From Cellulophaga omnivescoria (GTDB taxonomy: Bacteria; Bacteroidota; Bacteroidia; Flavobacteriales; Flavobacteriaceae), in contig NZ_MDDP01000048.1 of assembly GCF_001999725.1 (NCBI RefSeq), forward strand, positions 62,001 through 126,000: a stretch of 64,000 bases of DNA. The letters are read 5' to 3'. The notes beneath the pieces were generated by a model that had not been told where the DNA came from, ran no database searches, and saw nothing but the letters and a program-made list of their open reading frames with translations. This document shows positions 1 to 64,000 of the stretch, one piece after another (within the stretch, counting starts at the first letter, position 1; each line of letters opens with the position of its first letter). Both the position numbers and the translations under genes were made by a program.

Positions 1-824
1 CTATGATAAGCGCAAACAAAGAAAACTTAGATTACTATTTAAGTAAAGGAGTAGTAAAAACAGATGGTTTAAATGTGCGCTCTGTAAAAGTATACGGAGA
101 TGGGGCTTTAGGCTCTAGAGGTGCAGCTTTAAAAGAAGAGTATTCAGACAAACACAATCATTTTGGAGCAATGGTTACTCCTGTAGACCAAATAAATAGC
201 CTTGCAAAAAGAATAGCAAAAACGAAATACCAGATGAATACGCACGCCATAGGAGATTCTGCTAATGTAGCAGTATTACGCGCATACAAATCTGCCTTAA
301 AAAATACAAAAGACAGACGCTGGAAAGTAGAGCATGCACAAGTTATTGCACCACAAGATTTTGACTATTTTAAATTAGGTATTATCCCATCTGTACAACC
401 AACCCACGCAACTAGTGATATGTATTGGGCAGAAGAAAGACTAGGTGAGGAGCGTGTTAAGGGAGCTTATGCATTTAAAAAATTATTAGATATAGCAGGT
501 GTTGTTGCATTGGGTACAGATTTTCCGGTAGAACGTGTTAGTCCGTTTTTAACTTTTTATGCTGCTGTTGCCAGAAAAGATACTAAAAATTACCCTGAAG
601 GTGGTTTTCAAATGGAAAATGCTTTATCAAGAGAAGAAACATTAAAAGGAATGACAATTTGGGCAGCTTATTCTAATTTTGAAGAAAATGAAAAAGGTAG
701 TATTGAGCCGGGTAAAAAAGCAGATTTTGTAGTGTTAAGTGATAATATTATGGAGGTTGAAGCCTCTAAAATACCAACAATAACAGCAGAACAAGTTTTT
801 ATAGGCGGTAAGCAAGTAAAGTAA
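1..824 (+). CDS. YtcJ-like amidohydrolase (3' part)
   Basis: This is the C-terminal half of a metal-dependent amidohydrolase of the YtcJ/Amidohydro_3 type; the 5' end lies left of the window and the first full codon is at base 3. Counting from the ATG at 3, the metal and catalytic motifs of the family are visible: HAIGD at 81-85, EHAQ at 110-113 and GTDFPVE at 171-177, followed by the usual end (SIEPGKKADFVVL, 233-245) in which the chain returns to the small beta domain. Full-length members have about 540 residues, so roughly half is missing. These enzymes hydrolyse amide or ester bonds in unknown small substrates, and many flavobacterial members carry an N-terminal signal or lipoprotein peptide that cannot be seen here. 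A strong hairpin follows the stop. The family call is firm; the substrate is unknown. Confidence 0.88.
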   Translation, partial: MISANKENLDYYLSKGVVKTDGLNVRSVKVYGDGALGSRGAALKEEYSDKHNHFGAMVTPVDQINSLAKRIAKTKYQMNTHAIGDSANVAVLRAYKSALKNTKDRRWKVEHAQVIAPQDFDYFKLGIIPSVQPTHATSDMYWAEERLGEERVKGAYAFKKLLDIAGVVALGTDFPVERVSPFLTFYAAVARKDTKNYPEGGFQMENALSREETLKGMTIWAAYSNFEENEKGSIEPGKKADFVVLSDNIMEVEASKIPTITAEQVFIGGKQVK

Positions 825-851
825 TTATAGCTAAAGTTTGCGAAAAAAAAT

Positions 852-881
852 AAACCCGAAACTAGTTTTAGTTTCGGGTTT
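852..881. terminator. Bidirectional intrinsic terminator
   Basis: A perfect 12-bp inverted repeat (852-863 with 870-881) has a 6-base loop, a T-rich run on the right and an A-rich run on the left. It can therefore end both the amidohydrolase transcript and the convergent DUF2911 transcript. Confidence 0.85.
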
Positions 882-903
882 TGTATTTTAATAATTTAAT
901 ATT

Positions 904-1437
904 TTACATACTAACTGCATAAGGAACAGAAACTAAAGTAGTTCCCCAACCCATTACCATATCAGTATCTGTAAACGTAATAGAAAAAGCTTCTAAAGAC
1001 TCTTTGTTTTTAGATACTTTGCCAGTTACTCTAACAGCATCTGCATCTTCTTCATAAGAATAAGCTCCCCATTGGTTTAAGTTCTGGTTTAAAATTATAG
1101 TCCATTGCTTATCTCCAGGAATAGAAAATAAAGAGTACGTACCTGCTTTTACTGTTTTACCGCCAAATTTAGTATCTGTGTAAAAAGTAATTTCTGCCGC
1201 CTCATTAGCACCAGTTCTCCATACTTTTCCTGCAGGAGCCAAATCTTTAACTAATCTTCCTTTTAATTGTGGTCTACTGTAAACTACGCGAATGTTCTTT
1301 TTAGAAATTTTGTAGCTAGATGGCTGTGAAGCAATGTCTGCTGGACTTTTATCTAATCCAGGGAATTTTTGAGCAGTAGCATTTGTAGTAAATACCATAG
1401 TTAATACAAGTGCTGATAAAGCAAATAATCTTTTCAT
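904..1437 (-). CDS. DUF2911 family exported protein
   Basis: A 177-residue protein with a clear signal peptide (residues 1-22, ending NATAQ) and the DUF2911 fold found almost only in Bacteroidota. The family features are a short N-terminal stretch with SRPQLKGR (54-61), the segment KVWRTGANEAAEITFYTD (71-88) and the turn AGTYSLFSIPG (98-108). It is predicted to be periplasmic or outer-membrane associated. No enzymatic function is established for the family and no catalytic residues are obvious. It is a single-gene unit, convergent with the amidohydrolase and divergent from asnB, and has its own -7 box 24 nt upstream. Confidence 0.85.
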   Translation of the reverse strand: MKRLFALSALVLTMVFTTNATAQKFPGLDKSPADIASQPSSYKISKKNIRVVYSRPQLKGRLVKDLAPAGKVWRTGANEAAEITFYTDTKFGGKTVKAGTYSLFSIPGDKQWTIILNQNLNQWGAYSYEEDADAVRVTGKVSKNKESLEAFSITFTDTDMVMGWGTTLVSVPYAVSM

Positions 1438-1460
1438 AAATGTTTGTTTTTTGTGTTTTT

Positions 1461-1468
1461 CAAATTTA
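1461..1468 (-). promoter_or_regulatory. Promoter -7 box of the DUF2911 gene
   Basis: Read on the minus strand this is TAAATTTG, a perfect match to the Bacteroidota TAnnTTTG -7 element, 24 nt before the start codon. No clear TTG was seen at the -33 distance. Confidence 0.5.
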
Positions 1469-1644
1469 GCGACATTTTCGCAGTAATGAATTATATGGTC
1501 GCTAAAATTATGCCAACTTACAAAATGATTGTTTTTTTTGTAAAAATAGTTCTGCTAAATATCAAATATGATGTATTTTTTTAAATAAAGTTACAATTTA
1601 AAGCCATTTAGACATATTATGTTTTTAAATTGAAACCTTTAGTT

Positions 1645-1652
1645 CATCTTTG
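1645..1652 (+). promoter_or_regulatory. Possible asnB -7 box
   Basis: CATCTTTG matches TAnnTTTG except for its first base and lies 28 nt before the asnB ATG at 1681. The nearest TTG (1630-1632) is only 12 bp upstream, too close for a -33 element. The call is tentative. Confidence 0.35.
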
Positions 1653-1680
1653 TAATCAAATTGATATAAAGAATAAAAAT

Positions 1681-3354
1681 ATGTGTGGAATAGTTTGTGC
1701 ATTTGATGTAAAAGAGAGCACTGAGGTGTTAAGGCCGCAGTTGTTAGATATGTCTAAAAAAATTAGACACAGAGGTCCGGACTGGAGTGGTATATATGCA
1801 GATGATAAAGCCATTTTAGCACATGAGCGTTTGGCAATTGTAGATCCTGCTTCTGGTAAGCAACCTTTGTTTAGTAAAGATGGTAAGTTGGTTTTAGCTG
1901 CTAACGGAGAAATATATAATCACCAAGAATTAAGAGCACAGTTTAAGGGTTCTTATGATTTTCAAACCGAATCTGATTGTGAGGTAATTTTGGCTTTGTA
2001 CAAAGAAAAAGGAACCTCATTTTTAGATGAGTTAAATGGTATTTTTGGCTTTGCTATTTATGATGTAGATAAGGATGAGTATTTTGTGGCTCGTGACCAT
2101 ATGGGTATTATACCATTATATATGGGATGGGATGCTAACGGTACATTTTATGTGGCATCAGAATTAAAAGCTTTAGAAGGTACTTGTACAAAAATAGAAC
2201 TGTTCCCCCCAGGTCATTATTTACATAGTAAAGATGGCCAATTAAAAAAATGGTATTCTCGTGATTGGATGGAGTACGATGCTGTTAAAGAAAACGAAAC
2301 CAGTATAAAAGAAATTAAAGAGGCATTAGAAGCTGCCGTACACAGACAATTAATGTCAGACGTTCCTTATGGTGTGCTTTTATCTGGAGGGTTAGACTCT
2401 TCTGTAACATCAGCAATAGCAAAAAAATATTCTCAAAAACGTATAGAGTCTGGTGATACAAAAGATGCTTGGTGGCCACAATTGCACTCGTTTTCTGTAG
2501 GTTTGGAAGGTTCTCCAGATTTGGCAGCTGCTCAAAAAGTAGCAGATCATATAGGTACAGTACATCATGAAATTAAATTTACTATACAAGAAGGGTTAGA
2601 CGCTATTAGAGATGTAGTGTACAATCTAGAAACTTATGATATTACAACTATTAGAGCATCAACTCCAATGTATTTAATGGCACGTGTTATTAAATCTATG
2701 GGTATAAAAATGGTTTTATCTGGTGAAGGCGCAGATGAATTGTTTGGCGGGTATTTGTATTTTCATAAAGCACCTAGTCCACAAGAGTTTCATGAAGAAA
2801 CAGTTCGCAAATTAGATAAGTTGCATATGTATGATTGTCTAAGGGCTAATAAAAGCTTAGCAGCTTGGGGTATAGAAGGTAGAGTTCCATTTTTAGATAA
2901 AGAATTTATGGACGTGGCCATGCGCATTAATCCAAAAGATAAAATGATTAATGGAGAACGTATGGAAAAATGGGTTGTTCGTAAAGCTTTTGAAGATATG
3001 TTGCCCGAAAGTGTAGCATGGAGACAAAAAGAACAGTTTTCTGACGGCGTAGGATATAGTTGGATTGATACTTTAAAAGAGGTAGTTGCAACAGAAGTAA
3101 CAGATGAACAACTGGCAAATGCAAAATATAGATTTCCATTGCAAACCCCAACATCTAAAGAAGAGTTTTATTATAGAGCAATTTTTGAAGAGCACTTCCC
3201 TAGTGATGCCGCAGCATTATGCGTGCCGCAAGAGCCATCTGTGGCTTGTAGTACTAAAATAGCGTTAGAATGGGATGAAGCATTTAAAAATATGAACGAT
3301 CCATCTGGTAGAGCCGTAGCAAAAGTACATACAGATGCTTATGTAAAACAATAA
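1681..3354 (+). CDS. asnB: Asparagine synthase B (glutamine-hydrolysing)
   Basis: Makes asparagine from aspartate, using ATP and ammonia released from glutamine, in the cytoplasm. The start at 1681 was chosen because it places the catalytic Cys at position 2 (MCGIVCAF) after Met removal; the open frame begins 17 codons earlier at 1630, but that would bury the nucleophile. The protein has 557 residues, the length of the E. coli AsnB class. The N-terminal class II glutaminase domain (1 to about 190) contains RHRGPD (29-34) and NGEIYN (75-80). The synthetase domain carries the ATP-pyrophosphatase loop SGGLDSS (235-241) and SGEGADELFGGY (near 346-357). It is monocistronic, with a strong terminator about 55 bp downstream. 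Confidence 0.97.
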   Translation: MCGIVCAFDVKESTEVLRPQLLDMSKKIRHRGPDWSGIYADDKAILAHERLAIVDPASGKQPLFSKDGKLVLAANGEIYNHQELRAQFKGSYDFQTESDCEVILALYKEKGTSFLDELNGIFGFAIYDVDKDEYFVARDHMGIIPLYMGWDANGTFYVASELKALEGTCTKIELFPPGHYLHSKDGQLKKWYSRDWMEYDAVKENETSIKEIKEALEAAVHRQLMSDVPYGVLLSGGLDSSVTSAIAKKYSQKRIESGDTKDAWWPQLHSFSVGLEGSPDLAAAQKVADHIGTVHHEIKFTIQEGLDAIRDVVYNLETYDITTIRASTPMYLMARVIKSMGIKMVLSGEGADELFGGYLYFHKAPSPQEFHEETVRKLDKLHMYDCLRANKSLAAWGIEGRVPFLDKEFMDVAMRINPKDKMINGERMEKWVVRKAFEDMLPESVAWRQKEQFSDGVGYSWIDTLKEVVATEVTDEQLANAKYRFPLQTPTSKEEFYYRAIFEEHFPSDAAALCVPQEPSVACSTKIALEWDEAFKNMNDPSGRAVAKVHTDAYVKQ

Positions 3355-3408
3355 ACTTATATTTAGAATTATCGCCTGTTCTAAGGTTTTAATTATAATT
3401 AGTCTTTT

Positions 3409-3440
3409 AGGAGCACCAATATAACGGTGCTCCTTTTTGT
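3409..3440 (+). terminator. Terminator of asnB
   Basis: A 9-bp perfect stem (3409-3417 with 3426-3434), GC-rich, is followed by a T run. Confidence 0.88.
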
Positions 3441-3619
3441 TTATAGCCTTTTTAAGCGTACTTTGTTGGTTCGCCTCTTTTTTTTAAAAGCTAGTTTTAT
3501 CCTAAATAGCATCTAAAAGTTAATTTAAGCGCTTTTAAGAAGCTTTTTCCGTTGTAAAGAAAATGTTGATAACTATTTTAAAACAGTCTTAAAACTGTTT
3601 AAAATTAAGAAATCAATAA

Positions 3620-5617
<1,998 letters not shown>

Positions 5618-5636
5618 TAATGTATGTTTACACAAC

Positions 5637-5670
5637 AAAAACTCGCACCTACAGTGCGAGTTTTTTAGTT
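5637..5670 (+). terminator. Terminator of gyrB
   Basis: A 10-bp perfect stem (5638-5647 with 5654-5663) is followed by a T run. It ends only 22 bp before the next start codon. Confidence 0.88.
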
Positions 5671-5691
5671 TTATAAAAAAAATGTAATTCT

Positions 5692-6693
5692 ATGAGAAAG
5701 TTTAGTTTGGTTATTTTCTTGGCATTAAGTGTGTACGCTTCTGCCCAATCTAGTGCAAATGAAGTTTTTGCTGCTGGTGTAAACGATGCAAATAAATTTA
5801 TAAACAACTATATGTCTCCTGTGTCTGAAGGTATGCTATATAGTATTTCTGGAGGGTGGTACAATACAGCAGATGCAAAACCTTTAGGTGGTTTTGAAAT
5901 TTCTTTAATAGGGAATATGGCGCAATCTCCAGACGATAAAAAATCTTTTATTTTAAATACTGAAGATTATGAAAACCTGCAATTTGTAGACGGTAGTATC
6001 TCTAAGGAAGTATCTACAGGTTTAGGAGATTTAGAAGGTATTAATGTTTTTGTAGAGGATGAAAACGGTTTGTTTAGAGAGGAATTTGAGCTTCCTACTG
6101 GTTTAGCATCAGAAAACATAAACTTTGTGCCGTCAGCTTTTTTACAAGTTAGTGTTGGTTTAATAAAAGGAACAGAAATTAAAGCTCGTTTTCTGCCAAA
6201 AATAGATGCGGATGATGTGGAAGTAGGTATGTTTGGAGTAGGTTTACAACATGATTTTACCAAGCTACTTCCTGCAGATAAAATTTTGCCTGTAGCTATA
6301 TCTGGTGTTATTGGTTATACGCACTTAACAGGTGTTTATGATTTTACAGACCAAGATGTTATTGCTGGTGAAAACCAACGTTTGGATATGAAAATGAATA
6401 CTTGGGTTTTTCAGGCTGTAGTGTCTACTAAATTACCAGTAATTAATTTTTATGGTGGTTTAGGTTACTTAACAGGTAAATCTACTGTAGATGTATTGGG
6501 TACTTATAGAGTTCAATCTGGGCCATTTATAGGAGATACCTACACAGATCCTTTCTCTATAAATACAGAAACTAGTGGTGTTACTGGTAACATAGGAGCT
6601 AAACTTAAATTAGGTTTTTTTAGATTACATGCAGATTATTCTTTAGCTAAATACAATAACTTATCTGTTGGTGTTAATTTTGGTTTTAGATAA
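5692..6693 (+). CDS. DUF6588 family outer-membrane protein
   Basis: A 333-residue exported protein with a signal peptide (1-19, ending SASAQ cut near residue 18), a conserved N-terminal stretch around NKFINNYMSPVSEGMLYSIS, and a C-terminal half of alternating beta segments (for example YGGLGYLTGKST and FRLHADYSLAKYNNLSVGVNFGFR read in parts) ending in an aromatic-Arg, typical of a small outer-membrane beta-barrel. I place it in DUF6588, a family of unknown function restricted to Bacteroidota. The neighbouring terminator lies between it and gyrB, and no promoter with a good TAnnTTTG is visible in the remaining 22 bp. It may therefore depend on gyrB read-through or on a promoter inside gyrB. 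Confidence 0.75.
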   Translation: MRKFSLVIFLALSVYASAQSSANEVFAAGVNDANKFINNYMSPVSEGMLYSISGGWYNTADAKPLGGFEISLIGNMAQSPDDKKSFILNTEDYENLQFVDGSISKEVSTGLGDLEGINVFVEDENGLFREEFELPTGLASENINFVPSAFLQVSVGLIKGTEIKARFLPKIDADDVEVGMFGVGLQHDFTKLLPADKILPVAISGVIGYTHLTGVYDFTDQDVIAGENQRLDMKMNTWVFQAVVSTKLPVINFYGGLGYLTGKSTVDVLGTYRVQSGPFIGDTYTDPFSINTETSGVTGNIGAKLKLGFFRLHADYSLAKYNNLSVGVNFGFR

Positions 6694-6720
6694 TATTTAA
6701 ATTATAAAACATAAAATATA

Positions 6721-6758
6721 AAAAAAGCCCTAGAAATTTATTTCTAGGGCTTTTGTTG
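6721..6758. terminator. Bidirectional terminator
   Basis: A 12-bp perfect stem (6725-6736 with 6741-6752) and a 4-base loop have T-rich sequence to the right and A-rich to the left. It serves the DUF6588 gene and the convergent lipoprotein gene. Confidence 0.87.
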
Positions 6759-6775
6759 TGGTGCTCCTTTCTTTA

Positions 6776-7180
6776 CTATTGTTCCCTAATAGCTAAAGTT
6801 TCACCGTTTGTTTCTTCTAATATAACTGCAGAAGATGTGTTTTCAGAAGCTTTTTCTGTATTGTTATTAATTTCTGTTGTTTTAATTTTTACTTGGTCAC
6901 TAGGCATTTCTGTGCCTGGGTAGGTAATAGTATAGGTGTCACCTTCTATTTTCCATCTAAAATCTGTTAAAAAAGCAACGTTGTCATTAGTGTAACTGTG
7001 GTAACGTCCTTTATACGCATCGTTAAAAATCCATTCTTCTTTAGCATCTATACCAGATTCTAAAGTGGTAGTTTTGGCCCATAGACCAATAATAGGATCA
7101 TTGTTTTCTGGAATTTCAGAGCAACAGTAAACAGTAAAGCATACAATAGCTGCTATGAAAAAAAGTAGGGGTTTTTTCAT
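6776..7180 (-). CDS. Small putative lipoprotein
   Basis: The reading frame opens at 7216, but the second Met (7180) gives a proper signal sequence: MKKPLLFFIAAIVCFTVYCC, with Lys-Lys, a hydrophobic core and a Cys pair usable for lipidation. I chose this start, giving 134 residues. The mature part (GLWAKTTTLES, EEWIFNDAYKGRYHSY, FRWKIEGDTYTITYPG) resembles the short lipocalin-like or META-like single-domain beta proteins common in Bacteroidota lipoproteins, but I cannot assign a family. The lipobox is imperfect. It is monocistronic, and the 254-bp spacer to mdh (7181-7434) is AT-rich with no other gene. Confidence 0.6.
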   Translation of the reverse strand: MKKPLLFFIAAIVCFTVYCCSEIPENNDPIIGLWAKTTTLESGIDAKEEWIFNDAYKGRYHSYTNDNVAFLTDFRWKIEGDTYTITYPGTEMPSDQVKIKTTEINNNTEKASENTSSAVILEETNGETLAIREQ

Positions 7181-7434
7181 AAGTAGGTTTTTAATTAATT
7201 TGGGTATTGTATACAACGCTCAATTTTGTTGTGTATTTTATAAAAATCGATGTATAACACCTTTTTTTGTAGTTTTTCGTTTAAATACACCTTTCTTTAA
7301 CATTATGTACTGTTTTAATCTCTATAAAGCTGTTTCATTTAATATTAAAGTTGGTTTAAGCTCTATTTTTTTGTTTAAATTCTTTATTTTTACAGTCAAT
7401 AAACAAATCATTAAAAAATTAAATATATATACTT

Positions 7435-8361
7435 ATGAAAGTAACGGTAGTAGGTGCAGGTGCAGTAGGCGCTAGTTGTGCAGAATACATTGCAATTAAA
7501 AATTTTGCATCGGAAGTTGTTGTGTTAGATATTAAAGAAGGTTTTGCAGAAGGTAAGGCTATGGATTTAATGCAAACAGCATCTTTAAACGGTTTTGATA
7601 CTAAAATTGTTGGTTCTACTAATGATTACTCTAAAACTGCAGGTTCTGATATTGCTGTTATTACTTCAGGTATTCCTCGTAAACCAGGGATGACAAGAGA
7701 AGAATTAATAGGTATAAATGCAGGTATTGTTAAAACAGTATCAGAAAACTTAATAAAACATTCTCCTAATGTAATATTAATAGTTGTTAGTAATCCAATG
7801 GATACTATGACTTATTTAGTACATAAAACTACTGGCTTACCAAAGAACAGAATTATTGGTATGGGTGGCGCTTTAGATAGTGCACGTTTTAAATACAGAT
7901 TAGCAGAGGCTTTAGAGGCTCCTATTTCTGATGTAGACGGTATGGTTATAGGTGGCCATAGTGATACTGGTATGGTGCCTTTAACAGCGCATGCGACTAG
8001 AAATAGTGTTAAAGTATCTGAATTTTTATCTGAAGAAAGATTAGAGCAAGTTGCGGCAGACACCAAAGTTGGTGGTGCTACATTAACTAAATTATTAGGA
8101 ACAAGTGCTTGGTATGCTCCAGGCGCAGCAGTTTCTGGTTTAGTACAGGCTATTGCTTGTGATCAAAAGAAAATGTTTCCGTGTTCTACTTTATTAGAAG
8201 GTGAGTACGGTTTAAATGACCTTTGTATTGGTGTACCAGTAATTTTAGGTAAAGATGGTATAGAAAAAATAGTAGAAATTGAACTTAGTGATGCTGAAAA
8301 AGCAAAAATGCAAGAAAGTGCTGCAGGTGTTTCTAAAACAAACGGACTTTTAGAATTATAA
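7435..8361 (+). CDS. mdh: Malate dehydrogenase
   Basis: NAD-dependent malate dehydrogenase of the LDH-like (type 3) group, interconverting malate and oxaloacetate in the TCA cycle. The 308-residue protein begins directly with the Rossmann dinucleotide motif GAGAVG (7-12). The substrate loop is IPRKPGMTREEL (80-91), containing the Arg that selects a dicarboxylic acid substrate over pyruvate. VSNPMDTMTYL (118-128) and the catalytic His in GGHSDTGMVPL (172-182) follow. A hairpin terminator lies 22 bp downstream, so it is separate from secDF. Confidence 0.95.
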   Translation: MKVTVVGAGAVGASCAEYIAIKNFASEVVVLDIKEGFAEGKAMDLMQTASLNGFDTKIVGSTNDYSKTAGSDIAVITSGIPRKPGMTREELIGINAGIVKTVSENLIKHSPNVILIVVSNPMDTMTYLVHKTTGLPKNRIIGMGGALDSARFKYRLAEALEAPISDVDGMVIGGHSDTGMVPLTAHATRNSVKVSEFLSEERLEQVAADTKVGGATLTKLLGTSAWYAPGAAVSGLVQAIACDQKKMFPCSTLLEGEYGLNDLCIGVPVILGKDGIEKIVEIELSDAEKAKMQESAAGVSKTNGLLEL

Positions 8362-8382
8362 TATTTATAAGAAAAAGGGCTT

Positions 8383-8420
8383 AATAAGGGTGACAAATTT
8401 ATTTGTTCACCCTTATTTTA
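8383..8420 (+). terminator. Terminator of mdh
   Basis: An 11-bp stem (8383-8393 with 8407-8417) is followed by a T-rich stretch. Confidence 0.82.
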
Positions 8421-8438
8421 TATAATATTATAAATATA

Positions 8439-8469
8439 TTGGCATTTCATATCTTAAATGATATATTTG
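8439..8469 (+). promoter_or_regulatory. secDF promoter
   Basis: TTG (8439-8441), a 20-bp spacer and TATATTTG (8462-8469) make a full Bacteroidota housekeeping promoter. The leader to the ATG at 8507 is about 30 nt. Confidence 0.78.
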
Positions 8470-8506
8470 CACGCTATATAAAATTACCAATAATAAACAA
8501 AAACTA

Positions 8507-11506
8507 ATGTATAATAAAGGACTTATAAAGCTGTTTGCTTTTTTATTTGGGATCGTAAGTATCTATCAATTATCCTATACTTTTATAAGTAGTAAGATTG
8601 AAAATGAAGCAGCAACTTATGCAGCTAGCAAAATTTCTGAATCTGAAAAAGATTTTGCAAGCAAGAGAGAGGCATTGGAAATTAAATACTTAGACTCAAT
8701 TGGAAGCGAATCCGTTTTTGGATTTACATCTTATAATGAAGCTAAGAAAAAAGAATTAAACAAAGGTCTTGACCTTAAAGGTGGTATTAATGTAACGCTG
8801 CAAATTAAGATAAAAGATATCTTATTAGGTTTAGCAAATAACACTAAAAACCCTGTTTTTCTTAAATCTTTAAAAGATGCTGATGAGGCATCTAAAAGTA
8901 GTGATAAAACATATGTAGACTTATTTTTTGATGCTTTTGATGCTAATAAGGGTGATACAAAGTTAGCTTCTCCTGATATTTTCTTTACAAAATCATTAAG
9001 TGAAGAAATAAAATCTTTGGATGCTTCAGATGAAGAAGTAAAATCTATAATCCGTAAAAAGATTGATGAGTCTGTAGAATCTGCTTTTGAAGTATTAAGA
9101 GAGCGTATAGATGGTTTTGGTGTAACACAACCAAATATACAAAGAGAAGGTACTTCTGGTCGTATTTTAGTAGAATTACCGGGTGCTAAAGATAAAGCAA
9201 GAGCGCAAGAATTGCTTTCTAGTACTGCGCAGTTAGAGTTTTGGGAAACATATCCTAAAAATGACCCTAACGTAATGCAATTTATAAATGCAGCAAATGA
9301 AAAGTTAAGATCTTTAGTAGATACAAAAACTGCTACGGCAGAAGACACAGAGTCTAAACCAGAGTCAGAAATAGATTCTTTATTATCTGATGTTACTCAG
9401 GATTCTTTAGATGTTGCTAATCAGGTGAACCCTTTAGGCGATTTAATTAAAGGAATTCCAAATAGTTTTGCTATTGCAGAATTTGCAATACAAGATACGG
9501 CTAAGGTTAATGAATACCTTAATATGCCAGAAATTAAAAGATTAATACCAAATGCTATACAACACGTTAAGTTTGTATGGGAGCGTCCTTCTAAGGGATC
9601 TGAGGTTGTTGGCCTTTTTGCTTTAAAAGGGAATAGAGATAATACTCCAAAAATGAGTGGTGATGTTGTTAGTGCAGCTCGTGCTCAGTTCGATCAGTTT
9701 AACAGGCCAGCTGTTGGTATGGATATGAACGTTAAAGGAGCTAAACAATGGCAAAAATTTACAAGTGAGGTTAACTTAAACCAAACTGGTATTGCTGTAG
9801 TTTTAGATAATAGAGTATACACTGCTCCTGGTTGTTCTGTAGTTGGTGGTATATCTGGAGGTAGTACAGAAATCTCTGGAGATTTTACTATAACAGAAAC
9901 TAAAGATATTGCAAATGTACTTAGAGCAGGTAAATTGCCTGCAAGAGCAGATATTATTCAGTCAGAAGTTGTTGGGCCATCATTAGGACATGAGTCTATT
10001 AATAGTGGTTTAATGTCTTTCTTAATTGCAATGGCGTTAGTGCTGCTTTGGATGGTTTTTTACTACGGTAAAGCTGGTGTGGCTGCAGATATTGCATTGT
10101 TATTAAACATATTATTAATATTTGGAGTTCTTGTAAGTTTAGATGCCGTATTAACATTGCCAGGCATTGCTGGTATTGTTTTAACAATTGGTATGTCTGT
10201 AGATGCAAACGTTCTTATTTTTGAACGTATAAAAGAGGAGCTTGCAAAAGGAAAAGGTCAATCTTTAGCAATATCAGATGGTTTTGGTAATGCATTGTCT
10301 TCAATTTTAGATGCAAACATTACAACTGGTTTAACAGCAATCATTTTATTTATATTTGGTTCTGGACCAATAAAAGGTTTTGCAACTACATTATTAATAG
10401 GTATTGCAACGTCTTTATTTACTGCAATATTTGTTACAAGATTATTTATTGAAGGTTACACAGGTGGTAAAGGGAAAGTTTTAGATTTTTGCACAGGTCT
10501 AACAAGAAACCTATTTAAAAACTTAAGTATAAACTTTTTAAAGAAAAGAAAAATTGCTTACATTATTTCTGGTGGATTAATAGTTGTTGCATTATTTTCT
10601 TTATTAACTACAGGTTTGCAACAAGGTGTAGATTTTGTTGGAGGTAGAACTTACCAAGTACGTTTTGATCAGAGTGTTAATACCTCAGAAATTTCATCAA
10701 ACTTAACAGAGGTTTTTGGTAGTGGTACTAACGTGAAAACTTTTGGAGAGGATAATCAAATAATGATTACTACATCATACAAAGTAGATTCAGAGGATAT
10801 TGCTGTTGATGAAGAAATTCAGGAAAAATTATTTACATCATTACAGAGTTTATTGCCTAGTGGTTTAACAATTGAGGAGTTTAATAATGGAGGTACAGAA
10901 GATGTGTCTATAGGAATATTAAAATCTAAAAAAGTAGGACCAACTATTGCAGATGATATTAAAAAGAATGCTGTTTGGGCAATTTTAGGTTCGTTATTTG
11001 TAGTTTTCTTATATATTTTATTCCGTTTCCGTAAGTGGCAATTCTCTTTAGGTGCAGTAGTTGCAGTATTTCATGATGTACTACTTGTATTGGGTGTTTT
11101 TTCTTTATTAGGTAAAGTTATGCCTTTTAATATGGAAATAGATCAGGCATTTATTGCGGCAATATTAACAGTTATTGGTTACTCATTAAACGATACCGTT
11201 GTTGTTTTTGACCGTATTAGAGAAATAGTAAAAGAAAGAGGATGGAGTTCTGGAGATAATGTAGGTTTAGCATTAAACAGTACATTAAGTAGAACATTAA
11301 ATACTTCTTTAACTACGTTAGTAGTTTTACTAGCTATCTTTATTTTTGGTGGTGAATCTTTAAGAGGATTTATGTTTGCTATGATAATTGGTGTTATTGT
11401 AGGTACATATTCATCTTTATTTATTGCAACACCAGTTATGTTTGATACATTAAAGAAAAGAATACAAGCAGGTAAAGAAGATGTTGTTGTAGAAGACAAA
11501 GAGTAA
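8507..11506 (+). CDS. secDF: Fused SecD-SecF protein export subunit
   Basis: A single 999-residue polypeptide combines SecD (1 to about 650) and SecF (about 670-985). These Sec accessory subunits use the proton gradient to pull translocating proteins across the inner membrane. An N-terminal membrane helix is followed by the SecD signature LDLKGGINVTLQ and the large periplasmic P1 region, which here carries an acidic, Ser-rich insert (around 260-310). Six membrane helices with IGMSVDANVLIFERIKEE follow. The SecF part restarts with GVDFVGGRTYQVRF and contains GYSLNDTVVVFDRIRE. The fusion is the normal arrangement in Bacteroidota. The unit has its own promoter and a terminator, so it appears monocistronic. 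Confidence 0.96.
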   Translation: MYNKGLIKLFAFLFGIVSIYQLSYTFISSKIENEAATYAASKISESEKDFASKREALEIKYLDSIGSESVFGFTSYNEAKKKELNKGLDLKGGINVTLQIKIKDILLGLANNTKNPVFLKSLKDADEASKSSDKTYVDLFFDAFDANKGDTKLASPDIFFTKSLSEEIKSLDASDEEVKSIIRKKIDESVESAFEVLRERIDGFGVTQPNIQREGTSGRILVELPGAKDKARAQELLSSTAQLEFWETYPKNDPNVMQFINAANEKLRSLVDTKTATAEDTESKPESEIDSLLSDVTQDSLDVANQVNPLGDLIKGIPNSFAIAEFAIQDTAKVNEYLNMPEIKRLIPNAIQHVKFVWERPSKGSEVVGLFALKGNRDNTPKMSGDVVSAARAQFDQFNRPAVGMDMNVKGAKQWQKFTSEVNLNQTGIAVVLDNRVYTAPGCSVVGGISGGSTEISGDFTITETKDIANVLRAGKLPARADIIQSEVVGPSLGHESINSGLMSFLIAMALVLLWMVFYYGKAGVAADIALLLNILLIFGVLVSLDAVLTLPGIAGIVLTIGMSVDANVLIFERIKEELAKGKGQSLAISDGFGNALSSILDANITTGLTAIILFIFGSGPIKGFATTLLIGIATSLFTAIFVTRLFIEGYTGGKGKVLDFCTGLTRNLFKNLSINFLKKRKIAYIISGGLIVVALFSLLTTGLQQGVDFVGGRTYQVRFDQSVNTSEISSNLTEVFGSGTNVKTFGEDNQIMITTSYKVDSEDIAVDEEIQEKLFTSLQSLLPSGLTIEEFNNGGTEDVSIGILKSKKVGPTIADDIKKNAVWAILGSLFVVFLYILFRFRKWQFSLGAVVAVFHDVLLVLGVFSLLGKVMPFNMEIDQAFIAAILTVIGYSLNDTVVVFDRIREIVKERGWSSGDNVGLALNSTLSRTLNTSLTTLVVLLAIFIFGGESLRGFMFAMIIGVIVGTYSSLFIATPVMFDTLKKRIQAGKEDVVVEDKE

Positions 11507-11527
11507 TTCTTTAATCTGTAAAACATA

Positions 11528-11566
11528 TAAAAAGCTGCTTACAATACGTAAGCAGCTTTTTTATTT
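11528..11566. terminator. Bidirectional terminator after secDF
   Basis: A 14-bp stem (11529-11542 with 11548-11561) has a 5-base loop and flanking A and T runs. It overlaps the last bases of the convergent ABC gene. Confidence 0.86.
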
Positions 11567-12799
11567 TAGTCTTTTGGCGTAAGATCCGTTTGGTGTAATT
11601 TTTAATTCTAAAATAGATCTAGGCTCTAAATTTGGTTCTTGTCGGTGGGATACAAAAACAATTGCTGTTTGCTTATTGCTAGCTATTTGGTTAACTAAGT
11701 TTATAAACAATGTTGCACTCTCATCATCTAAACCAGCGGTTGGCTCATCTAAAATTAAAAGTAAAGGTTGTTTTACCATAGCTCTTAATAACATAGTTAA
11801 CCTTTGTTGGCCAACAGTTACCTCATTAAATAATTTATTTTTTAAAGTAGATAGCTGTGCAATTTTCAACCATTTTTCTGCTTCGCTTTTTTGTGTTTCT
11901 GTAGGTTTAGTATAAAGGCCAATAGCATCTGTAAAACCACCAATAATCATATGTAGTAAGCTGTGGTTTCCTTTAAAACTATCTACTAATGACGGTGTAA
12001 AATAACCAATCTTCTTTTTTATATCCCAAATACTTTCTCCTGTTCCTTTTTTGTTGCCAAACAAGTATAATTCTTGTCCGTAGCCTTTGCTGTTTTCTCC
12101 GGTAATCATAGATAATAATGTAGTTTTACCACTGCCATTTTTGCCTATAAGTTGCCAGAAATCTCCTTTACATATACTCCAACTAATATTGTTTAGTATT
12201 TGTTTGTTGTTGTAAGCTACTGATACATTTTTAAACCTAATAAGTTCATTATCTTTATAATTAACTACGTTATTATTTTTAGGTATTGCAAGCGTTTTTA
12301 ATGGTGTATTTTTTTGTCTTGAAGCTTTGTATGCTTGTAAGGAAGAGTAGGCGGTAAGCCTGTTTTTGTGTAGTTTATATATGTTGCTTTTTATAGGTAA
12401 AACATCTTCTTGTCTGCTAATAATTAAAATAAGGTTTACATTTTCAGAAATGTCAATTAGTAGTTTTTTTAGTATTGTTTGGTATGTAATGTCTAAATTA
12501 TCATACAGGTTATTTAAAACAATATATTCTGGTTTTTGGGTAAGTATATAATTAAGTAAAGCTTTTTTTTGTTCGCCACTAGACATAGATTTTAGGCTTT
12601 GTTTAGTGTGTTTGGTAATTGTTTTTATATCGTGTATTTCTTCCTCTTTAATAAACTTATGTATTTCAGATTTAGAAAAAAACAGTACTTTTTTGTTGCT
12701 GAGGAAATCAAAATCAGCATTATTTTTTTTAGACAAGCTATCAATAAACAATTTAGTGTTAGATTGGTTGCTAGTAAATATGGTAATGTGATGTTGCAT
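11561..12799 (-). CDS. Soluble double ABC ATPase with a degenerate first half
   Basis: A 412-residue protein of two fused ABC nucleotide-binding domains without membrane segments, in the arrangement of ModF-like proteins. The C-terminal domain is intact: Walker A GKNGSGKT (219-226), signature VTVGQQR (327-333, in place of LSGGQ), Walker B LLLILDEP (346-353) and switch His 385. The N-terminal domain keeps a signature-like SMSSGEQKK (71-79), but its Walker A position reads SNQSNTKL (10-17) and its Walker B ends in NN instead of DE (near 96-97). It probably cannot hydrolyse ATP. It is the last gene of lgt-DUF192-GNAT-ABC, 10 bp after the acetyltransferase. No transporter partner is adjacent; a role in translation or stress, as for other soluble ABC proteins, is possible but unproven. 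Confidence 0.8.
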   Translation of the reverse strand: MQHHITIFTSNQSNTKLFIDSLSKKNNADFDFLSNKKVLFFSKSEIHKFIKEEEIHDIKTITKHTKQSLKSMSSGEQKKALLNYILTQKPEYIVLNNLYDNLDITYQTILKKLLIDISENVNLILIISRQEDVLPIKSNIYKLHKNRLTAYSSLQAYKASRQKNTPLKTLAIPKNNNVVNYKDNELIRFKNVSVAYNNKQILNNISWSICKGDFWQLIGKNGSGKTTLLSMITGENSKGYGQELYLFGNKKGTGESIWDIKKKIGYFTPSLVDSFKGNHSLLHMIIGGFTDAIGLYTKPTETQKSEAEKWLKIAQLSTLKNKLFNEVTVGQQRLTMLLRAMVKQPLLLILDEPTAGLDDESATLFINLVNQIASNKQTAIVFVSHRQEPNLEPRSILELKITPNGSYAKRLK

Positions 12800-12809
12800 T
12801 TTACTGCTT

Positions 12810-13328
12810 TTATTTAAAAACTCTATAAATATGAACTGGGTTATTGCAATAACTTGTTGTTTTGCTTAACTGCATACCGTTGGCTATGGCAACTTTTTGT
12901 GACGGTATATTATCTATATGAATAATAGAGATTAATGAATCTGTAAAATTATGCTTAAAAGCATATTCTTTACATTTTACAGCAGCTTCTGTAGCATAAC
13001 CTTTTCTCCAGTATTTTGGCAAAATAGAATATCCTATCTCTAACTCATCAATATCATCTACAGTTTGTACTAATAAACCGCATAAACCAATAAGCTTATT
13101 AGTTTTTTTGCAAATAAGCGCATTCATACCTCCAAGATTATATTGGTAGCGTTCAAAAGCTCTGTTAAATTGCTGCTTGCATGCAACAATGGGGTCTGTA
13201 GGTAAGCCGTCCCAAAACTCAGATGATCTAGGATCTTTATGAAAAGGAAGCCAATCGTTAAAGTCTTTGTGTTCTAATTTTCTAAATAATAACCTTTCAG
13301 TAGATTCGCCATTTAGAAGATATTTCAT
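12810..13328 (-). CDS. GNAT family N-acetyltransferase (RimJ/RimL-like)
   Basis: A 172-residue cytoplasmic acetyltransferase. It opens with the usual TERLLFRKLEHKDFNDW of the RimJ/RimL group. The acetyl-CoA motif is in LEIGYSILPKYWRKGYATEA (96-115), with the pyrophosphate loop formed by WRKGYA. NIPSQKVAIANGM (near 140-152) is the C-terminal motif in which Asn and Ser contact CoA. The substrate (ribosomal protein N-terminus, aminoglycoside or other amine) cannot be told from sequence. It lies 5 bp after the DUF192 gene and 10 bp before the ABC gene, probably in one operon with lgt. Confidence 0.88.
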   Translation of the reverse strand: MKYLLNGESTERLLFRKLEHKDFNDWLPFHKDPRSSEFWDGLPTDPIVACKQQFNRAFERYQYNLGGMNALICKKTNKLIGLCGLLVQTVDDIDELEIGYSILPKYWRKGYATEAAVKCKEYAFKHNFTDSLISIIHIDNIPSQKVAIANGMQLSKTTSYCNNPVHIYRVFK

Positions 13329-13333
13329 AATTG

Positions 13334-13825
13334 TTATAGTCTTGTGAAATCTATTTTATCGCCAACTTCTAACATGTATTTTTCAGATAAGCCTGCATTA
13401 ATTTCTAAGACGTACATTACAGGTACTTTGCTAGATAAGCCTGTTTCGTCTAATGGTTTTGCATTTTCCTGAAAACTTGCTATGTGTAAATTTTCATCTA
13501 TATAAATAATATCTAAAGCAATTTTAGTATTTTTCATATAAAATGAATGTATTCTAGAATCAGGAAAAATAAACAGCATTCCTTGGTTTTCCTTCATACT
13601 TGTTCTTTGCATTAAGCCAGTTTGTGTTTCGTAATCGGTTTCAGCAATTTCTATATCTAATAACAGTGCTTTGCTGTTGTCTGTGCTTTTAGTAATTGTT
13701 AGTATGCCTTCTTTTGTAAAAGCGGGTTCAGGAGTTTTTATAACTTCTGTTTTGTTTTCTTTACAACTTGTTAGTAAAGAAAAAATAGTAATTAATAATA
13801 AAGAATAATGCTTTAGTGTTTTCAT
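13334..13825 (-). CDS. DUF192 family lipoprotein
   Basis: The frame opens at 13852 inside lgt, but the Met at 13825 gives a standard lipoprotein signal (MKTLKHYSLLLITIFSLLTS then Cys21) and starts 1 bp after the lgt stop. I use that start, giving 163 residues. The mature part is a DUF192 domain with its hallmarks: QTGLMQRTSMKENQGMLFIF, then HSFYMKNTKIALDIIYID, and the closing LEINAGLSEKYMLEVGD. DUF192 proteins are small periplasmic or extracellular single-domain proteins of unresolved function. Its position directly behind lgt, whose product lipidates such proteins, is noted; whether this has meaning is unclear. Confidence 0.87.
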   Translation of the reverse strand: MKTLKHYSLLLITIFSLLTSCKENKTEVIKTPEPAFTKEGILTITKSTDNSKALLLDIEIAETDYETQTGLMQRTSMKENQGMLFIFPDSRIHSFYMKNTKIALDIIYIDENLHIASFQENAKPLDETGLSSKVPVMYVLEINAGLSEKYMLEVGDKIDFTRL

Positions 13826-13826
13826 T

Positions 13827-14783
13827 TTATGCTTTTTTAGGTCTAAATACAAAGTAAGCGCCTATTAGTATAAAAGGTATACTTAGCCATTGTCCTGTAG
13901 ATAATGTGCCTAAAGACTCTTCAAAACCACCTTGACTTTTCTTTACAAACTCTACAAAGAAACGTATAGTCCACAATAGCATTAGAAATAAACCAAATAA
14001 AAAGCCTGCTTTGTCTTTTTTATCTGTTTTCCAGTAAAAGTATGATAAAATAACAAATACAAAAATATAGCAAACACCTTCATACAATTGTGCAGGGTGT
14101 CTAAAAGGTATACTTTCTAAAATTGAAGCAAATTTTGGATTGTTTTCAATAGCTTTGTACGCTGCAGTTACGGTTTTTTCTTTAGTTAGAGCTAATGCTC
14201 TTGAGGCAGGCATATCATCTGAATCTCGTATAAATTTTGTAGCAAAAACAAATGTTTTTTCTGTTATTTTACCATTAATCTCAGAATTAAAAAAGTTTCC
14301 TAGTCTTACAAAAAATGCACCAATTGAAACTGGTACAACTAACCTATCTAAAAGCCATAAAATTTTATAGTCTGGGTATTTTCTGCTGTATAAATACATC
14401 CCAATAATAACACCTAATGCTGCACCGTGGCTAGCAAGACCCGCAAATCCTGTGAACTCGTATCCTGTAATTATACCAAAAAGTCTTCCGCTAGGGTTTT
14501 CTCTTATTGGAAGTAAAATTTCTATTAAATGATTTTGGTAGTATGCCCAGTCATAAAAGAATACGTGACCTAAGCGTGCGCCTAGCATAGTTGCTATAAC
14601 AGTATATAAAAATAAAGAATCTAGTTGCTCTATTGGTTTTTTCTCATTAGCAAAAATCTTTTTAATAATTACCCAACCTAAAGCAAAAGAGGTAATCCAT
14701 AGTAAGTTATAGTACTTTATTTGTATTGGTCCAAGACTAAATAAAGTTTCATTAGGATTCCATAATATACTTAAAAAATGCAT
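13827..14783 (-). CDS. lgt: Prolipoprotein diacylglyceryl transferase
   Basis: Lgt transfers diacylglycerol from phosphatidylglycerol to the lipobox cysteine of prolipoproteins at the inner membrane. The 318-residue protein has seven predicted membrane helices. The Lgt signature is GARLGHVFFYDWAYY (near 68-82). The conserved His-containing GLASHGAALG and the catalytic-region RLGNFFNSEI follow. A second conserved site is RHPAQLYEG (near 230). It is longer than E. coli Lgt because of an insert of about 40 residues (around 175-215) between helices, which is common in Bacteroidota. It begins 101 bp after yidD and leads the lgt-DUF192-GNAT-ABC group. Confidence 0.95.
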   Translation of the reverse strand: MHFLSILWNPNETLFSLGPIQIKYYNLLWITSFALGWVIIKKIFANEKKPIEQLDSLFLYTVIATMLGARLGHVFFYDWAYYQNHLIEILLPIRENPSGRLFGIITGYEFTGFAGLASHGAALGVIIGMYLYSRKYPDYKILWLLDRLVVPVSIGAFFVRLGNFFNSEINGKITEKTFVFATKFIRDSDDMPASRALALTKEKTVTAAYKAIENNPKFASILESIPFRHPAQLYEGVCYIFVFVILSYFYWKTDKKDKAGFLFGLFLMLLWTIRFFVEFVKKSQGGFEESLGTLSTGQWLSIPFILIGAYFVFRPKKA

Positions 14784-14884
14784 CTATTCTTCTTTTTGTG
14801 AATGGCTAAGATACATATTTTGGGCAAGGGGTTAAAAAAGAAAATGTGATTATAAGTTAATTTTATCTTATTCTTTTTTGAGGA

Positions 14885-15109
14885 CTAGGGTACTGGGTCG
14901 TACCCGCTGCCGCCCCAAGGGTGACAGCTAAAAATACGTTTAGTTGCCAACAAACCGCCTTTAAATAAACCGTGTTTTTTTAACGCATCTACGGTGTATT
15001 GTGAGCACGTTGGTGAATATCTGCAACTAGCTGGAGTTAAAGGCGATATAGCAGTTTGATATATTTTTACTAATAGAAGAAATGGTGCTATCAGTATTTT
15101 TTTTATCAT
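14885..15109 (-). CDS. yidD: Membrane protein insertion efficiency factor YidD
   Basis: A 74-residue YidD protein that helps the YidC insertase place inner-membrane proteins. An N-terminal amphipathic helix ([16 protein letters not shown]) precedes the conserved core: [16 protein letters not shown] (28-43), in which the Cys pair is invariant, and the terminal [15 protein letters not shown]. The full family length is about 70-85 residues, so it is complete. It lies 11 bp downstream of cysS and is probably co-transcribed. Confidence 0.95.
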
Positions 15110-15120
15110 CTTAATTTATT

Positions 15121-16605
15121 TTAAGATACACTAAACGTAGTGCCATCTTTACCATCTTTTAATTGTATACCCATTGCTAATAATTGGTCGCGTATTTGAT
15201 CTGATAAAGCAAAATCTTTATTGCTACGTGCATCATTACGTAATTGAATTAGCAAGTTTACTACTTCTTCTAGTTTTTCTGAATTGCCATTAGCGTCTTC
15301 ATTAACACCAGTAAGTCCTAAAATATCAAAAGCAAAAGTGTTTAGTGTGTTCTCTAATAATTCTTTGTCTTCTTTAGTAATAGTTTCTTTGCCGCCTTTT
15401 ATAAGGTTAACGTGTTTTACTGCTTCAAATAAATGTGCAATTAAAATTGGCGAGTTAAAATCGTCATTCATTGCATCATAACATTTCTGTTGCCAAGCAG
15501 CTACGTCAAATTCAGTTTTACTGCTAGTCTCTATTGCTTTTAAAGTTGTAATAGCCTCCATTAGTTTTAGGTATCCTTTTTCAGACGCCAACAAGGCATC
15601 ATTGCTAAGGTCTAAAATGCTAGTGTAATGTGCTTGCATCATAAAAAACCGAACAGCAGATGGAGAAAAAGCTTTGCTTAAAATATTGTTATCTCCACTA
15701 AATATTTCGTTAGGGTAAATATTGTTGTCTGTAGATTTAGACATTTTTTTACCGTTAAGCGTAAGCATATTAGCGTGTAGCCAGTAATTTACAGGAGATG
15801 CGCCATTACTTGCTTGTGCTTGTGCAATTTCGCACTCATGATGCGGAAATTTTAAATCCATACCACCACCGTGTATATCAAAAGTTTCACCCAAATATTT
15901 GGTACTCATTGCAGTACACTCTAAGTGCCAACCAGGAAAACCATCTCCCCAAGGAGAAGGCCAACGCATAATATGTTCTGGTTCTGCTTTTTTCCAAAGA
16001 GCAAAATCTTGCGGATTTTTTTTATCACTTTGCGCTGCCAATTCTCTTGTATTGGCAATCATATCTTCTAGTTTTCTGCCGCTTAAAATTCCGTAGTTGT
16101 TTGTTTTGTTAAATTCAACAACATCAAAATATACAGAGCCATTAACCTCATAAGCAAATCCTTTTTCAATAATTTCTTTAATAATTTCTATTTGCTCTAT
16201 AATGTGCCCGGTTGCAGTAGGTTCTATGCTAGGAGGTAAAAAATTAAATTTTTGTAATGTATTATGAAAATCTACGGTGTAGCGTTGCACTACCTCCATA
16301 GGTTCTATTTGCTCTAAGCGTGCTTTTTTTGCAATTTTATCTTCACCTTCATCAGCATCATCAACTAAATGTCCGGCATCTGTAATATTACGCACATAAC
16401 GTACTTTATACCCTAAATGCTTAAAGTATCTAAAAATCATATCAAAAGACATAAACGTACGGCAGTTGCCTAAGTGTACATTACTGTATACTGTTGGTCC
16501 ACACACATACATACCAATATGGCCCTCGTTTATAGGTTTAAACTCTTCTTTTTTTCCAGAAAGGGAATTATAAACTTTTATTGTCTGATTTTTATATAGT
16601 TGCAT
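15121..16605 (-). CDS. cysS: Cysteinyl-tRNA synthetase
   Basis: A class I aminoacyl-tRNA synthetase that charges tRNA-Cys. The 494-residue protein shows the zinc Cys in [16 protein letters not shown] (32-47), which also contains the HIGH equivalent HLGN; further zinc ligands lie in WHLECTAMS and [13 protein letters not shown] appears in [10 protein letters not shown] (near 286). The C-terminal part is the helical DALR-type anticodon domain, with a short tail ([20 protein letters not shown]). It starts 15 bp after folE and is followed by yidD, forming a three-gene unit folE-cysS-yidD. Confidence 0.96.
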
Positions 16606-16620
16606 TATGGCTAAAAGGAA

Positions 16621-17301
16621 TTAAAAATTGGTGTCTAGCTTTATATAGTCTAAAAATTCTTTACGTGTAGCTTGTTCTTTAAATTTGCCGCCATACTCTG
16701 CAGTAACTGTACTACTTTGTATGTCTCTAATACCTCTAGAGTTTACGCAAAGGTGTTTTGCATCTATAACGCAAGCTACGTCTTCTGTTCCTAAAACCTC
16801 TTGTAATTCTCTAACAATTTGTATGTTTAGTCTTTCTTGTACTTGTGGTCTTTTTGCGTAATAATCTACAATACGGTTCATTTTAGATAAACCTACAACT
16901 GTTCCTTTAGATATGTAGGCAACGTGTGCAATACCAACTATTGGTAATAAGTGATGTTCACAAGTAGAGTAAAGAGTAATGTTTTTTTCTACTAACATTT
17001 CTCCGTACTTGTATTTATTATCAAATGAAGAGGATTTTGGTTTACGTTCCGGATTTAATCCTCCAAAAATATCTTTAACAAACATTTTTGCAACACGCTT
17101 TGGAGTGTCATTTAAACTATCATCTGTTAAGTCCATACCTAGTGTAGTTAAAATATCTCTAACACTAGCTTGTATTTTTTCTATCTTTTGGTCATCATTA
17201 AGATCAAAAGCGTCTTCTCTTAAAGGGGTATCTTCAGCTGCAGATAAATGGTCGTTATCCATTTCTTCATCAAACCCTTCTATAGTGCTTTCTATTTTCA
17301 T
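16621..17301 (-). CDS. folE: GTP cyclohydrolase I
   Basis: Converts GTP to dihydroneopterin triphosphate, the first step of tetrahydrofolate (and pterin) synthesis. The frame is open from 17379, but those 26 codons overlap the promoter. The Met at 17301 (MKIESTIEGFDEEMDND) is downstream of a perfect -7 box and gives a 226-residue protein of normal size. The zinc and substrate residues are in STCEHHLLPIVG (Cys114, His116, His117), and KHLCVNSRGIRD supplies the second zinc Cys. KMNRIVDYYAKRPQVQERL is the family signature. The acidic N-terminal 50 residues are variable. folP, acting later in the same pathway, is about 19 kb away. Confidence 0.94.
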   Translation of the reverse strand: MKIESTIEGFDEEMDNDHLSAAEDTPLREDAFDLNDDQKIEKIQASVRDILTTLGMDLTDDSLNDTPKRVAKMFVKDIFGGLNPERKPKSSSFDNKYKYGEMLVEKNITLYSTCEHHLLPIVGIAHVAYISKGTVVGLSKMNRIVDYYAKRPQVQERLNIQIVRELQEVLGTEDVACVIDAKHLCVNSRGIRDIQSSTVTAEYGGKFKEQATRKEFLDYIKLDTNF

Positions 17302-17324
17302 CAGCCTAAAATTTTTTAGAAATG

Positions 17325-17332
17325 CAAAGATA
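17325..17332 (-). promoter_or_regulatory. Promoter -7 box of folE-cysS-yidD
   Basis: Minus-strand TATCTTTG is a perfect TAnnTTTG about 24 nt before the chosen folE start. It lies inside the longer open frame and so supports the shorter start. No clear TTG is at the -33 distance. Confidence 0.55.
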
Positions 17333-17438
17333 TACATATTATAGCATTTAATGTTATAGTTTAAGGTGTTTGACAACATTAATTAGTGCTAAAGTTTGTT
17401 AAGGTTTAGTTTTACATATCTCAAACTTTTATCTATTT

Positions 17439-19238
17439 ATGAAAAGGTTGTACGCAATAGCGTTTTTTTTCTTTACGTTAGGGTTACTGTCTGTTGGTGC
17501 GCAAGTGTCTGCAGATTGTAGCAATGCTATACCTATTTGTAATAATACACCAACTAATGGTGGTACAGACGGTTACGGAGTAGATGATTTTGGAGGTGCA
17601 GCAGAAACAGGTTGTTTAGAGCGTACTTTATCTGGAGCAATAGAGTCAAATTCTGCTTGGTATAGATTTAAAACTGGTGAAGCCGGACAATTAGGTTTTA
17701 ATATTAGTTTTGATGCCGCAGAAGATTGGGATTTTGCCTTGTATAAGGCAAGTGACTGTAGTAGTTTAGGAGCCCCTGTGCGGTGTAATTTTTTTGATAA
17801 CGGCGATGGAAATTCTTTTACAGGAGTAGGGGAAGACCCAACTGGAGCAACAAATGTACAATATGAAGATTGGTTAAATGTAGAGGCTGGTGAAGATTAT
17901 TATTTATTAATTAATAATTTTAGTAACATTAACTCTGGTTTTTCAATTCAGTTTTCTGGACAAATATTTATAGACTATCCAAATACGGCATTAGATTGTT
18001 CTATTATTAGCAACTTATTGGGGCCGCCAATTGCTGCTTGTGATGGGGATACTGTTAGGTTAGATGCTACTACGCCAAATACAGCATCTTATACTTGGTA
18101 TAGAGATGTTGGCTTGGGATATACAGAAATTGTAGGTGAAACTAATGCAACTTTAGATGTAGCTACAGATGCAATGTATAGGGTAGAGGTAGTTTCTAAT
18201 GCGGCAGATGTTTTAATAAGTGATGTTCAGGTTGCTTTTTCTACAGCTCCAACTACAAACCCAATTACAGATATTACCCTTTGTGAAGAAAATTTACCTT
18301 TTAATTTAACCACAAAAAATGATGAGGCTCTAGGAACACAAGCGGCATCTGATTTTATTATTAGCTACCACGCAACCCCCGCAGATGCTGTTAATAATGC
18401 ATCTAGCTTGCCAATGCAATATAGTCCTGCCGTAGGTGTAAATACTGTTTATGTTAGAACTACATCTGTAAAAAATCCAAACTGCTTTGATGTTTCTGAG
18501 GAATTTGACATTACAATTATAGAGACTCCCACTTCCACAATACAAACAGAAGTTTTTTTATGTGAAGGAGCAACTTCAGAAACAATAGGAGAAACCAATC
18601 CAGATCCCAATTATAATTACAATTGGCAAAGCGGTGAGTCAACACCTACTATTCAGGTATTTTCTGCTGGTAGTTATGTTTTAGACATTAGTTATGTTAA
18701 TTTAGGAGTTACTTGTGTTAATACGGTTGTTGTACAAGTTGTTGTGGGGCAAACCCCAACCATATCTACTGTAATTATAGAAGATTTTAATGCAAATAAT
18801 AAAGTGACTGTAGAAACTGATATTAAAGGAGATTTTGAATATCAGATTGATGATTCTCCTGTGCAAGGTAGTAATGTGTTTACAGACGTGTCTGCAGGTG
18901 CCCATACGGTTTCTATTATAGATAAAAATGGCTGTGGATTTGTTACAGAAGATATTGTTGTAGTTGGTTTTGATAATTATTTTACGCCCAATGGCGATGG
19001 TATTAATGATACTTGGCAAATAGTTGGTATGGAATCTTTACAGCAACCCGTAGTACATATTTTTGATAGATATGGTAAATTGTTAAAGGAGTTACGCGGA
19101 GCTGATTCATGGAATGGTACTTATGGCGGAAAGCTATTGCCAGAGTCTGATTATTGGTTTAAACTTAACTATACAAATACCGCAGGAGACAGGGTTACCG
19201 CAAAACACATAAGTAGTCATTTTACCTTAAAACGATAA
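17439..19238 (+). CDS. T9SS type B secreted protein (first of a pair)
   Basis: A 599-residue secreted protein. The signal peptide is residues 1-21 (ending SVGAQ). The N-terminal domain (about 25-180) starts with a Cys-rich segment, ADCSNAIPICNNTP, and has a jelly-roll-like pattern (SAWYRFKTGEAGQLGFNISF, WDFALYK, YYLLINNFS). Ig-like or PKD-like repeats follow (about 185-500). The last 90 residues are a gliding-motility-associated (CHU_C) type B sorting domain: NYFTPNGDGINDTWQI (near 512), VHIFDRYGKLLKEL, WNGTYGGKLLPESDYWF. Type B domains direct export through the type IX system and often leave proteins loosely attached or released. It shares this architecture with the next gene, 127 bp downstream. 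The ligand is unknown; adhesion or mucilage binding is possible. Confidence 0.87.
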   Translation: MKRLYAIAFFFFTLGLLSVGAQVSADCSNAIPICNNTPTNGGTDGYGVDDFGGAAETGCLERTLSGAIESNSAWYRFKTGEAGQLGFNISFDAAEDWDFALYKASDCSSLGAPVRCNFFDNGDGNSFTGVGEDPTGATNVQYEDWLNVEAGEDYYLLINNFSNINSGFSIQFSGQIFIDYPNTALDCSIISNLLGPPIAACDGDTVRLDATTPNTASYTWYRDVGLGYTEIVGETNATLDVATDAMYRVEVVSNAADVLISDVQVAFSTAPTTNPITDITLCEENLPFNLTTKNDEALGTQAASDFIISYHATPADAVNNASSLPMQYSPAVGVNTVYVRTTSVKNPNCFDVSEEFDITIIETPTSTIQTEVFLCEGATSETIGETNPDPNYNYNWQSGESTPTIQVFSAGSYVLDISYVNLGVTCVNTVVVQVVVGQTPTISTVIIEDFNANNKVTVETDIKGDFEYQIDDSPVQGSNVFTDVSAGAHTVSIIDKNGCGFVTEDIVVVGFDNYFTPNGDGINDTWQIVGMESLQQPVVHIFDRYGKLLKELRGADSWNGTYGGKLLPESDYWFKLNYTNTAGDRVTAKHISSHFTLKR

Positions 19239-19365
19239 ATTTTAACTAGAAGTAAAATTGGTATTTCGTCGATTATGCAAAAAAATATTCGACGTAATGC
19301 AATAAATTTTATTATTTGCCGCTTATTATATGGTTATGTAACATCCCAACCAATGCAATATTTTT

Positions 19366-20748
19366 ATGCGAGCACAATACAAACTAGTAGTAGGATTTCT
19401 TTTTTTTACACTAATTAGCAATGCGCAATTTACTCCAGATTGTAGGTCGTCTATACCAGTGTGCGGAGACGCACCAATTAGCGGTATAGCAGATGGCCGT
19501 GGAGATATAGATGATTTTGACCCTGATGTAATTAGGCAAACAGGTTGTTTAGAAAAGGGTAGTAATAGCTCTGCAAACATAGAAAATAACACATCTTGGT
19601 ATGTTTTTAGAGCTTTAAAAGATGGTGTTATTGGGTTTGATATTTCTGCAGATACAGATACAGCTGAATGGGATTTTGCCGTGTATGGCCCAGATACAGA
19701 TTGTGCCAGTATAAGTAACGGTACTGCACAGCCAGTGCGTTGCAATTATGAAGCTAACAATACAGCTTTTACAGGTTTAGGTACCAACCCAGAATCTGGT
19801 CAAGAAGGTTTTTCTTTTGTTAAAGGAAGTAAAAACACATATGATGAATTGTTAGATATAGCAGAAGGTGAAATTTATTATATTTTAATAAATAACTACA
19901 ATACTAATTTTGATGGCGATCCAGAACCTTTTACCTTAACTTTTACAGAAGATGTAGATGCGTTAGATTGTACGTTTAGAGATGAGTTTTTAGGGTTAGA
20001 TGTAAATGCTTGTGAAGGTGATCCAGACGTGGTTTTAAATGCTTTTAGATCTCCGGTAGGGCCAGATGTTGCAAGTGTTAGGTGGTCTGTAGATTATGAT
20101 GATGATGGTACTATTGATGATCCAAATTTAGCAACAGGAACAGAATATACGGTTACTAGCCCAAATACAGGTAGGTATTTTGTAGAGATTACTACAGCTT
20201 CTGGAGCTCCGCCTACAGTTACAGATGATATTTTAATAAATTTTCACGCACCTCCAAATCCTGCTGATATTGAAATTACAGTTATAGATTATTTGGTAGA
20301 TAGAAATAAAATAGAAGTTCTTGTTAATGGTACTAGTGAGTATGAATATGCTATAAATGGTGGTGAGTTTCAAGATGAAACACTTTTTCATGATGTGCCA
20401 CCCGGACAAAATACTTTAATTGTAAATGATAAATATGGATGTGGCCAATCTGAAGAAATTCCGTTTTTAGTAATTGGCTATCCAAAGTTTTTTACTCCTA
20501 ATGGAGATGGCGTACATGATGGTTGGAATGTATTAGGTATTGAAGAATTAGTAGATGCTAAAGTGTATATTTACGATAGGTACGGTAAACTGTTAAAACA
20601 ACTAGGACCTGGAGTAACTTGGAATGGTATGTTTAATGGTAAAAAAATGCCAGAATCTGATTATTGGTTTCGTATGGAATATGCAGAGCCAGAGGAAGGT
20701 GTAATTGTAGCTAAAACTCTGCAAAACCATTTTACTTTAAAAAGGTGA
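19366..20748 (+). CDS. T9SS type B secreted protein (second of a pair)
   Basis: A 460-residue relative of the preceding gene with the same order: signal peptide (1-20, ending SNA), Cys-rich N-terminal segment (TPDCRSSIPVCGDAP), a jelly-roll-like region (NTSWYVFRALKDGVIGFDIS, WDFAVYGPDTDC, IYYILINNYN), one Ig-like domain (about 205-300), a short linker and a CHU_C type B sorting domain (KFFTPNGDGVHDGW near 373, VYIYDRYGKLLKQL, WNGMFNGKKMPESDYWF). It has fewer middle repeats than its neighbour, so the pair probably arose by tandem duplication with later loss or gain of Ig-like modules. It is followed by an unusually long terminator hairpin. The ligand is unknown. Confidence 0.87.
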   Translation: MRAQYKLVVGFLFFTLISNAQFTPDCRSSIPVCGDAPISGIADGRGDIDDFDPDVIRQTGCLEKGSNSSANIENNTSWYVFRALKDGVIGFDISADTDTAEWDFAVYGPDTDCASISNGTAQPVRCNYEANNTAFTGLGTNPESGQEGFSFVKGSKNTYDELLDIAEGEIYYILINNYNTNFDGDPEPFTLTFTEDVDALDCTFRDEFLGLDVNACEGDPDVVLNAFRSPVGPDVASVRWSVDYDDDGTIDDPNLATGTEYTVTSPNTGRYFVEITTASGAPPTVTDDILINFHAPPNPADIEITVIDYLVDRNKIEVLVNGTSEYEYAINGGEFQDETLFHDVPPGQNTLIVNDKYGCGQSEEIPFLVIGYPKFFTPNGDGVHDGWNVLGIEELVDAKVYIYDRYGKLLKQLGPGVTWNGMFNGKKMPESDYWFRMEYAEPEEGVIVAKTLQNHFTLKR

Positions 20749-20763
20749 TAAAAAATAAATAAA

Positions 20764-20814
20764 TTATACAACTAAAAAAAGCAGCCTATTTGGCTGCTTT
20801 TTTTAGTTGTATAA
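20764..20814. terminator. Long bidirectional terminator
   Basis: A perfect 23-bp inverted repeat (20764-20786 with 20792-20814) with a 5-base loop. Its arms contain A7 and T7 tracts flanking a GC core, so it can terminate both the second T9SS gene and the convergent porin gene. Confidence 0.88.
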
Positions 20815-20826
20815 TTGTGGTAAACT

Positions 20827-22329
20827 TTAAAAGTTTACAGTGTAACCTATAGTTACATTTGTGTTTGCTACATTTACTAAGGCTGGTGTTGTTAAGCCTG
20901 CATTAAATAGTTGTTTATTTACATCTTGCTCTGTTCTATTATAAGCTATATCTAGTCTGTTAGGTCCAAATGAGTAACCAAAACCTAAAGAAAATCCGTT
21001 TAAATCACCAATTGTATATTCATCTTCATACGGACTTTGTTCATACCTGTATCCAGCTCTTAAACTAATATCTTTAATTCTGTATTCCCCTCCAAGTCTA
21101 ACTGTAGAAACAGTTCCTAATTCGTTAGATATTTCATCATTTGCAGCAGCAAAACCAGGATCGTTAGTAGGTTTAATTTCAGCCTGACTCATATCCTGAA
21201 AGCCGTAGTCTAAACTCAATAAACCATCTTTTCCAAATACAACAGCTAAACTACCAGTAACTTTACTAGGTGTTTTTATAGTGTATCTTTCATATACATT
21301 TATAATGTCAAAATTTATATAATTTATGTCATCATCAGCCAAATCAGAAGAAATACGTTGTGATGTATCATCTGTTAATCTGTACCAAGTAGGAGACTCA
21401 TAACTGGCACCAACTCTTACCATATCGTTTAACTTAGCAATAGCACCCAATGCAAATGAAAATCCATTACCTTCTGTGTGTAAATAATTGTCAAAAGTAG
21501 TTCTGGTTATGTCTGTGCCTACAGTGTAACCAGTTTCTGTAAATTCTGTGTACTTGTCATAGTTTATGCTATGAAAATTTAAAGATGCACCTAAATATAA
21601 ATTGTCTTGGTATTGGGTGGCAAAATCTAAAATAAATTTACTGTTATATCCTGTAGTATTTTCAAAATAGTCTTGATTAACAGTATTGTAATTTGCATTG
21701 CTTACATAGTCTATGTTATTGTCGTTAGCCTCGTCTACAGGGTCTATAATACCTCCGTAGTAACCTAAAAAAGCTTGCTGATCTACAAAACCTAAGTTTC
21801 TTCCAATATCTAAATAAGCTTCTTCTAGGTATTCTCCGTCTCTTTTTAATAAAGGTCCAAAGGGTACTCCATTAGCGTAACTTAAAAAATACTGATCTAT
21901 ACCTTGGTTGCTAACACCAGATATAGAAAAATTATTATCAAAATTCTGAACCAAATCATAATTTGCAGCAATGGCAATTTTTTTCCAATCAGAGTTATTA
22001 GATCTAAATACCATTACACCACCTACCTGATTAATTTCTAGGTCGTTTCTTGTAGCCTCTCTGTTGGTTCTAAAATAATTTGCATCATTACTCTTATTGT
22101 AATTAGATAGCGTTGCAGAAAATAAATGATTGTTAAAAACTGCTGCACCAGCGGGATTTGTGTTTAGAGCAGACAAATCTCCACCTAATGCTCCAAAAGC
22201 ACCACTCATACCTTGGTAGCGAGCTGTACCAATAAGGTTTTGTTGGTTATATTGTAGTACATCGTTTATATTTTGTGCACTAGCAATAGTACATACCAAG
22301 CCAAACGCTAAGGCGATATAATTTTTCAT
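20827..22329 (-). CDS. OmpP1/FadL-type outer-membrane protein
   Basis: A 500-residue outer-membrane beta-barrel with a signal peptide (1-19, ASAQ). The N-terminal plug region shows the family pattern LIGTARYQGMSGAFGALGGD and LNTNPAGAAVF (near 34-65). Repeated beta strands follow to a terminal aromatic residue (TIGYTVNF). FadL-type channels take up hydrophobic compounds such as fatty acids; the flavobacterial group is often labelled hemin receptor without direct evidence. The FadL S3 kink cannot be judged from sequence alone. It lies 45 bp downstream of the low-complexity lipoprotein gene on the same strand. Confidence 0.86.
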   Translation of the reverse strand: MKNYIALAFGLVCTIASAQNINDVLQYNQQNLIGTARYQGMSGAFGALGGDLSALNTNPAGAAVFNNHLFSATLSNYNKSNDANYFRTNREATRNDLEINQVGGVMVFRSNNSDWKKIAIAANYDLVQNFDNNFSISGVSNQGIDQYFLSYANGVPFGPLLKRDGEYLEEAYLDIGRNLGFVDQQAFLGYYGGIIDPVDEANDNNIDYVSNANYNTVNQDYFENTTGYNSKFILDFATQYQDNLYLGASLNFHSINYDKYTEFTETGYTVGTDITRTTFDNYLHTEGNGFSFALGAIAKLNDMVRVGASYESPTWYRLTDDTSQRISSDLADDDINYINFDIINVYERYTIKTPSKVTGSLAVVFGKDGLLSLDYGFQDMSQAEIKPTNDPGFAAANDEISNELGTVSTVRLGGEYRIKDISLRAGYRYEQSPYEDEYTIGDLNGFSLGFGYSFGPNRLDIAYNRTEQDVNKQLFNAGLTTPALVNVANTNVTIGYTVNF

Positions 22330-22374
22330 CCTTTGAGTTTTATAATTAGTTTTTATATTTAAAGTAATAAAGTA

Positions 22375-23580
22375 TTATCTACCTCTACCTGAAGATCTAC
22401 CTCCAGAAGATCTACTGCTGCTGCCAGAAGATGACCTGCTGCTAGAAGAAGAACTTCGTGCAGATGAAGATCTAGAAGAGCTACTACTCCTTGTTGTTGT
22501 GCCCGAACTTCTTGAGCTACTTCCAGAACTTCTGTATGTTCCAGAACTTCTTGAAGAAGAAGATGGCCTAGAGTAGGTAGAGCTGGATCTAGATGATCTT
22601 GTTGTTCTAGTAGTTGTTGGTCTAGTAGAACTACTATTGCTACTTCTGCTATACGTGTTTCCTCTGTTATAAGTATTAGTTCTAGAGTTACTGTATGTTG
22701 GTTGTGTTCTGGTAGTACGACTAGTTCTATATGATCTATTACGATCTATACCATCTACACTAACATTAGACCTGTTACTATAAGTATTAGATGATCTGTA
22801 AGTAGTACTTGTTCTAGATGATGCTGCAGATTTCCCAGATCTGTAACTAACATTAGATCTAGATATACCTGTATTTACGTTAGATCTTCCAGAGCGAGAA
22901 TAAGCATATCTACTATTACCGTAAATTATGTTGTCATAACGACCTCTTCTGCTGTTGTTAAATGCATATGAATTTCTTCCGTAATTGTTATAGTATCTAT
23001 TGTAATAAGGATTGTAAAACCTTCGGTTGTAATAGTAAGGATTTCCCCATCCAAAACCATATCCATAACCAAAACCATCCCAGCCCCAGCCAAATCTGCT
23101 GTAGCCTCTATATCTCCAGTTGTTCCATCCCCAATAAGGACTTCCCCAGTTGTTGTAAAACCCAAATCCGCCATATCCATATCCCCAAGGGTCATAAAAA
23201 CCACCAAAGTTTCCCCATCCGTTATCATGAATGTTAATACTTACTTGCGTAGCATTATCTCCCCAACCTGGATTTCCGTTATAATTGTTTTCTACATCTC
23301 CTTCTTGCACATCACTATAATAGCTATCTACATCTGTAAAGACTTCTCCATCTAACAGAGCATTATAATCATTAGCTTGTTCACCAAAAAAGTCTTGGTA
23401 TTCACTATTGTTATTTGCAGGAGCTTGTTCTACAGTTTGTGTTGTGTTGGTAGAGTATATACCATCATTGTCATAATAAGATGCTTCTTGGTAAGAACCA
23501 CAAGAAACAATTAATGAGCCAACTAAGATGCTAAATGCAACTTTTTTTATTTTCTGGATGGATTGGGAATGTATCATCAT
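22375..23580 (-). CDS. Low-complexity lipoprotein (Gly/Trp/Tyr then Ser/Arg)
   Basis: A 401-residue predicted lipoprotein: a basic N-terminus, hydrophobic core and lipobox LIVSC (Cys27). After an acidic, Asn-rich stretch (30-100) comes a segment of about 100 residues dominated by Gly, Trp, Tyr, Phe and Asn (for example GYGYGFGWGNPYYYNRRFYN), then a 190-residue tail made almost only of Ser and Arg with some Thr, Tyr and Gly. No enzymatic motif is visible. The Cys places it in a membrane, probably facing the periplasm or cell surface. Similar genes next to proS occur in related flavobacteria and are sometimes mislabelled prolyl-tRNA synthetase by position. Two adjacent Met codons open the frame; either may be used. 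A role in the cell envelope or matrix is a guess. Confidence 0.72.
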   Translation of the reverse strand: MMIHSQSIQKIKKVAFSILVGSLIVSCGSYQEASYYDNDGIYSTNTTQTVEQAPANNNSEYQDFFGEQANDYNALLDGEVFTDVDSYYSDVQEGDVENNYNGNPGWGDNATQVSINIHDNGWGNFGGFYDPWGYGYGGFGFYNNWGSPYWGWNNWRYRGYSRFGWGWDGFGYGYGFGWGNPYYYNRRFYNPYYNRYYNNYGRNSYAFNNSRRGRYDNIIYGNSRYAYSRSGRSNVNTGISRSNVSYRSGKSAASSRTSTTYRSSNTYSNRSNVSVDGIDRNRSYRTSRTTRTQPTYSNSRTNTYNRGNTYSRSSNSSSTRPTTTRTTRSSRSSSTYSRPSSSSRSSGTYRSSGSSSRSSGTTTRSSSSSRSSSARSSSSSSRSSSGSSSRSSGGRSSGRGR

Positions 23581-23678
23581 ATTAAATTTAATTGTTGTAC
23601 AATGTAAAAATAGTTAGTTTTGTCGAACTATAATTTATTTATTGATAAAAACACAATATTTGTGCCAAACTACTAATA

Positions 23679-25157
23679 ATGAGCAAGAAGTTAACTAAAA
23701 GAGCCGAAGATTATTCCAAATGGTATAATGAACTAGTTGTAAAAGCAGATCTTGCTGAAAATTCAGCTGTTCGTGGATGTATGGTTATAAAGCCTTACGG
23801 ATATGCTATATGGGAAAAAATGCAAGCAGAGCTAGATAGAATGTTTAAAGAAACAGGTCATGAAAATGCATACTTTCCTTTATTTGTTCCTAAGAGTTTG
23901 TTTGAAGCCGAAGAAAAAAATGCAGAAGGCTTTGCGAAAGAATGTGCTGTTGTTACACACTACAGATTGCAAAATGATCCTGATAAACCAGGGAAATTAA
24001 GAGTAGACCCTAATGCAAAGTTAGAGGAGGAGTTAGTAGTGCGCCCAACTAGTGAGGCTATTATTTGGAATACATATAAAGGTTGGATACAGTCTTACAG
24101 AGATTTACCATTATTAATAAACCAATGGGCTAATGTTGTACGCTGGGAAATGAGAACAAGGTTATTTTTGCGTACAGCAGAGTTTCTTTGGCAAGAAGGA
24201 CATACGGCACACGCTACAGAACAAGAAGCCATAGCAGAAGCAGAACAAATGATGGATGTATATGCTGATTTTGCTCAAGACTTTATGGCAGTACCTGTAA
24301 TTAAAGGCTTAAAAACTCCAAGCGAACGCTTTGCCGGAGCTGTAGAAACATATTGTATAGAAGCCTTAATGCAGGATGGCAAAGCATTACAAGCGGGTAC
24401 GTCTCACTTTTTAGGACAAAATTTTGCAAAAGCTTTTGATGTTAAATTTGCATCAAAAGAAGGAAAGCAAGAATACGTTTGGGCTACTTCTTGGGGAGTG
24501 TCTACACGTTTAATGGGAGCTTTAGTAATGACGCATAGTGATGATAATGGGCTGGTTTTACCTCCTAAATTAGCGCCAATACAAGTTGTAATTGTTCCAA
24601 TTTATAAAGGAGATGAACAATTAGATGCTATTTCTGAAAAAGTAAATCCGTTAGTAAAGGAACTTAAAGCTAAAGGGATATCTGTTAAGTTTGATAACAG
24701 GGATACACACAAACCTGGATTTAAATTTAACGAGTATGAGTTAAAAGGTGTTCCTGTACGTATAGCCATAGGAAAAAGAGACTTAGAAAACGGAACATTT
24801 GAAATAGCACGTAGAGATACTTTAGAAAAGCAAATAGTTAACGCAGATGAAGTGGTTGCTAAAATTGAATTTTTGTTAGATGATATTCAAAAAAATATTT
24901 ACAAGAAAGCAGCAGACTACAGAGCCAACCATATTACAGAAGTAAACTCTTATGATGAGTTTAAGGAAGTTTTAGAAAGCAAAGGTGGATTTATATCTGC
25001 ACATTGGGATGGTACGGCAGAGACAGAAGAAAAGATTAAAAATGAGACAAAAGCAACCATAAGATGTATTCCTATGGATGCAAAAGAAGAAAATGGGAGT
25101 TGTATGCTAACTGATAAACCCTCTAAAAACAGGGTGTTATTTGCAAAAGCATATTAA
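23679..25157 (+). CDS. proS: Prolyl-tRNA synthetase
   Basis: A class II synthetase that charges tRNA-Pro. At 492 residues and without the editing (INS) insert of the E. coli enzyme, it belongs to the archaeal/eukaryote-like ProRS group used by Bacteroidota. Motif 1 lies in [18 protein letters not shown], motif 2 in [20 protein letters not shown], and motif 3 in [20 protein letters not shown]. The anticodon domain follows ([12 protein letters not shown] on), and a C-terminal zinc-domain remnant ends in the conserved aromatic AKAY. It is divergent from the low-complexity lipoprotein gene across 98 bp, which carries an AATATTTG near-match to the -7 box at 23655-23662. Confidence 0.96.
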
Positions 25158-25182
25158 TTTTAAAAAAAAATTGACTTAGGTG

Positions 25183-25212
25183 TTGCAATAATTAAAAATA
25201 GTTGTATTTTTG
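25183..25212 (+). promoter_or_regulatory. Promoter of the first tRNA-Glu
   Basis: TTG (25183-25185), a 19-bp spacer and TATTTTTG (25205-25212) match the Bacteroidota promoter fully. Transcription should start near 25218, about 20 nt before the tRNA. Confidence 0.8.
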
Positions 25213-25237
25213 CATCCGCAATACGCAAAAAGTTAAT

Positions 25238-25309
25238 GGTCCGTTCGTCTAGGGGTTAGGACGCCAGGTTTTCATCCTGGTAACAGGGGTTCGATTCCCC
25301 TACGGACTA
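25238..25309 (+). tRNA. tRNA-Glu(UUC), copy 1
   Basis: A 72-nt cloverleaf. The acceptor arms are GGTCCGT and ACGGACT with a G-U closing pair, as usual for Bacteroidota tRNA-Glu. The anticodon arm is CCAGG/CCTGG around the loop TTTTCAT, giving anticodon UUC. The T arm is AGGGG-TTCGATT-CCCCT. The discriminator base is A; CCA is not encoded. Confidence 0.97.
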
Positions 25310-25333
25310 CAAGTTCTTAAATGAAGTATAGTT

Positions 25334-25363
25334 TTGAAATTAAATAAAGTTTTCTTTATTTTG
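25334..25363 (+). promoter_or_regulatory. Promoter of the second tRNA-Glu
   Basis: TTG (25334-25336), a 19-bp spacer and TTATTTTG (25356-25363) differ from the consensus in one base of the -7 box. The TTTTGCA context is shared with the first tRNA promoter. Confidence 0.62.
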
Positions 25364-25389
25364 CACTCCACTATACAAATAGTAATAAT

Positions 25390-25461
25390 GGTCCGTTCGT
25401 CTAGGGGTTAGGACGCCAGGTTTTCATCCTGGTAACAGGGGTTCGATTCCCCTACGGACTA
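25390..25461 (+). tRNA. tRNA-Glu(UUC), copy 2
   Basis: All 72 bases are identical to the first copy 80 bp upstream, with the same UUC anticodon. The DNA between the copies is not similar to the flanks of copy 1 apart from promoter elements, and copy 2 has its own promoter. Confidence 0.97.
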
Positions 25462-25507
25462 CAATTTTTGGGTGGAAGCCCGTTAAAAACATAATAACAA
25501 AAATAAA

Positions 25508-25759
25508 ATGGCAAATCACAAGTCAGCATTAAAAAGAATAAGAAGAAACGAAGCAGCGCGTGTACGTAACAAGTACCAACACAAAACAATGCGTAATGCA
25601 TTGAGAAAGTTACGTGCTGAGGAGGATAAGAAATCTGCCGAAACTATGTTGCCTACAGTTATTAGTATGTTAGACAAGTTAGCTAAGCGTAATATTATAC
25701 ACGCTAACAAAGCATCTAACCTAAAAAGTAAATTAACTAAGCAAGTAGCAGCTTTATAA
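25508..25759 (+). CDS. rpsT: 30S ribosomal protein S20
   Basis: An 83-residue basic ribosomal protein that binds 16S rRNA in the body of the small subunit. The N-terminus [18 protein letters not shown] is the family signature, and the helical remainder ends [16 protein letters not shown], typical of S20. It starts 46 bp after the second tRNA-Glu and may be read from the tRNA promoter. A terminator lies 26 bp downstream. Confidence 0.96.
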
Positions 25760-25785
25760 GCTATACTTTTTTTAGTAAAAATAGT

Positions 25786-25816
25786 AAAAGCGCTCTTTTT
25801 TAAGAGCGCTTTTTTA
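25786..25816 (+). terminator. Terminator of rpsT
   Basis: A 12-bp perfect stem (25786-25797 with 25802-25813) with a 4-base loop is followed by T residues. Confidence 0.86.
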
Positions 25817-25877
25817 GTTTATCTAAAGATTTAAAAGTATGTTTATTAAATTAATATACAGTATTTGTTATTATACT

Positions 25878-26573
25878 TTATTCTTTTATTAATTTACGCC
25901 TCATTTTAATAAAGCCAATAATAAAGCAACAATACATTAAGGGTATTAAAAACAAATGCAATCTTCTAATAAAAATATAGCTTTCTTGGTTTTGTATTAT
26001 TCTAAAATAATAAGATAGTCTTATAGGGAGAAACCCTGTGTGGAACAAAAGTAAGCCCCAGCTTAACCAAAATAAGAAATTTTTTGTTGGGTCTTTTTTA
26101 TTTTGATGCCAATCTATTTGATTTAGGTAGACTAAGGTAATTAATATTAGAAAAAAACATCCAAATGAATGGGTGAGTACATGGCTTTCTAGTTGTATAT
26201 CTTGATAAAATATATTTAAAATACTAATACAGCAGAAGAGAATAATAACTGTTGTGGTTACTATTTTTAAAGTCTTTTTTTCTAAGTATAGTTTGTAGAT
26301 GTATAGAAAATAAAGAAAATAAATTATATCGTAAATATTGTAAAGTAAAATATTGTTTTTAGTATAGAATTTATTGATTGATATATTAAATAAATCTGGA
26401 TAAGAGCTAATTAAAAATCCTAAAACCTCGTTTAAAAGAGTGTAGGCAATTAGTATTGGAAAATATTTTAAATATGTATTATAGTAATTTGGATAGCGCC
26501 ACAATGCAATAACTAGTGTTATTGCATAAAATGGCTCTGCTATATTTTCTAGTAAATTATCTATTAATGTCAT
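25878..26573 (-). CDS. Integral membrane protein, unassigned
   Basis: A 231-residue protein with about six or seven predicted membrane helices and little soluble sequence (segments near 12-25, 36-55, 75-95, 103-123, 133-150, 165-185 and 205-223). A short basic tail (KMRRKLIKE) suggests a cytoplasmic C-terminus. I recognise no catalytic motif or family; short multi-helix proteins of this kind are frequent in flavobacteria, sometimes next to sensor kinases, but none is adjacent here. It lies 34 bp downstream of an unassigned lipoprotein gene and could share its transcript. Codon use looks like that of its neighbours. Confidence 0.6.
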   Translation of the reverse strand: MTLIDNLLENIAEPFYAITLVIALWRYPNYYNTYLKYFPILIAYTLLNEVLGFLISSYPDLFNISINKFYTKNNILLYNIYDIIYFLYFLYIYKLYLEKKTLKIVTTTVIILFCCISILNIFYQDIQLESHVLTHSFGCFFLILITLVYLNQIDWHQNKKDPTKNFLFWLSWGLLLFHTGFLPIRLSYYFRIIQNQESYIFIRRLHLFLIPLMYCCFIIGFIKMRRKLIKE

Positions 26574-26607
26574 TTTTTTTGTTGGAAACTAAGTATACTT
26601 ACTAATC

Positions 26608-27240
26608 CTAGTACGGAGGAGGAACCATATTGGAATGATTAAGAATTAAACTTTGTTCTTCATCGTCATTAAAAAATGAAATCTTTGGAAAAATAGATGC
26701 TTCTTCCGTTGTTGATTGTTTAGAAGGCTGTAATAAAAAATTATCTTTTAAAATTTTAGCCTTGTATGTTTTGCCATTTGTAATTACAGAAAATGGATAA
26801 TCTTTACCATTTACTGTGGTAGTAGGTGCTATAAAAAATGTGTTTTGTCTTGGGTGTTTATATTTGCTATCCTTAGGGTAATTTCCAAAATAAAAACGTA
26901 CGTTGGTAATTTCTACATTTGCTTTTTTTGCTTCTTGTTCTATAAAAGCAATGTAGTTTTTTAAGGTTATAAGATCGTAATAGCCATATCTGGCAACATC
27001 AAAAGAGGAGTTAGGGTCTACTTCATTGTCTTCAAAATCTTTAATGAGGGTAGCTCTTCTTTTGGAGTAGTCATCAAAAAGAGTTTGAGCCTTTTTGGTG
27101 GTAATTATTTGTGTAGGAGGTTTTACTTCTTTAACAGGCTCTGGATGTTCTTTCTTTTGCTCTTTAGGATTATTGCAGTTGCTAACAATAAGTAATGCTA
27201 AGGGTAAAATAAAATAAAATGCTTTTTTGTTGGTGGTCAT
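26608..27240 (-). CDS. Hypothetical lipoprotein
   Basis: A 210-residue protein with an N-terminal signal (KKAFYFILPLALLIVSNC) whose Cys22 could be lipidated, followed by a Lys/Pro/Glu-rich linker (24-45) typical of outer-membrane lipoproteins. The globular part contains DVARYGYYDLITLKNYIAFIEQEAKKANVEITNVRFYFGNYP and a short beta region (NTFFIAPTTTVNGKDYPF). I recognise no domain. The tail is short and ends PPPY. The rho terminator lies between this gene and rho, so it probably has its own promoter, not identified. It is followed by the unassigned membrane protein. Confidence 0.6.
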   Translation of the reverse strand: MTTNKKAFYFILPLALLIVSNCNNPKEQKKEHPEPVKEVKPPTQIITTKKAQTLFDDYSKRRATLIKDFEDNEVDPNSSFDVARYGYYDLITLKNYIAFIEQEAKKANVEITNVRFYFGNYPKDSKYKHPRQNTFFIAPTTTVNGKDYPFSVITNGKTYKAKILKDNFLLQPSKQSTTEEASIFPKISFFNDDEEQSLILNHSNMVPPPY

Positions 27241-27304
27241 AACTATTGGATTTTAAGGTCGCATAAATATAGTCACTTTTTTATAGTATTCTGAAAATCA
27301 AATA

Positions 27305-27345
27305 ATAAAAAATCCTACTAAAATTAATTAGTAGGATTTTTTATT
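27305..27345 (-). terminator. Terminator of rho
   Basis: A 10-bp perfect stem (27311-27320 with 27329-27338) has an A run on its left, which is the T run of the minus-strand transcript. It could also act on the plus strand, where there is no gene. Confidence 0.8.
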
Positions 27346-27363
27346 ATAGAATAGAGGTTTTTG

Positions 27364-29007
27364 TTATTGATTCATTGTCAATAAAAACTCTTCGTTATTT
27401 TTAGTTTGTTTAATACGTTGTTCTATAAACTCCATAGCTTCAACAGGGTTCATATCGGCTAAGTATTTACGTAAAATCCACATACGTTGTATTGTGTTGT
27501 CATCTAGTAACAGATCATCTCTACGGGTACTAGAAGATGTAAGGTCAATTGCAGGGAATATTCTTCTGTTAGATATTTTACGGTCTAACTGAAGTTCCAT
27601 ATTACCAGTACCTTTAAATTCTTCAAAGATTACTTCATCCATTTTAGAGCCTGTTTCAGTTAGTGCGGTTGCAATAATGGATAAAGAACCACCATTCTCT
27701 ATATTACGTGCAGCACCAAAGAAACGTTTTGGTTTGTGTAGTGCATTTGCATCTACACCACCACTTAATACTTTACCAGATGCAGGTTGTACCGTGTTGT
27801 ATGCTCTTGCCAAACGCGTAATAGAATCTAGTAAAATAACAACATCATGGCCACATTCTACTAGTCTTTTCGCTTTTTCTAAAACAATATTTGCAACACG
27901 TACATGTTCTACAGCTTCTTTATCAAAAGTAGACGCTACAACCTCACCACGTACATTACGTTGCATATCTGTAACCTCTTCTGGGCGTTCATCTATCAAT
28001 AAAATAATTTGATAAACTTCTGGGTGATTTGCAGCTATAGCGTTTGCAATATCTTTTAATAGCATTGTTTTACCAGTCTTTGGCTGGGCAACAATCATAC
28101 CACGTTGTCCTTTACCAATTGGAGAAAACAAATCTATAATTCTGGTAGAAATTTTACTTTGCTTGTCTGCAAGGTTAAATTTTTCTTGAGGAAATAATGG
28201 TGTTAAATGCTCAAAAGACACGCGGTCTCTTACAACTTGTGGGTCTATACCATTAATTTTATTTACCTTAATTAGTGGAAAGTACTTTTCGCCTTCTTTT
28301 GGAGGGCGCACATTACCTAAAACCGTATCTCCTGTTTTTAATCCAAATAATCTAATTTGTGATTGTGATACATAAATATCATCAGGAGAAGAAAGGTAGT
28401 TATAATCAGACGATCTTAAAAAACCATAACCATCTTGCATAATATCCAATACACCTTCACTGGCAATAATGCTGTCAAACTCAAATTCAGGTTCTCTGTA
28501 CCTGTTTTTTAAGTCCTTATCAAAGTTACTTTTATCTCTTTGATTTTTTTGGTGCTGTGGTTTTTTATTTTTGTGCTGATTGTTATTTTTTTGCTGCCCT
28601 TGTTGTGGTGAATTTCTTTGAGGTGATTTTTTTTCTGGACTAGCTGCAGGTTTTGTATTTTTTGTAGAAGGTACTTTTTTAGCTACAGGCTCTTTAGTAG
28701 TTTCTTCTGTAGTGGTAACTTCTTTAGCTTTTGGCTTTGGTTTTTCTCTTAAAACACGTTCTCTTTTAACAGGGCGTGGTTTTGGTTTTTCTGCAGGTTT
28801 GGCTTTGGCAACAGGTTTTGCATCTGGTTTTTTAGGTTCTTTAACAACAACTTCTTCTACTGCTTTAGGGTTTGCTGCTTGTACATCTAGTATTTGGTAA
28901 ACCAAATCTAGCTTTTTTAATGTTTTAAACTTAGGAACATTTAAACCTTTTGCAATATCCTGTAACTCAGGAAGCTTTTTTGCTTTTAAATCGGAAATCT
29001 CAAACAT
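27364..29007 (-). CDS. rho: Transcription termination factor Rho
   Basis: A hexameric RNA helicase that ends transcription. The 547-residue protein is about 130 longer than E. coli Rho because of a low-complexity insert (about 48-175) rich in Lys, Pro, Gln, Asn and Glu between the SAP-like N-terminal helices ([20 protein letters not shown]) and the RNA-binding domain ([20 protein letters not shown], near 185-204). The motor domain has Walker A PKTGKT (309-314), Walker [17 protein letters not shown] and the Q-loop/R-loop region around [18 protein letters not shown]. Such disordered inserts are a known feature of Bacteroidota Rho. The gene is divergent from DUF4293, an arrangement seen in relatives. 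Confidence 0.96.
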
Positions 29008-29153
29008 GTAATGTTGAATAAGTTATACTTTGTTGAAAAATATGAAATCTTGAAGTGTGTAATTTGGGTACTTATTTGGACTTGAAAGTCCCTGTCGGTA
29101 AGCGATATTACTAATATTCTGTAGCAATATTACAAATTATTTTTAATATTTCA

Positions 29154-29183
29154 TTGATAAATCTTAAAAAGACGCTATTTTTG
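29154..29183 (+). promoter_or_regulatory. Promoter of the DUF4293 gene
   Basis: TTG (29154-29156), a 19-bp spacer and TATTTTTG (29176-29183) match the full consensus, with a leader of about 15 nt to the ATG at 29203. Confidence 0.8.
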
Positions 29184-29202
29184 TTTTTTCAAAGAAAGAT
29201 AA

Positions 29203-29613
29203 ATGATACAAAGAGTACAAACTGTTTTTTTATTAATAGTAGTTGTTTTGGCAGCTGTGCTTCCTTTTTTTGCTAGTTTGTGGACATTAGATAACGGTAC
29301 AGTTATTTTTGCTAAAGATGAAATGTATATTTCTGTAGCTTTTTATGTGTCTGCTATTTTGGCTTTTATTGCCATTTTATTGTTTAAAAATAGAAAAAAT
29401 CAATTTGTGGTAAACAGATTGAATATGATATGTAATCTTTTTATACTAGGATTTTTCGTTTCCCGATCACTAAACTTATCCGGAGAAACTGTTGTTTCTG
29501 AGAAGGGTATTGGGATGTTGATTCCACTATTTTCTATCGTATTTTTAGTGCTAGCCAATAGGTTCATTAAAAAGGATGAGGATCTTGTAAAATCTGTTGA
29601 TCGTTTGCGTTAA
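29203..29613 (+). CDS. DUF4293 family membrane protein
   Basis: A 136-residue inner-membrane protein with four predicted helices (about 5-26, 42-61, 73-90 and 103-121) and a charged C-terminus. The opening MIQRVQTVFLL and the closing KSVDRLR are conserved features of DUF4293, a Bacteroidota family of unknown function that is typically encoded beside rho. It stands alone between its own promoter and a terminator. Confidence 0.85.
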   Translation: MIQRVQTVFLLIVVVLAAVLPFFASLWTLDNGTVIFAKDEMYISVAFYVSAILAFIAILLFKNRKNQFVVNRLNMICNLFILGFFVSRSLNLSGETVVSEKGIGMLIPLFSIVFLVLANRFIKKDEDLVKSVDRLR

Positions 29614-29641
29614 ACCTAACATCTTAGTTATATTAGTGCGT

Positions 29642-29672
29642 AAAACCCGGGGTTGTTCCCGGGTTTTTTTAT
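29642..29672. terminator. Terminator after DUF4293
   Basis: A 9-bp GC-rich perfect stem (29643-29651 with 29658-29666) is followed by a T run. Weaker A residues on the left may let it serve the convergent small gene too. Confidence 0.87.
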
Positions 29673-29673
29673 G

Positions 29674-29865
29674 TTATAACTGTATATTATCAAACAATAT
29701 TACTTGTCCATTTTCGGGGTCAAAGTAAATAGTTATTTCCTTTTCAATATTATTTACAGTGGTGTTGTAAGTCCATACATTTGTAATTGCTCCTTTTGTA
29801 GGAGATCCAAAGAGTTTTAAAATTTCGGTTTTACTTTTACCAATCAACTGAGTTTCATCAATCAT
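29674..29865 (-). CDS. Small SmpA/OmlA-like protein
   Basis: A 63-residue protein without a signal peptide. The order KSKTEILKLFGSPTKG, then VWTYN, then ITIYFDPENGQVILF resembles the core of the SmpA/OmlA (BamE-like) fold: a helix that ends in G-x-P, followed by a W-x-Y strand and a hairpin. Unlike true BamE it is cytoplasmic by sequence. I regard the resemblance as a hint, not an assignment. It lies between the DUF4293 terminator and the AraC gene on the same strand as the latter (88 bp gap). Confidence 0.55.
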   Translation of the reverse strand: MIDETQLIGKSKTEILKLFGSPTKGAITNVWTYNTTVNNIEKEITIYFDPENGQVILFDNIQL

Positions 29866-29953
29866 ATATATTTATAAATTTAGGTTTGGTTTTGTAAATA
29901 TATATATAGGTTACTGTATAAAAGTATCAAAATCAAACCATAATATATAAAAA

Positions 29954-30787
29954 TCAAAGAATTACGGCTCTGTACTCTAAAGGAGACTTACCGGTATTAC
30001 TTTTAAAAAATGAACTAAAGTTGTTAGGGTATTTAAAACCTAAGCAATATGCAATTTCTGATATGTTTAAATTGGTATTGTAAAGCATATTTTCTGCTTC
30101 TGCAGTAATTTTTTCTTTTATGTGTGTAGATGTAGATTTGCCTGTTATGCTTTTTACAGAATCATTTAAATGATTTATATGTACAGCCAAATTATCAGAA
30201 AAATCTTTAGGTGTTTTTAGTAATATAGGGTTGTTAATATTCTTAATTGGAAATTGTCTATTTAATTGTTCAAAAAATAAAGATGTAATTCTAGATGCTG
30301 CACATTTAATCTCAACATTAGCAGATTCTGGTTCTAGTTTTAAAGCTTCATGAATTAGTAGACTTATATAGTTACTGGCAACAGCTTCTTTATTAACGTA
30401 ATTCGTATTTAACTCTAATTGTATTTTTTTGTAAATGTTTGTAATATTTTGTTCTTGCTCTTTATTTACATAAAAAATATTTTTAGCACCTAGTTTAAAA
30501 ATAGGACATTTTTTTTCTAAATCGGTTGTGTTTTCTGCTAAAAACGTTGGATTAAATAAGCAAGAATAGCCTATTTGCTCTTTAGATATAGGTTCCCAAT
30601 TATAAACCAATAGCGGGTTGGTAAATACCAAAGCTGTTTTATTAATTGTAACTGTTTGTGTAGGATAATGTAATTTGCTTTTAGGGTGTATAATGCAAAT
30701 TTTATAGGCATCCTTTATGTTTTGTATTGTTGGGTCTGCTTTATAGGTCTCTAAATCTACAACAGTGATTTTAGGGCTATTAATCAT
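29954..30787 (-). CDS. AraC family transcriptional regulator
   Basis: A 277-residue regulator. The C-terminal 95 residues form the two helix-turn-helix AraC domain: SVKSITGKSTSTHIKEKITAEAENML for the first part, and ISEIAYCLGFKYPNNFSSFF for the second with the family signature. The N-terminal 180 residues are a cupin-like sensing domain without recognisable ligand residues. No target gene is obvious next to it; its neighbours are the small SmpA-like gene downstream and a phosphodiesterase gene 159 bp upstream. Confidence 0.88.
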   Translation of the reverse strand: MINSPKITVVDLETYKADPTIQNIKDAYKICIIHPKSKLHYPTQTVTINKTALVFTNPLLVYNWEPISKEQIGYSCLFNPTFLAENTTDLEKKCPIFKLGAKNIFYVNKEQEQNITNIYKKIQLELNTNYVNKEAVASNYISLLIHEALKLEPESANVEIKCAASRITSLFFEQLNRQFPIKNINNPILLKTPKDFSDNLAVHINHLNDSVKSITGKSTSTHIKEKITAEAENMLYNTNLNISEIAYCLGFKYPNNFSSFFKSNTGKSPLEYRAVIL

Positions 30788-30946
30788 ATATATGGGGAAA
30801 TATTTGGTTAATAATGTAGGTTTGTAATCTGTATGTTTAGTAAATATAAGGAAAGATTAACAAGATTAAAGTAGTTAACAGTGTGTTATTGTAGTTTTTT
30901 TAACACTTTTAACATATTAATTTTATTAAATTAAAGAAAGAAGAGA

Positions 30947-31441
30947 TTATTTTTTACCAAGTTCTATAACTTCTAAATCTTTAATGTCTTCGCCATTTAT
31001 AGTAAAACGTAACATTGTACGCACTTGATGAAAACCGTGTTTACCGCAAGCACCTGGATTCATATGTAATAAATTTAATTTTTTATCAAACATTACTTTT
31101 AAAATGTGTGAATGTCCGCTTATAAAAATTTTAGGAGAATTTACTTTTATTTCCTCTCGTATACGCACATTGTACTTATCTGGGTAACCGCCAATATGGG
31201 TAATCCAAACAGCCACTTTTTCACACATAAATTTATTGTCTAGCGGAAATTCTAGTCTAGCTTTATCATCATCAATATTACCGTATACGGCTCTTAAAGG
31301 TTTTAATTTTTTAATTTTGTCTGTAACATTTAAGTTTCCAATATCGCCAGCGTGCCAAACTTCATCAGCTTGCTTAACATATTTTAAAATTACATCATCA
31401 ATATGGCCGTGTGTATCAGACAGTAATAAAATTTTTGTCAT
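30947..31441 (-). CDS. YfcE/MJ0936-type metallophosphoesterase
   Basis: A 164-residue calcineurin-like phosphodiesterase. All metal-ligand motifs are present: Asp9 and His11 in LSDTHGH, Asp33 in HAGDIGN, Asn55 in YGNIDD, His in VWITHIGGYPD and the paired His of FISGHSHILK. Members hydrolyse model phosphodiesters; the natural substrate is not known. The length equals the family norm. It is divergent from truA across 138 bp. Confidence 0.92.
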   Translation of the reverse strand: MTKILLLSDTHGHIDDVILKYVKQADEVWHAGDIGNLNVTDKIKKLKPLRAVYGNIDDDKARLEFPLDNKFMCEKVAVWITHIGGYPDKYNVRIREEIKVNSPKIFISGHSHILKVMFDKKLNLLHMNPGACGKHGFHQVRTMLRFTINGEDIKDLEVIELGKK

Positions 31442-31546
31442 TCTAAATAATTAGTTGTTATAAAATTAAAAAAGAAGAATAGCGTAATTTAATTTAAAAT
31501 TAAAGTAATACGGTTTACTGTCTGCTAAAATCTTACTTATATTAAG

Positions 31547-31554
31547 TATCTTTG
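31547..31554 (+). promoter_or_regulatory. Promoter -7 box of truA and the ABC exporter
   Basis: TATCTTTG is a perfect TAnnTTTG, 25 nt before the TTG start of truA. A CTG (522-524 of that kilobase, at 31522-31524) 22 bp upstream may replace the TTG of the -33 element. Confidence 0.58.
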
Positions 31555-31579
31555 TGGTTTACAAAAATAGGAATTCAAT

Positions 31580-32335
31580 TTGAGATATTTTGTAGCATTT
31601 TCATACTTTGGAGCAGCATACCATGGTTGGCAAATACAACCAAACGCTAATACTGTGCAAGAGGAGTTAGAAAAAGCATTTAGTACGCTTTTAAAAGAAA
31701 AAATTTCTTTAATGGGAGCTGGTAGAACAGATGCAGGCGTACACGCTAAGCAAATGTATGCTCATTTTAATGTTGCTCCAATAGTTAATATACAAGATTT
31801 AATGCGTAGGCTAAATTCATTTTTACCTGATGATATTGCAGTGCAAAATATTTATGAGGTTCCTGATGATGCTCATGCTAGATTTAATGCTACAGAACGT
31901 ACGTATGAGTATTTTATTAGTACACAAAAAGACCCGTTTTCATTAACAACAACCCATTTTATTAGGCAAAAGCTAGATCTTGATAAAATGAATAGTGCAG
32001 CACAATTGCTTTTGGGTAAACAAGATTTTGAATGCTTTTCTAAATCTAAAACAGATGTTAAAACCTATTATTGTACTGTTAAAAAAGCTATATGGGAGCA
32101 AAAAGAGGATAAATTTGTGTTTACAATTACTGCAGATAGATTTTTGCGTAATATGGTAAGAGCCATAGTTGGTACTCTTTTAGATGTAGGAACGGGTAAA
32201 ATTAGCATAAACCATATAAACACTATACTAGCTAGTAAAAGTAGGGCAGAGGCAGGAACCTCTGTACCGGCAAAAGCATTATATTTAACGCAGGTTTTGT
32301 ACCCAGATAATATTATCAATATAAATAATGGCTAA
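31580..32335 (+). CDS. truA: tRNA pseudouridine(38-40) synthase TruA
   Basis: Converts uridines 38-40 in the anticodon arm of tRNAs to pseudouridine. The 251-residue protein begins with a TTG codon: the frame has no ATG before the conserved N-terminus RYFVAFSYFGAAYHGWQ, so TTG at 31580 is the start. The catalytic Asp51 is in GAGRTDAGVHA (47-57). ERTYEYFIS and FLRNMVRAIVGTLLDVGTGK are further family signatures. Its 3' end overlaps the following ABC gene by 8 bp, showing co-transcription and probably translational coupling. Confidence 0.95.
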   Translation: MRYFVAFSYFGAAYHGWQIQPNANTVQEELEKAFSTLLKEKISLMGAGRTDAGVHAKQMYAHFNVAPIVNIQDLMRRLNSFLPDDIAVQNIYEVPDDAHARFNATERTYEYFISTQKDPFSLTTTHFIRQKLDLDKMNSAAQLLLGKQDFECFSKSKTDVKTYYCTVKKAIWEQKEDKFVFTITADRFLRNMVRAIVGTLLDVGTGKISINHINTILASKSRAEAGTSVPAKALYLTQVLYPDNIININNG

Positions 32336-34103
32336 TACAAAAAAAGAATCAGGAAAAGCATTTGACTACACATTGTTAAAGCGATTGCTTACGTTTACAA
32401 AACCGTATAAACTAACTTTTTATGGTGTAGTAATAGCTGCAATATCTTTATCTGCATTTGCGGTTTTAAGTCCTGTTTTATTAAGACAAATTGTTAATAC
32501 AGCTTTAGAAAATAAAGATTCAGGATTATTATTAAACATTATTGTTTTAATGTTAGTGGTTTTGGTGTTAGAAGTCACAAGTCAGCTTTCCTTTGTTTAC
32601 TATGCAAATTGGTTGGGAGAATCAGTTATTAAAGATATTAGAATAAAACTATTTAAGCATATGCTTAGTTTTAAAATGAAATATTATGATAATTCATCAG
32701 TAGGTTTACTAGTAACACGAGCAGTAACAGATATACAGCGTATTGGAGAAATCTTTAGTCAAGGTTTTTTTATGATAGTATCAGACCTATTAAAAATGGT
32801 TGTAGTTGCATGCGTTATGCTTTTTTATAGTTGGAAATTGGCACTTATAGTTTTTGCGATTATGCCAATAATAGTTTACGCAACGCGTGTTTTTCAAAAA
32901 GCTATGAAAGTTGCTTTTATAGATGTAAGAGCACAGGTATCTAACTTAAACACATTTGTACAAGAGCGTTTAACAGGAATGAAAATTGTTCAGTTTTTTA
33001 ACAGAGAAAAGGTAGAACAAGAAAAATTTAGAGTAATAAATGAAAAGCACAGAAATGCTTGGTTAAAAACAGTTTGGTACAACTCTATCTTTTTTCCAAT
33101 TGCAGAAATTGTTTCATCTGTAGCCATTGGTTTAATAGTGTGGTATGGTGGCTTGCGTGTTATATTAAATAATGATATTACTGAGTTAGGTACTATATTT
33201 ATGTTTATACAACTATCTCAAATGTTGTTTAGGCCATTAAGGCAAATAGCAGATAAGTTTAATGTATTACAAATGGGTATGGTTGCTGCAAATAGGGTAT
33301 TTGCAATTTTAGATAAAAAGGACACTATTACCAACGAAGGGTCTTTTGAAAAAGATGAAATAAAAGGAGATATATCTTTTAAAAATGTACACTTTGGTTA
33401 CGTGGAAGGAGAAGAGGTGTTACACGGTATTTCTTTTGATGTAAAGGCTGGTGAAACAATAGCTATTGTTGGTGCTACAGGAGCAGGAAAATCTACCATT
33501 ATAAATTTACTAAACCGTTTTTATGAAATAAATTCTGGTGAAATTTTGGTTGATGGTGTAGATATTAAAGATTACAAGTTAGCCTCATTAAGAGATAAAA
33601 TAGCGGTTGTATTGCAAGATGTATTTTTATTTGCTGATACCATAGAAAATAACATTTCTTTAAAAAATGAAGATATAACGTTAGACACAATAACTCAGGC
33701 AGCACAAGAAATATCTGTGCACGATTTTATTACAAGTCTTCCTAATAATTACCAGTATAATGTAAAAGAGCGTGGTACAATGCTATCTAGTGGACAACGC
33801 CAATTGCTAGCCTTTTTACGTGCTTATGTAAGTAACCCAAGTATTTTAATTTTAGATGAAGCTACATCTTCTGTAGATACATACTCAGAGCAATTAATAC
33901 AAAAGGCAACGGAGAAAATTACGCAAGGCAGAACATCTATTGTTATTGCACACCGTTTGGCAACTATTAAAAAAGCAGACAAAATTATTGTAATGGATGC
34001 AGGTAATATTATAGAAAGCGGTTCACATAAAGAGTTACTTAAAAAAGGCGGTTATTATTACAACCTTTATCAAGCACAGTTTGTAGCAGAAGATGTAGCT
34101 TAA
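32328..34103 (+). CDS. MsbA-like ABC exporter (permease-ATPase fusion)
   Basis: A 591-residue half-transporter that works as a homodimer or heterodimer in the inner membrane. Six membrane helices (about 28-300) precede the ATPase domain, which has Walker A GATGAGKST (near 383), Q-loop VVLQDVFLFAD, signature LSSGQRQ (near 489), Walker B ILILDEA (near 509) and the switch His in IVIAHRLATI. Sequence resembles lipid- or drug-exporting MsbA/LmrA types; the substrate cannot be assigned. It overlaps truA by 8 bp. It ends 1 bp before the stop of the convergent DUF3667 gene, with no room for a terminator between them. Confidence 0.9.
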   Translation: MANTKKESGKAFDYTLLKRLLTFTKPYKLTFYGVVIAAISLSAFAVLSPVLLRQIVNTALENKDSGLLLNIIVLMLVVLVLEVTSQLSFVYYANWLGESVIKDIRIKLFKHMLSFKMKYYDNSSVGLLVTRAVTDIQRIGEIFSQGFFMIVSDLLKMVVVACVMLFYSWKLALIVFAIMPIIVYATRVFQKAMKVAFIDVRAQVSNLNTFVQERLTGMKIVQFFNREKVEQEKFRVINEKHRNAWLKTVWYNSIFFPIAEIVSSVAIGLIVWYGGLRVILNNDITELGTIFMFIQLSQMLFRPLRQIADKFNVLQMGMVAANRVFAILDKKDTITNEGSFEKDEIKGDISFKNVHFGYVEGEEVLHGISFDVKAGETIAIVGATGAGKSTIINLLNRFYEINSGEILVDGVDIKDYKLASLRDKIAVVLQDVFLFADTIENNISLKNEDITLDTITQAAQEISVHDFITSLPNNYQYNVKERGTMLSSGQRQLLAFLRAYVSNPSILILDEATSSVDTYSEQLIQKATEKITQGRTSIVIAHRLATIKKADKIIVMDAGNIIESGSHKELLKKGGYYYNLYQAQFVAEDVA

Positions 34104-34104
34104 A

Positions 34105-34884
34105 TTATTTAGCAGGAACAAAATCTGCAGGATTAAAATGGCCTGTAACCATAGCAACTATCATTATAAAAGTTACTGTTCCTATGAATATAGTAGATAG
34201 TATTCCTATAAATAACACTGATTTGTAAGTTATTTGCCAAGCAGAGTACTTATTTAACTTTTGTTGTACGTAAATAAAATATAAAATTAAAAATAGGGTT
34301 AGCAGTAAGCTATAGTCAGAATAGTATTGTGGAAAAGAACTAATCACGAGCATACTTGTAAAAAAAGATAAAATACTCCATTGAGCTAAACTATAAATTA
34401 CACTAATAGTATATTCTGCTAGTATGTGTTTTCTTTTGTTTAATGTAATGAGTCCTACAATTAAAAAAACAGGTATGTAGCTTATAAAAAATAAGGAGGA
34501 GTAATCATACAGTACATCTGTCATTTTTTTAGTAAACTCAGGATTCATTCCTTGGTTAAAAGCATCAAAATCCATTTCAAAATCAAAAACCTTGCGCATA
34601 AAAAACATTAAAAAACCAGCTAACATTAGTGCAATACCAAAATAGCTAATGGGGTTAACGTATTTTCTTCTTGTGCCATTTACATAACCATTTATAACAA
34701 TATCAGGTTTTGTAAATAAATGTAAAAAAGTGCGTAAAAAAGTATTGTCTAGGTTAAAGTAGCGCTCTGTAATGTCACTAAGTAAATTTTTAATAGTAAG
34801 TCTATTTCTAATAACTTTTGCACCACAATCTGGACAAAAAGAATAGTCTGTTTGTAGACTATTTGCACAATTTTTACAATTCAT
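34105..34884 (-). CDS. DUF3667 membrane protein with zinc ribbon
   Basis: A 259-residue protein that starts with a zinc ribbon of two CxxC knuckles (MNCKNCANSL and FCPDCGAKV), followed by LSDITERYFNLDNTFLRTFLHLFTKP, the DUF3667 signature, and four or five membrane helices. The family is confined to Bacteroidota and related groups, and its function is not known. It starts 1 bp after the cdaA stop, so it is the last gene of folP-cdaA-DUF3667 and faces the ABC exporter gene end to end. Confidence 0.87.
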   Translation of the reverse strand: MNCKNCANSLQTDYSFCPDCGAKVIRNRLTIKNLLSDITERYFNLDNTFLRTFLHLFTKPDIVINGYVNGTRRKYVNPISYFGIALMLAGFLMFFMRKVFDFEMDFDAFNQGMNPEFTKKMTDVLYDYSSLFFISYIPVFLIVGLITLNKRKHILAEYTISVIYSLAQWSILSFFTSMLVISSFPQYYSDYSLLLTLFLILYFIYVQQKLNKYSAWQITYKSVLFIGILSTIFIGTVTFIMIVAMVTGHFNPADFVPAK

Positions 34885-34885
34885 T

Positions 34886-35674
34886 TTAAGATATTAAGTC
34901 CTCTTTAATAAGACTCGTAAGTTCGTCTAAATCTTTGTAAAGTACAAACTCTCCGTTTTTTATGTAAGATATGGTGCCAGTTTCTTCACTAACAACAAGT
35001 GCTAAACTATCGGTTTTTTCTGTAATACCAACTGCAGCTCTATGTCTTAATCCAAAACGTAATGGTATGGTACGCTCTTGCGAAACTGGTAGTATTACTC
35101 TGGTAGCAACAATGGTATTGTTTTCTACTATGGCAGCACCATCATGTAACGGACTATTTTTATAAAAAATACTTTCTAATATAGGTTGGGTAATTTCAAT
35201 ATTCATTTTATCTCCAGTACTTTTAACAAAATCTAAGGAGTTAGTGCGTTCTAAAACAAGCAATGCTCCTGTTTTAGATTTACCCATTTTATCACAAGCA
35301 TTCACTATGGCTTCTACATTGGTATCTGTAGTCATAGCTTCTTGTTTTAAAAATTTAAAGTGTTTTATAAAATTACGTTTTGTGGCAAAATTAGTAGAAC
35401 CTATCATTAGCAAAAACTTACGCAACTCCTGCTGAAAAACAATAATTAAAGCAATTAAGCCAATGTTCATAAACCCGCCAACCATACTGCTAATCATTTT
35501 CATATCTAGCAATTCGGTAAGTTTCCAAAGTGCCCAAACAATTACAATACCTATAAAAATATTAATAGCAACAGAGCCACGTACTAGCTTATATATGTAG
35601 TAGAGTAGTACAGCCACCAATATAATGTCTATAATATCTGTTATTTTAAAATCAAGAAAATTTAGAAAATCCAA
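34886..35674 (-). CDS. cdaA: Diadenylate cyclase CdaA
   Basis: Makes the second messenger cyclic di-AMP from two ATP. The 262-residue protein has three N-terminal membrane helices (about 12-32, 37-55 and 66-84), a linker helix and a DisA_N catalytic domain (about 110-240) with the two signature motifs DGA (178-180, in LHDGAAIV) and RHR (210-212, in GLRHRAAVGITE). It follows folP by 44 bp and precedes the DUF3667 gene by 1 bp. The folP-cdaA neighbourhood is common in Bacteroidota. No CdaR/YbbR partner gene is adjacent here. Confidence 0.95.
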   Translation of the reverse strand: MDFLNFLDFKITDIIDIILVAVLLYYIYKLVRGSVAINIFIGIVIVWALWKLTELLDMKMISSMVGGFMNIGLIALIIVFQQELRKFLLMIGSTNFATKRNFIKHFKFLKQEAMTTDTNVEAIVNACDKMGKSKTGALLVLERTNSLDFVKSTGDKMNIEITQPILESIFYKNSPLHDGAAIVENNTIVATRVILPVSQERTIPLRFGLRHRAAVGITEKTDSLALVVSEETGTISYIKNGEFVLYKDLDELTSLIKEDLIS

Positions 35675-35718
35675 GTAAAAGGGTTTTTGTAAAATTATAA
35701 AAAAAATGAGTAATTAAA

Positions 35719-36555
35719 TTATAAGGTTTCATTTAACTGTAAAGCAGTATAAAGAGTAATACATTCTATAGCCTCCTTAACATCATGTACTCTTAAAATA
35801 TTAGCTCCTTTTGTTAAAGCAATAGTGTTTAGTGCAGTTGTACCATTTAGAGCATTATTAGCAGTGGTGTCTAAAGTTTTATAAATCATAGATTTTCTGC
35901 TAATACCTGCAAGTATAGGTACATTCATTGTTTTAAAAAGGTCTAAGTTTTGTAAAATATTAAAGTTTTGTTCTGTAGTTTTTGCAAAACCAAAACCAGG
36001 ATCAACTACTAAGTCTATAATACCTAAAGCTCTTGCTTGGGCAAGTTTTTTAGCAAAATACTGTTTTATATCTAAAGTCACATTGGTATATTCTGTTAGT
36101 TGTTGCATAGTTTCTGGAGTACCACGCATATGCATCATAATATAAGGCACTTTGTATTCTGCAATTACGCTCATCATTTTATCATCTAAAGCACCAGCAG
36201 AAATATCGTTAATTAATGCAGCTCCATTTTCTAAACACGCTTTAGCAACAGCACTCCTAAAAGTATCAATAGAAAGTAAAATACCAGGAAACTTTTTAAC
36301 AAGTAGTTTTATAACTGGTACAATACGGTTAATTTCCTCATCAACAGAGATGTTAGTTGCATTTGGTCTAGAGCTATACGCACCAACATCTATAAAAGTA
36401 GCGCCATCTGCAAGCATTTTATCAACCTTGGTTACAATGTCGTTTTCATCTTTATAGCTTCCGCCGTCATAAAAAGAGTCTGGCGTTAGGTTTAATATCC
36501 CCATTACCTTAGGTGTAGATAGGTCTATTAAATTTCCGTTGCAATTAATTGTCAT
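35719..36555 (-). CDS. folP: Dihydropteroate synthase
   Basis: Joins p-aminobenzoate to 6-hydroxymethyl-dihydropterin diphosphate in folate synthesis; it is the target of sulfonamides. The 278-residue TIM-barrel shows both family signatures: MGILNLTPDSFYDGG (18-32) with the diphosphate-binding Asn, and IDVGAYSSRPNA (55-66). Further matches are INDISAG, MMHMRGTPETMQ and VDPGFGFAKT. It heads the folP-cdaA-DUF3667 unit and is divergent from the DUF1599 gene. Confidence 0.95.
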   Translation of the reverse strand: MTINCNGNLIDLSTPKVMGILNLTPDSFYDGGSYKDENDIVTKVDKMLADGATFIDVGAYSSRPNATNISVDEEINRIVPVIKLLVKKFPGILLSIDTFRSAVAKACLENGAALINDISAGALDDKMMSVIAEYKVPYIMMHMRGTPETMQQLTEYTNVTLDIKQYFAKKLAQARALGIIDLVVDPGFGFAKTTEQNFNILQNLDLFKTMNVPILAGISRKSMIYKTLDTTANNALNGTTALNTIALTKGANILRVHDVKEAIECITLYTALQLNETL

Positions 36556-36616
36556 ACTGTGTGTTAAAATGATTTTTATCGACTTCTAAAAAATAAATGA
36601 TTTAAGATAAAACCCT

Positions 36617-36624
36617 TACTTTTG
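36617..36624 (+). promoter_or_regulatory. Promoter -7 box of the DUF1599 gene
   Basis: TACTTTTG is a perfect TAnnTTTG, 47 nt before the ATG at 36672; no TTG is found at the -33 distance. Confidence 0.5.
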
Positions 36625-36671
36625 ATTAGTTCAAAATTTTAAGCGAAATTTACACAAATTACACAAGATAA

Positions 36672-37208
36672 ATGCAGAATACATCGGAACAATATGATGC
36701 GGTTATAAAAGAGTGCCGTGAGCTATTTCAAAAAAAAATGAAAGATTACGGTAGTGCTTGGCGTATTTTACGTTTACCGTCTTTAACAGACCAAATTTAT
36801 ATAAAAGCACAACGTATACGTGGTTTGCAAGAAAACGATGTTAGAAAGGTAGATGAAGGTGAAAAATCTGAATTTATTGGCATTATTAATTATGCTATTA
36901 TGGCATTGGTGCAAATTGAAAAAGGCATTGTAGAACAACCAGATTTAGATGTTGCTGAGGCTGTAGAACTTTACAATAAACATATTACCATTACAAAAAC
37001 CTTAATGGAAAATAAGAATCACGATTATGGTGAGGCTTGGAGAGAAATGCGTGTTAGCTCTTTAACAGATCTTATTTTACAAAAGTTGTTACGTGTTAAA
37101 CAAATAGAAGATAATAAGGGTAAAACCCTAGTTAGCGAGGGTATAGATGCTAATTACCAAGACATAATTAATTATTCGGTTTTTGCACTAATTCACTTAA
37201 ACGAGTAA
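36672..37208 (+). CDS. DUF1599 protein (duplicated domain)
   Basis: A 178-residue soluble protein made of two copies of the DUF1599 unit (about 8-95 and 103-177). The repeats align through KKMKDYGSAWRILRLPSLTD and ENKNHDYGEAWREMRVSSLTD, followed by a helix (Q-K-x-x-R) and a final IINYxxxALIxxE. The family has been described as a nucleotide-modification-associated domain; its activity has not been shown to my knowledge. Full-length members also have two repeats, so it is complete. A 71-bp gap separates it from the BT_3928 gene, which may be read from the same promoter. Confidence 0.86.
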   Translation: MQNTSEQYDAVIKECRELFQKKMKDYGSAWRILRLPSLTDQIYIKAQRIRGLQENDVRKVDEGEKSEFIGIINYAIMALVQIEKGIVEQPDLDVAEAVELYNKHITITKTLMENKNHDYGEAWREMRVSSLTDLILQKLLRVKQIEDNKGKTLVSEGIDANYQDIINYSVFALIHLNE

Positions 37209-37279
37209 AAATTATAAGCAAAAGTTAAAAGCTGCGTTGGTGTGCTTTTAAGTAGTATTTTTCAAAATTTAATTATTGT

Positions 37280-38374
37280 ATGAAGTTTTTAGTAGGTGTA
37301 AGTAGGGTTTTTGTAGGTATATTATTTATTATAAGCGGATTAATAAAACTTAACGATCCGGTTGGTTTTTCGTTTAAATTAGAAGAATATTTTAGCGTTG
37401 GTGTTTTAAATATGCCTTTTTTTGAGCCACACGCTTTATCAATCTCTATAGTAGTTGTAATTGTAGAAGTATTGCTTGGCATTATGCTTTTGGTTGGTTA
37501 CAGACCAAAGTTTACAGCATATAGTTTACTAGGGATGATTATCTTTTTTACTTTTTTAACTTTCTATTCTGCTTATTTTAATAAAGTAACAGATTGTGGT
37601 TGCTTTGGAGATGCAATAAAACTTACTCCTTGGGAGTCTTTTACAAAAGATATTATACTTTTTGTATTTATTTTAATTCTTGTTTTAGGGTTAAAATATA
37701 TTAAACCACTTTTTAATTTTAATATTAGGAGAGGTGTTGTTTTACTAGGCTTACTTGCGTGTGTGTTATTTGCAAACTATGTACTTAACCATTTGCCTGT
37801 TAAAGATTTTAGACCTTATAAAATTGGTGCTAATATAGAAGAAGGTATGTCTGTACCAGAAGGTGCGCCACAACCTATTTTTGATTATGAATGGAAATTT
37901 AATGTAAACGGTGAAGAAAAAATATACGTTACTCAAGGAGATTACCCAAGTGTAGATGGTGAGTATTTAAGTGTAGAAACTACAGAAGTACAAAAAGGGT
38001 ACGAGCCGCCTATACACGATTTTACAATTGAAAAAGATGGTGAAGATTTTGCTTCTTCTTTATTGCAAGAAAATAAATTGGTTATGGTAATTGCTTATGA
38101 TTTGGCAAAAAGTGATTATGATGCTTTTACGGCAATAAAAACAGTTACAGACAAAGCTATAGCTAAAGGATATAAAGTTATTGGTATGTCTGCTTCTAAC
38201 AATGATTTATCTAGTCAAATTGTAAAAAAATACAATCTAGATTTTAGTTTTTATTTTACTGATGAAACTGCGTTAAAAACAGTAGTTCGTTCTAATCCGG
38301 CTGTTTTGGTTTTAGAGAAAGGTACAATTAAACAAAAAGTACATTATAATGATGTAGACGATTTAAAGTTTTAA
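37280..38374 (+). CDS. BT_3928/DoxX-like membrane protein with thioredoxin-like tail
   Basis: A 364-residue protein. The first 175 residues are a DoxX/MauE-like four-helix membrane domain (ISGLIKLNDPVGFSFKLEEY is the family signature), with a conserved Cys pair in TDCGCFGDAI (about 112-121). A fifth helix follows (155-172). The soluble C-terminal part (about 240-364) has a thioredoxin-like fold pattern (FTIEKDGEDFASSLLQENKLVMVIAYDLAKSDYD, AIAKGYKVIGMSASNND), but no CxxC motif. This architecture matches the BT_3928 family of Bacteroidota, which may handle electrons or thiols at the membrane. It is followed after 1 bp by the PH-domain gene and after 2 more bp by the GyrI-like gene, clearly one operon. 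Confidence 0.82.
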   Translation: MKFLVGVSRVFVGILFIISGLIKLNDPVGFSFKLEEYFSVGVLNMPFFEPHALSISIVVVIVEVLLGIMLLVGYRPKFTAYSLLGMIIFFTFLTFYSAYFNKVTDCGCFGDAIKLTPWESFTKDIILFVFILILVLGLKYIKPLFNFNIRRGVVLLGLLACVLFANYVLNHLPVKDFRPYKIGANIEEGMSVPEGAPQPIFDYEWKFNVNGEEKIYVTQGDYPSVDGEYLSVETTEVQKGYEPPIHDFTIEKDGEDFASSLLQENKLVMVIAYDLAKSDYDAFTAIKTVTDKAIAKGYKVIGMSASNNDLSSQIVKKYNLDFSFYFTDETALKTVVRSNPAVLVLEKGTIKQKVHYNDVDDLKF

Positions 38375-38375
38375 A

Positions 38376-38807
38376 ATGATTTTTAAAAGTAGAAAGGATA
38401 ATTTGTTCAATGGGGTTATAATAGTTGTAATACTAGTATTATGCTCAGTTCTTTTCTTTAGTATTTTTGATGAAGTTAAAACTACAAGTCACATAGTTAC
38501 TACAGTAATTAACGTTTTGGTATTATGCTTTTTATTATGGGTTTTTTATGGTACATGCTACAAGCTTAGTTCTACTACTTTTAGTTATAAAAGCGGACCC
38601 TTTAAAGGTGATATTCCTATTAAAAACATACACCAAATTATAAAAGGTAAAACCCTATGGGTTGGTTTAAAACCAGCAACAGCAAGCAAAGGACTAATTA
38701 TAAAATATAATAAGTTTGATGAGGTTTATATAAGTCCAAAGACAAACGATAGCTTTATTAAAGAAATTTTAAAGCACAATAGTACTATAAAAATTATTGA
38801 AGCATAA
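38376..38807 (+). CDS. Bacterial PH-domain membrane protein
   Basis: A 143-residue protein with two N-terminal membrane helices (about 11-31 and 42-60) and a C-terminal bacterial PH-like domain (about 62-140: CYKLSSTTFSYKSGPFKGDIPIKNIHQII, GLIIKYNKFDEVYISPKTNDSFIKEI). The pattern matches PH_6-type (former DUF1200) proteins. Function is unknown; such domains often bind membranes or partner proteins. It sits 1 bp after the BT_3928 gene and 2 bp before the GyrI-like gene. Confidence 0.78.
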   Translation: MIFKSRKDNLFNGVIIVVILVLCSVLFFSIFDEVKTTSHIVTTVINVLVLCFLLWVFYGTCYKLSSTTFSYKSGPFKGDIPIKNIHQIIKGKTLWVGLKPATASKGLIIKYNKFDEVYISPKTNDSFIKEILKHNSTIKIIEA

Positions 38808-38809
38808 CA

Positions 38810-39319
38810 ATGGGAAATTTAGTAAGTGATACGCCAGATATAAAAGAATTAGAACCTAAAATTTTAATAGGTATTAAAAAGGAGGTTTCGGTACTTACTA
38901 TGGATAATGTTGCTCATTGGAAATCTTTTATGACTAGAAAAGATGAAGTTATAAACCATATTAAAGGAGAATATTACTCTGTTCAAGATTATGGCAAAGA
39001 GTACTCTTTTGTAAATTTTAACCCAGCAGCTACATTTAATAAGTGGGCAGCAATAGCTGTTACTAATGCAGAACAAGTACCTAATGGTATGCAAGTTTTA
39101 GAGCTTAAAGGTGGTTTATATGCAGTTTTTTTATACCAAGGTATGGCTAAAGATTTTTCTACAGCTTTTCAGTACATATTTACAGAGTGGTTACCAAGGA
39201 CAGGTTACCAGCTAGACCAAAGACCACATTTTGAGTTTTTAGATGATAGATATTTGGGCGCAGCAAATCCAGATTCTGTAGAAGAAATTTGGATTCCAAT
39301 AAAAAACAAAAAACATTAA
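38810..39319 (+). CDS. GyrI-like small-molecule-binding protein
   Basis: A 169-residue stand-alone GyrI-like (effector-binding) domain, without a DNA-binding part. The typical order is a first strand with ILIGIKKEVSVLTMDN, the central YAVFLYQGMAKDFSTAFQYIFTEWLP (about 103-128) with the conserved Tyr and Trp, and the closing RPHFEFLDDRYLGAANPDSVEEIWIPI. Members of this SHS2-fold family bind or hydrolyse small ligands, or inhibit gyrase as SbmC does; which applies here is unknown. It is the third gene of the cluster beginning at 37280; the next unit (tpiA) is 137 bp away with its own promoter. Confidence 0.84.
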   Translation: MGNLVSDTPDIKELEPKILIGIKKEVSVLTMDNVAHWKSFMTRKDEVINHIKGEYYSVQDYGKEYSFVNFNPAATFNKWAAIAVTNAEQVPNGMQVLELKGGLYAVFLYQGMAKDFSTAFQYIFTEWLPRTGYQLDQRPHFEFLDDRYLGAANPDSVEEIWIPIKNKKH

Positions 39320-39408
39320 ATTTTTATCAGCTTATGTCCTTTTTTTTAAGGATTAGGCAGTTATTTGTTACTAATGCAAAATCATTAAGTGATACAAATA
39401 TTATATAC

Positions 39409-39416
39409 TATATTTG
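39409..39416 (+). promoter_or_regulatory. tpiA promoter -7 box
   Basis: TATATTTG is a perfect TAnnTTTG, 40 nt before the ATG at 39457; no clear -33 TTG is seen. Confidence 0.55.
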
Positions 39417-39456
39417 ATACTTAAAATTGATAGTAAACTCATAAAACACATAAAAA

Positions 39457-40206
39457 ATGAGAGCAAAAATAGTTGCAGGTAACTGGAAAATGAATAAAAC
39501 CTTAACAGAAACAAATGCTTTATTAGCAGAGTTAGCTGGTAAATTACCAGATACAGAAGCAGAAGTTATGGTAGCGCCAACGTTTGTAAATTTAGCAGCG
39601 GCTGTACAAGATGTAAAGTCATCAGCAATTCAAGTAATTGCGCAAAATATGCACTTTGCAAAAAACGGTGCTTATACCGGAGAAATTTCTGCAGATATGT
39701 TGTTAGATATTGGTATTAATACTGTAATTATTGGTCATTCTGAGCGTAGAGCTTATTTTGCTGAAACAGATGAAATTTTAGCTAAAAAAGTAATTACTGC
39801 TTTAGAAAAGAATTTGCGTGTTGTTTTCTGTTTTGGAGAAGAATTAGAAGATCGTAAATCTGATAATCATTTTAACATTGTTGCATCTCAATTAAAAAAT
39901 GCACTTTTTAATTTAAAGCCAGAGGCTTGGTCTAATATTGTTTTGGCTTACGAGCCTGTATGGGCAATAGGTACAGGAGAAACTGCATCTCCAGAACAAG
40001 CACAAGAAATGCATGCTTTTATTAGAAAAACAATAGCAGAGGAGTACACTACAGAAATTGCAGAAGCTGTTTCTATTTTATACGGCGGTAGTGTAAAACC
40101 AGCAAATGCTAAAGAAATTTTTTCTAAAGCAGATGTAGATGGTGGCTTAATTGGTGGAGCAGCACTAAAAGCAGACGATTTTATTGCTATTATAGACGCA
40201 ATATAA
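39457..40206 (+). CDS. tpiA: Triosephosphate isomerase
   Basis: Interconverts dihydroxyacetone phosphate and glyceraldehyde 3-phosphate in glycolysis. The 249-residue TIM-barrel has all active-site residues: Asn9 and Lys11 (GNWKMN), the electrophilic His in VIIGHSERRAYFAE, the catalytic Glu in LAYEPVWAIGTGETASPEQ (with flexible loop 6), and the phosphate-binding LYGGSVKPANAKEI. It heads a tpiA-prmA-clpS group (gaps of 42 and 22 bp), with an additional promoter in its 3' end for prmA. Confidence 0.97.
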   Translation: MRAKIVAGNWKMNKTLTETNALLAELAGKLPDTEAEVMVAPTFVNLAAAVQDVKSSAIQVIAQNMHFAKNGAYTGEISADMLLDIGINTVIIGHSERRAYFAETDEILAKKVITALEKNLRVVFCFGEELEDRKSDNHFNIVASQLKNALFNLKPEAWSNIVLAYEPVWAIGTGETASPEQAQEMHAFIRKTIAEEYTTEIAEAVSILYGGSVKPANAKEIFSKADVDGGLIGGAALKADDFIAIIDAI

Positions 40207-40216
40207 AGTACCTTTG
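40184..40216 (+). promoter_or_regulatory. prmA promoter
   Basis: TTG (40184-40186), a 22-bp spacer and TACCTTTG (40209-40216) match the consensus. The -33 lies within the end of tpiA; the leader is about 26 nt. Confidence 0.62.
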
Positions 40217-40248
40217 CACTTCTAAAAAAGTTTACAAATACGTACATA

Positions 40249-41085
40249 ATGGCAGATTTAGTCTATATAGAATACAATTTTACAGTTGCACCATTGCAAC
40301 CAGCATCAGACATATTAATTGCGCAATTGGGCGAAGTTGGGTTTGATAGTTTTGTTGAAAATGAAGAAGGAGTACAAGCATATATTTTAAAAGATCTTTG
40401 GACAGAAGAGAAGGTAAAAAATGTGCAAATATTATCTAATGAAAATTTTGATATTAGCTTTAACTTTAAAGAAATAGAACAACAAAACTGGAATGCAGAG
40501 TGGGAAAAAAACTTTGAAAAAATTGTAGTAGATGACGTTTGTACTGTACGTGCACCTTTTCATGAAAAGCCAAATACTAAGTTTGATATTGTTATAGAAC
40601 CAAAAATGAGTTTTGGTACTGGACATCATGAAACTACACATATGATGTTGCAACATATTTTAGAACATGATTTTACAGGAAAATCTGTTTTAGACATGGG
40701 CAGCGGAACAGGTGTTTTGGCAATTTTATCAGCAATGAAAAATGCTAGCTCTGTAGATGCTATAGACATAGATAACTGGTGTTACTTAAATGCTTTAGAA
40801 AATAAAGAACGTAACAATTGTAGTCAAATAAATGTTTTTGAGGGCGATGTTAGCTTACTTAAAGACCAAAAATATAATATTATCATAGCTAATATTAATA
40901 GAAATATTTTATTAGCAGATATACCAGAGTATGCCAAGTGTTTAACTAAAGATGGTATTTTATTTTTAAGCGGATTTTATAAAGAAGATATCCCGGTAAT
41001 TACAGAAAAATGTAATGAAGTTGGATTAAAGTTTGAAAAAAATCTGGAAAAAAATAATTGGGTTGCCGTAAAATATGTATTTTAG
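40249..41085 (+). CDS. prmA: Ribosomal protein L11 methyltransferase
   Basis: PrmA trimethylates ribosomal protein L11 using S-adenosylmethionine. The 278-residue protein has the N-terminal substrate-binding domain (1-95) and a class I methyltransferase domain with motif I DMGSGTGVLAILSA (148-161) and the catalytic-pocket NINRNILLADIPEY (about 222-235). FGTGHHETTHMML (near 123-135) is the PrmA signature. It is preceded by its own promoter and followed after 22 bp by clpS. Confidence 0.95.
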   Translation: MADLVYIEYNFTVAPLQPASDILIAQLGEVGFDSFVENEEGVQAYILKDLWTEEKVKNVQILSNENFDISFNFKEIEQQNWNAEWEKNFEKIVVDDVCTVRAPFHEKPNTKFDIVIEPKMSFGTGHHETTHMMLQHILEHDFTGKSVLDMGSGTGVLAILSAMKNASSVDAIDIDNWCYLNALENKERNNCSQINVFEGDVSLLKDQKYNIIIANINRNILLADIPEYAKCLTKDGILFLSGFYKEDIPVITEKCNEVGLKFEKNLEKNNWVAVKYVF

Positions 41086-41107
41086 TTAGTATAAATGTTA
41101 GAAGATT

Positions 41108-41383
41108 ATGAGTAATCAGGAAAAATATTTAGAAGAACTATTAGTAGAAGAAGAGGTTGCAAACAATAACGAAATAGTGTTGTTTAATGATGATGTAAAT
41201 ACTTTTGATCATGTTATAGACACACTGGTAGATGCTTGCGACCATACGCCATTACAAGCAGAACAATGTGCTTTTTTGGTGCATTACAAAGGTAAATGTA
41301 CCGTTAAAACCGGTTCATATAAAGATTTAGAACCAAGGTGTAGCAAACTATTACAAGCAGGTTTAAGCGCAGAAATAGTTTAG
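41108..41383 (+). CDS. clpS: ClpS adaptor of the Clp protease
   Basis: ClpS delivers N-degron substrates to the ClpAP (or ClpCP) protease. The 91-residue protein has the expected flexible N-terminus followed by the core IVLFNDDVNTFDHVIDTLVDAC (23-44), with the family Asn-Asp-Asp, and the helix EQCAFLVHYKGKC. It forms a unit with prmA and ends just before a terminator hairpin. The length matches the family. Confidence 0.95.
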   Translation: MSNQEKYLEELLVEEEVANNNEIVLFNDDVNTFDHVIDTLVDACDHTPLQAEQCAFLVHYKGKCTVKTGSYKDLEPRCSKLLQAGLSAEIV

Positions 41384-41403
41384 TTTACAATACTATAAAG
41401 TTT

Positions 41404-41447
41404 AAAACCAGCTTAAGGATTAATTATAAATCCTTAGGTTGGTTTTT
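41404..41447. terminator. Terminator between clpS and the coiled-coil gene
   Basis: An 18-bp imperfect stem (41404-41421 with 41429-41446; two non-Watson-Crick positions) is followed by T residues, with A residues on the left. It lies between the ends of two convergent genes. Confidence 0.72.
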
Positions 41448-41454
41448 GCTTTAA

Positions 41455-42729
41455 TTAAGGCATAACCCAAGTTCCTAAATGGGAGTTGTTGTTTAGTGTA
41501 TATCCTAGTTTATATGCATTAGATGAAGTTATCTCTATAATTTTTCCTGGTGCAGGAATAATATTATTTTTTAAAAGTAAATTATTAAGCACAGCTAAGT
41601 CTTTCTCAGAAATAGTTTTTCCGTTTTTTAAAATACTACTACCGTTAATTTCTAAAAGTAATTTGTCCTTTAAAGAGTGTATATATCCTTTTTCTTTTAG
41701 GTTTTTTAAAAAACTAGTAAGTTTTGCGTTATCATTAATAATAACAATATTATTGTTTGTTTTGTAGAACGAAAAAGTATTGTCTGGTGTAATGTTGTAT
41801 TTTTTTAAAATATTCTTGTATTGCTTAATTTGTGTGTTGGTAAGTTTTGTGCCATTTATGTAAACACCAGTTGGGTCTGTATTAAAAACTATATCATTTT
41901 TAGTTTGTATTAAATTATTTTTTAAAAGAGCTGTAATAAGCTCATTTTGCGCACTTGGCCAAGTATAATTAATTGTCTTTTTTAGGGTATTATTTAAGTA
42001 AGTTTTGTTACTACGCAATAACATTTTTAAAGGAGCATTAATAGCTCCTTTATGACTTGCTTCTACGCTAATTATTGCAGCCTTTTCTGCTAAACGTTTG
42101 GCTTCTTCAGCAATACGCAAAGCATCTTCTTTATAGCTTTGTAAGTTAGCTTGCTCTATGCGTTCTGCTTCTCTTTGTATTCTGGCAGCTTCACGTTTCA
42201 TTCTTTCTGCATCTCTTAACAATCTATCTGCTTCACGCTGTAATTCTTCTGCTTCTCTTTTTGTTTCATCATTACCAGAAATAACAGTCTTTAATGTTTT
42301 TCCTAAGGCTTCAAACTTATTAATTAGTGCATCAGAAGCAATACTTTTATCCAAAAACATTGATAGCTTTTTAGAGTTCAAATTAACATTGTAAACTTGG
42401 TTACCATCAGTATTAGAAACCCAAGAATAAGTACTACCAGATTTGGTCATTTTTTTAGATTCTAATTCATTTTTTAAGACAGATACTATTTCTGCATATC
42501 TTTCTGCAGGAAATTTTGCTTTAAACTTATAATTGTCATTTGTATTGCTAATAGCTATAGAAATGCTGCCACCACGGTTGTCACTACTAGTACTAGAGTA
42601 TATTGTAGAACTAGAGCTAGTGGTATGCGTAGTTGGTGGTTTTGGAGGAGTTGGTATTGTTTGTGCCAGTACTGTGTTTCCTAGCAAAAATAAAATAATG
42701 TGTACGGTTAATATTGCTTTTGTTTTCAT
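41455..42729 (-). CDS. Secreted coiled-coil protein, unassigned
   Basis: A 424-residue exported protein: signal peptide (1-22, ending VLAQ), a Pro/Thr/Ser-rich linker (23-55), a small beta domain (58-130), a strongly charged heptad-type coiled coil (about 153-220: repeated REAERxxRDAERMKREAAR-like units), and a C-terminal region of helical and beta segments. Its C-terminal half resembles the extra-membrane tails attached to Bacteroidota M56 (BlaR1-like) peptidases, but no protease motif is present. It follows the response-regulator gene by 50 bp on the same strand with no strong terminator between, so co-transcription with the two-component genes is likely. A periplasmic partner of the sensor is possible. 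Confidence 0.65.
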   Translation of the reverse strand: MKTKAILTVHIILFLLGNTVLAQTIPTPPKPPTTHTTSSSSTIYSSTSSDNRGGSISIAISNTNDNYKFKAKFPAERYAEIVSVLKNELESKKMTKSGSTYSWVSNTDGNQVYNVNLNSKKLSMFLDKSIASDALINKFEALGKTLKTVISGNDETKREAEELQREADRLLRDAERMKREAARIQREAERIEQANLQSYKEDALRIAEEAKRLAEKAAIISVEASHKGAINAPLKMLLRSNKTYLNNTLKKTINYTWPSAQNELITALLKNNLIQTKNDIVFNTDPTGVYINGTKLTNTQIKQYKNILKKYNITPDNTFSFYKTNNNIVIINDNAKLTSFLKNLKEKGYIHSLKDKLLLEINGSSILKNGKTISEKDLAVLNNLLLKNNIIPAPGKIIEITSSNAYKLGYTLNNNSHLGTWVMP

Positions 42730-42779
42730 AGATTTTGTTTTTAATTTCTGCTTTAAACAGAAGTTTTTGTTGTTACATT

Positions 42780-43490
42780 TTACTCCTTAATTTTAAAGGT
42801 TAAGCCAACACCACGCGCACTCTCTATAGAAATGTTGTTGTCTTCTTTAAAATATTTACGGAGTCTACTAATAAAAACATCCATACTTCTACCAGAGAAA
42901 AAATCGTCTGTACCCCAAACCGCATTAAGTAATTGATCTCTTTTTACCATTTGGTTTTTGTTCTCAAAAAAATAGGCAACTAACTGAGCTTCTTTTTCCG
43001 TTAGGCGTTGTATTTTGTTATTAAAAAGTAGTTGGTAGTTAACAGGGTTAAAAACATAGGCGCCTATGTTGTAACTGCTGTTGTTTTTTGATTGATGAAT
43101 GATTTTTTGTGTTCTTTTTAATATATTTTTTAATCGTAATACTAAAATATCTGCTTCAAAGGGTTTTACTATATAGTCATCTGCTCCTAGCTTTAATCCT
43201 TTAATTTTATCTTCCTTCATTTTTTTTGCAGTTAAAAAAACAAAAGGAGTTTCTGGGCTATTGTTTATTATTTTTTCGGCTAAGGTAAAGCCATCCATTT
43301 TTGGCATCATTACATCAAAAACACAAATGCTAAAAGGGTTGTTATTGGTAGCCTCTAACATAAAAATATCTAAAGCTTCTTTTCCATCTTTTGCCCAGGT
43401 AACCATAAAATTGTGAATTTCTAAGTATTGTTTTAAAATACTTCCAAAATCAAAATCGTCCTCGGCTAATAAAACAGTTGTTTTTTGCAT
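42780..43490 (-). CDS. OmpR-family response regulator
   Basis: A 236-residue response regulator: receiver domain (5-118) with acidic pocket Glu10/Asp11/Asp12 and phosphorylated Asp59 (FDVMMPKMDGF), the switch Thr in VFLTAKK and Lys in IVKPFEA. A winged-helix OmpR/PhoB DNA-binding domain (135-235) has the recognition-helix sequence SMDVFISRLRKYF. It overlaps the sensor kinase gene by one base. The winged-helix class binds tandem repeats about 11 bp apart, which fits the TTAAC arrays found upstream of the operon. Probable targets are its own operon and the divergent DUF5916 gene. Confidence 0.93.
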   Translation of the reverse strand: MQKTTVLLAEDDFDFGSILKQYLEIHNFMVTWAKDGKEALDIFMLEATNNNPFSICVFDVMMPKMDGFTLAEKIINNSPETPFVFLTAKKMKEDKIKGLKLGADDYIVKPFEADILVLRLKNILKRTQKIIHQSKNNSSYNIGAYVFNPVNYQLLFNNKIQRLTEKEAQLVAYFFENKNQMVKRDQLLNAVWGTDDFFSGRSMDVFISRLRKYFKEDNNISIESARGVGLTFKIKE

Positions 43491-44881
43491 TAGTTTATAG
43501 GTGTTTTAATAGTAAATGTTGTTCCTTTATGCAATTGGCTTTCTATAGCAATAGTACCGTTGTGTGCATTTATTATTTGCTTTGTATAATATAATCCTAA
43601 TCCTAACCCTTTTACATTATGTAAATTGCCCTCTGTTACTCTATAGAATTTATCAAAAATTAAGGAAATATTTTTATCAGGTATACCAATACCGTTGTCC
43701 TTAATTACAATAATATACTCCCCATTAATATGTTTGGTTTCTATAGTAATATGTATAGTTTCTTTACCATATTTTACTGCATTTTCTAATATGTTTAGTA
43801 ATGCTGTGGTAAAATGAAACTTATCTATACGTATTAAAACCTCTGTATTGCAAACTTTATTTGTAATGGTAACATCTTGCTGTTGTACAGATAATTTAAA
43901 ATCTTCAATTAAGTTTTTAAAATATTCATTGTCTACAACTTGTTCTTTGTTTAAAACAATTTCTTTAGAACTAAGACTATTGGTCATTACTTGGTCTATT
44001 AGTTTTTGCAGACGTTCATTTTGCCTGTCTACAATATTAAGTGTGCCATTAAATATATCTTGGTTGTTTTTAATTTCTGTTTTTTTAAGACTTTTAGATG
44101 CTATACTTAATGTAGCCAATGGTGTTTTTAATTCGTGCGTTATGTTATTTATAAAATCGGTTTTAATGGCTGTTATTTTTTTCTGATTTATTAAATTTTT
44201 AATGGAGTAATACAATAGAGCAATAACTATTAAAAATATAAGTACAGATGCAAAAAACAGAAATGCCATTCTTTTGTATACAATGCTTTTCCAGTCTTTA
44301 ATTACAATTTTATTTTCCGTTTTAACTTCTAGGTCAAAGGTGTTAAACTTAATTTCTCCATCTACTTTTTCTACAAATTCTTGCTCAGAAAACCACTTAG
44401 CGTTGTTAATGGTTTTAGAGTCTTCATCTTTAAAATCTTTGCCAAATAGTCTACATTCATTTTTACCAGCAGAAAAAATAGTGTCATTTTTAGTATCATC
44501 TAAAATAACTACACTAGTTAAATTTATTTTAAAATCTACATCATAACCTAAGTTTACTTTTTTTAATTCTTTGTCAAATATTTTTTTAAACTGAATATTT
44601 AAGCTGTCGCTTTTTTCATTAGATCTACTTACAATTTGTGCTTTAGTTAAGCGATTGTTTTTATAATCTGCTATATAATTTTTTAAATTTTCTCCCCATA
44701 CATTGTAAATAGAATCTAGTTTAGGGTTGTCATCTATTACAGAAATAACATCTGTTGTTTCATTAATAAATGCTTTCTTTTTTAGTTGATAGGTGTTATT
44801 TATTAAGTATGCCTGTATAGATGATAATGCTATTAAAACCAGTATAGCGGTACTAATTAATATGGTTGTTTTGTTTTTCAT
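43490..44881 (-). CDS. Sensor histidine kinase
   Basis: A 463-residue membrane sensor. Helix 1 (8-28) and helix 2 (205-227) bracket a periplasmic domain of about 175 residues without a recognised sensor fold. The kinase core shows the phospho-accepting His249 in NNITHELKTPLA (HisKA), the N box NILENAVKYG, G1 box DNGIGIP, F box FDKFYRV and G2 box GLGLGLYYTK. The order kinase-regulator-coiled-coil protein suggests an envelope-sensing system. Relationship to Bacteroides RprX is possible but not shown. It is divergent from DUF5916 across 241 bp. Confidence 0.93.
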   Translation of the reverse strand: MKNKTTILISTAILVLIALSSIQAYLINNTYQLKKKAFINETTDVISVIDDNPKLDSIYNVWGENLKNYIADYKNNRLTKAQIVSRSNEKSDSLNIQFKKIFDKELKKVNLGYDVDFKINLTSVVILDDTKNDTIFSAGKNECRLFGKDFKDEDSKTINNAKWFSEQEFVEKVDGEIKFNTFDLEVKTENKIVIKDWKSIVYKRMAFLFFASVLIFLIVIALLYYSIKNLINQKKITAIKTDFINNITHELKTPLATLSIASKSLKKTEIKNNQDIFNGTLNIVDRQNERLQKLIDQVMTNSLSSKEIVLNKEQVVDNEYFKNLIEDFKLSVQQQDVTITNKVCNTEVLIRIDKFHFTTALLNILENAVKYGKETIHITIETKHINGEYIIVIKDNGIGIPDKNISLIFDKFYRVTEGNLHNVKGLGLGLYYTKQIINAHNGTIAIESQLHKGTTFTIKTPIN

Positions 44882-44942
44882 TGGTTATTTTCTGCTAGTC
44901 AAAAATACCAATAAAGCTACATTAAGTAGCACAAACACCAGC

Positions 44943-44966
44943 CGTTAACCCTTCGTTAACGTTAAT
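44943..44966. promoter_or_regulatory. TTAAC array 1, probable response-regulator site
   Basis: TTAAC begins at 44945 and 44956 (11-bp step), followed by TTAAT at 44962. The two units also form an inverted repeat, CGTTAAC (44943-44949) and GTTAACG (44955-44961). The array lies 62 bp upstream of the sensor kinase start. Confidence 0.55.
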
Positions 44967-45040
44967 ACAGGCTGTATTTATAGTGTTTTAGGGTCTTTTG
45001 CATTTATGTTAATTTCTTCAGCTTTTTTGAAGTCTTGCCA

Positions 45041-45067
45041 TTAACTACCCTTTAACCTTGGGTTAAC
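45041..45067. promoter_or_regulatory. TTAAC array 2, probable response-regulator site
   Basis: TTAAC begins at 45041, 45052 and 45063, that is three units at exactly 11-bp steps on one face of the helix. The last unit ends 22 bp before the -7 box of the DUF5916 gene, where the -33 element would be. Confidence 0.6.
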
Positions 45068-45089
45068 CAATTTATTAATAGAACAACCC

Positions 45090-45097
45090 CACATTTG
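45090..45097 (+). promoter_or_regulatory. Promoter -7 box of the DUF5916 gene
   Basis: CACATTTG matches TAnnTTTG except for the first base and lies 25 nt before the ATG at 45123. There is no TTG at the -33 distance; the TTAAC array occupies that place, as expected for an activator-dependent promoter. Confidence 0.5.
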
Positions 45098-45122
45098 TTG
45101 CATCAACAAAAAACAACTAATT

Positions 45123-47552
45123 ATGATATTTTATGCAAAAAAAAGTAAATGCTTGTTATTAACTATAAGCGTGTTTGGGTTATTATTACAAAAGGTAGCA
45201 GCTCAAAAAAGTATAACCATACATAAAACTAAAGAAACTATAAAGATTGATGGAGAGGCAAAAGAAGCAATTTGGCAACAGCATTTAATAACAGGTAATT
45301 TTATACAAACTTTGCCAGAAGCAGGTAAACCATCTAAACAAAAAACAGATATAGCTATTTTATTTGATGATAGTTACTTGTATGTTTTAGGTGTTTTATA
45401 TGTTGATGATAAAAAGGAAATTAGTAACCAATTAACAGCCAGGGATGATGTGGGTAACGCAGATGTTTTTGGCATACAAATAGATCCTTTTGGAGAAGCA
45501 AGGGAAGGTTATGATTTTTCTGTGACCGCTGCTGGAGTGCAGTCAGACCAGAAATTAAGCGCTAATGACTCTTACTCTAATTACAATGTAGTTTGGCAAA
45601 GCAAAGTAAAATTATATGATGATAAATGGGTTGTAGAGATGAAAGTACCATTTAACAGCATACGTTTTCCTAAGGGAGATTTAAGTAATTTTAAAATCAA
45701 TTTTCAACGCATAACAAATGCTTTAAATGAAAATGCTTATTGGAATCCCATACGGTTAGACGTAGATGGATATTTAAATCAGCTTGGAAAATTAACTGGA
45801 TTGAGTAATATAGCACCGCCACTAAATTTATCATTTAACCCCTTTGTATCTGTAGTTACAGAAAAGAGTCCTACAGGAATTAAAAACACAACTTTTAATG
45901 GTGGTTTAGATGTGAAATATGTGCATAAAAACGCGTATACTTTAGATGTTTCATTAATTCCAGATTTTAGTCAGGCTCCCTCTGATGATCAAATTTTTAA
46001 TTTATCTCCTTTTGAAGTAAAGTTTAATGAAAATAGACAGTTTTTTGTAGAAGGCACAGAGATTTTTGACAAAGGAGGTTATTTATATACACGTAGAATA
46101 GGAGGTGAGCCAATAGCTAAAAATAACATTAATTTATTTGATGATGAAGAGGTTGAAGACAACCCTGCTACCTCTAACATTATTAACTTAATAAAATTTA
46201 CAGGTAAGTCTAAAAATGGCATGTCTATTAGTGTTTTAAATGGTATAACAGCTAAAAGTGAAGCGAAAATTAGAAACACAAATACCAATACTACAAGAAA
46301 ATTAGAAACTAATCCGCTAACAAATTATAATGCAATTGTTTTAGATAAAGCCTTAAAAAATAACTCATCTTTAACTTTTATAAATAACTCTGTATTGCGC
46401 AGTGGCACTGCTTATGATGCTAATTTAACGGCTCTTTTATACAGGTATTACAATAAAAATAGAACCTACTCTATGTACTTTAAAAAGGCGCTGTCACAAA
46501 AATATTTAAGGGGCGTAGAAGATCAATTTGGTCACGAATATTTTGGCTACGCAGCAAAAGTTAGTGGTAAATGGACAGGTGGTGTATCTGTAAAGTTATT
46601 AGATGATAAGTTTGACTCTAATGATTTTGGATATTTGTCTAGAAATAATGAGTTAAGATTTAGAGCAGACTTAAAATACACCAACAATAATCCAAAAAAA
46701 ATGTTCTCTAGATACCAAATTTTTCTAGATCACCAGCAGAGGTACTATTACAGTTTAATGAAGCAGGAGCAAACGTATTATAAATTAGGTACCTATGGCG
46801 TGTTTAAAAAAAGCAACCATACATTTTTTGCAGAGTTTAGATATATAGAAAAAAGTAAAAACTTTTTTGAGGCTCGCACAAAAGACATGCATTTTAATTT
46901 GCCAGCGCAAGCTGAGACATTTTTAGAGTACCAAACTAATGATAATAAAGCTGTTTCTATAGCTGGTTATTTGGTTCTAGTAAAATATTTTAATTCTGAT
47001 ATTTATAGTAGAGAGTTTATTGCAGGTTATGGACTTAACGCAAGAGTTGGCCAACATTTCTCGGTATATTTTAGTCAGGCTTTAGAAGACAAACCAAACG
47101 GAGTAGGCTTTATAACAAAACAAAATAATGATATAATTTTTGGTAGCAGAAAAGTAAACGAGTTAAGTAATGCTGTTACTTTAAATTATGCGGTAAACTC
47201 TAAATTAAATGTAAATATGCGCTTGCGTCATTATTGGATAACTGTAGATTATAATAACCAATTTACACTAAAAAACAATGGTGATTTTAAGACAAATAAC
47301 TATGCTATTAACCCAGATGATTTTGATGATAATTTTAACCAGTTTAATATAGATTTTATATCTAAATGGCAGTTTGCACCAGCAAGTGAAGTTAGTTTAG
47401 CTTGTAAATTAGGTTCTAACTTTTATGATACAAATGTAAACTCTAATTACGGTACAAATTTAACTCGTGTTTTAGAGGAGAAAAGCAGTACAACAGTATC
47501 TCTAAAAATGACCTATTTTTTAGATGCTAATATTTTAAAAAAGAAGCGTTAA
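45123..47552 (+). CDS. DUF5916 outer-membrane protein with CBM9-like domain
   Basis: An 809-residue outer-membrane protein. A signal peptide (about 1-27) precedes a carbohydrate-binding family 9-like domain (about 30-225: IKIDGEAKEAIWQ, ILFDDSYLYVLGVLY, WVVEMKVPFNSIRFP). The remainder (about 235-809) is the DUF5916 region, predicted as a large beta-barrel, with the signature NENRQFFVEGTEIFDKGGYLYTRRIGG (about 300-326, read in parts). The substrate is unknown; the CBM9-like fold suggests glycan or other polymer contact. The gene is divergent from the kinase-regulator pair and preceded by the 11-bp TTAAC array. It ends 2 bp before the convergent TetR gene, with no terminator between them. Confidence 0.84.
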   Translation: MIFYAKKSKCLLLTISVFGLLLQKVAAQKSITIHKTKETIKIDGEAKEAIWQQHLITGNFIQTLPEAGKPSKQKTDIAILFDDSYLYVLGVLYVDDKKEISNQLTARDDVGNADVFGIQIDPFGEAREGYDFSVTAAGVQSDQKLSANDSYSNYNVVWQSKVKLYDDKWVVEMKVPFNSIRFPKGDLSNFKINFQRITNALNENAYWNPIRLDVDGYLNQLGKLTGLSNIAPPLNLSFNPFVSVVTEKSPTGIKNTTFNGGLDVKYVHKNAYTLDVSLIPDFSQAPSDDQIFNLSPFEVKFNENRQFFVEGTEIFDKGGYLYTRRIGGEPIAKNNINLFDDEEVEDNPATSNIINLIKFTGKSKNGMSISVLNGITAKSEAKIRNTNTNTTRKLETNPLTNYNAIVLDKALKNNSSLTFINNSVLRSGTAYDANLTALLYRYYNKNRTYSMYFKKALSQKYLRGVEDQFGHEYFGYAAKVSGKWTGGVSVKLLDDKFDSNDFGYLSRNNELRFRADLKYTNNNPKKMFSRYQIFLDHQQRYYYSLMKQEQTYYKLGTYGVFKKSNHTFFAEFRYIEKSKNFFEARTKDMHFNLPAQAETFLEYQTNDNKAVSIAGYLVLVKYFNSDIYSREFIAGYGLNARVGQHFSVYFSQALEDKPNGVGFITKQNNDIIFGSRKVNELSNAVTLNYAVNSKLNVNMRLRHYWITVDYNNQFTLKNNGDFKTNNYAINPDDFDDNFNQFNIDFISKWQFAPASEVSLACKLGSNFYDTNVNSNYGTNLTRVLEEKSSTTVSLKMTYFLDANILKKKR

Positions 47553-47554
47553 TG

Positions 47555-48148
47555 TTAATTGTAATAAGGGTTAGCGTAGTTTTTTGTGGTAATACCCTTT
47601 AAATTATATACAATTAAATGTTTTAAAATAATATCAGTATCGTAAAGGGTAAAAAGATTATCTTCAGTAAACGCAATAGACTCTACCTTGTAAAAATATA
47701 ATTCTATTACCAATTTTAGGTTTACATTGGGTAAAATTAATCCTTTTTCTTTAGCATTTTTTAAAAGATTTAGAACAGTGCTAAAGGCAAGTTCTTTTCT
47801 AAAATCATTAAAAGTTGTATATGCTTTAGGATAGTATTTTTTTAAACCAAAAATAAACGAGGGTTTAAAGTATCTTAAATACTCAAACCCTCGTTTGTAT
47901 ATTAATATAATAGTAAGTATATCGTCATTAGTATTGTTTTTAACAATATCATTAATATCCAATTTATAATCGTTTATTAAAGACGCAACACTTTTGTTCA
48001 CTAAAGTTTCTTTGTTTTTAAAATGTACATAAATTGTTTTTTTAGATATCCCAAGCGTTTTTGCTAACTCATCTAAAGTAATACGTTTACTTCCAAATTT
48101 TGTAAAGTTGGATTTAGCACATTCTAAAAGGTCCTTTTTAGTGATCAT
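47555..48148 (-). CDS. TetR family transcriptional regulator
   Basis: A 197-residue TetR-type repressor. The N-terminal helix-turn-helix (about 5-50) contains the family pattern FGSKRITLDELAKTLGISKKTIYVHFKNKETL. The rest is a helical ligand-binding domain of variable sequence. It is the last gene of the efflux operon, 11 bp after the outer-membrane factor gene. TetR regulators of RND pumps are usually encoded first or divergently; here that place is taken by a GbsR/MarR gene, so the operon is bracketed by two regulators. Confidence 0.92.
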   Translation of the reverse strand: MITKKDLLECAKSNFTKFGSKRITLDELAKTLGISKKTIYVHFKNKETLVNKSVASLINDYKLDINDIVKNNTNDDILTIILIYKRGFEYLRYFKPSFIFGLKKYYPKAYTTFNDFRKELAFSTVLNLLKNAKEKGLILPNVNLKLVIELYFYKVESIAFTEDNLFTLYDTDIILKHLIVYNLKGITTKNYANPYYN

Positions 48149-48159
48149 TACTACTTATA

Positions 48160-49578
48160 TTATTTCCAACCGCCACCAAGTGCTTCATATAAATTTACAA
48201 TACTTGTTAGTTGCTGTAATTTGCTGTCAATAATACTAAGTTCTGCATTTAAAGCACTTTCTCTTGCAGTTAATAAATCCAAGTAATTTGCGTACCCATT
48301 TTTAAGTAACTCTTCAGAGTTTTGCTCTGCTCTACGTAAAGCTTCAACTTGCTTTAATCTGTATTCATATTTCTCCGTTTCTGCATTGTAAGTATACAAA
48401 GCATTAGATACCTCAGAACCAGCAGTTAAAAGTGTCTTTTTAAATTGTAATAAGGACTGCTCTTGTTGTGCTAAAGCAACTTCTTTTTGTGTTTTTAGCC
48501 TTCGCTGATTAAAGATAGGCTGCGTTAAACCACCAACAATATTTGCAAAAAGTGAGTTAGCGTCTAACAATTTATCTAACTCTAAACTTTGGTATCCGCC
48601 AGATGCTGTTAATGTTAATGAAGGGTAAAAGTTACTCCTTGCAACATTTGTAAGCTCAAAAGAATTAATTAAACCATATTCTGCCGCCATAACATCTGGT
48701 CTGTTGCTAAGTAATGTAGCAGGTACACCAATTGCCAAGTCGGTTTCTATTTTTTGTATGTCTAAACTATTTCTTTTAAAGTTTTGCGGAGCTTTACCTA
48801 ATAAAATGCTTAACGTATTTTCTGTTCTAAAGATAGCAGCTTCAAGATCTACCTTTAAAACTTTAGCACTGTTATATTGTGCTATGTTTTGGTCTACTGC
48901 AACTTGCGTTACATTACCTGCATCTTTTAAAGCTTTAATTGTTTCTACACTACTTTCTCTGGTCTCAATAGTTTTTTTGGTAATAGCCAATTGTGCATCT
49001 AAAGCCAACAGGTTGTAATACGTATTAGCAATACTAGATATAAGCTGTGTTTTTACTGCTTGATGACCAGCAACACTTTGCATGTATGCAGCTTGTGTAG
49101 CCCTTTTATTACTTCTTATTTTTCCCCAAATATCTGCTTCCCATGATAAGTTTGCAGTAATGTCATACTGGTCTGTAGAAGTATTACTTAAAAAAGAACC
49201 AAACTGACTGTTTTTAGATAACTCTTGGTGCGTGTAATTAGGTCCAATGCTTAATGTTGGAAAATAACCAGCTTTACCCTGTTTAGCATAAGCCTCTGCA
49301 GCAGCCAATTGTTGTATTGCAATTCTAATATCTAAATTGTTTTGCAATCCTTCTTGTATATATTGCTCTAAATAATTGTCTGTAAATAAATTTTTCCAAG
49401 ACACATTTGCCATAGATATACTATCTGTAGGCAAATTGTCTGTTCTGTATAGAGCCTCGGTTTGTGGTAACTCTGGCCTATCATAATCCTTAGCAACAAA
49501 ACAGCTTTGTAGTGTAAAAGCAACAACTACTATAAGCGCTGTTTTGCTAATAAATTTATATTTTATTGTAGATTTCAT
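48160..49578 (-). CDS. Efflux outer-membrane factor (NodT/OprM type)
   Basis: A 472-residue TolC-like lipoprotein that forms the outer-membrane duct of the pump. The signal ends at Cys26 (FTLQSC). NodT-family features are DRPELPQTEALYRTD near the N-terminus, SWKNLFTDNYLEQYIQEGLQNNLDIRIA, SWEADIWGKIRSNKRA, and the second OEP repeat with LLSNRPDVMAAEY. The two repeats (about 65-260 and 285-465) are intact. It starts 5 bp after the RND gene, evidence for one operon. Confidence 0.93.
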   Translation of the reverse strand: MKSTIKYKFISKTALIVVVAFTLQSCFVAKDYDRPELPQTEALYRTDNLPTDSISMANVSWKNLFTDNYLEQYIQEGLQNNLDIRIAIQQLAAAEAYAKQGKAGYFPTLSIGPNYTHQELSKNSQFGSFLSNTSTDQYDITANLSWEADIWGKIRSNKRATQAAYMQSVAGHQAVKTQLISSIANTYYNLLALDAQLAITKKTIETRESSVETIKALKDAGNVTQVAVDQNIAQYNSAKVLKVDLEAAIFRTENTLSILLGKAPQNFKRNSLDIQKIETDLAIGVPATLLSNRPDVMAAEYGLINSFELTNVARSNFYPSLTLTASGGYQSLELDKLLDANSLFANIVGGLTQPIFNQRRLKTQKEVALAQQEQSLLQFKKTLLTAGSEVSNALYTYNAETEKYEYRLKQVEALRRAEQNSEELLKNGYANYLDLLTARESALNAELSIIDSKLQQLTSIVNLYEALGGGWK

Positions 49579-49583
49579 AATTT

Positions 49584-52500
49584 TTATTCTTCTGTAGTTT
49601 GAATTGCTGGTTTACTAGATATTTTTTCTTGTAACCATTGAAATAAAATAAACAGTATAGGAATAACAAATACCCCTAATATGGTACCAATTAACATACC
49701 ACCTGCAGCACCCGTACCAATAGAGTTGTTACCTTCTGCACCAACACCTTTAGCTAAAGCCAATGGCATTAGACCTAAAATAAAGGCAAAAGATGTCATT
49801 AATATTGGTCTTAAACGAGATTTAGCACCATCTATGGCGGCATCTACAATAGATTCTCCGGCTCTTCTACGCTGTAGTGCAAACTCTACAATTAATATGG
49901 CATTTTTAGCAAGTAGACCAATAAGCATTATTAATGCAATTTGAAAATAAATGTTATTTTCTAAGCCTAAAAACTTAGTACTTATATAAGCCCCAAATAC
50001 ACCAAATGGTAATGATAATACTACGGCAAATGGTAGTAAGTAACTTTCGTACTGTGCACTTAATAAAAAGTAAACAAACAAAATACTTAATATAAATATA
50101 AATGTGGTTTGGTTACCGGCGCTAACCTCTTCACGTGTTAAACCAGAATAAGCAACTGTGTAGTTACTTGGTAATTTGGCCGCTTCTTCCTCTATAACTC
50201 TAATGGCATCACCTGTACTAAAACCATCGTTAGTAGCACCTGTTATATTGGTAGAGTTAAATAAGTTAAAACGAGTTACAGATTGTGGCCCATATACACG
50301 CTCTAAGTTTATAAATTGTGTAATAGGTGTCATCTCACCAGTATTTGTTCTAACATACATACTGTTAAGGTCATCTACACTAGCTCGGTCATCTGGCAAA
50401 GCTTGTATGTACACTCTAAATTGCTTACCAAATCTAGAAAAATCTGAAGCATACACACCTCCAATATATCCTTGCAGGGTAGAGAAGATACTGCTAACAG
50501 ACACTCCTTTTTCTTTAGCTAAAGGTACATTTATGTCCATTTCATATTGTGGGTAACTTGTATTAAATGAAGATTGTGCGTATTTAATTTCTGGATGAGA
50601 CATTAAAGCCATAGCAAATTCTTTATTAGTTTTGTCTAAGTCTGTAAACTCACCTCCAAATTTATCTAACAAGTTAACTTCAAAACCTGCAGAGTTACCA
50701 AAACCACGTATACTTGGTGGAGAAAAGAAAATAATGTTTGCTTCTGGCATTGTAGAAACTACACCAAACAACTTGCCTGTTATGGCTTGTACAGATGTAG
50801 AAGGGTCTTCACGCTCAGACCAATCTTTTAATTTAATAATACCAAAACCATAGTTGGTACCAGCACCACTAATTAAACTTCTACCTTTAATAAAGTTAAC
50901 AGCGGCAATACCATCTATATCTTTTATTTTAGCATATAAATCTTTTGCTACAGTGTTTGTTCTGTCTAATGAAGAACCTGCTGGTAACTCTATATTAGCA
51001 AAAATAATACCTCTGTCTTCATCTGGTACAAAACCTGTTGGTGTTGTTTGTGCAGCCCAGTAAATACCAACACCCGCAATTATTAATAGTAATACAGATA
51101 CAAATTTTCTTTTATATAAGAACTGAAGAGACTTACCATACCTGTCTATAGTAGCATTAAAGCCACGGTTAAACAAAGTGTAAAAACGTTTTAAAGGACT
51201 TTTGCCTTTTAACTCTTCATCATGTTTATGCTCTTTTAATAATAAAGCACATAAAGCCGGACTCAACGTTAATGCATTTACCGCAGAAATTAAAATGGCA
51301 ATAATTAAGGTAACTCCAAATTGCTCATAAAATACACCTGTAGGGCCAGTAATAAATGTTACCGGAATAAATACGGCAGCCATAACTAGAGTAATAGAAA
51401 TAATTGCTCCAGAAATCTCGTTCATTGCTATAAGTGTGGCTTTCTTTGGGTTTTTAACACCATCATCCATTTTGGCATGTACAGCCTCTACAACAACAAT
51501 GGCATCATCTACCACAATACCAATGGCCAGTACTAATGCAAATAGAGTTAGTAGGTTTATAGAATAACCAAAAACGTTTAAGAAAAAGAATGTACCAATA
51601 ATAGATACAGGAACTGCAATTGCAGGAATTAAAGTAGATCTAAAATCTTGCAAAAAGATAAATACAACTAAGAAAACCAGTAAAAATGCTTCTACAAGTG
51701 TACTAATTACTTTTTCTATAGATGCGTTTAAGAATAAACTTGTGTCATAAGGAACAAATATATTTAAACCTTCTGGTAGGTCTTTTTCTACAGAGGTTAA
51801 AGTAGTTTTAATATTTTCTATAATTTCTTGAGCATTAGAGCCTTTGGTTTGAAAAATACCCATAAATACTGCAGGGTTTCCTAAACTCATTGCGTTAGAT
51901 GAGTAAGATTGTGCATCTAACTCTATTGTAGCAACATCATTTAAACGTAAAAACTCGCCGTTGCCTAATGCTTTTATAACAATATCGCCATATTGCTTTT
52001 GTTCTTTAAAACGCCCACTATAAGTTAATGCATATGTAAATGCCTCACCGTTATTTTCTCCTAAAGAACCAGCAGCAGCCTCTAAATTTTGCTCTGCTAA
52101 AGCTGCAGAGATATCTGAAGGCATTAAGTTGTAAGCAGCTAGTTTTTCTGGCTTTAACCAAATACGCATAGCATAATCTTGCTGAGAAAATACAGATACA
52201 TCACCAACACCACTAATACGTTGCATTGCTGGTATAACGTTAATTTTTAAGTAGTTCTGAATAAATGTTGCATCATAATCTTCATTTTCAGAATACATAG
52301 ATATAAACATTAAAGCACTAGTCTCTTGCTTTTGCGTAGTAACACCAGTTTGTATTACCTCTTGTGGTAATAAAGGGTTGGCTCTGGCAACACGGTTTTG
52401 TACGTTAACTGCTGCTATATCTGCGTCTATTTCCTGATCAAAATAAACTGTTATTTCAGCCGTACCGTTGTTAGATGCGGTAGAGGTAATATAACTCATA

Positions 52501-52721
52501 CCTTCTACACCGTTAATTTGCTCCTCTATTGGGATAATTACACTCTCTAATACGGTTTCTGCATTTGCTCCTGTATATGATGCCGACACCTTAATTGTTG
52601 GTGGCGCAATATCTGGATATTCTTCTATTGGTAAGCTTGTTATACTTATTATACCAAGTACAACAATAATAATAGATATTACTGTTGAAAGAACTGGTCT
52701 TTCAATAAATGTTTTTAACAT
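49584..52721 (-). CDS. RND multidrug efflux pump, AcrB/HAE1 type
   Basis: A 1045-residue inner-membrane proton/drug antiporter. It has the family start MLKTFIERPVLSTVISIII, twelve membrane helices, and two large periplasmic loops. The proton-relay Asp pair is in LAIGIVVDDAIVVVEAV (near residue 400), and IMLIGLLAKNAILIVEFA carries the second-half signature. Length and motifs fit hydrophobe/amphiphile exporters (HAE1). Substrates are not deducible. It lies 21 bp after the fusion-protein gene and 5 bp before the outer-membrane factor gene. Confidence 0.95.
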   Translation of the reverse strand: MLKTFIERPVLSTVISIIIVVLGIISITSLPIEEYPDIAPPTIKVSASYTGANAETVLESVIIPIEEQINGVEGMSYITSTASNNGTAEITVYFDQEIDADIAAVNVQNRVARANPLLPQEVIQTGVTTQKQETSALMFISMYSENEDYDATFIQNYLKINVIPAMQRISGVGDVSVFSQQDYAMRIWLKPEKLAAYNLMPSDISAALAEQNLEAAAGSLGENNGEAFTYALTYSGRFKEQKQYGDIVIKALGNGEFLRLNDVATIELDAQSYSSNAMSLGNPAVFMGIFQTKGSNAQEIIENIKTTLTSVEKDLPEGLNIFVPYDTSLFLNASIEKVISTLVEAFLLVFLVVFIFLQDFRSTLIPAIAVPVSIIGTFFFLNVFGYSINLLTLFALVLAIGIVVDDAIVVVEAVHAKMDDGVKNPKKATLIAMNEISGAIISITLVMAAVFIPVTFITGPTGVFYEQFGVTLIIAILISAVNALTLSPALCALLLKEHKHDEELKGKSPLKRFYTLFNRGFNATIDRYGKSLQFLYKRKFVSVLLLIIAGVGIYWAAQTTPTGFVPDEDRGIIFANIELPAGSSLDRTNTVAKDLYAKIKDIDGIAAVNFIKGRSLISGAGTNYGFGIIKLKDWSEREDPSTSVQAITGKLFGVVSTMPEANIIFFSPPSIRGFGNSAGFEVNLLDKFGGEFTDLDKTNKEFAMALMSHPEIKYAQSSFNTSYPQYEMDINVPLAKEKGVSVSSIFSTLQGYIGGVYASDFSRFGKQFRVYIQALPDDRASVDDLNSMYVRTNTGEMTPITQFINLERVYGPQSVTRFNLFNSTNITGATNDGFSTGDAIRVIEEEAAKLPSNYTVAYSGLTREEVSAGNQTTFIFILSILFVYFLLSAQYESYLLPFAVVLSLPFGVFGAYISTKFLGLENNIYFQIALIMLIGLLAKNAILIVEFALQRRRAGESIVDAAIDGAKSRLRPILMTSFAFILGLMPLALAKGVGAEGNNSIGTGAAGGMLIGTILGVFVIPILFILFQWLQEKISSKPAIQTTEE

Positions 52722-52742
52722 AACTAAATAAGTTTATAATTT

Positions 52743-53873
52743 TTAGTTTTTAAATAATGTAGCTATAGGTTTTAAAGCATCATCAAAAGAAGTTTCTTGA
52801 GGCACTATTTCCATACCATTTTTTAATTTACCCACACCAGTTGTTACAATTTTATCTTTAGCATCTAAACCAGACTCTACAACATATAAGTTATCTACTG
52901 TAGACTTAATTTTAATTATTGATGTAGCTATTTTATTATCTTCACCAACTTTAAAAATCATAATATTGCCTTGTTGCTCATAAGTAGCCTGTTGTGGTAC
53001 AACAATAGCATCTTTATAGGTATTAGGAATTTGTATTTTACCACTATTACCATTTGTTATTAAGCGGTTAGGGTTATTAAATACAGCTCTTAAACTTACA
53101 GTACCAGTACTAGGGTTTACTTGGCCTGTACTTGTTTGTATTTTACCTTTTTCAGCGTACTTGCTGCCATTTGCTAAAATTAAACTTACCTCTGGATAAT
53201 TGGCTAGTTTTTCATTTAATGTCTTTCCTTCTGCTTTTTCTAAAAAGTCTAAATACTGAGTTTCATTTAGGCTAAAAAAAGCATACACTTTACTAATATC
53301 ACTAACTGTAGTAAGTGGAGTAGGGTCACTTGGTGAAATTAAAGCGCCCTCTCTAAAATTTATAGCACCAACGTAGCCGTCTACAGGGCTTTTAATTGTA
53401 GCGTAACCAATATTGGCACTTACGCTGCTGTAATTAGCTTTTGCTTGTGCTAAATTAGCTTTTGCAGTTTCTAACTGTACAGGGCTAATAATATTTTTTT
53501 CTACTAATGGTATTAATTTGTTAACCTCTACCTGAGCTACATTAATACGTGCTTTAGCAGCACCAGCATCTTGACTTAAAGATTGTGTTTCTAGTCTAAA
53601 TAGTACCTGACCCTTGCGTACTTTTTGTCCTTCATCTACTAAAACTTTTTGTATATATCCAGAGGTTTTTGCTCTAACGTCACTATTTACTATACCTTCT
53701 ATGGTAGTAGGATACTCTGCATAACTTGTTACCGTTTTAGGTTGTAATTGTGCAACCGGAAATGGTGATGGTGGTGCCTGTGGAGCTTGTTGTTCTTGCT
53801 TGTTTCCACAGCTAACAATGACAAGGAATGCTGCCACTGGAATTATAATTCTACTAATAGTTCTCTTTTTCAT
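52743..53873 (-). CDS. RND efflux membrane fusion protein
   Basis: A 376-residue AcrA-type periplasmic adaptor anchored by a lipid on Cys22 (AAFLVIVSC). The lipoyl/barrel-sandwich halves are seen in VRAKTSGYIQKVLVDEGQKVRKGQVLF (67-93) and GYATIKSPVDGYVGAINFREGALISP (about 155-180), joined by an alpha-hairpin (95-150). The beta-barrel and membrane-proximal domains complete the chain. It begins 14 bp after the GbsR/MarR gene. With the RND and outer-membrane factor it forms a complete tripartite pump. Confidence 0.93.
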   Translation of the reverse strand: MKKRTISRIIIPVAAFLVIVSCGNKQEQQAPQAPPSPFPVAQLQPKTVTSYAEYPTTIEGIVNSDVRAKTSGYIQKVLVDEGQKVRKGQVLFRLETQSLSQDAGAAKARINVAQVEVNKLIPLVEKNIISPVQLETAKANLAQAKANYSSVSANIGYATIKSPVDGYVGAINFREGALISPSDPTPLTTVSDISKVYAFFSLNETQYLDFLEKAEGKTLNEKLANYPEVSLILANGSKYAEKGKIQTSTGQVNPSTGTVSLRAVFNNPNRLITNGNSGKIQIPNTYKDAIVVPQQATYEQQGNIMIFKVGEDNKIATSIIKIKSTVDNLYVVESGLDAKDKIVTTGVGKLKNGMEIVPQETSFDDALKPIATLFKN

Positions 53874-53886
53874 CTTTATTTTGTCT

Positions 53887-54378
53887 TTATAGGTTAATGT
53901 TGTCCACGTTTAGTTTTGAGATGGACGTAATTGCTTGGTTTAAAAATTGTATGTAATTGTTATGAAATGTTAAATCAAATTTTTCATTTTCTTGGGTGTT
54001 TTCTAAATCATTAATTTCCTTTTTGTAGTCCCTAACTTCCTCGTGTAATTCTCGCTCTACTTCCCATTTCTGAATCATATTAGAAATGTGACTTTTTATT
54101 TTATTGGAAGTAATAACGTAGTACTTTTTACGGTCTCCCGTTTTTGTAAAATATTCTATCTCCTTTATATCTGATAAGTAATTTAATTGAGTAGATATTG
54201 TGCTTTTACTGGCACATAACAATTGTACTAAGTCTTCAAAAGTGGTTCCTATTTTTCCTGTAAGAATTATATATGCAAGCACCCTAGAGGCTATAGGAGA
54301 ATATCCGTTGTTAGTCTCTATATGTACTCCTAATTTTTCTACAAGAGCACCTTTTTTACTACACATGTTCTTCTTCAT
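53887..54378 (-). CDS. GbsR/MarR family transcriptional regulator
   Basis: A 163-residue regulator with a winged helix-turn-helix (about 28-95: ASRVLAYIILTG, TFEDLVQLLCASKSTISTQLNYLSDIKEIEYF) and a helical C-terminus. The group is GbsR/MarR, often found at the head of efflux operons in Bacteroidota. A second Met at codon 5 is an alternative start. A near-perfect palindrome lies between its -7 box and its expected -33, so autorepression of the whole five-gene operon is likely. A ligand may be one of the pump's substrates (inference). Confidence 0.88.
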   Translation of the reverse strand: MKKNMCSKKGALVEKLGVHIETNNGYSPIASRVLAYIILTGKIGTTFEDLVQLLCASKSTISTQLNYLSDIKEIEYFTKTGDRKKYYVITSNKIKSHISNMIQKWEVERELHEEVRDYKKEINDLENTQENEKFDLTFHNNYIQFLNQAITSISKLNVDNINL

Positions 54379-54433
54379 TAGCTATTTTTTAAAAGTTCTT
54401 GTTTTTTATATTTTTTGCGATAAAAATAAGTGG

Positions 54434-54468
54434 CAAAGATACGCTTGGTTCGGTATGTTCCGAACTAA
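54434..54468 (-). promoter_or_regulatory. Efflux operon promoter and palindromic operator
   Basis: On the minus strand a perfect -7 box TATCTTTG lies at 54434-54441, about 55 nt before the GbsR/MarR start. Directly upstream is an inverted repeat: GTTCGG (54448-54453) and CCGAAC (54460-54465) around a 6-bp spacer; extended to 54445-54468 it has one mismatched pair per 9-bp arm. It covers the spacer and the place of the -33 element. Confidence 0.7.
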
Positions 54469-54673
54469 ACGAAGTTAATTAATTGTTAAAGCAATATTTT
54501 TATTTAAACATCATAAAAACAGCACTTTATATTGTTTAATTGCTAATAAGTGGTCTATTTTTTTGTTAATATTGTGAAGTATAAAACGCTTGTTTTTTAT
54601 ATATTAACCCTTGTATATGCAAAAAAACCGGATAGAGCGTAAAAATTATACTCTATGCGATTTTATGTTAAAA

Positions 54674-54722
54674 TAATTTTAAAAAAAATACGGCGGCATA
54701 AGATAACTTATACCGCCGTATT
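54674..54722 (-). terminator. Terminator of the susCD unit
   Basis: A 16-bp stem (54687-54702 with 54707-54722, one mismatch, 4-base loop) is followed on the minus strand by a run of eight T. The remaining 54469-54673 contains AT-rich sequence without a gene. Confidence 0.86.
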
Positions 54723-54744
54723 ACATGAACTAAAAATCTAACTA

Positions 54745-56289
54745 CTAATAACCAGGATTCTGATCTGCTTGTGTTAATTCAGAATTCTTTTCTATTTCTG
54801 TTTCAGGAATAGGGAATAAATCATTTTTAGATGTATAACCTGTACCTGCCAATTCTGTTGCGGCTTTACCCCAACGAACTAGATCCCAAAAACGTTGTCC
54901 TTCATGTGCTAGTTCTAAAAACTTTTCGTTAACAATAGCTTCAAACAAATCTTCACCAGCTAAAGATGCATCTACATCTGGTAAGCCAGCTCTATTTCTA
55001 ACCTTGTTAAGTTCTGTTCTTGCTTCTGCATCTTTATTGTCTTTATTGTAAGCTTCTGCAGCTAATAATAACAATTCTGCGTAACGGTATAACCTATAGT
55101 TAGTGCCATAGTTTAATTCTTTTACACCATCAGAACTTGTATCTTCTTCTTTTGTAGCGTATTTAATTCTAATACCACCTTCATAATCCCAAACAGAACC
55201 ACCAGTAGCAGCACTTTGGTCTACATTACCACCTGCAGCAATAAGTTCTTCTTCTGTCATTACAGTAGCTAATTTACGATCTGTGTCACCAGCAGCTTCA
55301 AAAGCATTTAAAAGTTTAGCCGTTGGTAAGTTAAATCCCCAACCATTAATTAAACCAACTGGAGATACATCAAAAATACCATCACCACGTGGTCCCATTA
55401 ACTGTATGTGTATATTGTTTTCATTTCTTCCGCCCCAAGCAAAGTTACCCCAGTCTCTTCCGGTTGTAGAAATAAAACCAATTTCAAATAAAGATTCTTT
55501 TCCAAACTCATGGTTAATACTCCACGCGTCTTCTGGGTTATCTTCTAAATCGTGTGCTGGATTAGAAATTACCGCTTCAAAAAACGGAATGGCTTCTCCG
55601 TATAGGCCTTCAAAAACCAATACTTTACCCATTAAAGCTTGTGCGGCACCTTTAGAAACTCTAAAATCTTGAGCTAAAGCAGTCTTGTCTGGTAAGCCAG
55701 CAATTGCATCTGTTAAGTCTGCTTTTACTTGTGTGTAAATATCTGCTCTAGGAGATTTAGCAATACCAAACTCATCTGCTGTAGAAGGTATAGTTAGTCT
55801 TAAAGGAATATCACCAAACATAGTGGTAAGCTCAAAATAAGACCAAGCTCTTAAAAACTTTGCTTCAGCTAAAGCTAATTCTTTATTACTTAAATCACTT
55901 TCTTTAATGTTTTCTATAACTAAGTTAGATAATGAAATTGTTCTGTAAAACAAGTTCCAAACACTTTCTATAGACTGGTTAGATGTAGATACGTTTGCGT
56001 AATCATCTATATCTTGTAATTGTGGTTGATCTCCACTGTTACCACCAGCAGCATTCATATCATCACCAGGTAATTGTTTTACTAAAAATGCACTATGCCA
56101 GTCTACAGAGTAGGTGTGTTGCATTAAGTCATAAATACCAATTATTGCTGCATCTACGTTTTCTTCTTCAAGAAAAAATGTTTCCAAATCTTCTCCGTCT
56201 TCTCGCGGATTTGTTGTAAAATCCTCACTACATGCAGTAACTCCTCCAATAAAAAGGATAGTTACCATTGCGATTATAATTTTTTTCAT
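54745..56289 (-). CDS. SusD/RagB-like glycan-binding lipoprotein
   Basis: A 514-residue outer-membrane lipoprotein (signal ending at Cys20, FIGGVTAC) that sits as a lid on SusC and captures oligosaccharides. SusD features are LETFFLEEENVDAAIIGIYDLM near the start, the TPR segments NKELALAEAKFLRAWSYFELTTMFGDIPL and SKGAAQALMGKVLVFEGLYGEAIPFFE, and the conserved end RLYRYAELLLLAAEAYN, LNKVRNRAGLP and FLELAHEGQRFWDLVRWG. It follows SusC by 18 bp. The glycan cannot be deduced; degrading enzymes of the locus are not in this window. Confidence 0.95.
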   Translation of the reverse strand: MKKIIIAMVTILFIGGVTACSEDFTTNPREDGEDLETFFLEEENVDAAIIGIYDLMQHTYSVDWHSAFLVKQLPGDDMNAAGGNSGDQPQLQDIDDYANVSTSNQSIESVWNLFYRTISLSNLVIENIKESDLSNKELALAEAKFLRAWSYFELTTMFGDIPLRLTIPSTADEFGIAKSPRADIYTQVKADLTDAIAGLPDKTALAQDFRVSKGAAQALMGKVLVFEGLYGEAIPFFEAVISNPAHDLEDNPEDAWSINHEFGKESLFEIGFISTTGRDWGNFAWGGRNENNIHIQLMGPRGDGIFDVSPVGLINGWGFNLPTAKLLNAFEAAGDTDRKLATVMTEEELIAAGGNVDQSAATGGSVWDYEGGIRIKYATKEEDTSSDGVKELNYGTNYRLYRYAELLLLAAEAYNKDNKDAEARTELNKVRNRAGLPDVDASLAGEDLFEAIVNEKFLELAHEGQRFWDLVRWGKAATELAGTGYTSKNDLFPIPETEIEKNSELTQADQNPGY

Positions 56290-56307
56290 AATACTATATC
56301 TATTTTA

Positions 56308-59300
56308 TTAAAAGTCTAATGATAAACCAAATACTGTTTTAGCAGCTGTTGGATAAAAACCTCTATCTACACCAATAGAATTAAAGCTAAAGTTACCTAT
56401 TTCAGGATCTAAGCCTTTGTAATCTGTAAATGTAAAGTAGTCATCTAAAGATACATAAAGTCTTAAATTGTTTATTTTTAGTCTTTCTGCAATCTTCTTT
56501 GGTAATGTATAACCAAATTGTATTTGTTTAATTCTCATGTAAGAGCCATCTTCTACCATTAAATCTGTGTCATAAGAATCTATGACATTAGCAGCACCAG
56601 GAAAAGTAGCTACATCACCAGGTTGTGTCCATCTTTCATTATAAAAGTGTACAGGTTTGTTGGTGATAGGTCTAGATGGTTGGTGGTAGGTAGCAAAAAT
56701 ATCATTACCAATGGTACCTTGAAACTGTAAGTTAAAATCAAAAGCTTTGTAGCCTAATGCAATATTACCACCAAACAATACATCTGGGTGAGGAGAACCT
56801 ACCTTTACTTTATCTGCATTGTTTACAATAGTATCTCCGTTGGTATCTACTTTAATAACTTCTCCTGTTGCAGGGTCTATACCATCTGTTTTATAACCAT
56901 AGAAATACCAAGATGGCTGACCTTCTGTAAAACGAGTAACACCATCTGGATTTTGTTGTGCCCCAGCACCAATAATAGAAGCACCTTCAGGAACAAATAA
57001 TATTTCTGTTACTTCATTTTTTAAGGTAGATAAGTTAGCGTTTATATCATATCTAAATCCGCCGCTAGTTGTATCTCCATAGCCAAGTTCAAACTCCCAA
57101 CCTTTATTTTCTATAGTACCAGCATTAAATTCATTAGATTGAAAACCAGCAGAACCAGGTGTAATTAAACCACCGTTGTTTACTATGGCATCTTTTGTAG
57201 TTTTTTTATAGTAATCTACAGAAAAATTTAACCTGTTTTCAAAAGCTCTAAAGTCTGCACCAAAATCTAATTGCTCAGAAGTTTCCCAAACTAAGTTAGG
57301 GTTAGAGTATCCAGAAATTTGAGCGCCTGTTTGTCCTTCGTAATTAATATCTACACCATTAATAGCTCTAATAACATAGGTTTTGTCTGCATTACCTATT
57401 AAGTTGCTTCTACTACCATTTTGTCCCCAACTAGCTCTTAATTTAGCATAGTTTAGTTTAGAGTCTTCTTTCCAGAAATCTTCTTTAGATAGTACCCAAC
57501 CAGCAGAAAAAGCAGGGAATGTACCAGCCTTGTTTGCTTCCGGGAACTTATCAGACTTATCTCTTCTTATTGATGTTTCAAATAAATACTTACCAGCAAA
57601 ATCATAAGATAATCTACCATACATAGACACCATATTATCTGGTGAAGGTAAAATATCTTTAACCTCTACTGTATACCCAGGTAAATCCAAATCAAAACCA
57701 GTAAATTGGTCTATGTCTACAGATCCGTTTCTAGATAAAACAGTCTCAAATCTAGTTTGCTCTGCAGAGTACCCTGCTAATACAGTAAAATTATGATCGT
57801 TTAATGACTTTGTATAAGATGCAAAGTTTTCCCATAACCACTTTTTAGTTTCATACTTAGTTTGTGATGTAGTGTACTTTGTGTTTGCAGCTTCAGAAGA
57901 AACATAGTAAGGAATTACATTGTTTCTAACTTCAGTTTTTCCGTTTTCATATCCAAATCTAGATGTAAAAGAAAAACCTTCAAATAAATTAAATTTTAAA
58001 TATGCAGATCCTAAAAACTGATCTGTATCTGTAATTGTTTTATTAATGTCATTAGCAAAGGCTACAGGGTTAATAACCTCACCAGTAGAATAACTTGGGT
58101 AACCATATACTCTGCCATTACTAGATGTTAATACAGGAACACCGTTATCTGCAGACCTATCTAAAACAGATTGTGGTACTTGGCCATCTGCATAATAAAC
58201 AGGAGTTAATGGATCTATAATTAACATATTTTGTATTACACCTCTGGTATCACTATTTTCTTGAATACCGTTTTTATCTGTAATAGAATAAGTAGCGTTA
58301 ACACCAGCTTCTAACCATTTAGTTATGTCTGCCTTTATGTTAGCTCTAAAAGTAGAGCGCTCAAAAGAAGAATTTCCTTTACCAACAATACCGTCTTGGT
58401 TTAGGTTAGATGCAGACATATAGTATGATAATTTTTCTGTTGCACCAGAAAGGTTGATATCATTTCTAAACATTAACGCATTATCAAATGTTTCGTCTAT
58501 CCAATTAGTATCATAACCATTTAAAGCAACATTGGCTTGTCCGGCTTCATTCATATACTGTACAAACTGTTCAGCATTCATTAATTCCATATCTGTTTTT
58601 ACAGACTGTATTGCAAGTTGCGAGTTAAAACCAACTTTTAAGCCACCTTGTTTACCTCTTTTTGTTGTAATGATTACAACACCGTTTGCACCTTCTGTAC
58701 CATAAATAGCTGCAGAAGCGGCATCTTTTAAAATTTCTAAATTAGCAATATCACCAGGAGCAATATCTACAATTGAAGAAGTTTTCATACCATCTACAAT
58801 ATATAAAGGATCTGAATTACCACTAGAGCCAGCACCTCTAATTCTAATTTTTGCTCCAGAACCTGGTGCACCAGAAGAGGAAGAAACAGTTACACCAGAA
58901 GTTCTACCTTGTAAAACTTGCTCTACCCTTTGGCCAGATGTGCTTTTTATATCTTCACTATCTATACTAGAAATGGCACCTGTTACCAAGCTCTTTTTCT
59001 TAGTTCCGTAACCTACAATTACAACCTCGTCTAAGGCTTGTGCATCTTCTTGCATAGTTACATTTATGGTAGTTTTGCTGCCAACAGTTATAGTTTGTGG
59101 TACCATACCAATGTAAGTAAAGTCTAATTTGTCTGTAGATTTAACGTTGTCAATGGTGTAATTCCCATCAAAATCTGTACTGGTCCCATTTGTGGTTCCA
59201 GATACAATAACGGTAACACCACCTAATGGTATACCGGCTTGGTCTGTAACAAGACCGCTAACAGTCTTTGTTTGCGCAAATGCTGTTTGTGTAATAATAA

Positions 59301-59340
59301 TTACAAGTGTAGCAATCACGTGTTTTAACCTTATTATCAT
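56308..59340 (-). CDS. SusC/RagA-like TonB-dependent transporter
   Basis: A 1010-residue TonB-dependent outer-membrane transporter that imports oligosaccharides with SusD. The signal peptide (1-22) is followed by a carboxypeptidase-D regulatory-like domain (26-100: SGLVTDQAGIPLGGVTVIVSG). Next come the TonB-linked plug, starting DEVVIVGYGTKKKSLVTGAIS (104-124), and IRIRGAGSSGNSDPLYIVDG. The rest is a 22-strand barrel, ending in an aromatic residue (FGLSLDF). It is the first gene of the susCD unit and the likely target of the hybrid regulator encoded upstream. Its leader contains repeats and a possible mini-ORF. Confidence 0.95.
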   Translation of the reverse strand: MIIRLKHVIATLVIIITQTAFAQTKTVSGLVTDQAGIPLGGVTVIVSGTTNGTSTDFDGNYTIDNVKSTDKLDFTYIGMVPQTITVGSKTTINVTMQEDAQALDEVVIVGYGTKKKSLVTGAISSIDSEDIKSTSGQRVEQVLQGRTSGVTVSSSSGAPGSGAKIRIRGAGSSGNSDPLYIVDGMKTSSIVDIAPGDIANLEILKDAASAAIYGTEGANGVVIITTKRGKQGGLKVGFNSQLAIQSVKTDMELMNAEQFVQYMNEAGQANVALNGYDTNWIDETFDNALMFRNDINLSGATEKLSYYMSASNLNQDGIVGKGNSSFERSTFRANIKADITKWLEAGVNATYSITDKNGIQENSDTRGVIQNMLIIDPLTPVYYADGQVPQSVLDRSADNGVPVLTSSNGRVYGYPSYSTGEVINPVAFANDINKTITDTDQFLGSAYLKFNLFEGFSFTSRFGYENGKTEVRNNVIPYYVSSEAANTKYTTSQTKYETKKWLWENFASYTKSLNDHNFTVLAGYSAEQTRFETVLSRNGSVDIDQFTGFDLDLPGYTVEVKDILPSPDNMVSMYGRLSYDFAGKYLFETSIRRDKSDKFPEANKAGTFPAFSAGWVLSKEDFWKEDSKLNYAKLRASWGQNGSRSNLIGNADKTYVIRAINGVDINYEGQTGAQISGYSNPNLVWETSEQLDFGADFRAFENRLNFSVDYYKKTTKDAIVNNGGLITPGSAGFQSNEFNAGTIENKGWEFELGYGDTTSGGFRYDINANLSTLKNEVTEILFVPEGASIIGAGAQQNPDGVTRFTEGQPSWYFYGYKTDGIDPATGEVIKVDTNGDTIVNNADKVKVGSPHPDVLFGGNIALGYKAFDFNLQFQGTIGNDIFATYHQPSRPITNKPVHFYNERWTQPGDVATFPGAANVIDSYDTDLMVEDGSYMRIKQIQFGYTLPKKIAERLKINNLRLYVSLDDYFTFTDYKGLDPEIGNFSFNSIGVDRGFYPTAAKTVFGLSLDF

Positions 59341-59370
59341 ATTAAAAAGTTTAAGTTAGTAAAATAGTTT

Positions 59371-59445
59371 TGTGTTAGTTTATTGTGTTAGTATTGTGTT
59401 GTTAGTTTTTCATAAATTTTCCTTTCTTTTTTATGTGTTGTTAGT
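59371..59445 (-). repeat. Direct repeats in the susC leader
   Basis: In plus-strand terms TGTGTTAGT occurs at 59371-59379 and 59384-59392, and the 12-mer TGTGTTGTTAGT at 59395-59406 and 59434-59445. In the transcript these are ACTAACACA-type, structure-poor units directly before the susC start. Confidence 0.6.
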
Positions 59446-59496
59446 AATTAGTTGCGAGTGTTTTTTTGTTTAAATATATAGTTGTTATTTAAAAAG

Positions 59497-59595
59497 CTAG
59501 AATATGTATATTATAATAAATATGAGCAGTGCAATTATTGCAGCTATTAAGCCTATTTCTACTAGGCGTCTCATTTTAGAGTAGTTAATTTTCAT
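59497..59595 (-). CDS. Possible 32-residue membrane mini-protein
   Basis: An ATG at 59595 opens a 32-codon frame ending at 59497. The product has a basic head (MKINYSKMRRLVE) and then one strongly hydrophobic segment of Ile, Leu and Ala (about residues 14-31) ending YIF. It is thus a single-pass membrane peptide with positive-inside topology. The frame is between susC and its regulator, on the same strand. No ribosome site can be judged. A perfect -7 box starts 6 nt before the ATG, so the transcript would be leaderless or nearly so unless a promoter further up is used. It may be a chance frame. Confidence 0.35.
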   Translation of the reverse strand: MKINYSKMRRLVEIGLIAAIIALLIFIIIYIF

Positions 59596-59600
59596 ACAAC

Positions 59601-59608
59601 CAAATATA
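59601..59608 (-). promoter_or_regulatory. Possible susC promoter -7 box
   Basis: Minus-strand TATATTTG is a perfect TAnnTTTG and the only one found on the minus strand of the 661-bp gap. It would give a 5' leader of about 250 nt before susC. No TTG is found at the -33 distance, fitting an activator-dependent promoter. Confidence 0.5.
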
Positions 59609-59650
59609 CCTACAGTTCTAAATTAGTTGTTAAAACATTTAAAGCGTTCA

Positions 59651-59758
59651 CTACAAAATATGTAGCAAACACTTGTAAACACAGTTATTTGCAACATTTG
59701 TTGCATATGGTACAACATACGTTTTATTTCCAGTGGTATTGTTGTAGTATTGTAGTAT
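59651..59758. promoter_or_regulatory. Cluster of short repeats upstream of the susC promoter
   Basis: Three elements lie upstream of the -7 box: an inverted repeat CTACA/TGTAG (59651-59655 with 59661-59665), a perfect palindrome GCAACA-TT-TGTTGC (59691-59704), and a tandem 8-mer TGTAGTAT twice (59743-59758). Such a place suits binding of the AraC-type domain of the hybrid regulator. The rest of 59759-60001 shows no gene. Confidence 0.4.
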
Positions 59759-60001
59759 TTTAAAATGTTAAAGTTTTGCGTAAACCCTATTCTAGTTTGC
59801 TATTTTTTGCTTTATATGTTATAGTTAAAAGACTATAAGTTGGTGTTTTTAACTTATAATTTGTAATCTTTATAGCAAACTATGGTTACTTTTTTATGAT
59901 AAAATTAATAACTATTTGTGCTAGTTATTAATTTAAGGTGGTGATTTCTTTTGTTAAAAAGAGTGCCTTTTGTAGCTTAGTTTAATACATTATTTATACT
60001 A

Positions 60002-63000
60002 TTATGCATTAGTAGGTTTAACATCTGTAGGCAGCATATCAAAATAGTTTTTAAAGCATTTTGTAAAGTATGAAGGTGATGAAAAACCAACCTTAAATGA
60101 TACGTCACTAATGTTTGTATTGCCCATCTCAATAATTTGCTTTGCTTTTTGTAATCTTATATTACGTAAAAACTCGCTAGCTGTTTGGTTGGTTAATGCT
60201 TTTATTTTACGGTAAAACTGACTTCTACTTAAATTTAATTCAGATGCTAGAGACTCTACATTTAATTCTGGGTCATCTATATTTTTATTAATATAAACCA
60301 ATACCTTTTGTATAAATTCTTTATCTAATGATGTAGTGTTTATGTTTTTAGGTACATCATTTATTAAGCTAAAATATTTATTAAATATAAGTTGCCTACT
60401 GGTTATTAGTTGTGATACTCTTAGTTTTAAAAGTCGCATATCAAAAGGTTTTACCATATAGGCATCTGCACCAGTTTCTATGCCCTCTATACGGTCATCA
60501 ATCCTTGCTTTTGCTGTTAACATTAGTAAAGGAATATGGCTAGTTCTAAGGTCGTTTTTAATACTTTTGCAAAATTTATAGCCATTCATTTCTGGCATAA
60601 TAACGTCTGTAATAATAACATCTGGTAAAGATTCTTTAGCAATTTTTAGTCCCTCGGTACCATTAACAGCGGTTAGTACTTTGTATATGTGTTTAAATTC
60701 ATTTTTAATGTAGTTTCTTAACTCGGTATTATCTTCTACTACTAAAAGCGTGTGTAGGTTTGTACTATTATCTACATTTTCTGGAGGTAAATTAGTGTCA
60801 CTAGTATTTTTAACTTTGTTATTGGTAATTGTTGTGCTTGCTATATCTGGTACAATTTCATCTTTAGAAAAGTGTGCATTGCCAGCGGGTAGTATTATTT
60901 TAAATTTTGTGCCTTTACCTACAGTACTATTTACTTCTACTTTACCTTTATGTAGTTGTACAAAACTTTTTACCACTTCTAGGCCTATGCCAGTACCGTC
61001 ATAATACGTTTTATTTAAATTGTCTACTTGATAAAAACGCTCAAAAATACGCTTTACTTGTTCCTTTTTTAATCCAGGACCAGTGTCTGATACTGTTATT
61101 TTTATTGCCTTTACAGGTGATATTGGGTTTACTAATGGTAGTATTGTTAGCTTATTTTTTGGCTCTAATTTTATTTTAATTGCACCACCATTTGGCGTAA
61201 CCTTCATAGCATTAGAAAGAATGTTAAAAATAATTTTTTCTAACTTATTTTCATCTGCCCAAATAGGTAAATCTTCTATAACAGAACTTACCCATAGATT
61301 AATGTTTTTAGAGTTAGCCTCATCTGTAAAATGACTAACTATTTCTTTTGTAAAAGCAACTAAGTTTAATTCTCTAACTTTAATATTTACTTTATTCAAT
61401 TCTAGCTTTCTAAAATCTAAAAGTTCATTAATTAAACGGTAAAGTCTATCTGTATTTTTATGTATTATATTAAGTTTATCTTTTGTACTTGAAGGTAAAT
61501 TAAGGCTTGTGTCATTTAAAATATCTTTTAGTGGGTTCAAAATTAGCGTTAACGGAGTTCTAAACTCGTGTGATATGTTGGTAAAAAACTGAAATTTTTT
61601 CTCGTCTAAATCTTTTTCTTGTAAACGTTTATCTCTTTCGTTATTAATTATTTGCTTTTCTTTAATTCTACTTTGGGTCATTTTATTAAGTATGTAAACC
61701 CCTAATAAAAATAATAATATGTAAGCCGTAAGTGCCCAGACGCTTTTCCACCAGGGTGGTAAAATTGTAATTTTTAATTCAAGTGCATTTTCATTCCACA
61801 CACCATCATTGTTAGATGCCTTTACTTTAAAAGTATAATTTCCTGGATCTAAATTGGTGTAGGTAGCATTTCTGGTGGTACCTACGTAATTCCAGTTTTT
61901 TTCGTATCCCTCTAAGTAATACGCATATTCATTTTTTTCTGGCCTTGTATAATTTATGCCAGAATACTCTATAGTAAATACAGATTGTTTATTGGTAAGG
62001 CTAATACTATCTGTTTCTGAAATTACTTTTTTTAATGGAGAGTTTAACTGAGTAGGAGTAACTTTTTTATTAAATAGCTTAAAATCTGTTAAATATATAG
62101 ATGTTAAGTTTTTGTTTGTTTGTATTTTGTTGGGGTCAAAATAATCTACTCCTTTATAGTTACCAAAATATAATTGCCCTTTACTATCTTTAAAAGTAGC
62201 ATTAATATTAAAATCGTTAGAGAGTAAACCATCATTACTAGTGTAATTAATAATTTTATTGTTATTAATATTTATTTTAGATATGCCAGAATTACCGGTA
62301 ACCCATATATTACCATCTAAACACTCTATAATACCACAAACATTTTCTTCTGTTAAGCCATTAAACTTATTGTACCAACTAAAAGTGTCTAATTTTGGGT
62401 TGTGTTTGCACAAGCCAGCTCCTTTTGTACCTATCCAAATATTTCCTAAACTATCTTCATGAAGAGTTAAAATATGATTTGCACTAGCTTGGTTTTTATA
62501 TTCGTTAGACATACGGCTAGACATTGGAGTAACTATAAAATTGCCGTTGGTCATTTTTTTTATCCGAAATAATCCTAAGGTAGTCCCTAGCCAAATGTTA
62601 TTTTGTTTGTCTACTAAAACTTTCCATATATCACTATTGGTTATTCCGTTTTTAATAAATACCTCTGTATTGAGTTGTGATAGTTTTTCGGTTTTAGGAT
62701 TGTAAGAGTGTAAACCGCCATAAAAAGTACCAATCCAAATTGTGCCTTCAGAGTCCTCATCTATACTTAAAACGGTGTTAGATTCTAATTTGCCACCGGT
62801 ATTATTAATATTAAAATTAATAAATTTTTTAGCCCCTTTTTTTAGCATATAAATACCATTATCCCAGCTTGCTGCCCAAATGTTTTCTTTGCTGTCTATA
62901 AATAGAGCTTCTATATAATCACTAGTTAAACCACTATAAACACTATTATCTTTTTTGTTTATATGAGTAAAGTTATTGGTTGTAGGGTTGTAAATGTCTA

Positions 63001-64000
63001 TACCGCCGCCATCCATACTAATCCAAAGTTTGCCACTTTTGTCTTGTGCAATACCAGTAACAGATCCTAATTGTAATGAGTTAGGTGTGTTGTTAAGACT
63101 TTCTATGTTTTTAAATTTATCATACAACTTGTCGTAAACCGCAACTCCAGAGTTGTAATACCCCATCCATATACGATCATTACTGTCTAAAAATAAGGAC
63201 CAAATAGAGTTGTATAAAATACTTTTTTCATCAGTTTTACTAGATAGATAGTTTTTAATAACGCTGCCGTTGGTGTTAATATGAAAGAGTCCGTTGTTCT
63301 CAGTACCCAACATTATAGTATTGTCTGGTAACTGAATCATAGAAAAAATTTTGGTATCAGAAATAGGGTAATTGCGGGTGTTTAATAAATGATCTATTTT
63401 ATATAAACCATTATCTATAGTGCCCACCCAAATATTGTTGTTTTTATCTACCAACAAGGATTGTATGCCTTCTTTAATAGCAGACGAGTTGTCCTCTGTA
63501 TTTAGTAAAGACTGTTTAAGTTTATTTGTATTGGCATCATACTCTTGTAAACCAATGCTGGTACCAGCATATATTTTGTTGTTTTTATCAATTTTTAGAG
63601 CATAAACATTTACAGGTAAATACTTGTATTGGTTTTCTATTTTTTCTGCTTTTAATGTTTTTAGGTTTAGTTTAAATAATCCTAAATCTACAGTTCCTAT
63701 AAAAAGGTTACCGTTATTGTCTCCTTCTATACTGCGTATAGGAATATTTATTTTGTTTTCTTTTTCTTCAGTAGTTAGGTATATTTTTTTAAACTGATCA
63801 TTATCTCTGTCATATAAATTTAAACCTTCCTCGGTACCAAACCATAATCGGTTTGTTTTATCTATGTATGACGAGTATACTAGGCTACTACTTAGTGAGG
63901 TTGTATCGTTTAAAATATGCTTGTAATAGGTGTAGTCTATACCATCATAACGGTAAAGACCAACACCGTTTGTACCCATCCAAATAAAGCCGTAATGATC
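60002..64000 (-). CDS. Hybrid two-component system regulator (5' end missing)
   Basis: At least 1332 residues of a hybrid sensor kinase/AraC regulator (HTCS) that senses glycan fragments in the periplasm and activates a polysaccharide locus. The frame is open to the window edge; the Met at 63979 is internal (preceded by HYGFIW, a normal Reg_prop unit). In order: Reg_prop beta-propeller repeats (to about 670), a Y_Y_Y domain (about 680-743), one membrane helix (about 753-773), HisKA with His near 810 (ISHEFRTPLTL), HATPase (about 925-1045), a receiver with Asp near 1131 (IITDVIMPEMNG) and a C-terminal AraC helix-turn-helix (about 1236-1325). It lies 661 bp upstream of susC. Confidence 0.95.
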   Translation of the reverse strand, partial: DHYGFIWMGTNGVGLYRYDGIDYTYYKHILNDTTSLSSSLVYSSYIDKTNRLWFGTEEGLNLYDRDNDQFKKIYLTTEEKENKINIPIRSIEGDNNGNLFIGTVDLGLFKLNLKTLKAEKIENQYKYLPVNVYALKIDKNNKIYAGTSIGLQEYDANTNKLKQSLLNTEDNSSAIKEGIQSLLVDKNNNIWVGTIDNGLYKIDHLLNTRNYPISDTKIFSMIQLPDNTIMLGTENNGLFHINTNGSVIKNYLSSKTDEKSILYNSIWSLFLDSNDRIWMGYYNSGVAVYDKLYDKFKNIESLNNTPNSLQLGSVTGIAQDKSGKLWISMDGGGIDIYNPTTNNFTHINKKDNSVYSGLTSDYIEALFIDSKENIWAASWDNGIYMLKKGAKKFINFNINNTGGKLESNTVLSIDEDSEGTIWIGTFYGGLHSYNPKTEKLSQLNTEVFIKNGITNSDIWKVLVDKQNNIWLGTTLGLFRIKKMTNGNFIVTPMSSRMSNEYKNQASANHILTLHEDSLGNIWIGTKGAGLCKHNPKLDTFSWYNKFNGLTEENVCGIIECLDGNIWVTGNSGISKININNNKIINYTSNDGLLSNDFNINATFKDSKGQLYFGNYKGVDYFDPNKIQTNKNLTSIYLTDFKLFNKKVTPTQLNSPLKKVISETDSISLTNKQSVFTIEYSGINYTRPEKNEYAYYLEGYEKNWNYVGTTRNATYTNLDPGNYTFKVKASNNDGVWNENALELKITILPPWWKSVWALTAYILLFLLGVYILNKMTQSRIKEKQIINNERDKRLQEKDLDEKKFQFFTNISHEFRTPLTLILNPLKDILNDTSLNLPSSTKDKLNIIHKNTDRLYRLINELLDFRKLELNKVNIKVRELNLVAFTKEIVSHFTDEANSKNINLWVSSVIEDLPIWADENKLEKIIFNILSNAMKVTPNGGAIKIKLEPKNKLTILPLVNPISPVKAIKITVSDTGPGLKKEQVKRIFERFYQVDNLNKTYYDGTGIGLEVVKSFVQLHKGKVEVNSTVGKGTKFKIILPAGNAHFSKDEIVPDIASTTITNNKVKNTSDTNLPPENVDNSTNLHTLLVVEDNTELRNYIKNEFKHIYKVLTAVNGTEGLKIAKESLPDVIITDVIMPEMNGYKFCKSIKNDLRTSHIPLLMLTAKARIDDRIEGIETGADAYMVKPFDMRLLKLRVSQLITSRQLIFNKYFSLINDVPKNINTTSLDKEFIQKVLVYINKNIDDPELNVESLASELNLSRSQFYRKIKALTNQTASEFLRNIRLQKAKQIIEMGNTNISDVSFKVGFSSPSYFTKCFKNYFDMLPTDVKPTNA

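Follow-up and report, generated by a model that had tools for sequence, protein, structure and literature searches.

Five copies of TTAAC separate a two-component operon from a divergent DUF5916 gene in the 64,000-nucleotide stretch of Cellulophaga omnivescoria DNA analysed here (the window), and they probably form the operators of the OmpR-type response regulator encoded at 42780-43490, with a first array (A1) that would serve autoregulation and a second (A2) that would serve activation of DUF5916, the two perhaps being coupled. From the conservation, geometry, co-occurrence and subfamily specificity of the repeats, we infer binding, activation and a loop between the arrays. An earlier note on this DNA had predicted that the regulator would act here on both its own operon and DUF5916, and conservation and co-occurrence support that prediction. 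The elements of the locus are as follows.

43490-44881, - strand: sensor histidine kinase, 463 aa (HisKA, HATPase_c)
42780-43490, - strand: OmpR-type response regulator, 236 aa, RprY-like (214.7 bits, under the RprY cut-off of 370)
41455-42729, - strand: probable third operon gene, 424 aa (weak DKNYY match, below cut-off)
45123-47552, + strand: DUF5916 protein, 809 aa, divergent putative target gene
44945-44960, + strand: A1, TTAAC-N6-TTAAC, predicted regulator site, reading outward from the kinase
45041-45067, + strand: A2, three TTAAC at 11-bp steps, predicted regulator site
45008-45013, + strand: lone GTTAAT, 33 bp before A2
44900-44907, - strand (read on -): kinase -7 box TATTTTTG, 45 bp from A1
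45090-45097, + strand: DUF5916 -7 box CACATTTG, its TTTG 53 bp from the start of A2

On re-reading the + strand of the spacer (44881-45123), we find TTAAC starting at 44945, 44956, 45041, 45052 and 45063, exactly where the earlier note placed it. The 22-bp gap that it described also holds, with the last TTAAC ending at 45067 ahead of CACATTTG, and we likewise see no -33 TTG at the usual distance in the DUF5916 promoter. The first base of CACATTTG is C, where TAnnTTTG has T. The kinase -7 box and the lone GTTAAT were both absent from that account, and the distance of 96 bp from A1 to A2 went unremarked. The pattern TTAAC-N6-TTAAC matches five times in the window, a count attained in 1 of 100 shuffles and to be compared with 1.06 expected matches; four of the five fall in the kinase-DUF5916 spacer, and the perfect three-copy array occurs once in the 3.8-Mb genome.

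The regulator carries the Receiver and Trans_reg_C domains that the OmpR/PhoB family requires, and tandem direct repeats about 11 bp apart stand at its own promoter, as is typical of regulators of this type. Its best NCBIfam match is the RprY equivalog NF051850, at a score below the cut-off, a threshold reached by 0 of 80 genomes of the phylum and by 1 of 14 control genomes. Against the CpxR equivalog it scores 114 of 341 bits, too low for a Cpx envelope-stress assignment. The DUF5916 protein has no relative among PDB sequences at E<=0.001; an AlphaFold model built from a 9-sequence alignment, leaving out the G005 copy L014, is beta-rich but, with a mean pLDDT of 59, too poor for a fold search. 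That Cellulophaga copy has one TGA inside the match. Part of the third gene's product resembles a charged coiled coil, and tblastn matches the gene after the kinase-regulator pair in 19 of 38 other family loci.

The five of 18 Cellulophaga genomes that encode the kinase (E<=1e-60) are also the five that encode DUF5916 (E<=1e-100). Conservation of the repeats in orthologous spacers had been proposed as a check, and both arrays are kept in all five Cellulophaga with the gene pair, while across the Flavobacteriaceae the kinase array is present at 38 of 39 kinase loci. These loci come from the 38 of 397 genomes in which the kinase is found at E<=1e-75, one genome having two. A perfect TTAAC-N6-TTAAC lies on the outward strand no more than 300 bp upstream of the kinase at 35 of the 39, against 12 of 39 for the other strand of the same 300 bp and a mean of 0.075 (maximum 2) for the outward pattern over 200 rounds of dinucleotide shuffling. 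Of the steps between 5 and 40 bp on the outward strand, that of 11 bp appears in those 35 loci and none of the others in more than six. At L059 the box is 372 bp upstream of the kinase. At L058 and L081, the kinase follows a co-directional gene at a distance of 8 and 0 bp, and the box stands upstream of that gene, with a -7 box 45 bp from the array at both promoters (L084, exact; L085, relaxed). The genes between box and kinase there are a beta-lactamase-family gene (L084:144-1679) and an S41 peptidase gene (L085:177-1640). The sole family kinase locus lacking an 11-bp pair, L080, has only a pair spaced by 10 bp. TTAAC-N6-TTAAC is also found at three further loci, two in Winogradskyella and one in Aequorivita; of six extra loci taken up initially, L006 and L007 proved to be duplicates of Cellulophaga loci, and L011 (Pedobacter, kinase domain only) was dropped. 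Close orthologs of DUF5916 (E<=1e-180) are restricted to 6 of the 397 Flavobacteriaceae genomes, all of them among the 38 that have the kinase.

The arrays hold fixed positions relative to promoter elements. We examined 39 array-bearing loci for geometry and flanks, a set that differs from the 39 family loci in including L008-L010 and omitting L058, L080 and L081, and whose counts leave out the Cellulophaga loci L002-L005. An exact TAnnTTTG is found 44-46 bp from A1 at 21 of the 39, and a relaxed box at 35, compared with a background density of 0.0022 exact boxes per position. The distance holds even at L008 and L059, whose start codons lie a further 281-327 bp away. At L055, L057, L060, L061, L063-L069 and others, 3-5 nt separate the end of the kinase -7 box from the ATG, so the kinase mRNA would be leaderless there; the box is within 10 nt of the ATG in 19 of the 39 array-bearing loci. 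With the -7 box set at -12 to -5 of the transcription start, as in the available text of a Flavobacterium psychrophilum map (PMC9723704), A1 spans roughly -50 to -65 in the kinase promoter and roughly -142 to -157 in the DUF5916 promoter. On the same assumption A2 runs from about -61 to -35 in the DUF5916 promoter, with its third copy overlapping the expected -33 element. Among the 13 two-array loci, which include all five Cellulophaga, the start of A2 is 53-54 bp from TTTG in 12, the exception being L072; L049 and L056 have an additional, nearer TTTG. A GTTAA precedes A2 at -33 (eight loci) or -32 (one locus) in 9 of the 13, five of these nine being Cellulophaga, and is missing or shifted in the other four.

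The two arrays also keep a near-fixed distance from each other, and this twin-array layout is new. Nine of the 39 family loci carry a second array whose distance from A1 is 95-98 bp (96 bp in seven, 95 bp in one and 98 bp in one), and a pair at 99 bp stands in the operon promoter of the L081 genome. Beyond A2 lies DUF5916 in L001, L047, L049, L055 and L057, and a gene for a CarboxypepD_reg-type exported protein in L069, while in L056 and L072 we recognised no divergent gene beyond A2. Counting against the favored explanation, second arrays also occur without an intact adjoining DUF5916 at L051, L056, L069 and L072. In L051 both arrays are intact, and the region 246-430 outward from the kinase holds an apparent broken DUF5916 remnant of short ORFs. 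In the seven loci chosen for their 96-bp distance, the ungapped identity of the spacer averages 34% (24-49%), compared with 71% for A1 and 64% for A2, values that are raised by the TTAAC used in finding the arrays. Since the distance stays near 96 bp, or about nine helical turns, proteins bound to both arrays are probably in contact.

The strongest alternative, which we place somewhat short of an even chance, is that A1 and A2 are independent operators of back-to-back promoters whose separation of about 96 bp reflects shared ancestry or packing. Each array does have its own fixed distance to a -7 box, and most kinase promoters carry a single array, but shared ancestry or packing fits poorly with a spacer whose identity has dropped to 0.34 while its length was kept. 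The arrangement at L046 is also at odds with independence. There DUF5916 starts about 770 bp from the kinase, and its promoter region is no longer common with that of the kinase, which keeps an array; the displaced gene nevertheless has both arrays of its own (596/607 and 690/702/713, with GTTAAT at 659 and TTTG at 744), 94 bp apart from first to first and including one 12-bp step. Because the displaced DUF5916 carries both, A1 appears to belong to the DUF5916 promoter too, and this one locus is our best evidence on the point.

The mechanism that we favor is one in which both arrays would serve DUF5916. The regulator would bind head-to-tail on the 11-bp TTAAC repeats; from A1, placed at a constant spacing to the kinase -7 box, it would autoregulate the kinase-regulator operon, and from the three repeats of A2, ending at the -33 position, it would take the place of the -33 element and turn on the divergent DUF5916. 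A1 would also be part of the DUF5916 promoter, and protein on A1 and A2 probably touches across the spacer. In its most specific form, which we advance tentatively, A1 would be shared by two divergent promoters, autoregulating the kinase operon and, by a contact in helical phase that spans about 96 bp, helping A2 to activate the outer-membrane gene, an arrangement retained with a different (L069) or moved (L046) target. To our knowledge, such a long-range phased arrangement is not usual for OmpR-type regulators.

The sign of regulation is read from promoter geometry. An array at the -33 position combined with an off-consensus -7 box is the geometry of an activated promoter, and A2 with the DUF5916 -7 box has these features, which argues against repression of DUF5916. 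Because A1 points away from the kinase, activation by contact is less obvious there than at A2, and the kinase may be repressed. RprY of Porphyromonas gingivalis, which binds its own promoter, has been suggested to be a repressor in the available text of PMC3646045. On balance, we consider it rather unlikely that the regulator represses, instead of activating, one or both promoters.

A further question is which regulator would occupy the arrays that we assign to the product of 42780-43490. The same genome encodes a paralogous RprY-like system that scores higher (281 bits; kinase at G000:C5:97130), and TTAAC-N6-TTAAC stands in its kinase promoter, 40-44 bp from the kinase, at 29 of the 30 loci examined; these 30, of which 18 are Cellulophaga, were drawn from 40 genomes with a match. 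The DNA-binding domains of the two regulators also have in common the stretch RSMDV[F/Y], which we take to be the recognition helix; the comparison excluded L065 and L135, whose matches contain a stop. These shared features would be expected if the arrays were bound mainly by the paralogue, but the bases next to the core differ: the paralogue's box is preceded by T and followed by A in 29 of 29, whereas window-type boxes are preceded by G or A at 38 of 39 loci and followed by C, T or G, again at 38 of 39. The distribution of the genes differs as well, with the paralogous kinase in 18 of 18 Cellulophaga and the window kinase and DUF5916 in five only. We regard binding mainly by the paralogue as improbable.

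The window system itself has the two marks of the RprY-like subfamily, the tandem TTAAC box at the kinase promoter and the RSMDV[F/Y] stretch. Among 20 RprY-like loci from across the phylum, taken from 30 by leaving out L139, L140, L142, our own L144 and the lower-scoring L145-L150, an 11-bp TTAAC repeat stands at the kinase in 8. When a 10- or 11-bp step is allowed, the 10-bp step having been added after looking and 3 of the 20 loci being without a kinase ORF in the stretch, repeats are found on the outward strand in 15 of 20 and on the other strand in 1 of 20. The same steps on either strand are found at 0 of 20 other OmpR-type loci, which are hand-picked controls of 150.9-166.4 bits with unmatched base composition and an assumed preceding kinase. 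At four RprY-like promoters outside the family (L153, L158, L160, L164), TTAAC is present in three or four copies, stepped by 10 and 11 bp. Judged from these sequences, the TTAAC core is a feature of the RprY-like subfamily, and for this reason A1 and A2 are assigned to the local regulator only by their flanks and by co-occurrence.

We also searched for a wider regulon. The genome scan for TTAAC-N6-TTAAC that the earlier note proposed returned 36 matches against 45 for the reversed control, so the two-copy pattern shows no enrichment over the genome as a whole. By itself it therefore proves little, and the weight rests on conservation. That the arrays are chance AT-rich repeats, a reading with which the lack of genome-wide enrichment would agree, is refuted by their conservation in Cellulophaga, at the family kinase loci and in the phylum loci versus controls, and we give it negligible weight. 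Neither the two-copy nor the three-copy genome scan for further targets exceeded its controls. A refined pattern, scanned in the five Cellulophaga with the system and two without, gave 16, 9, 9, 10 and 11 matches in the five against 12, 5, 7, 11 and 10 for the reversed control; these counts show no clear surplus and give a wider regulon no support. No further target is common to the five besides this locus and the paralogous RprX-like promoter, recurrence having been scored on the matched string rather than on orthology of each match.

One candidate target, marked by TTAACAAATCTTTAACC before the gene for a 157-aa exported protein in 4 of 5 genomes, was rejected on account of similar repeats upstream in genomes without the window kinase. 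The protein (L042:674-1147, L221-L235) has matches in 15 of 15 Cellulophaga searched, and the repeats upstream of its gene, also in the absence of the window kinase, are of a TTTAAC type. This gene may answer to the paralogous RprY-like regulator. In L056, L072 and the genome of L081, the kinase operon is directly preceded by genes for exported proteins that read as Spy/CpxP-like; the family matches are a below-cut-off DUF4890 for L072 and none for L056 and the genome of L081. These neighbors are a hint, and no more, of an envelope stress signal.

Boxes of Bacillus subtilis PhoP are TTAACA-like repeats, with a similar half-site and an 11-bp step, in an unrelated system. Among OmpR/PhoB-family operators, that of Mycobacterium tuberculosis PhoP consists of 7-bp direct repeats with a 4-bp spacer, as described in the available text of PMC4832192. 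The window arrays are like it in their head-to-tail direct repeats, 11-bp step and position by a promoter, but differ in having a TTAAC core and a pair of arrays, spaced by about 96 bp, that lie between divergent genes. The nearest described relatives are RprX/RprY of Bacteroides and Porphyromonas (available text of PMC3646045, PMC6032018 and PMC4072883), to which the window regulator is similar, although at 214.7 of 370 bits it is more distant than the paralogous system of its own genome. Self-binding is reported for RprY of P. gingivalis (PMC3646045, same text), and an array likewise occupies the promoter of the regulator's own operon here, as known from the DNA sequence. We found no RprY consensus site in the searched text of those three papers, no motif in that of a Riemerella two-component paper (PMC5399024), and, in a literature search that was thin in subscription papers, neither a published binding motif for RprX/RprY nor published work on DUF5916.

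An OmpR-type direct-repeat operator is of a known kind; what is new is the box for an RprY-like subfamily, together with the nearly constant spacing of the twin arrays. RprX/RprY is reported to be essential in Bacteroides fragilis (available text of PMC4072883). The arrays provide a concrete candidate DNA box for the RprY-like regulators found across the phylum, and they would tie DUF5916, an outer-membrane family of unknown function, to a named regulator.
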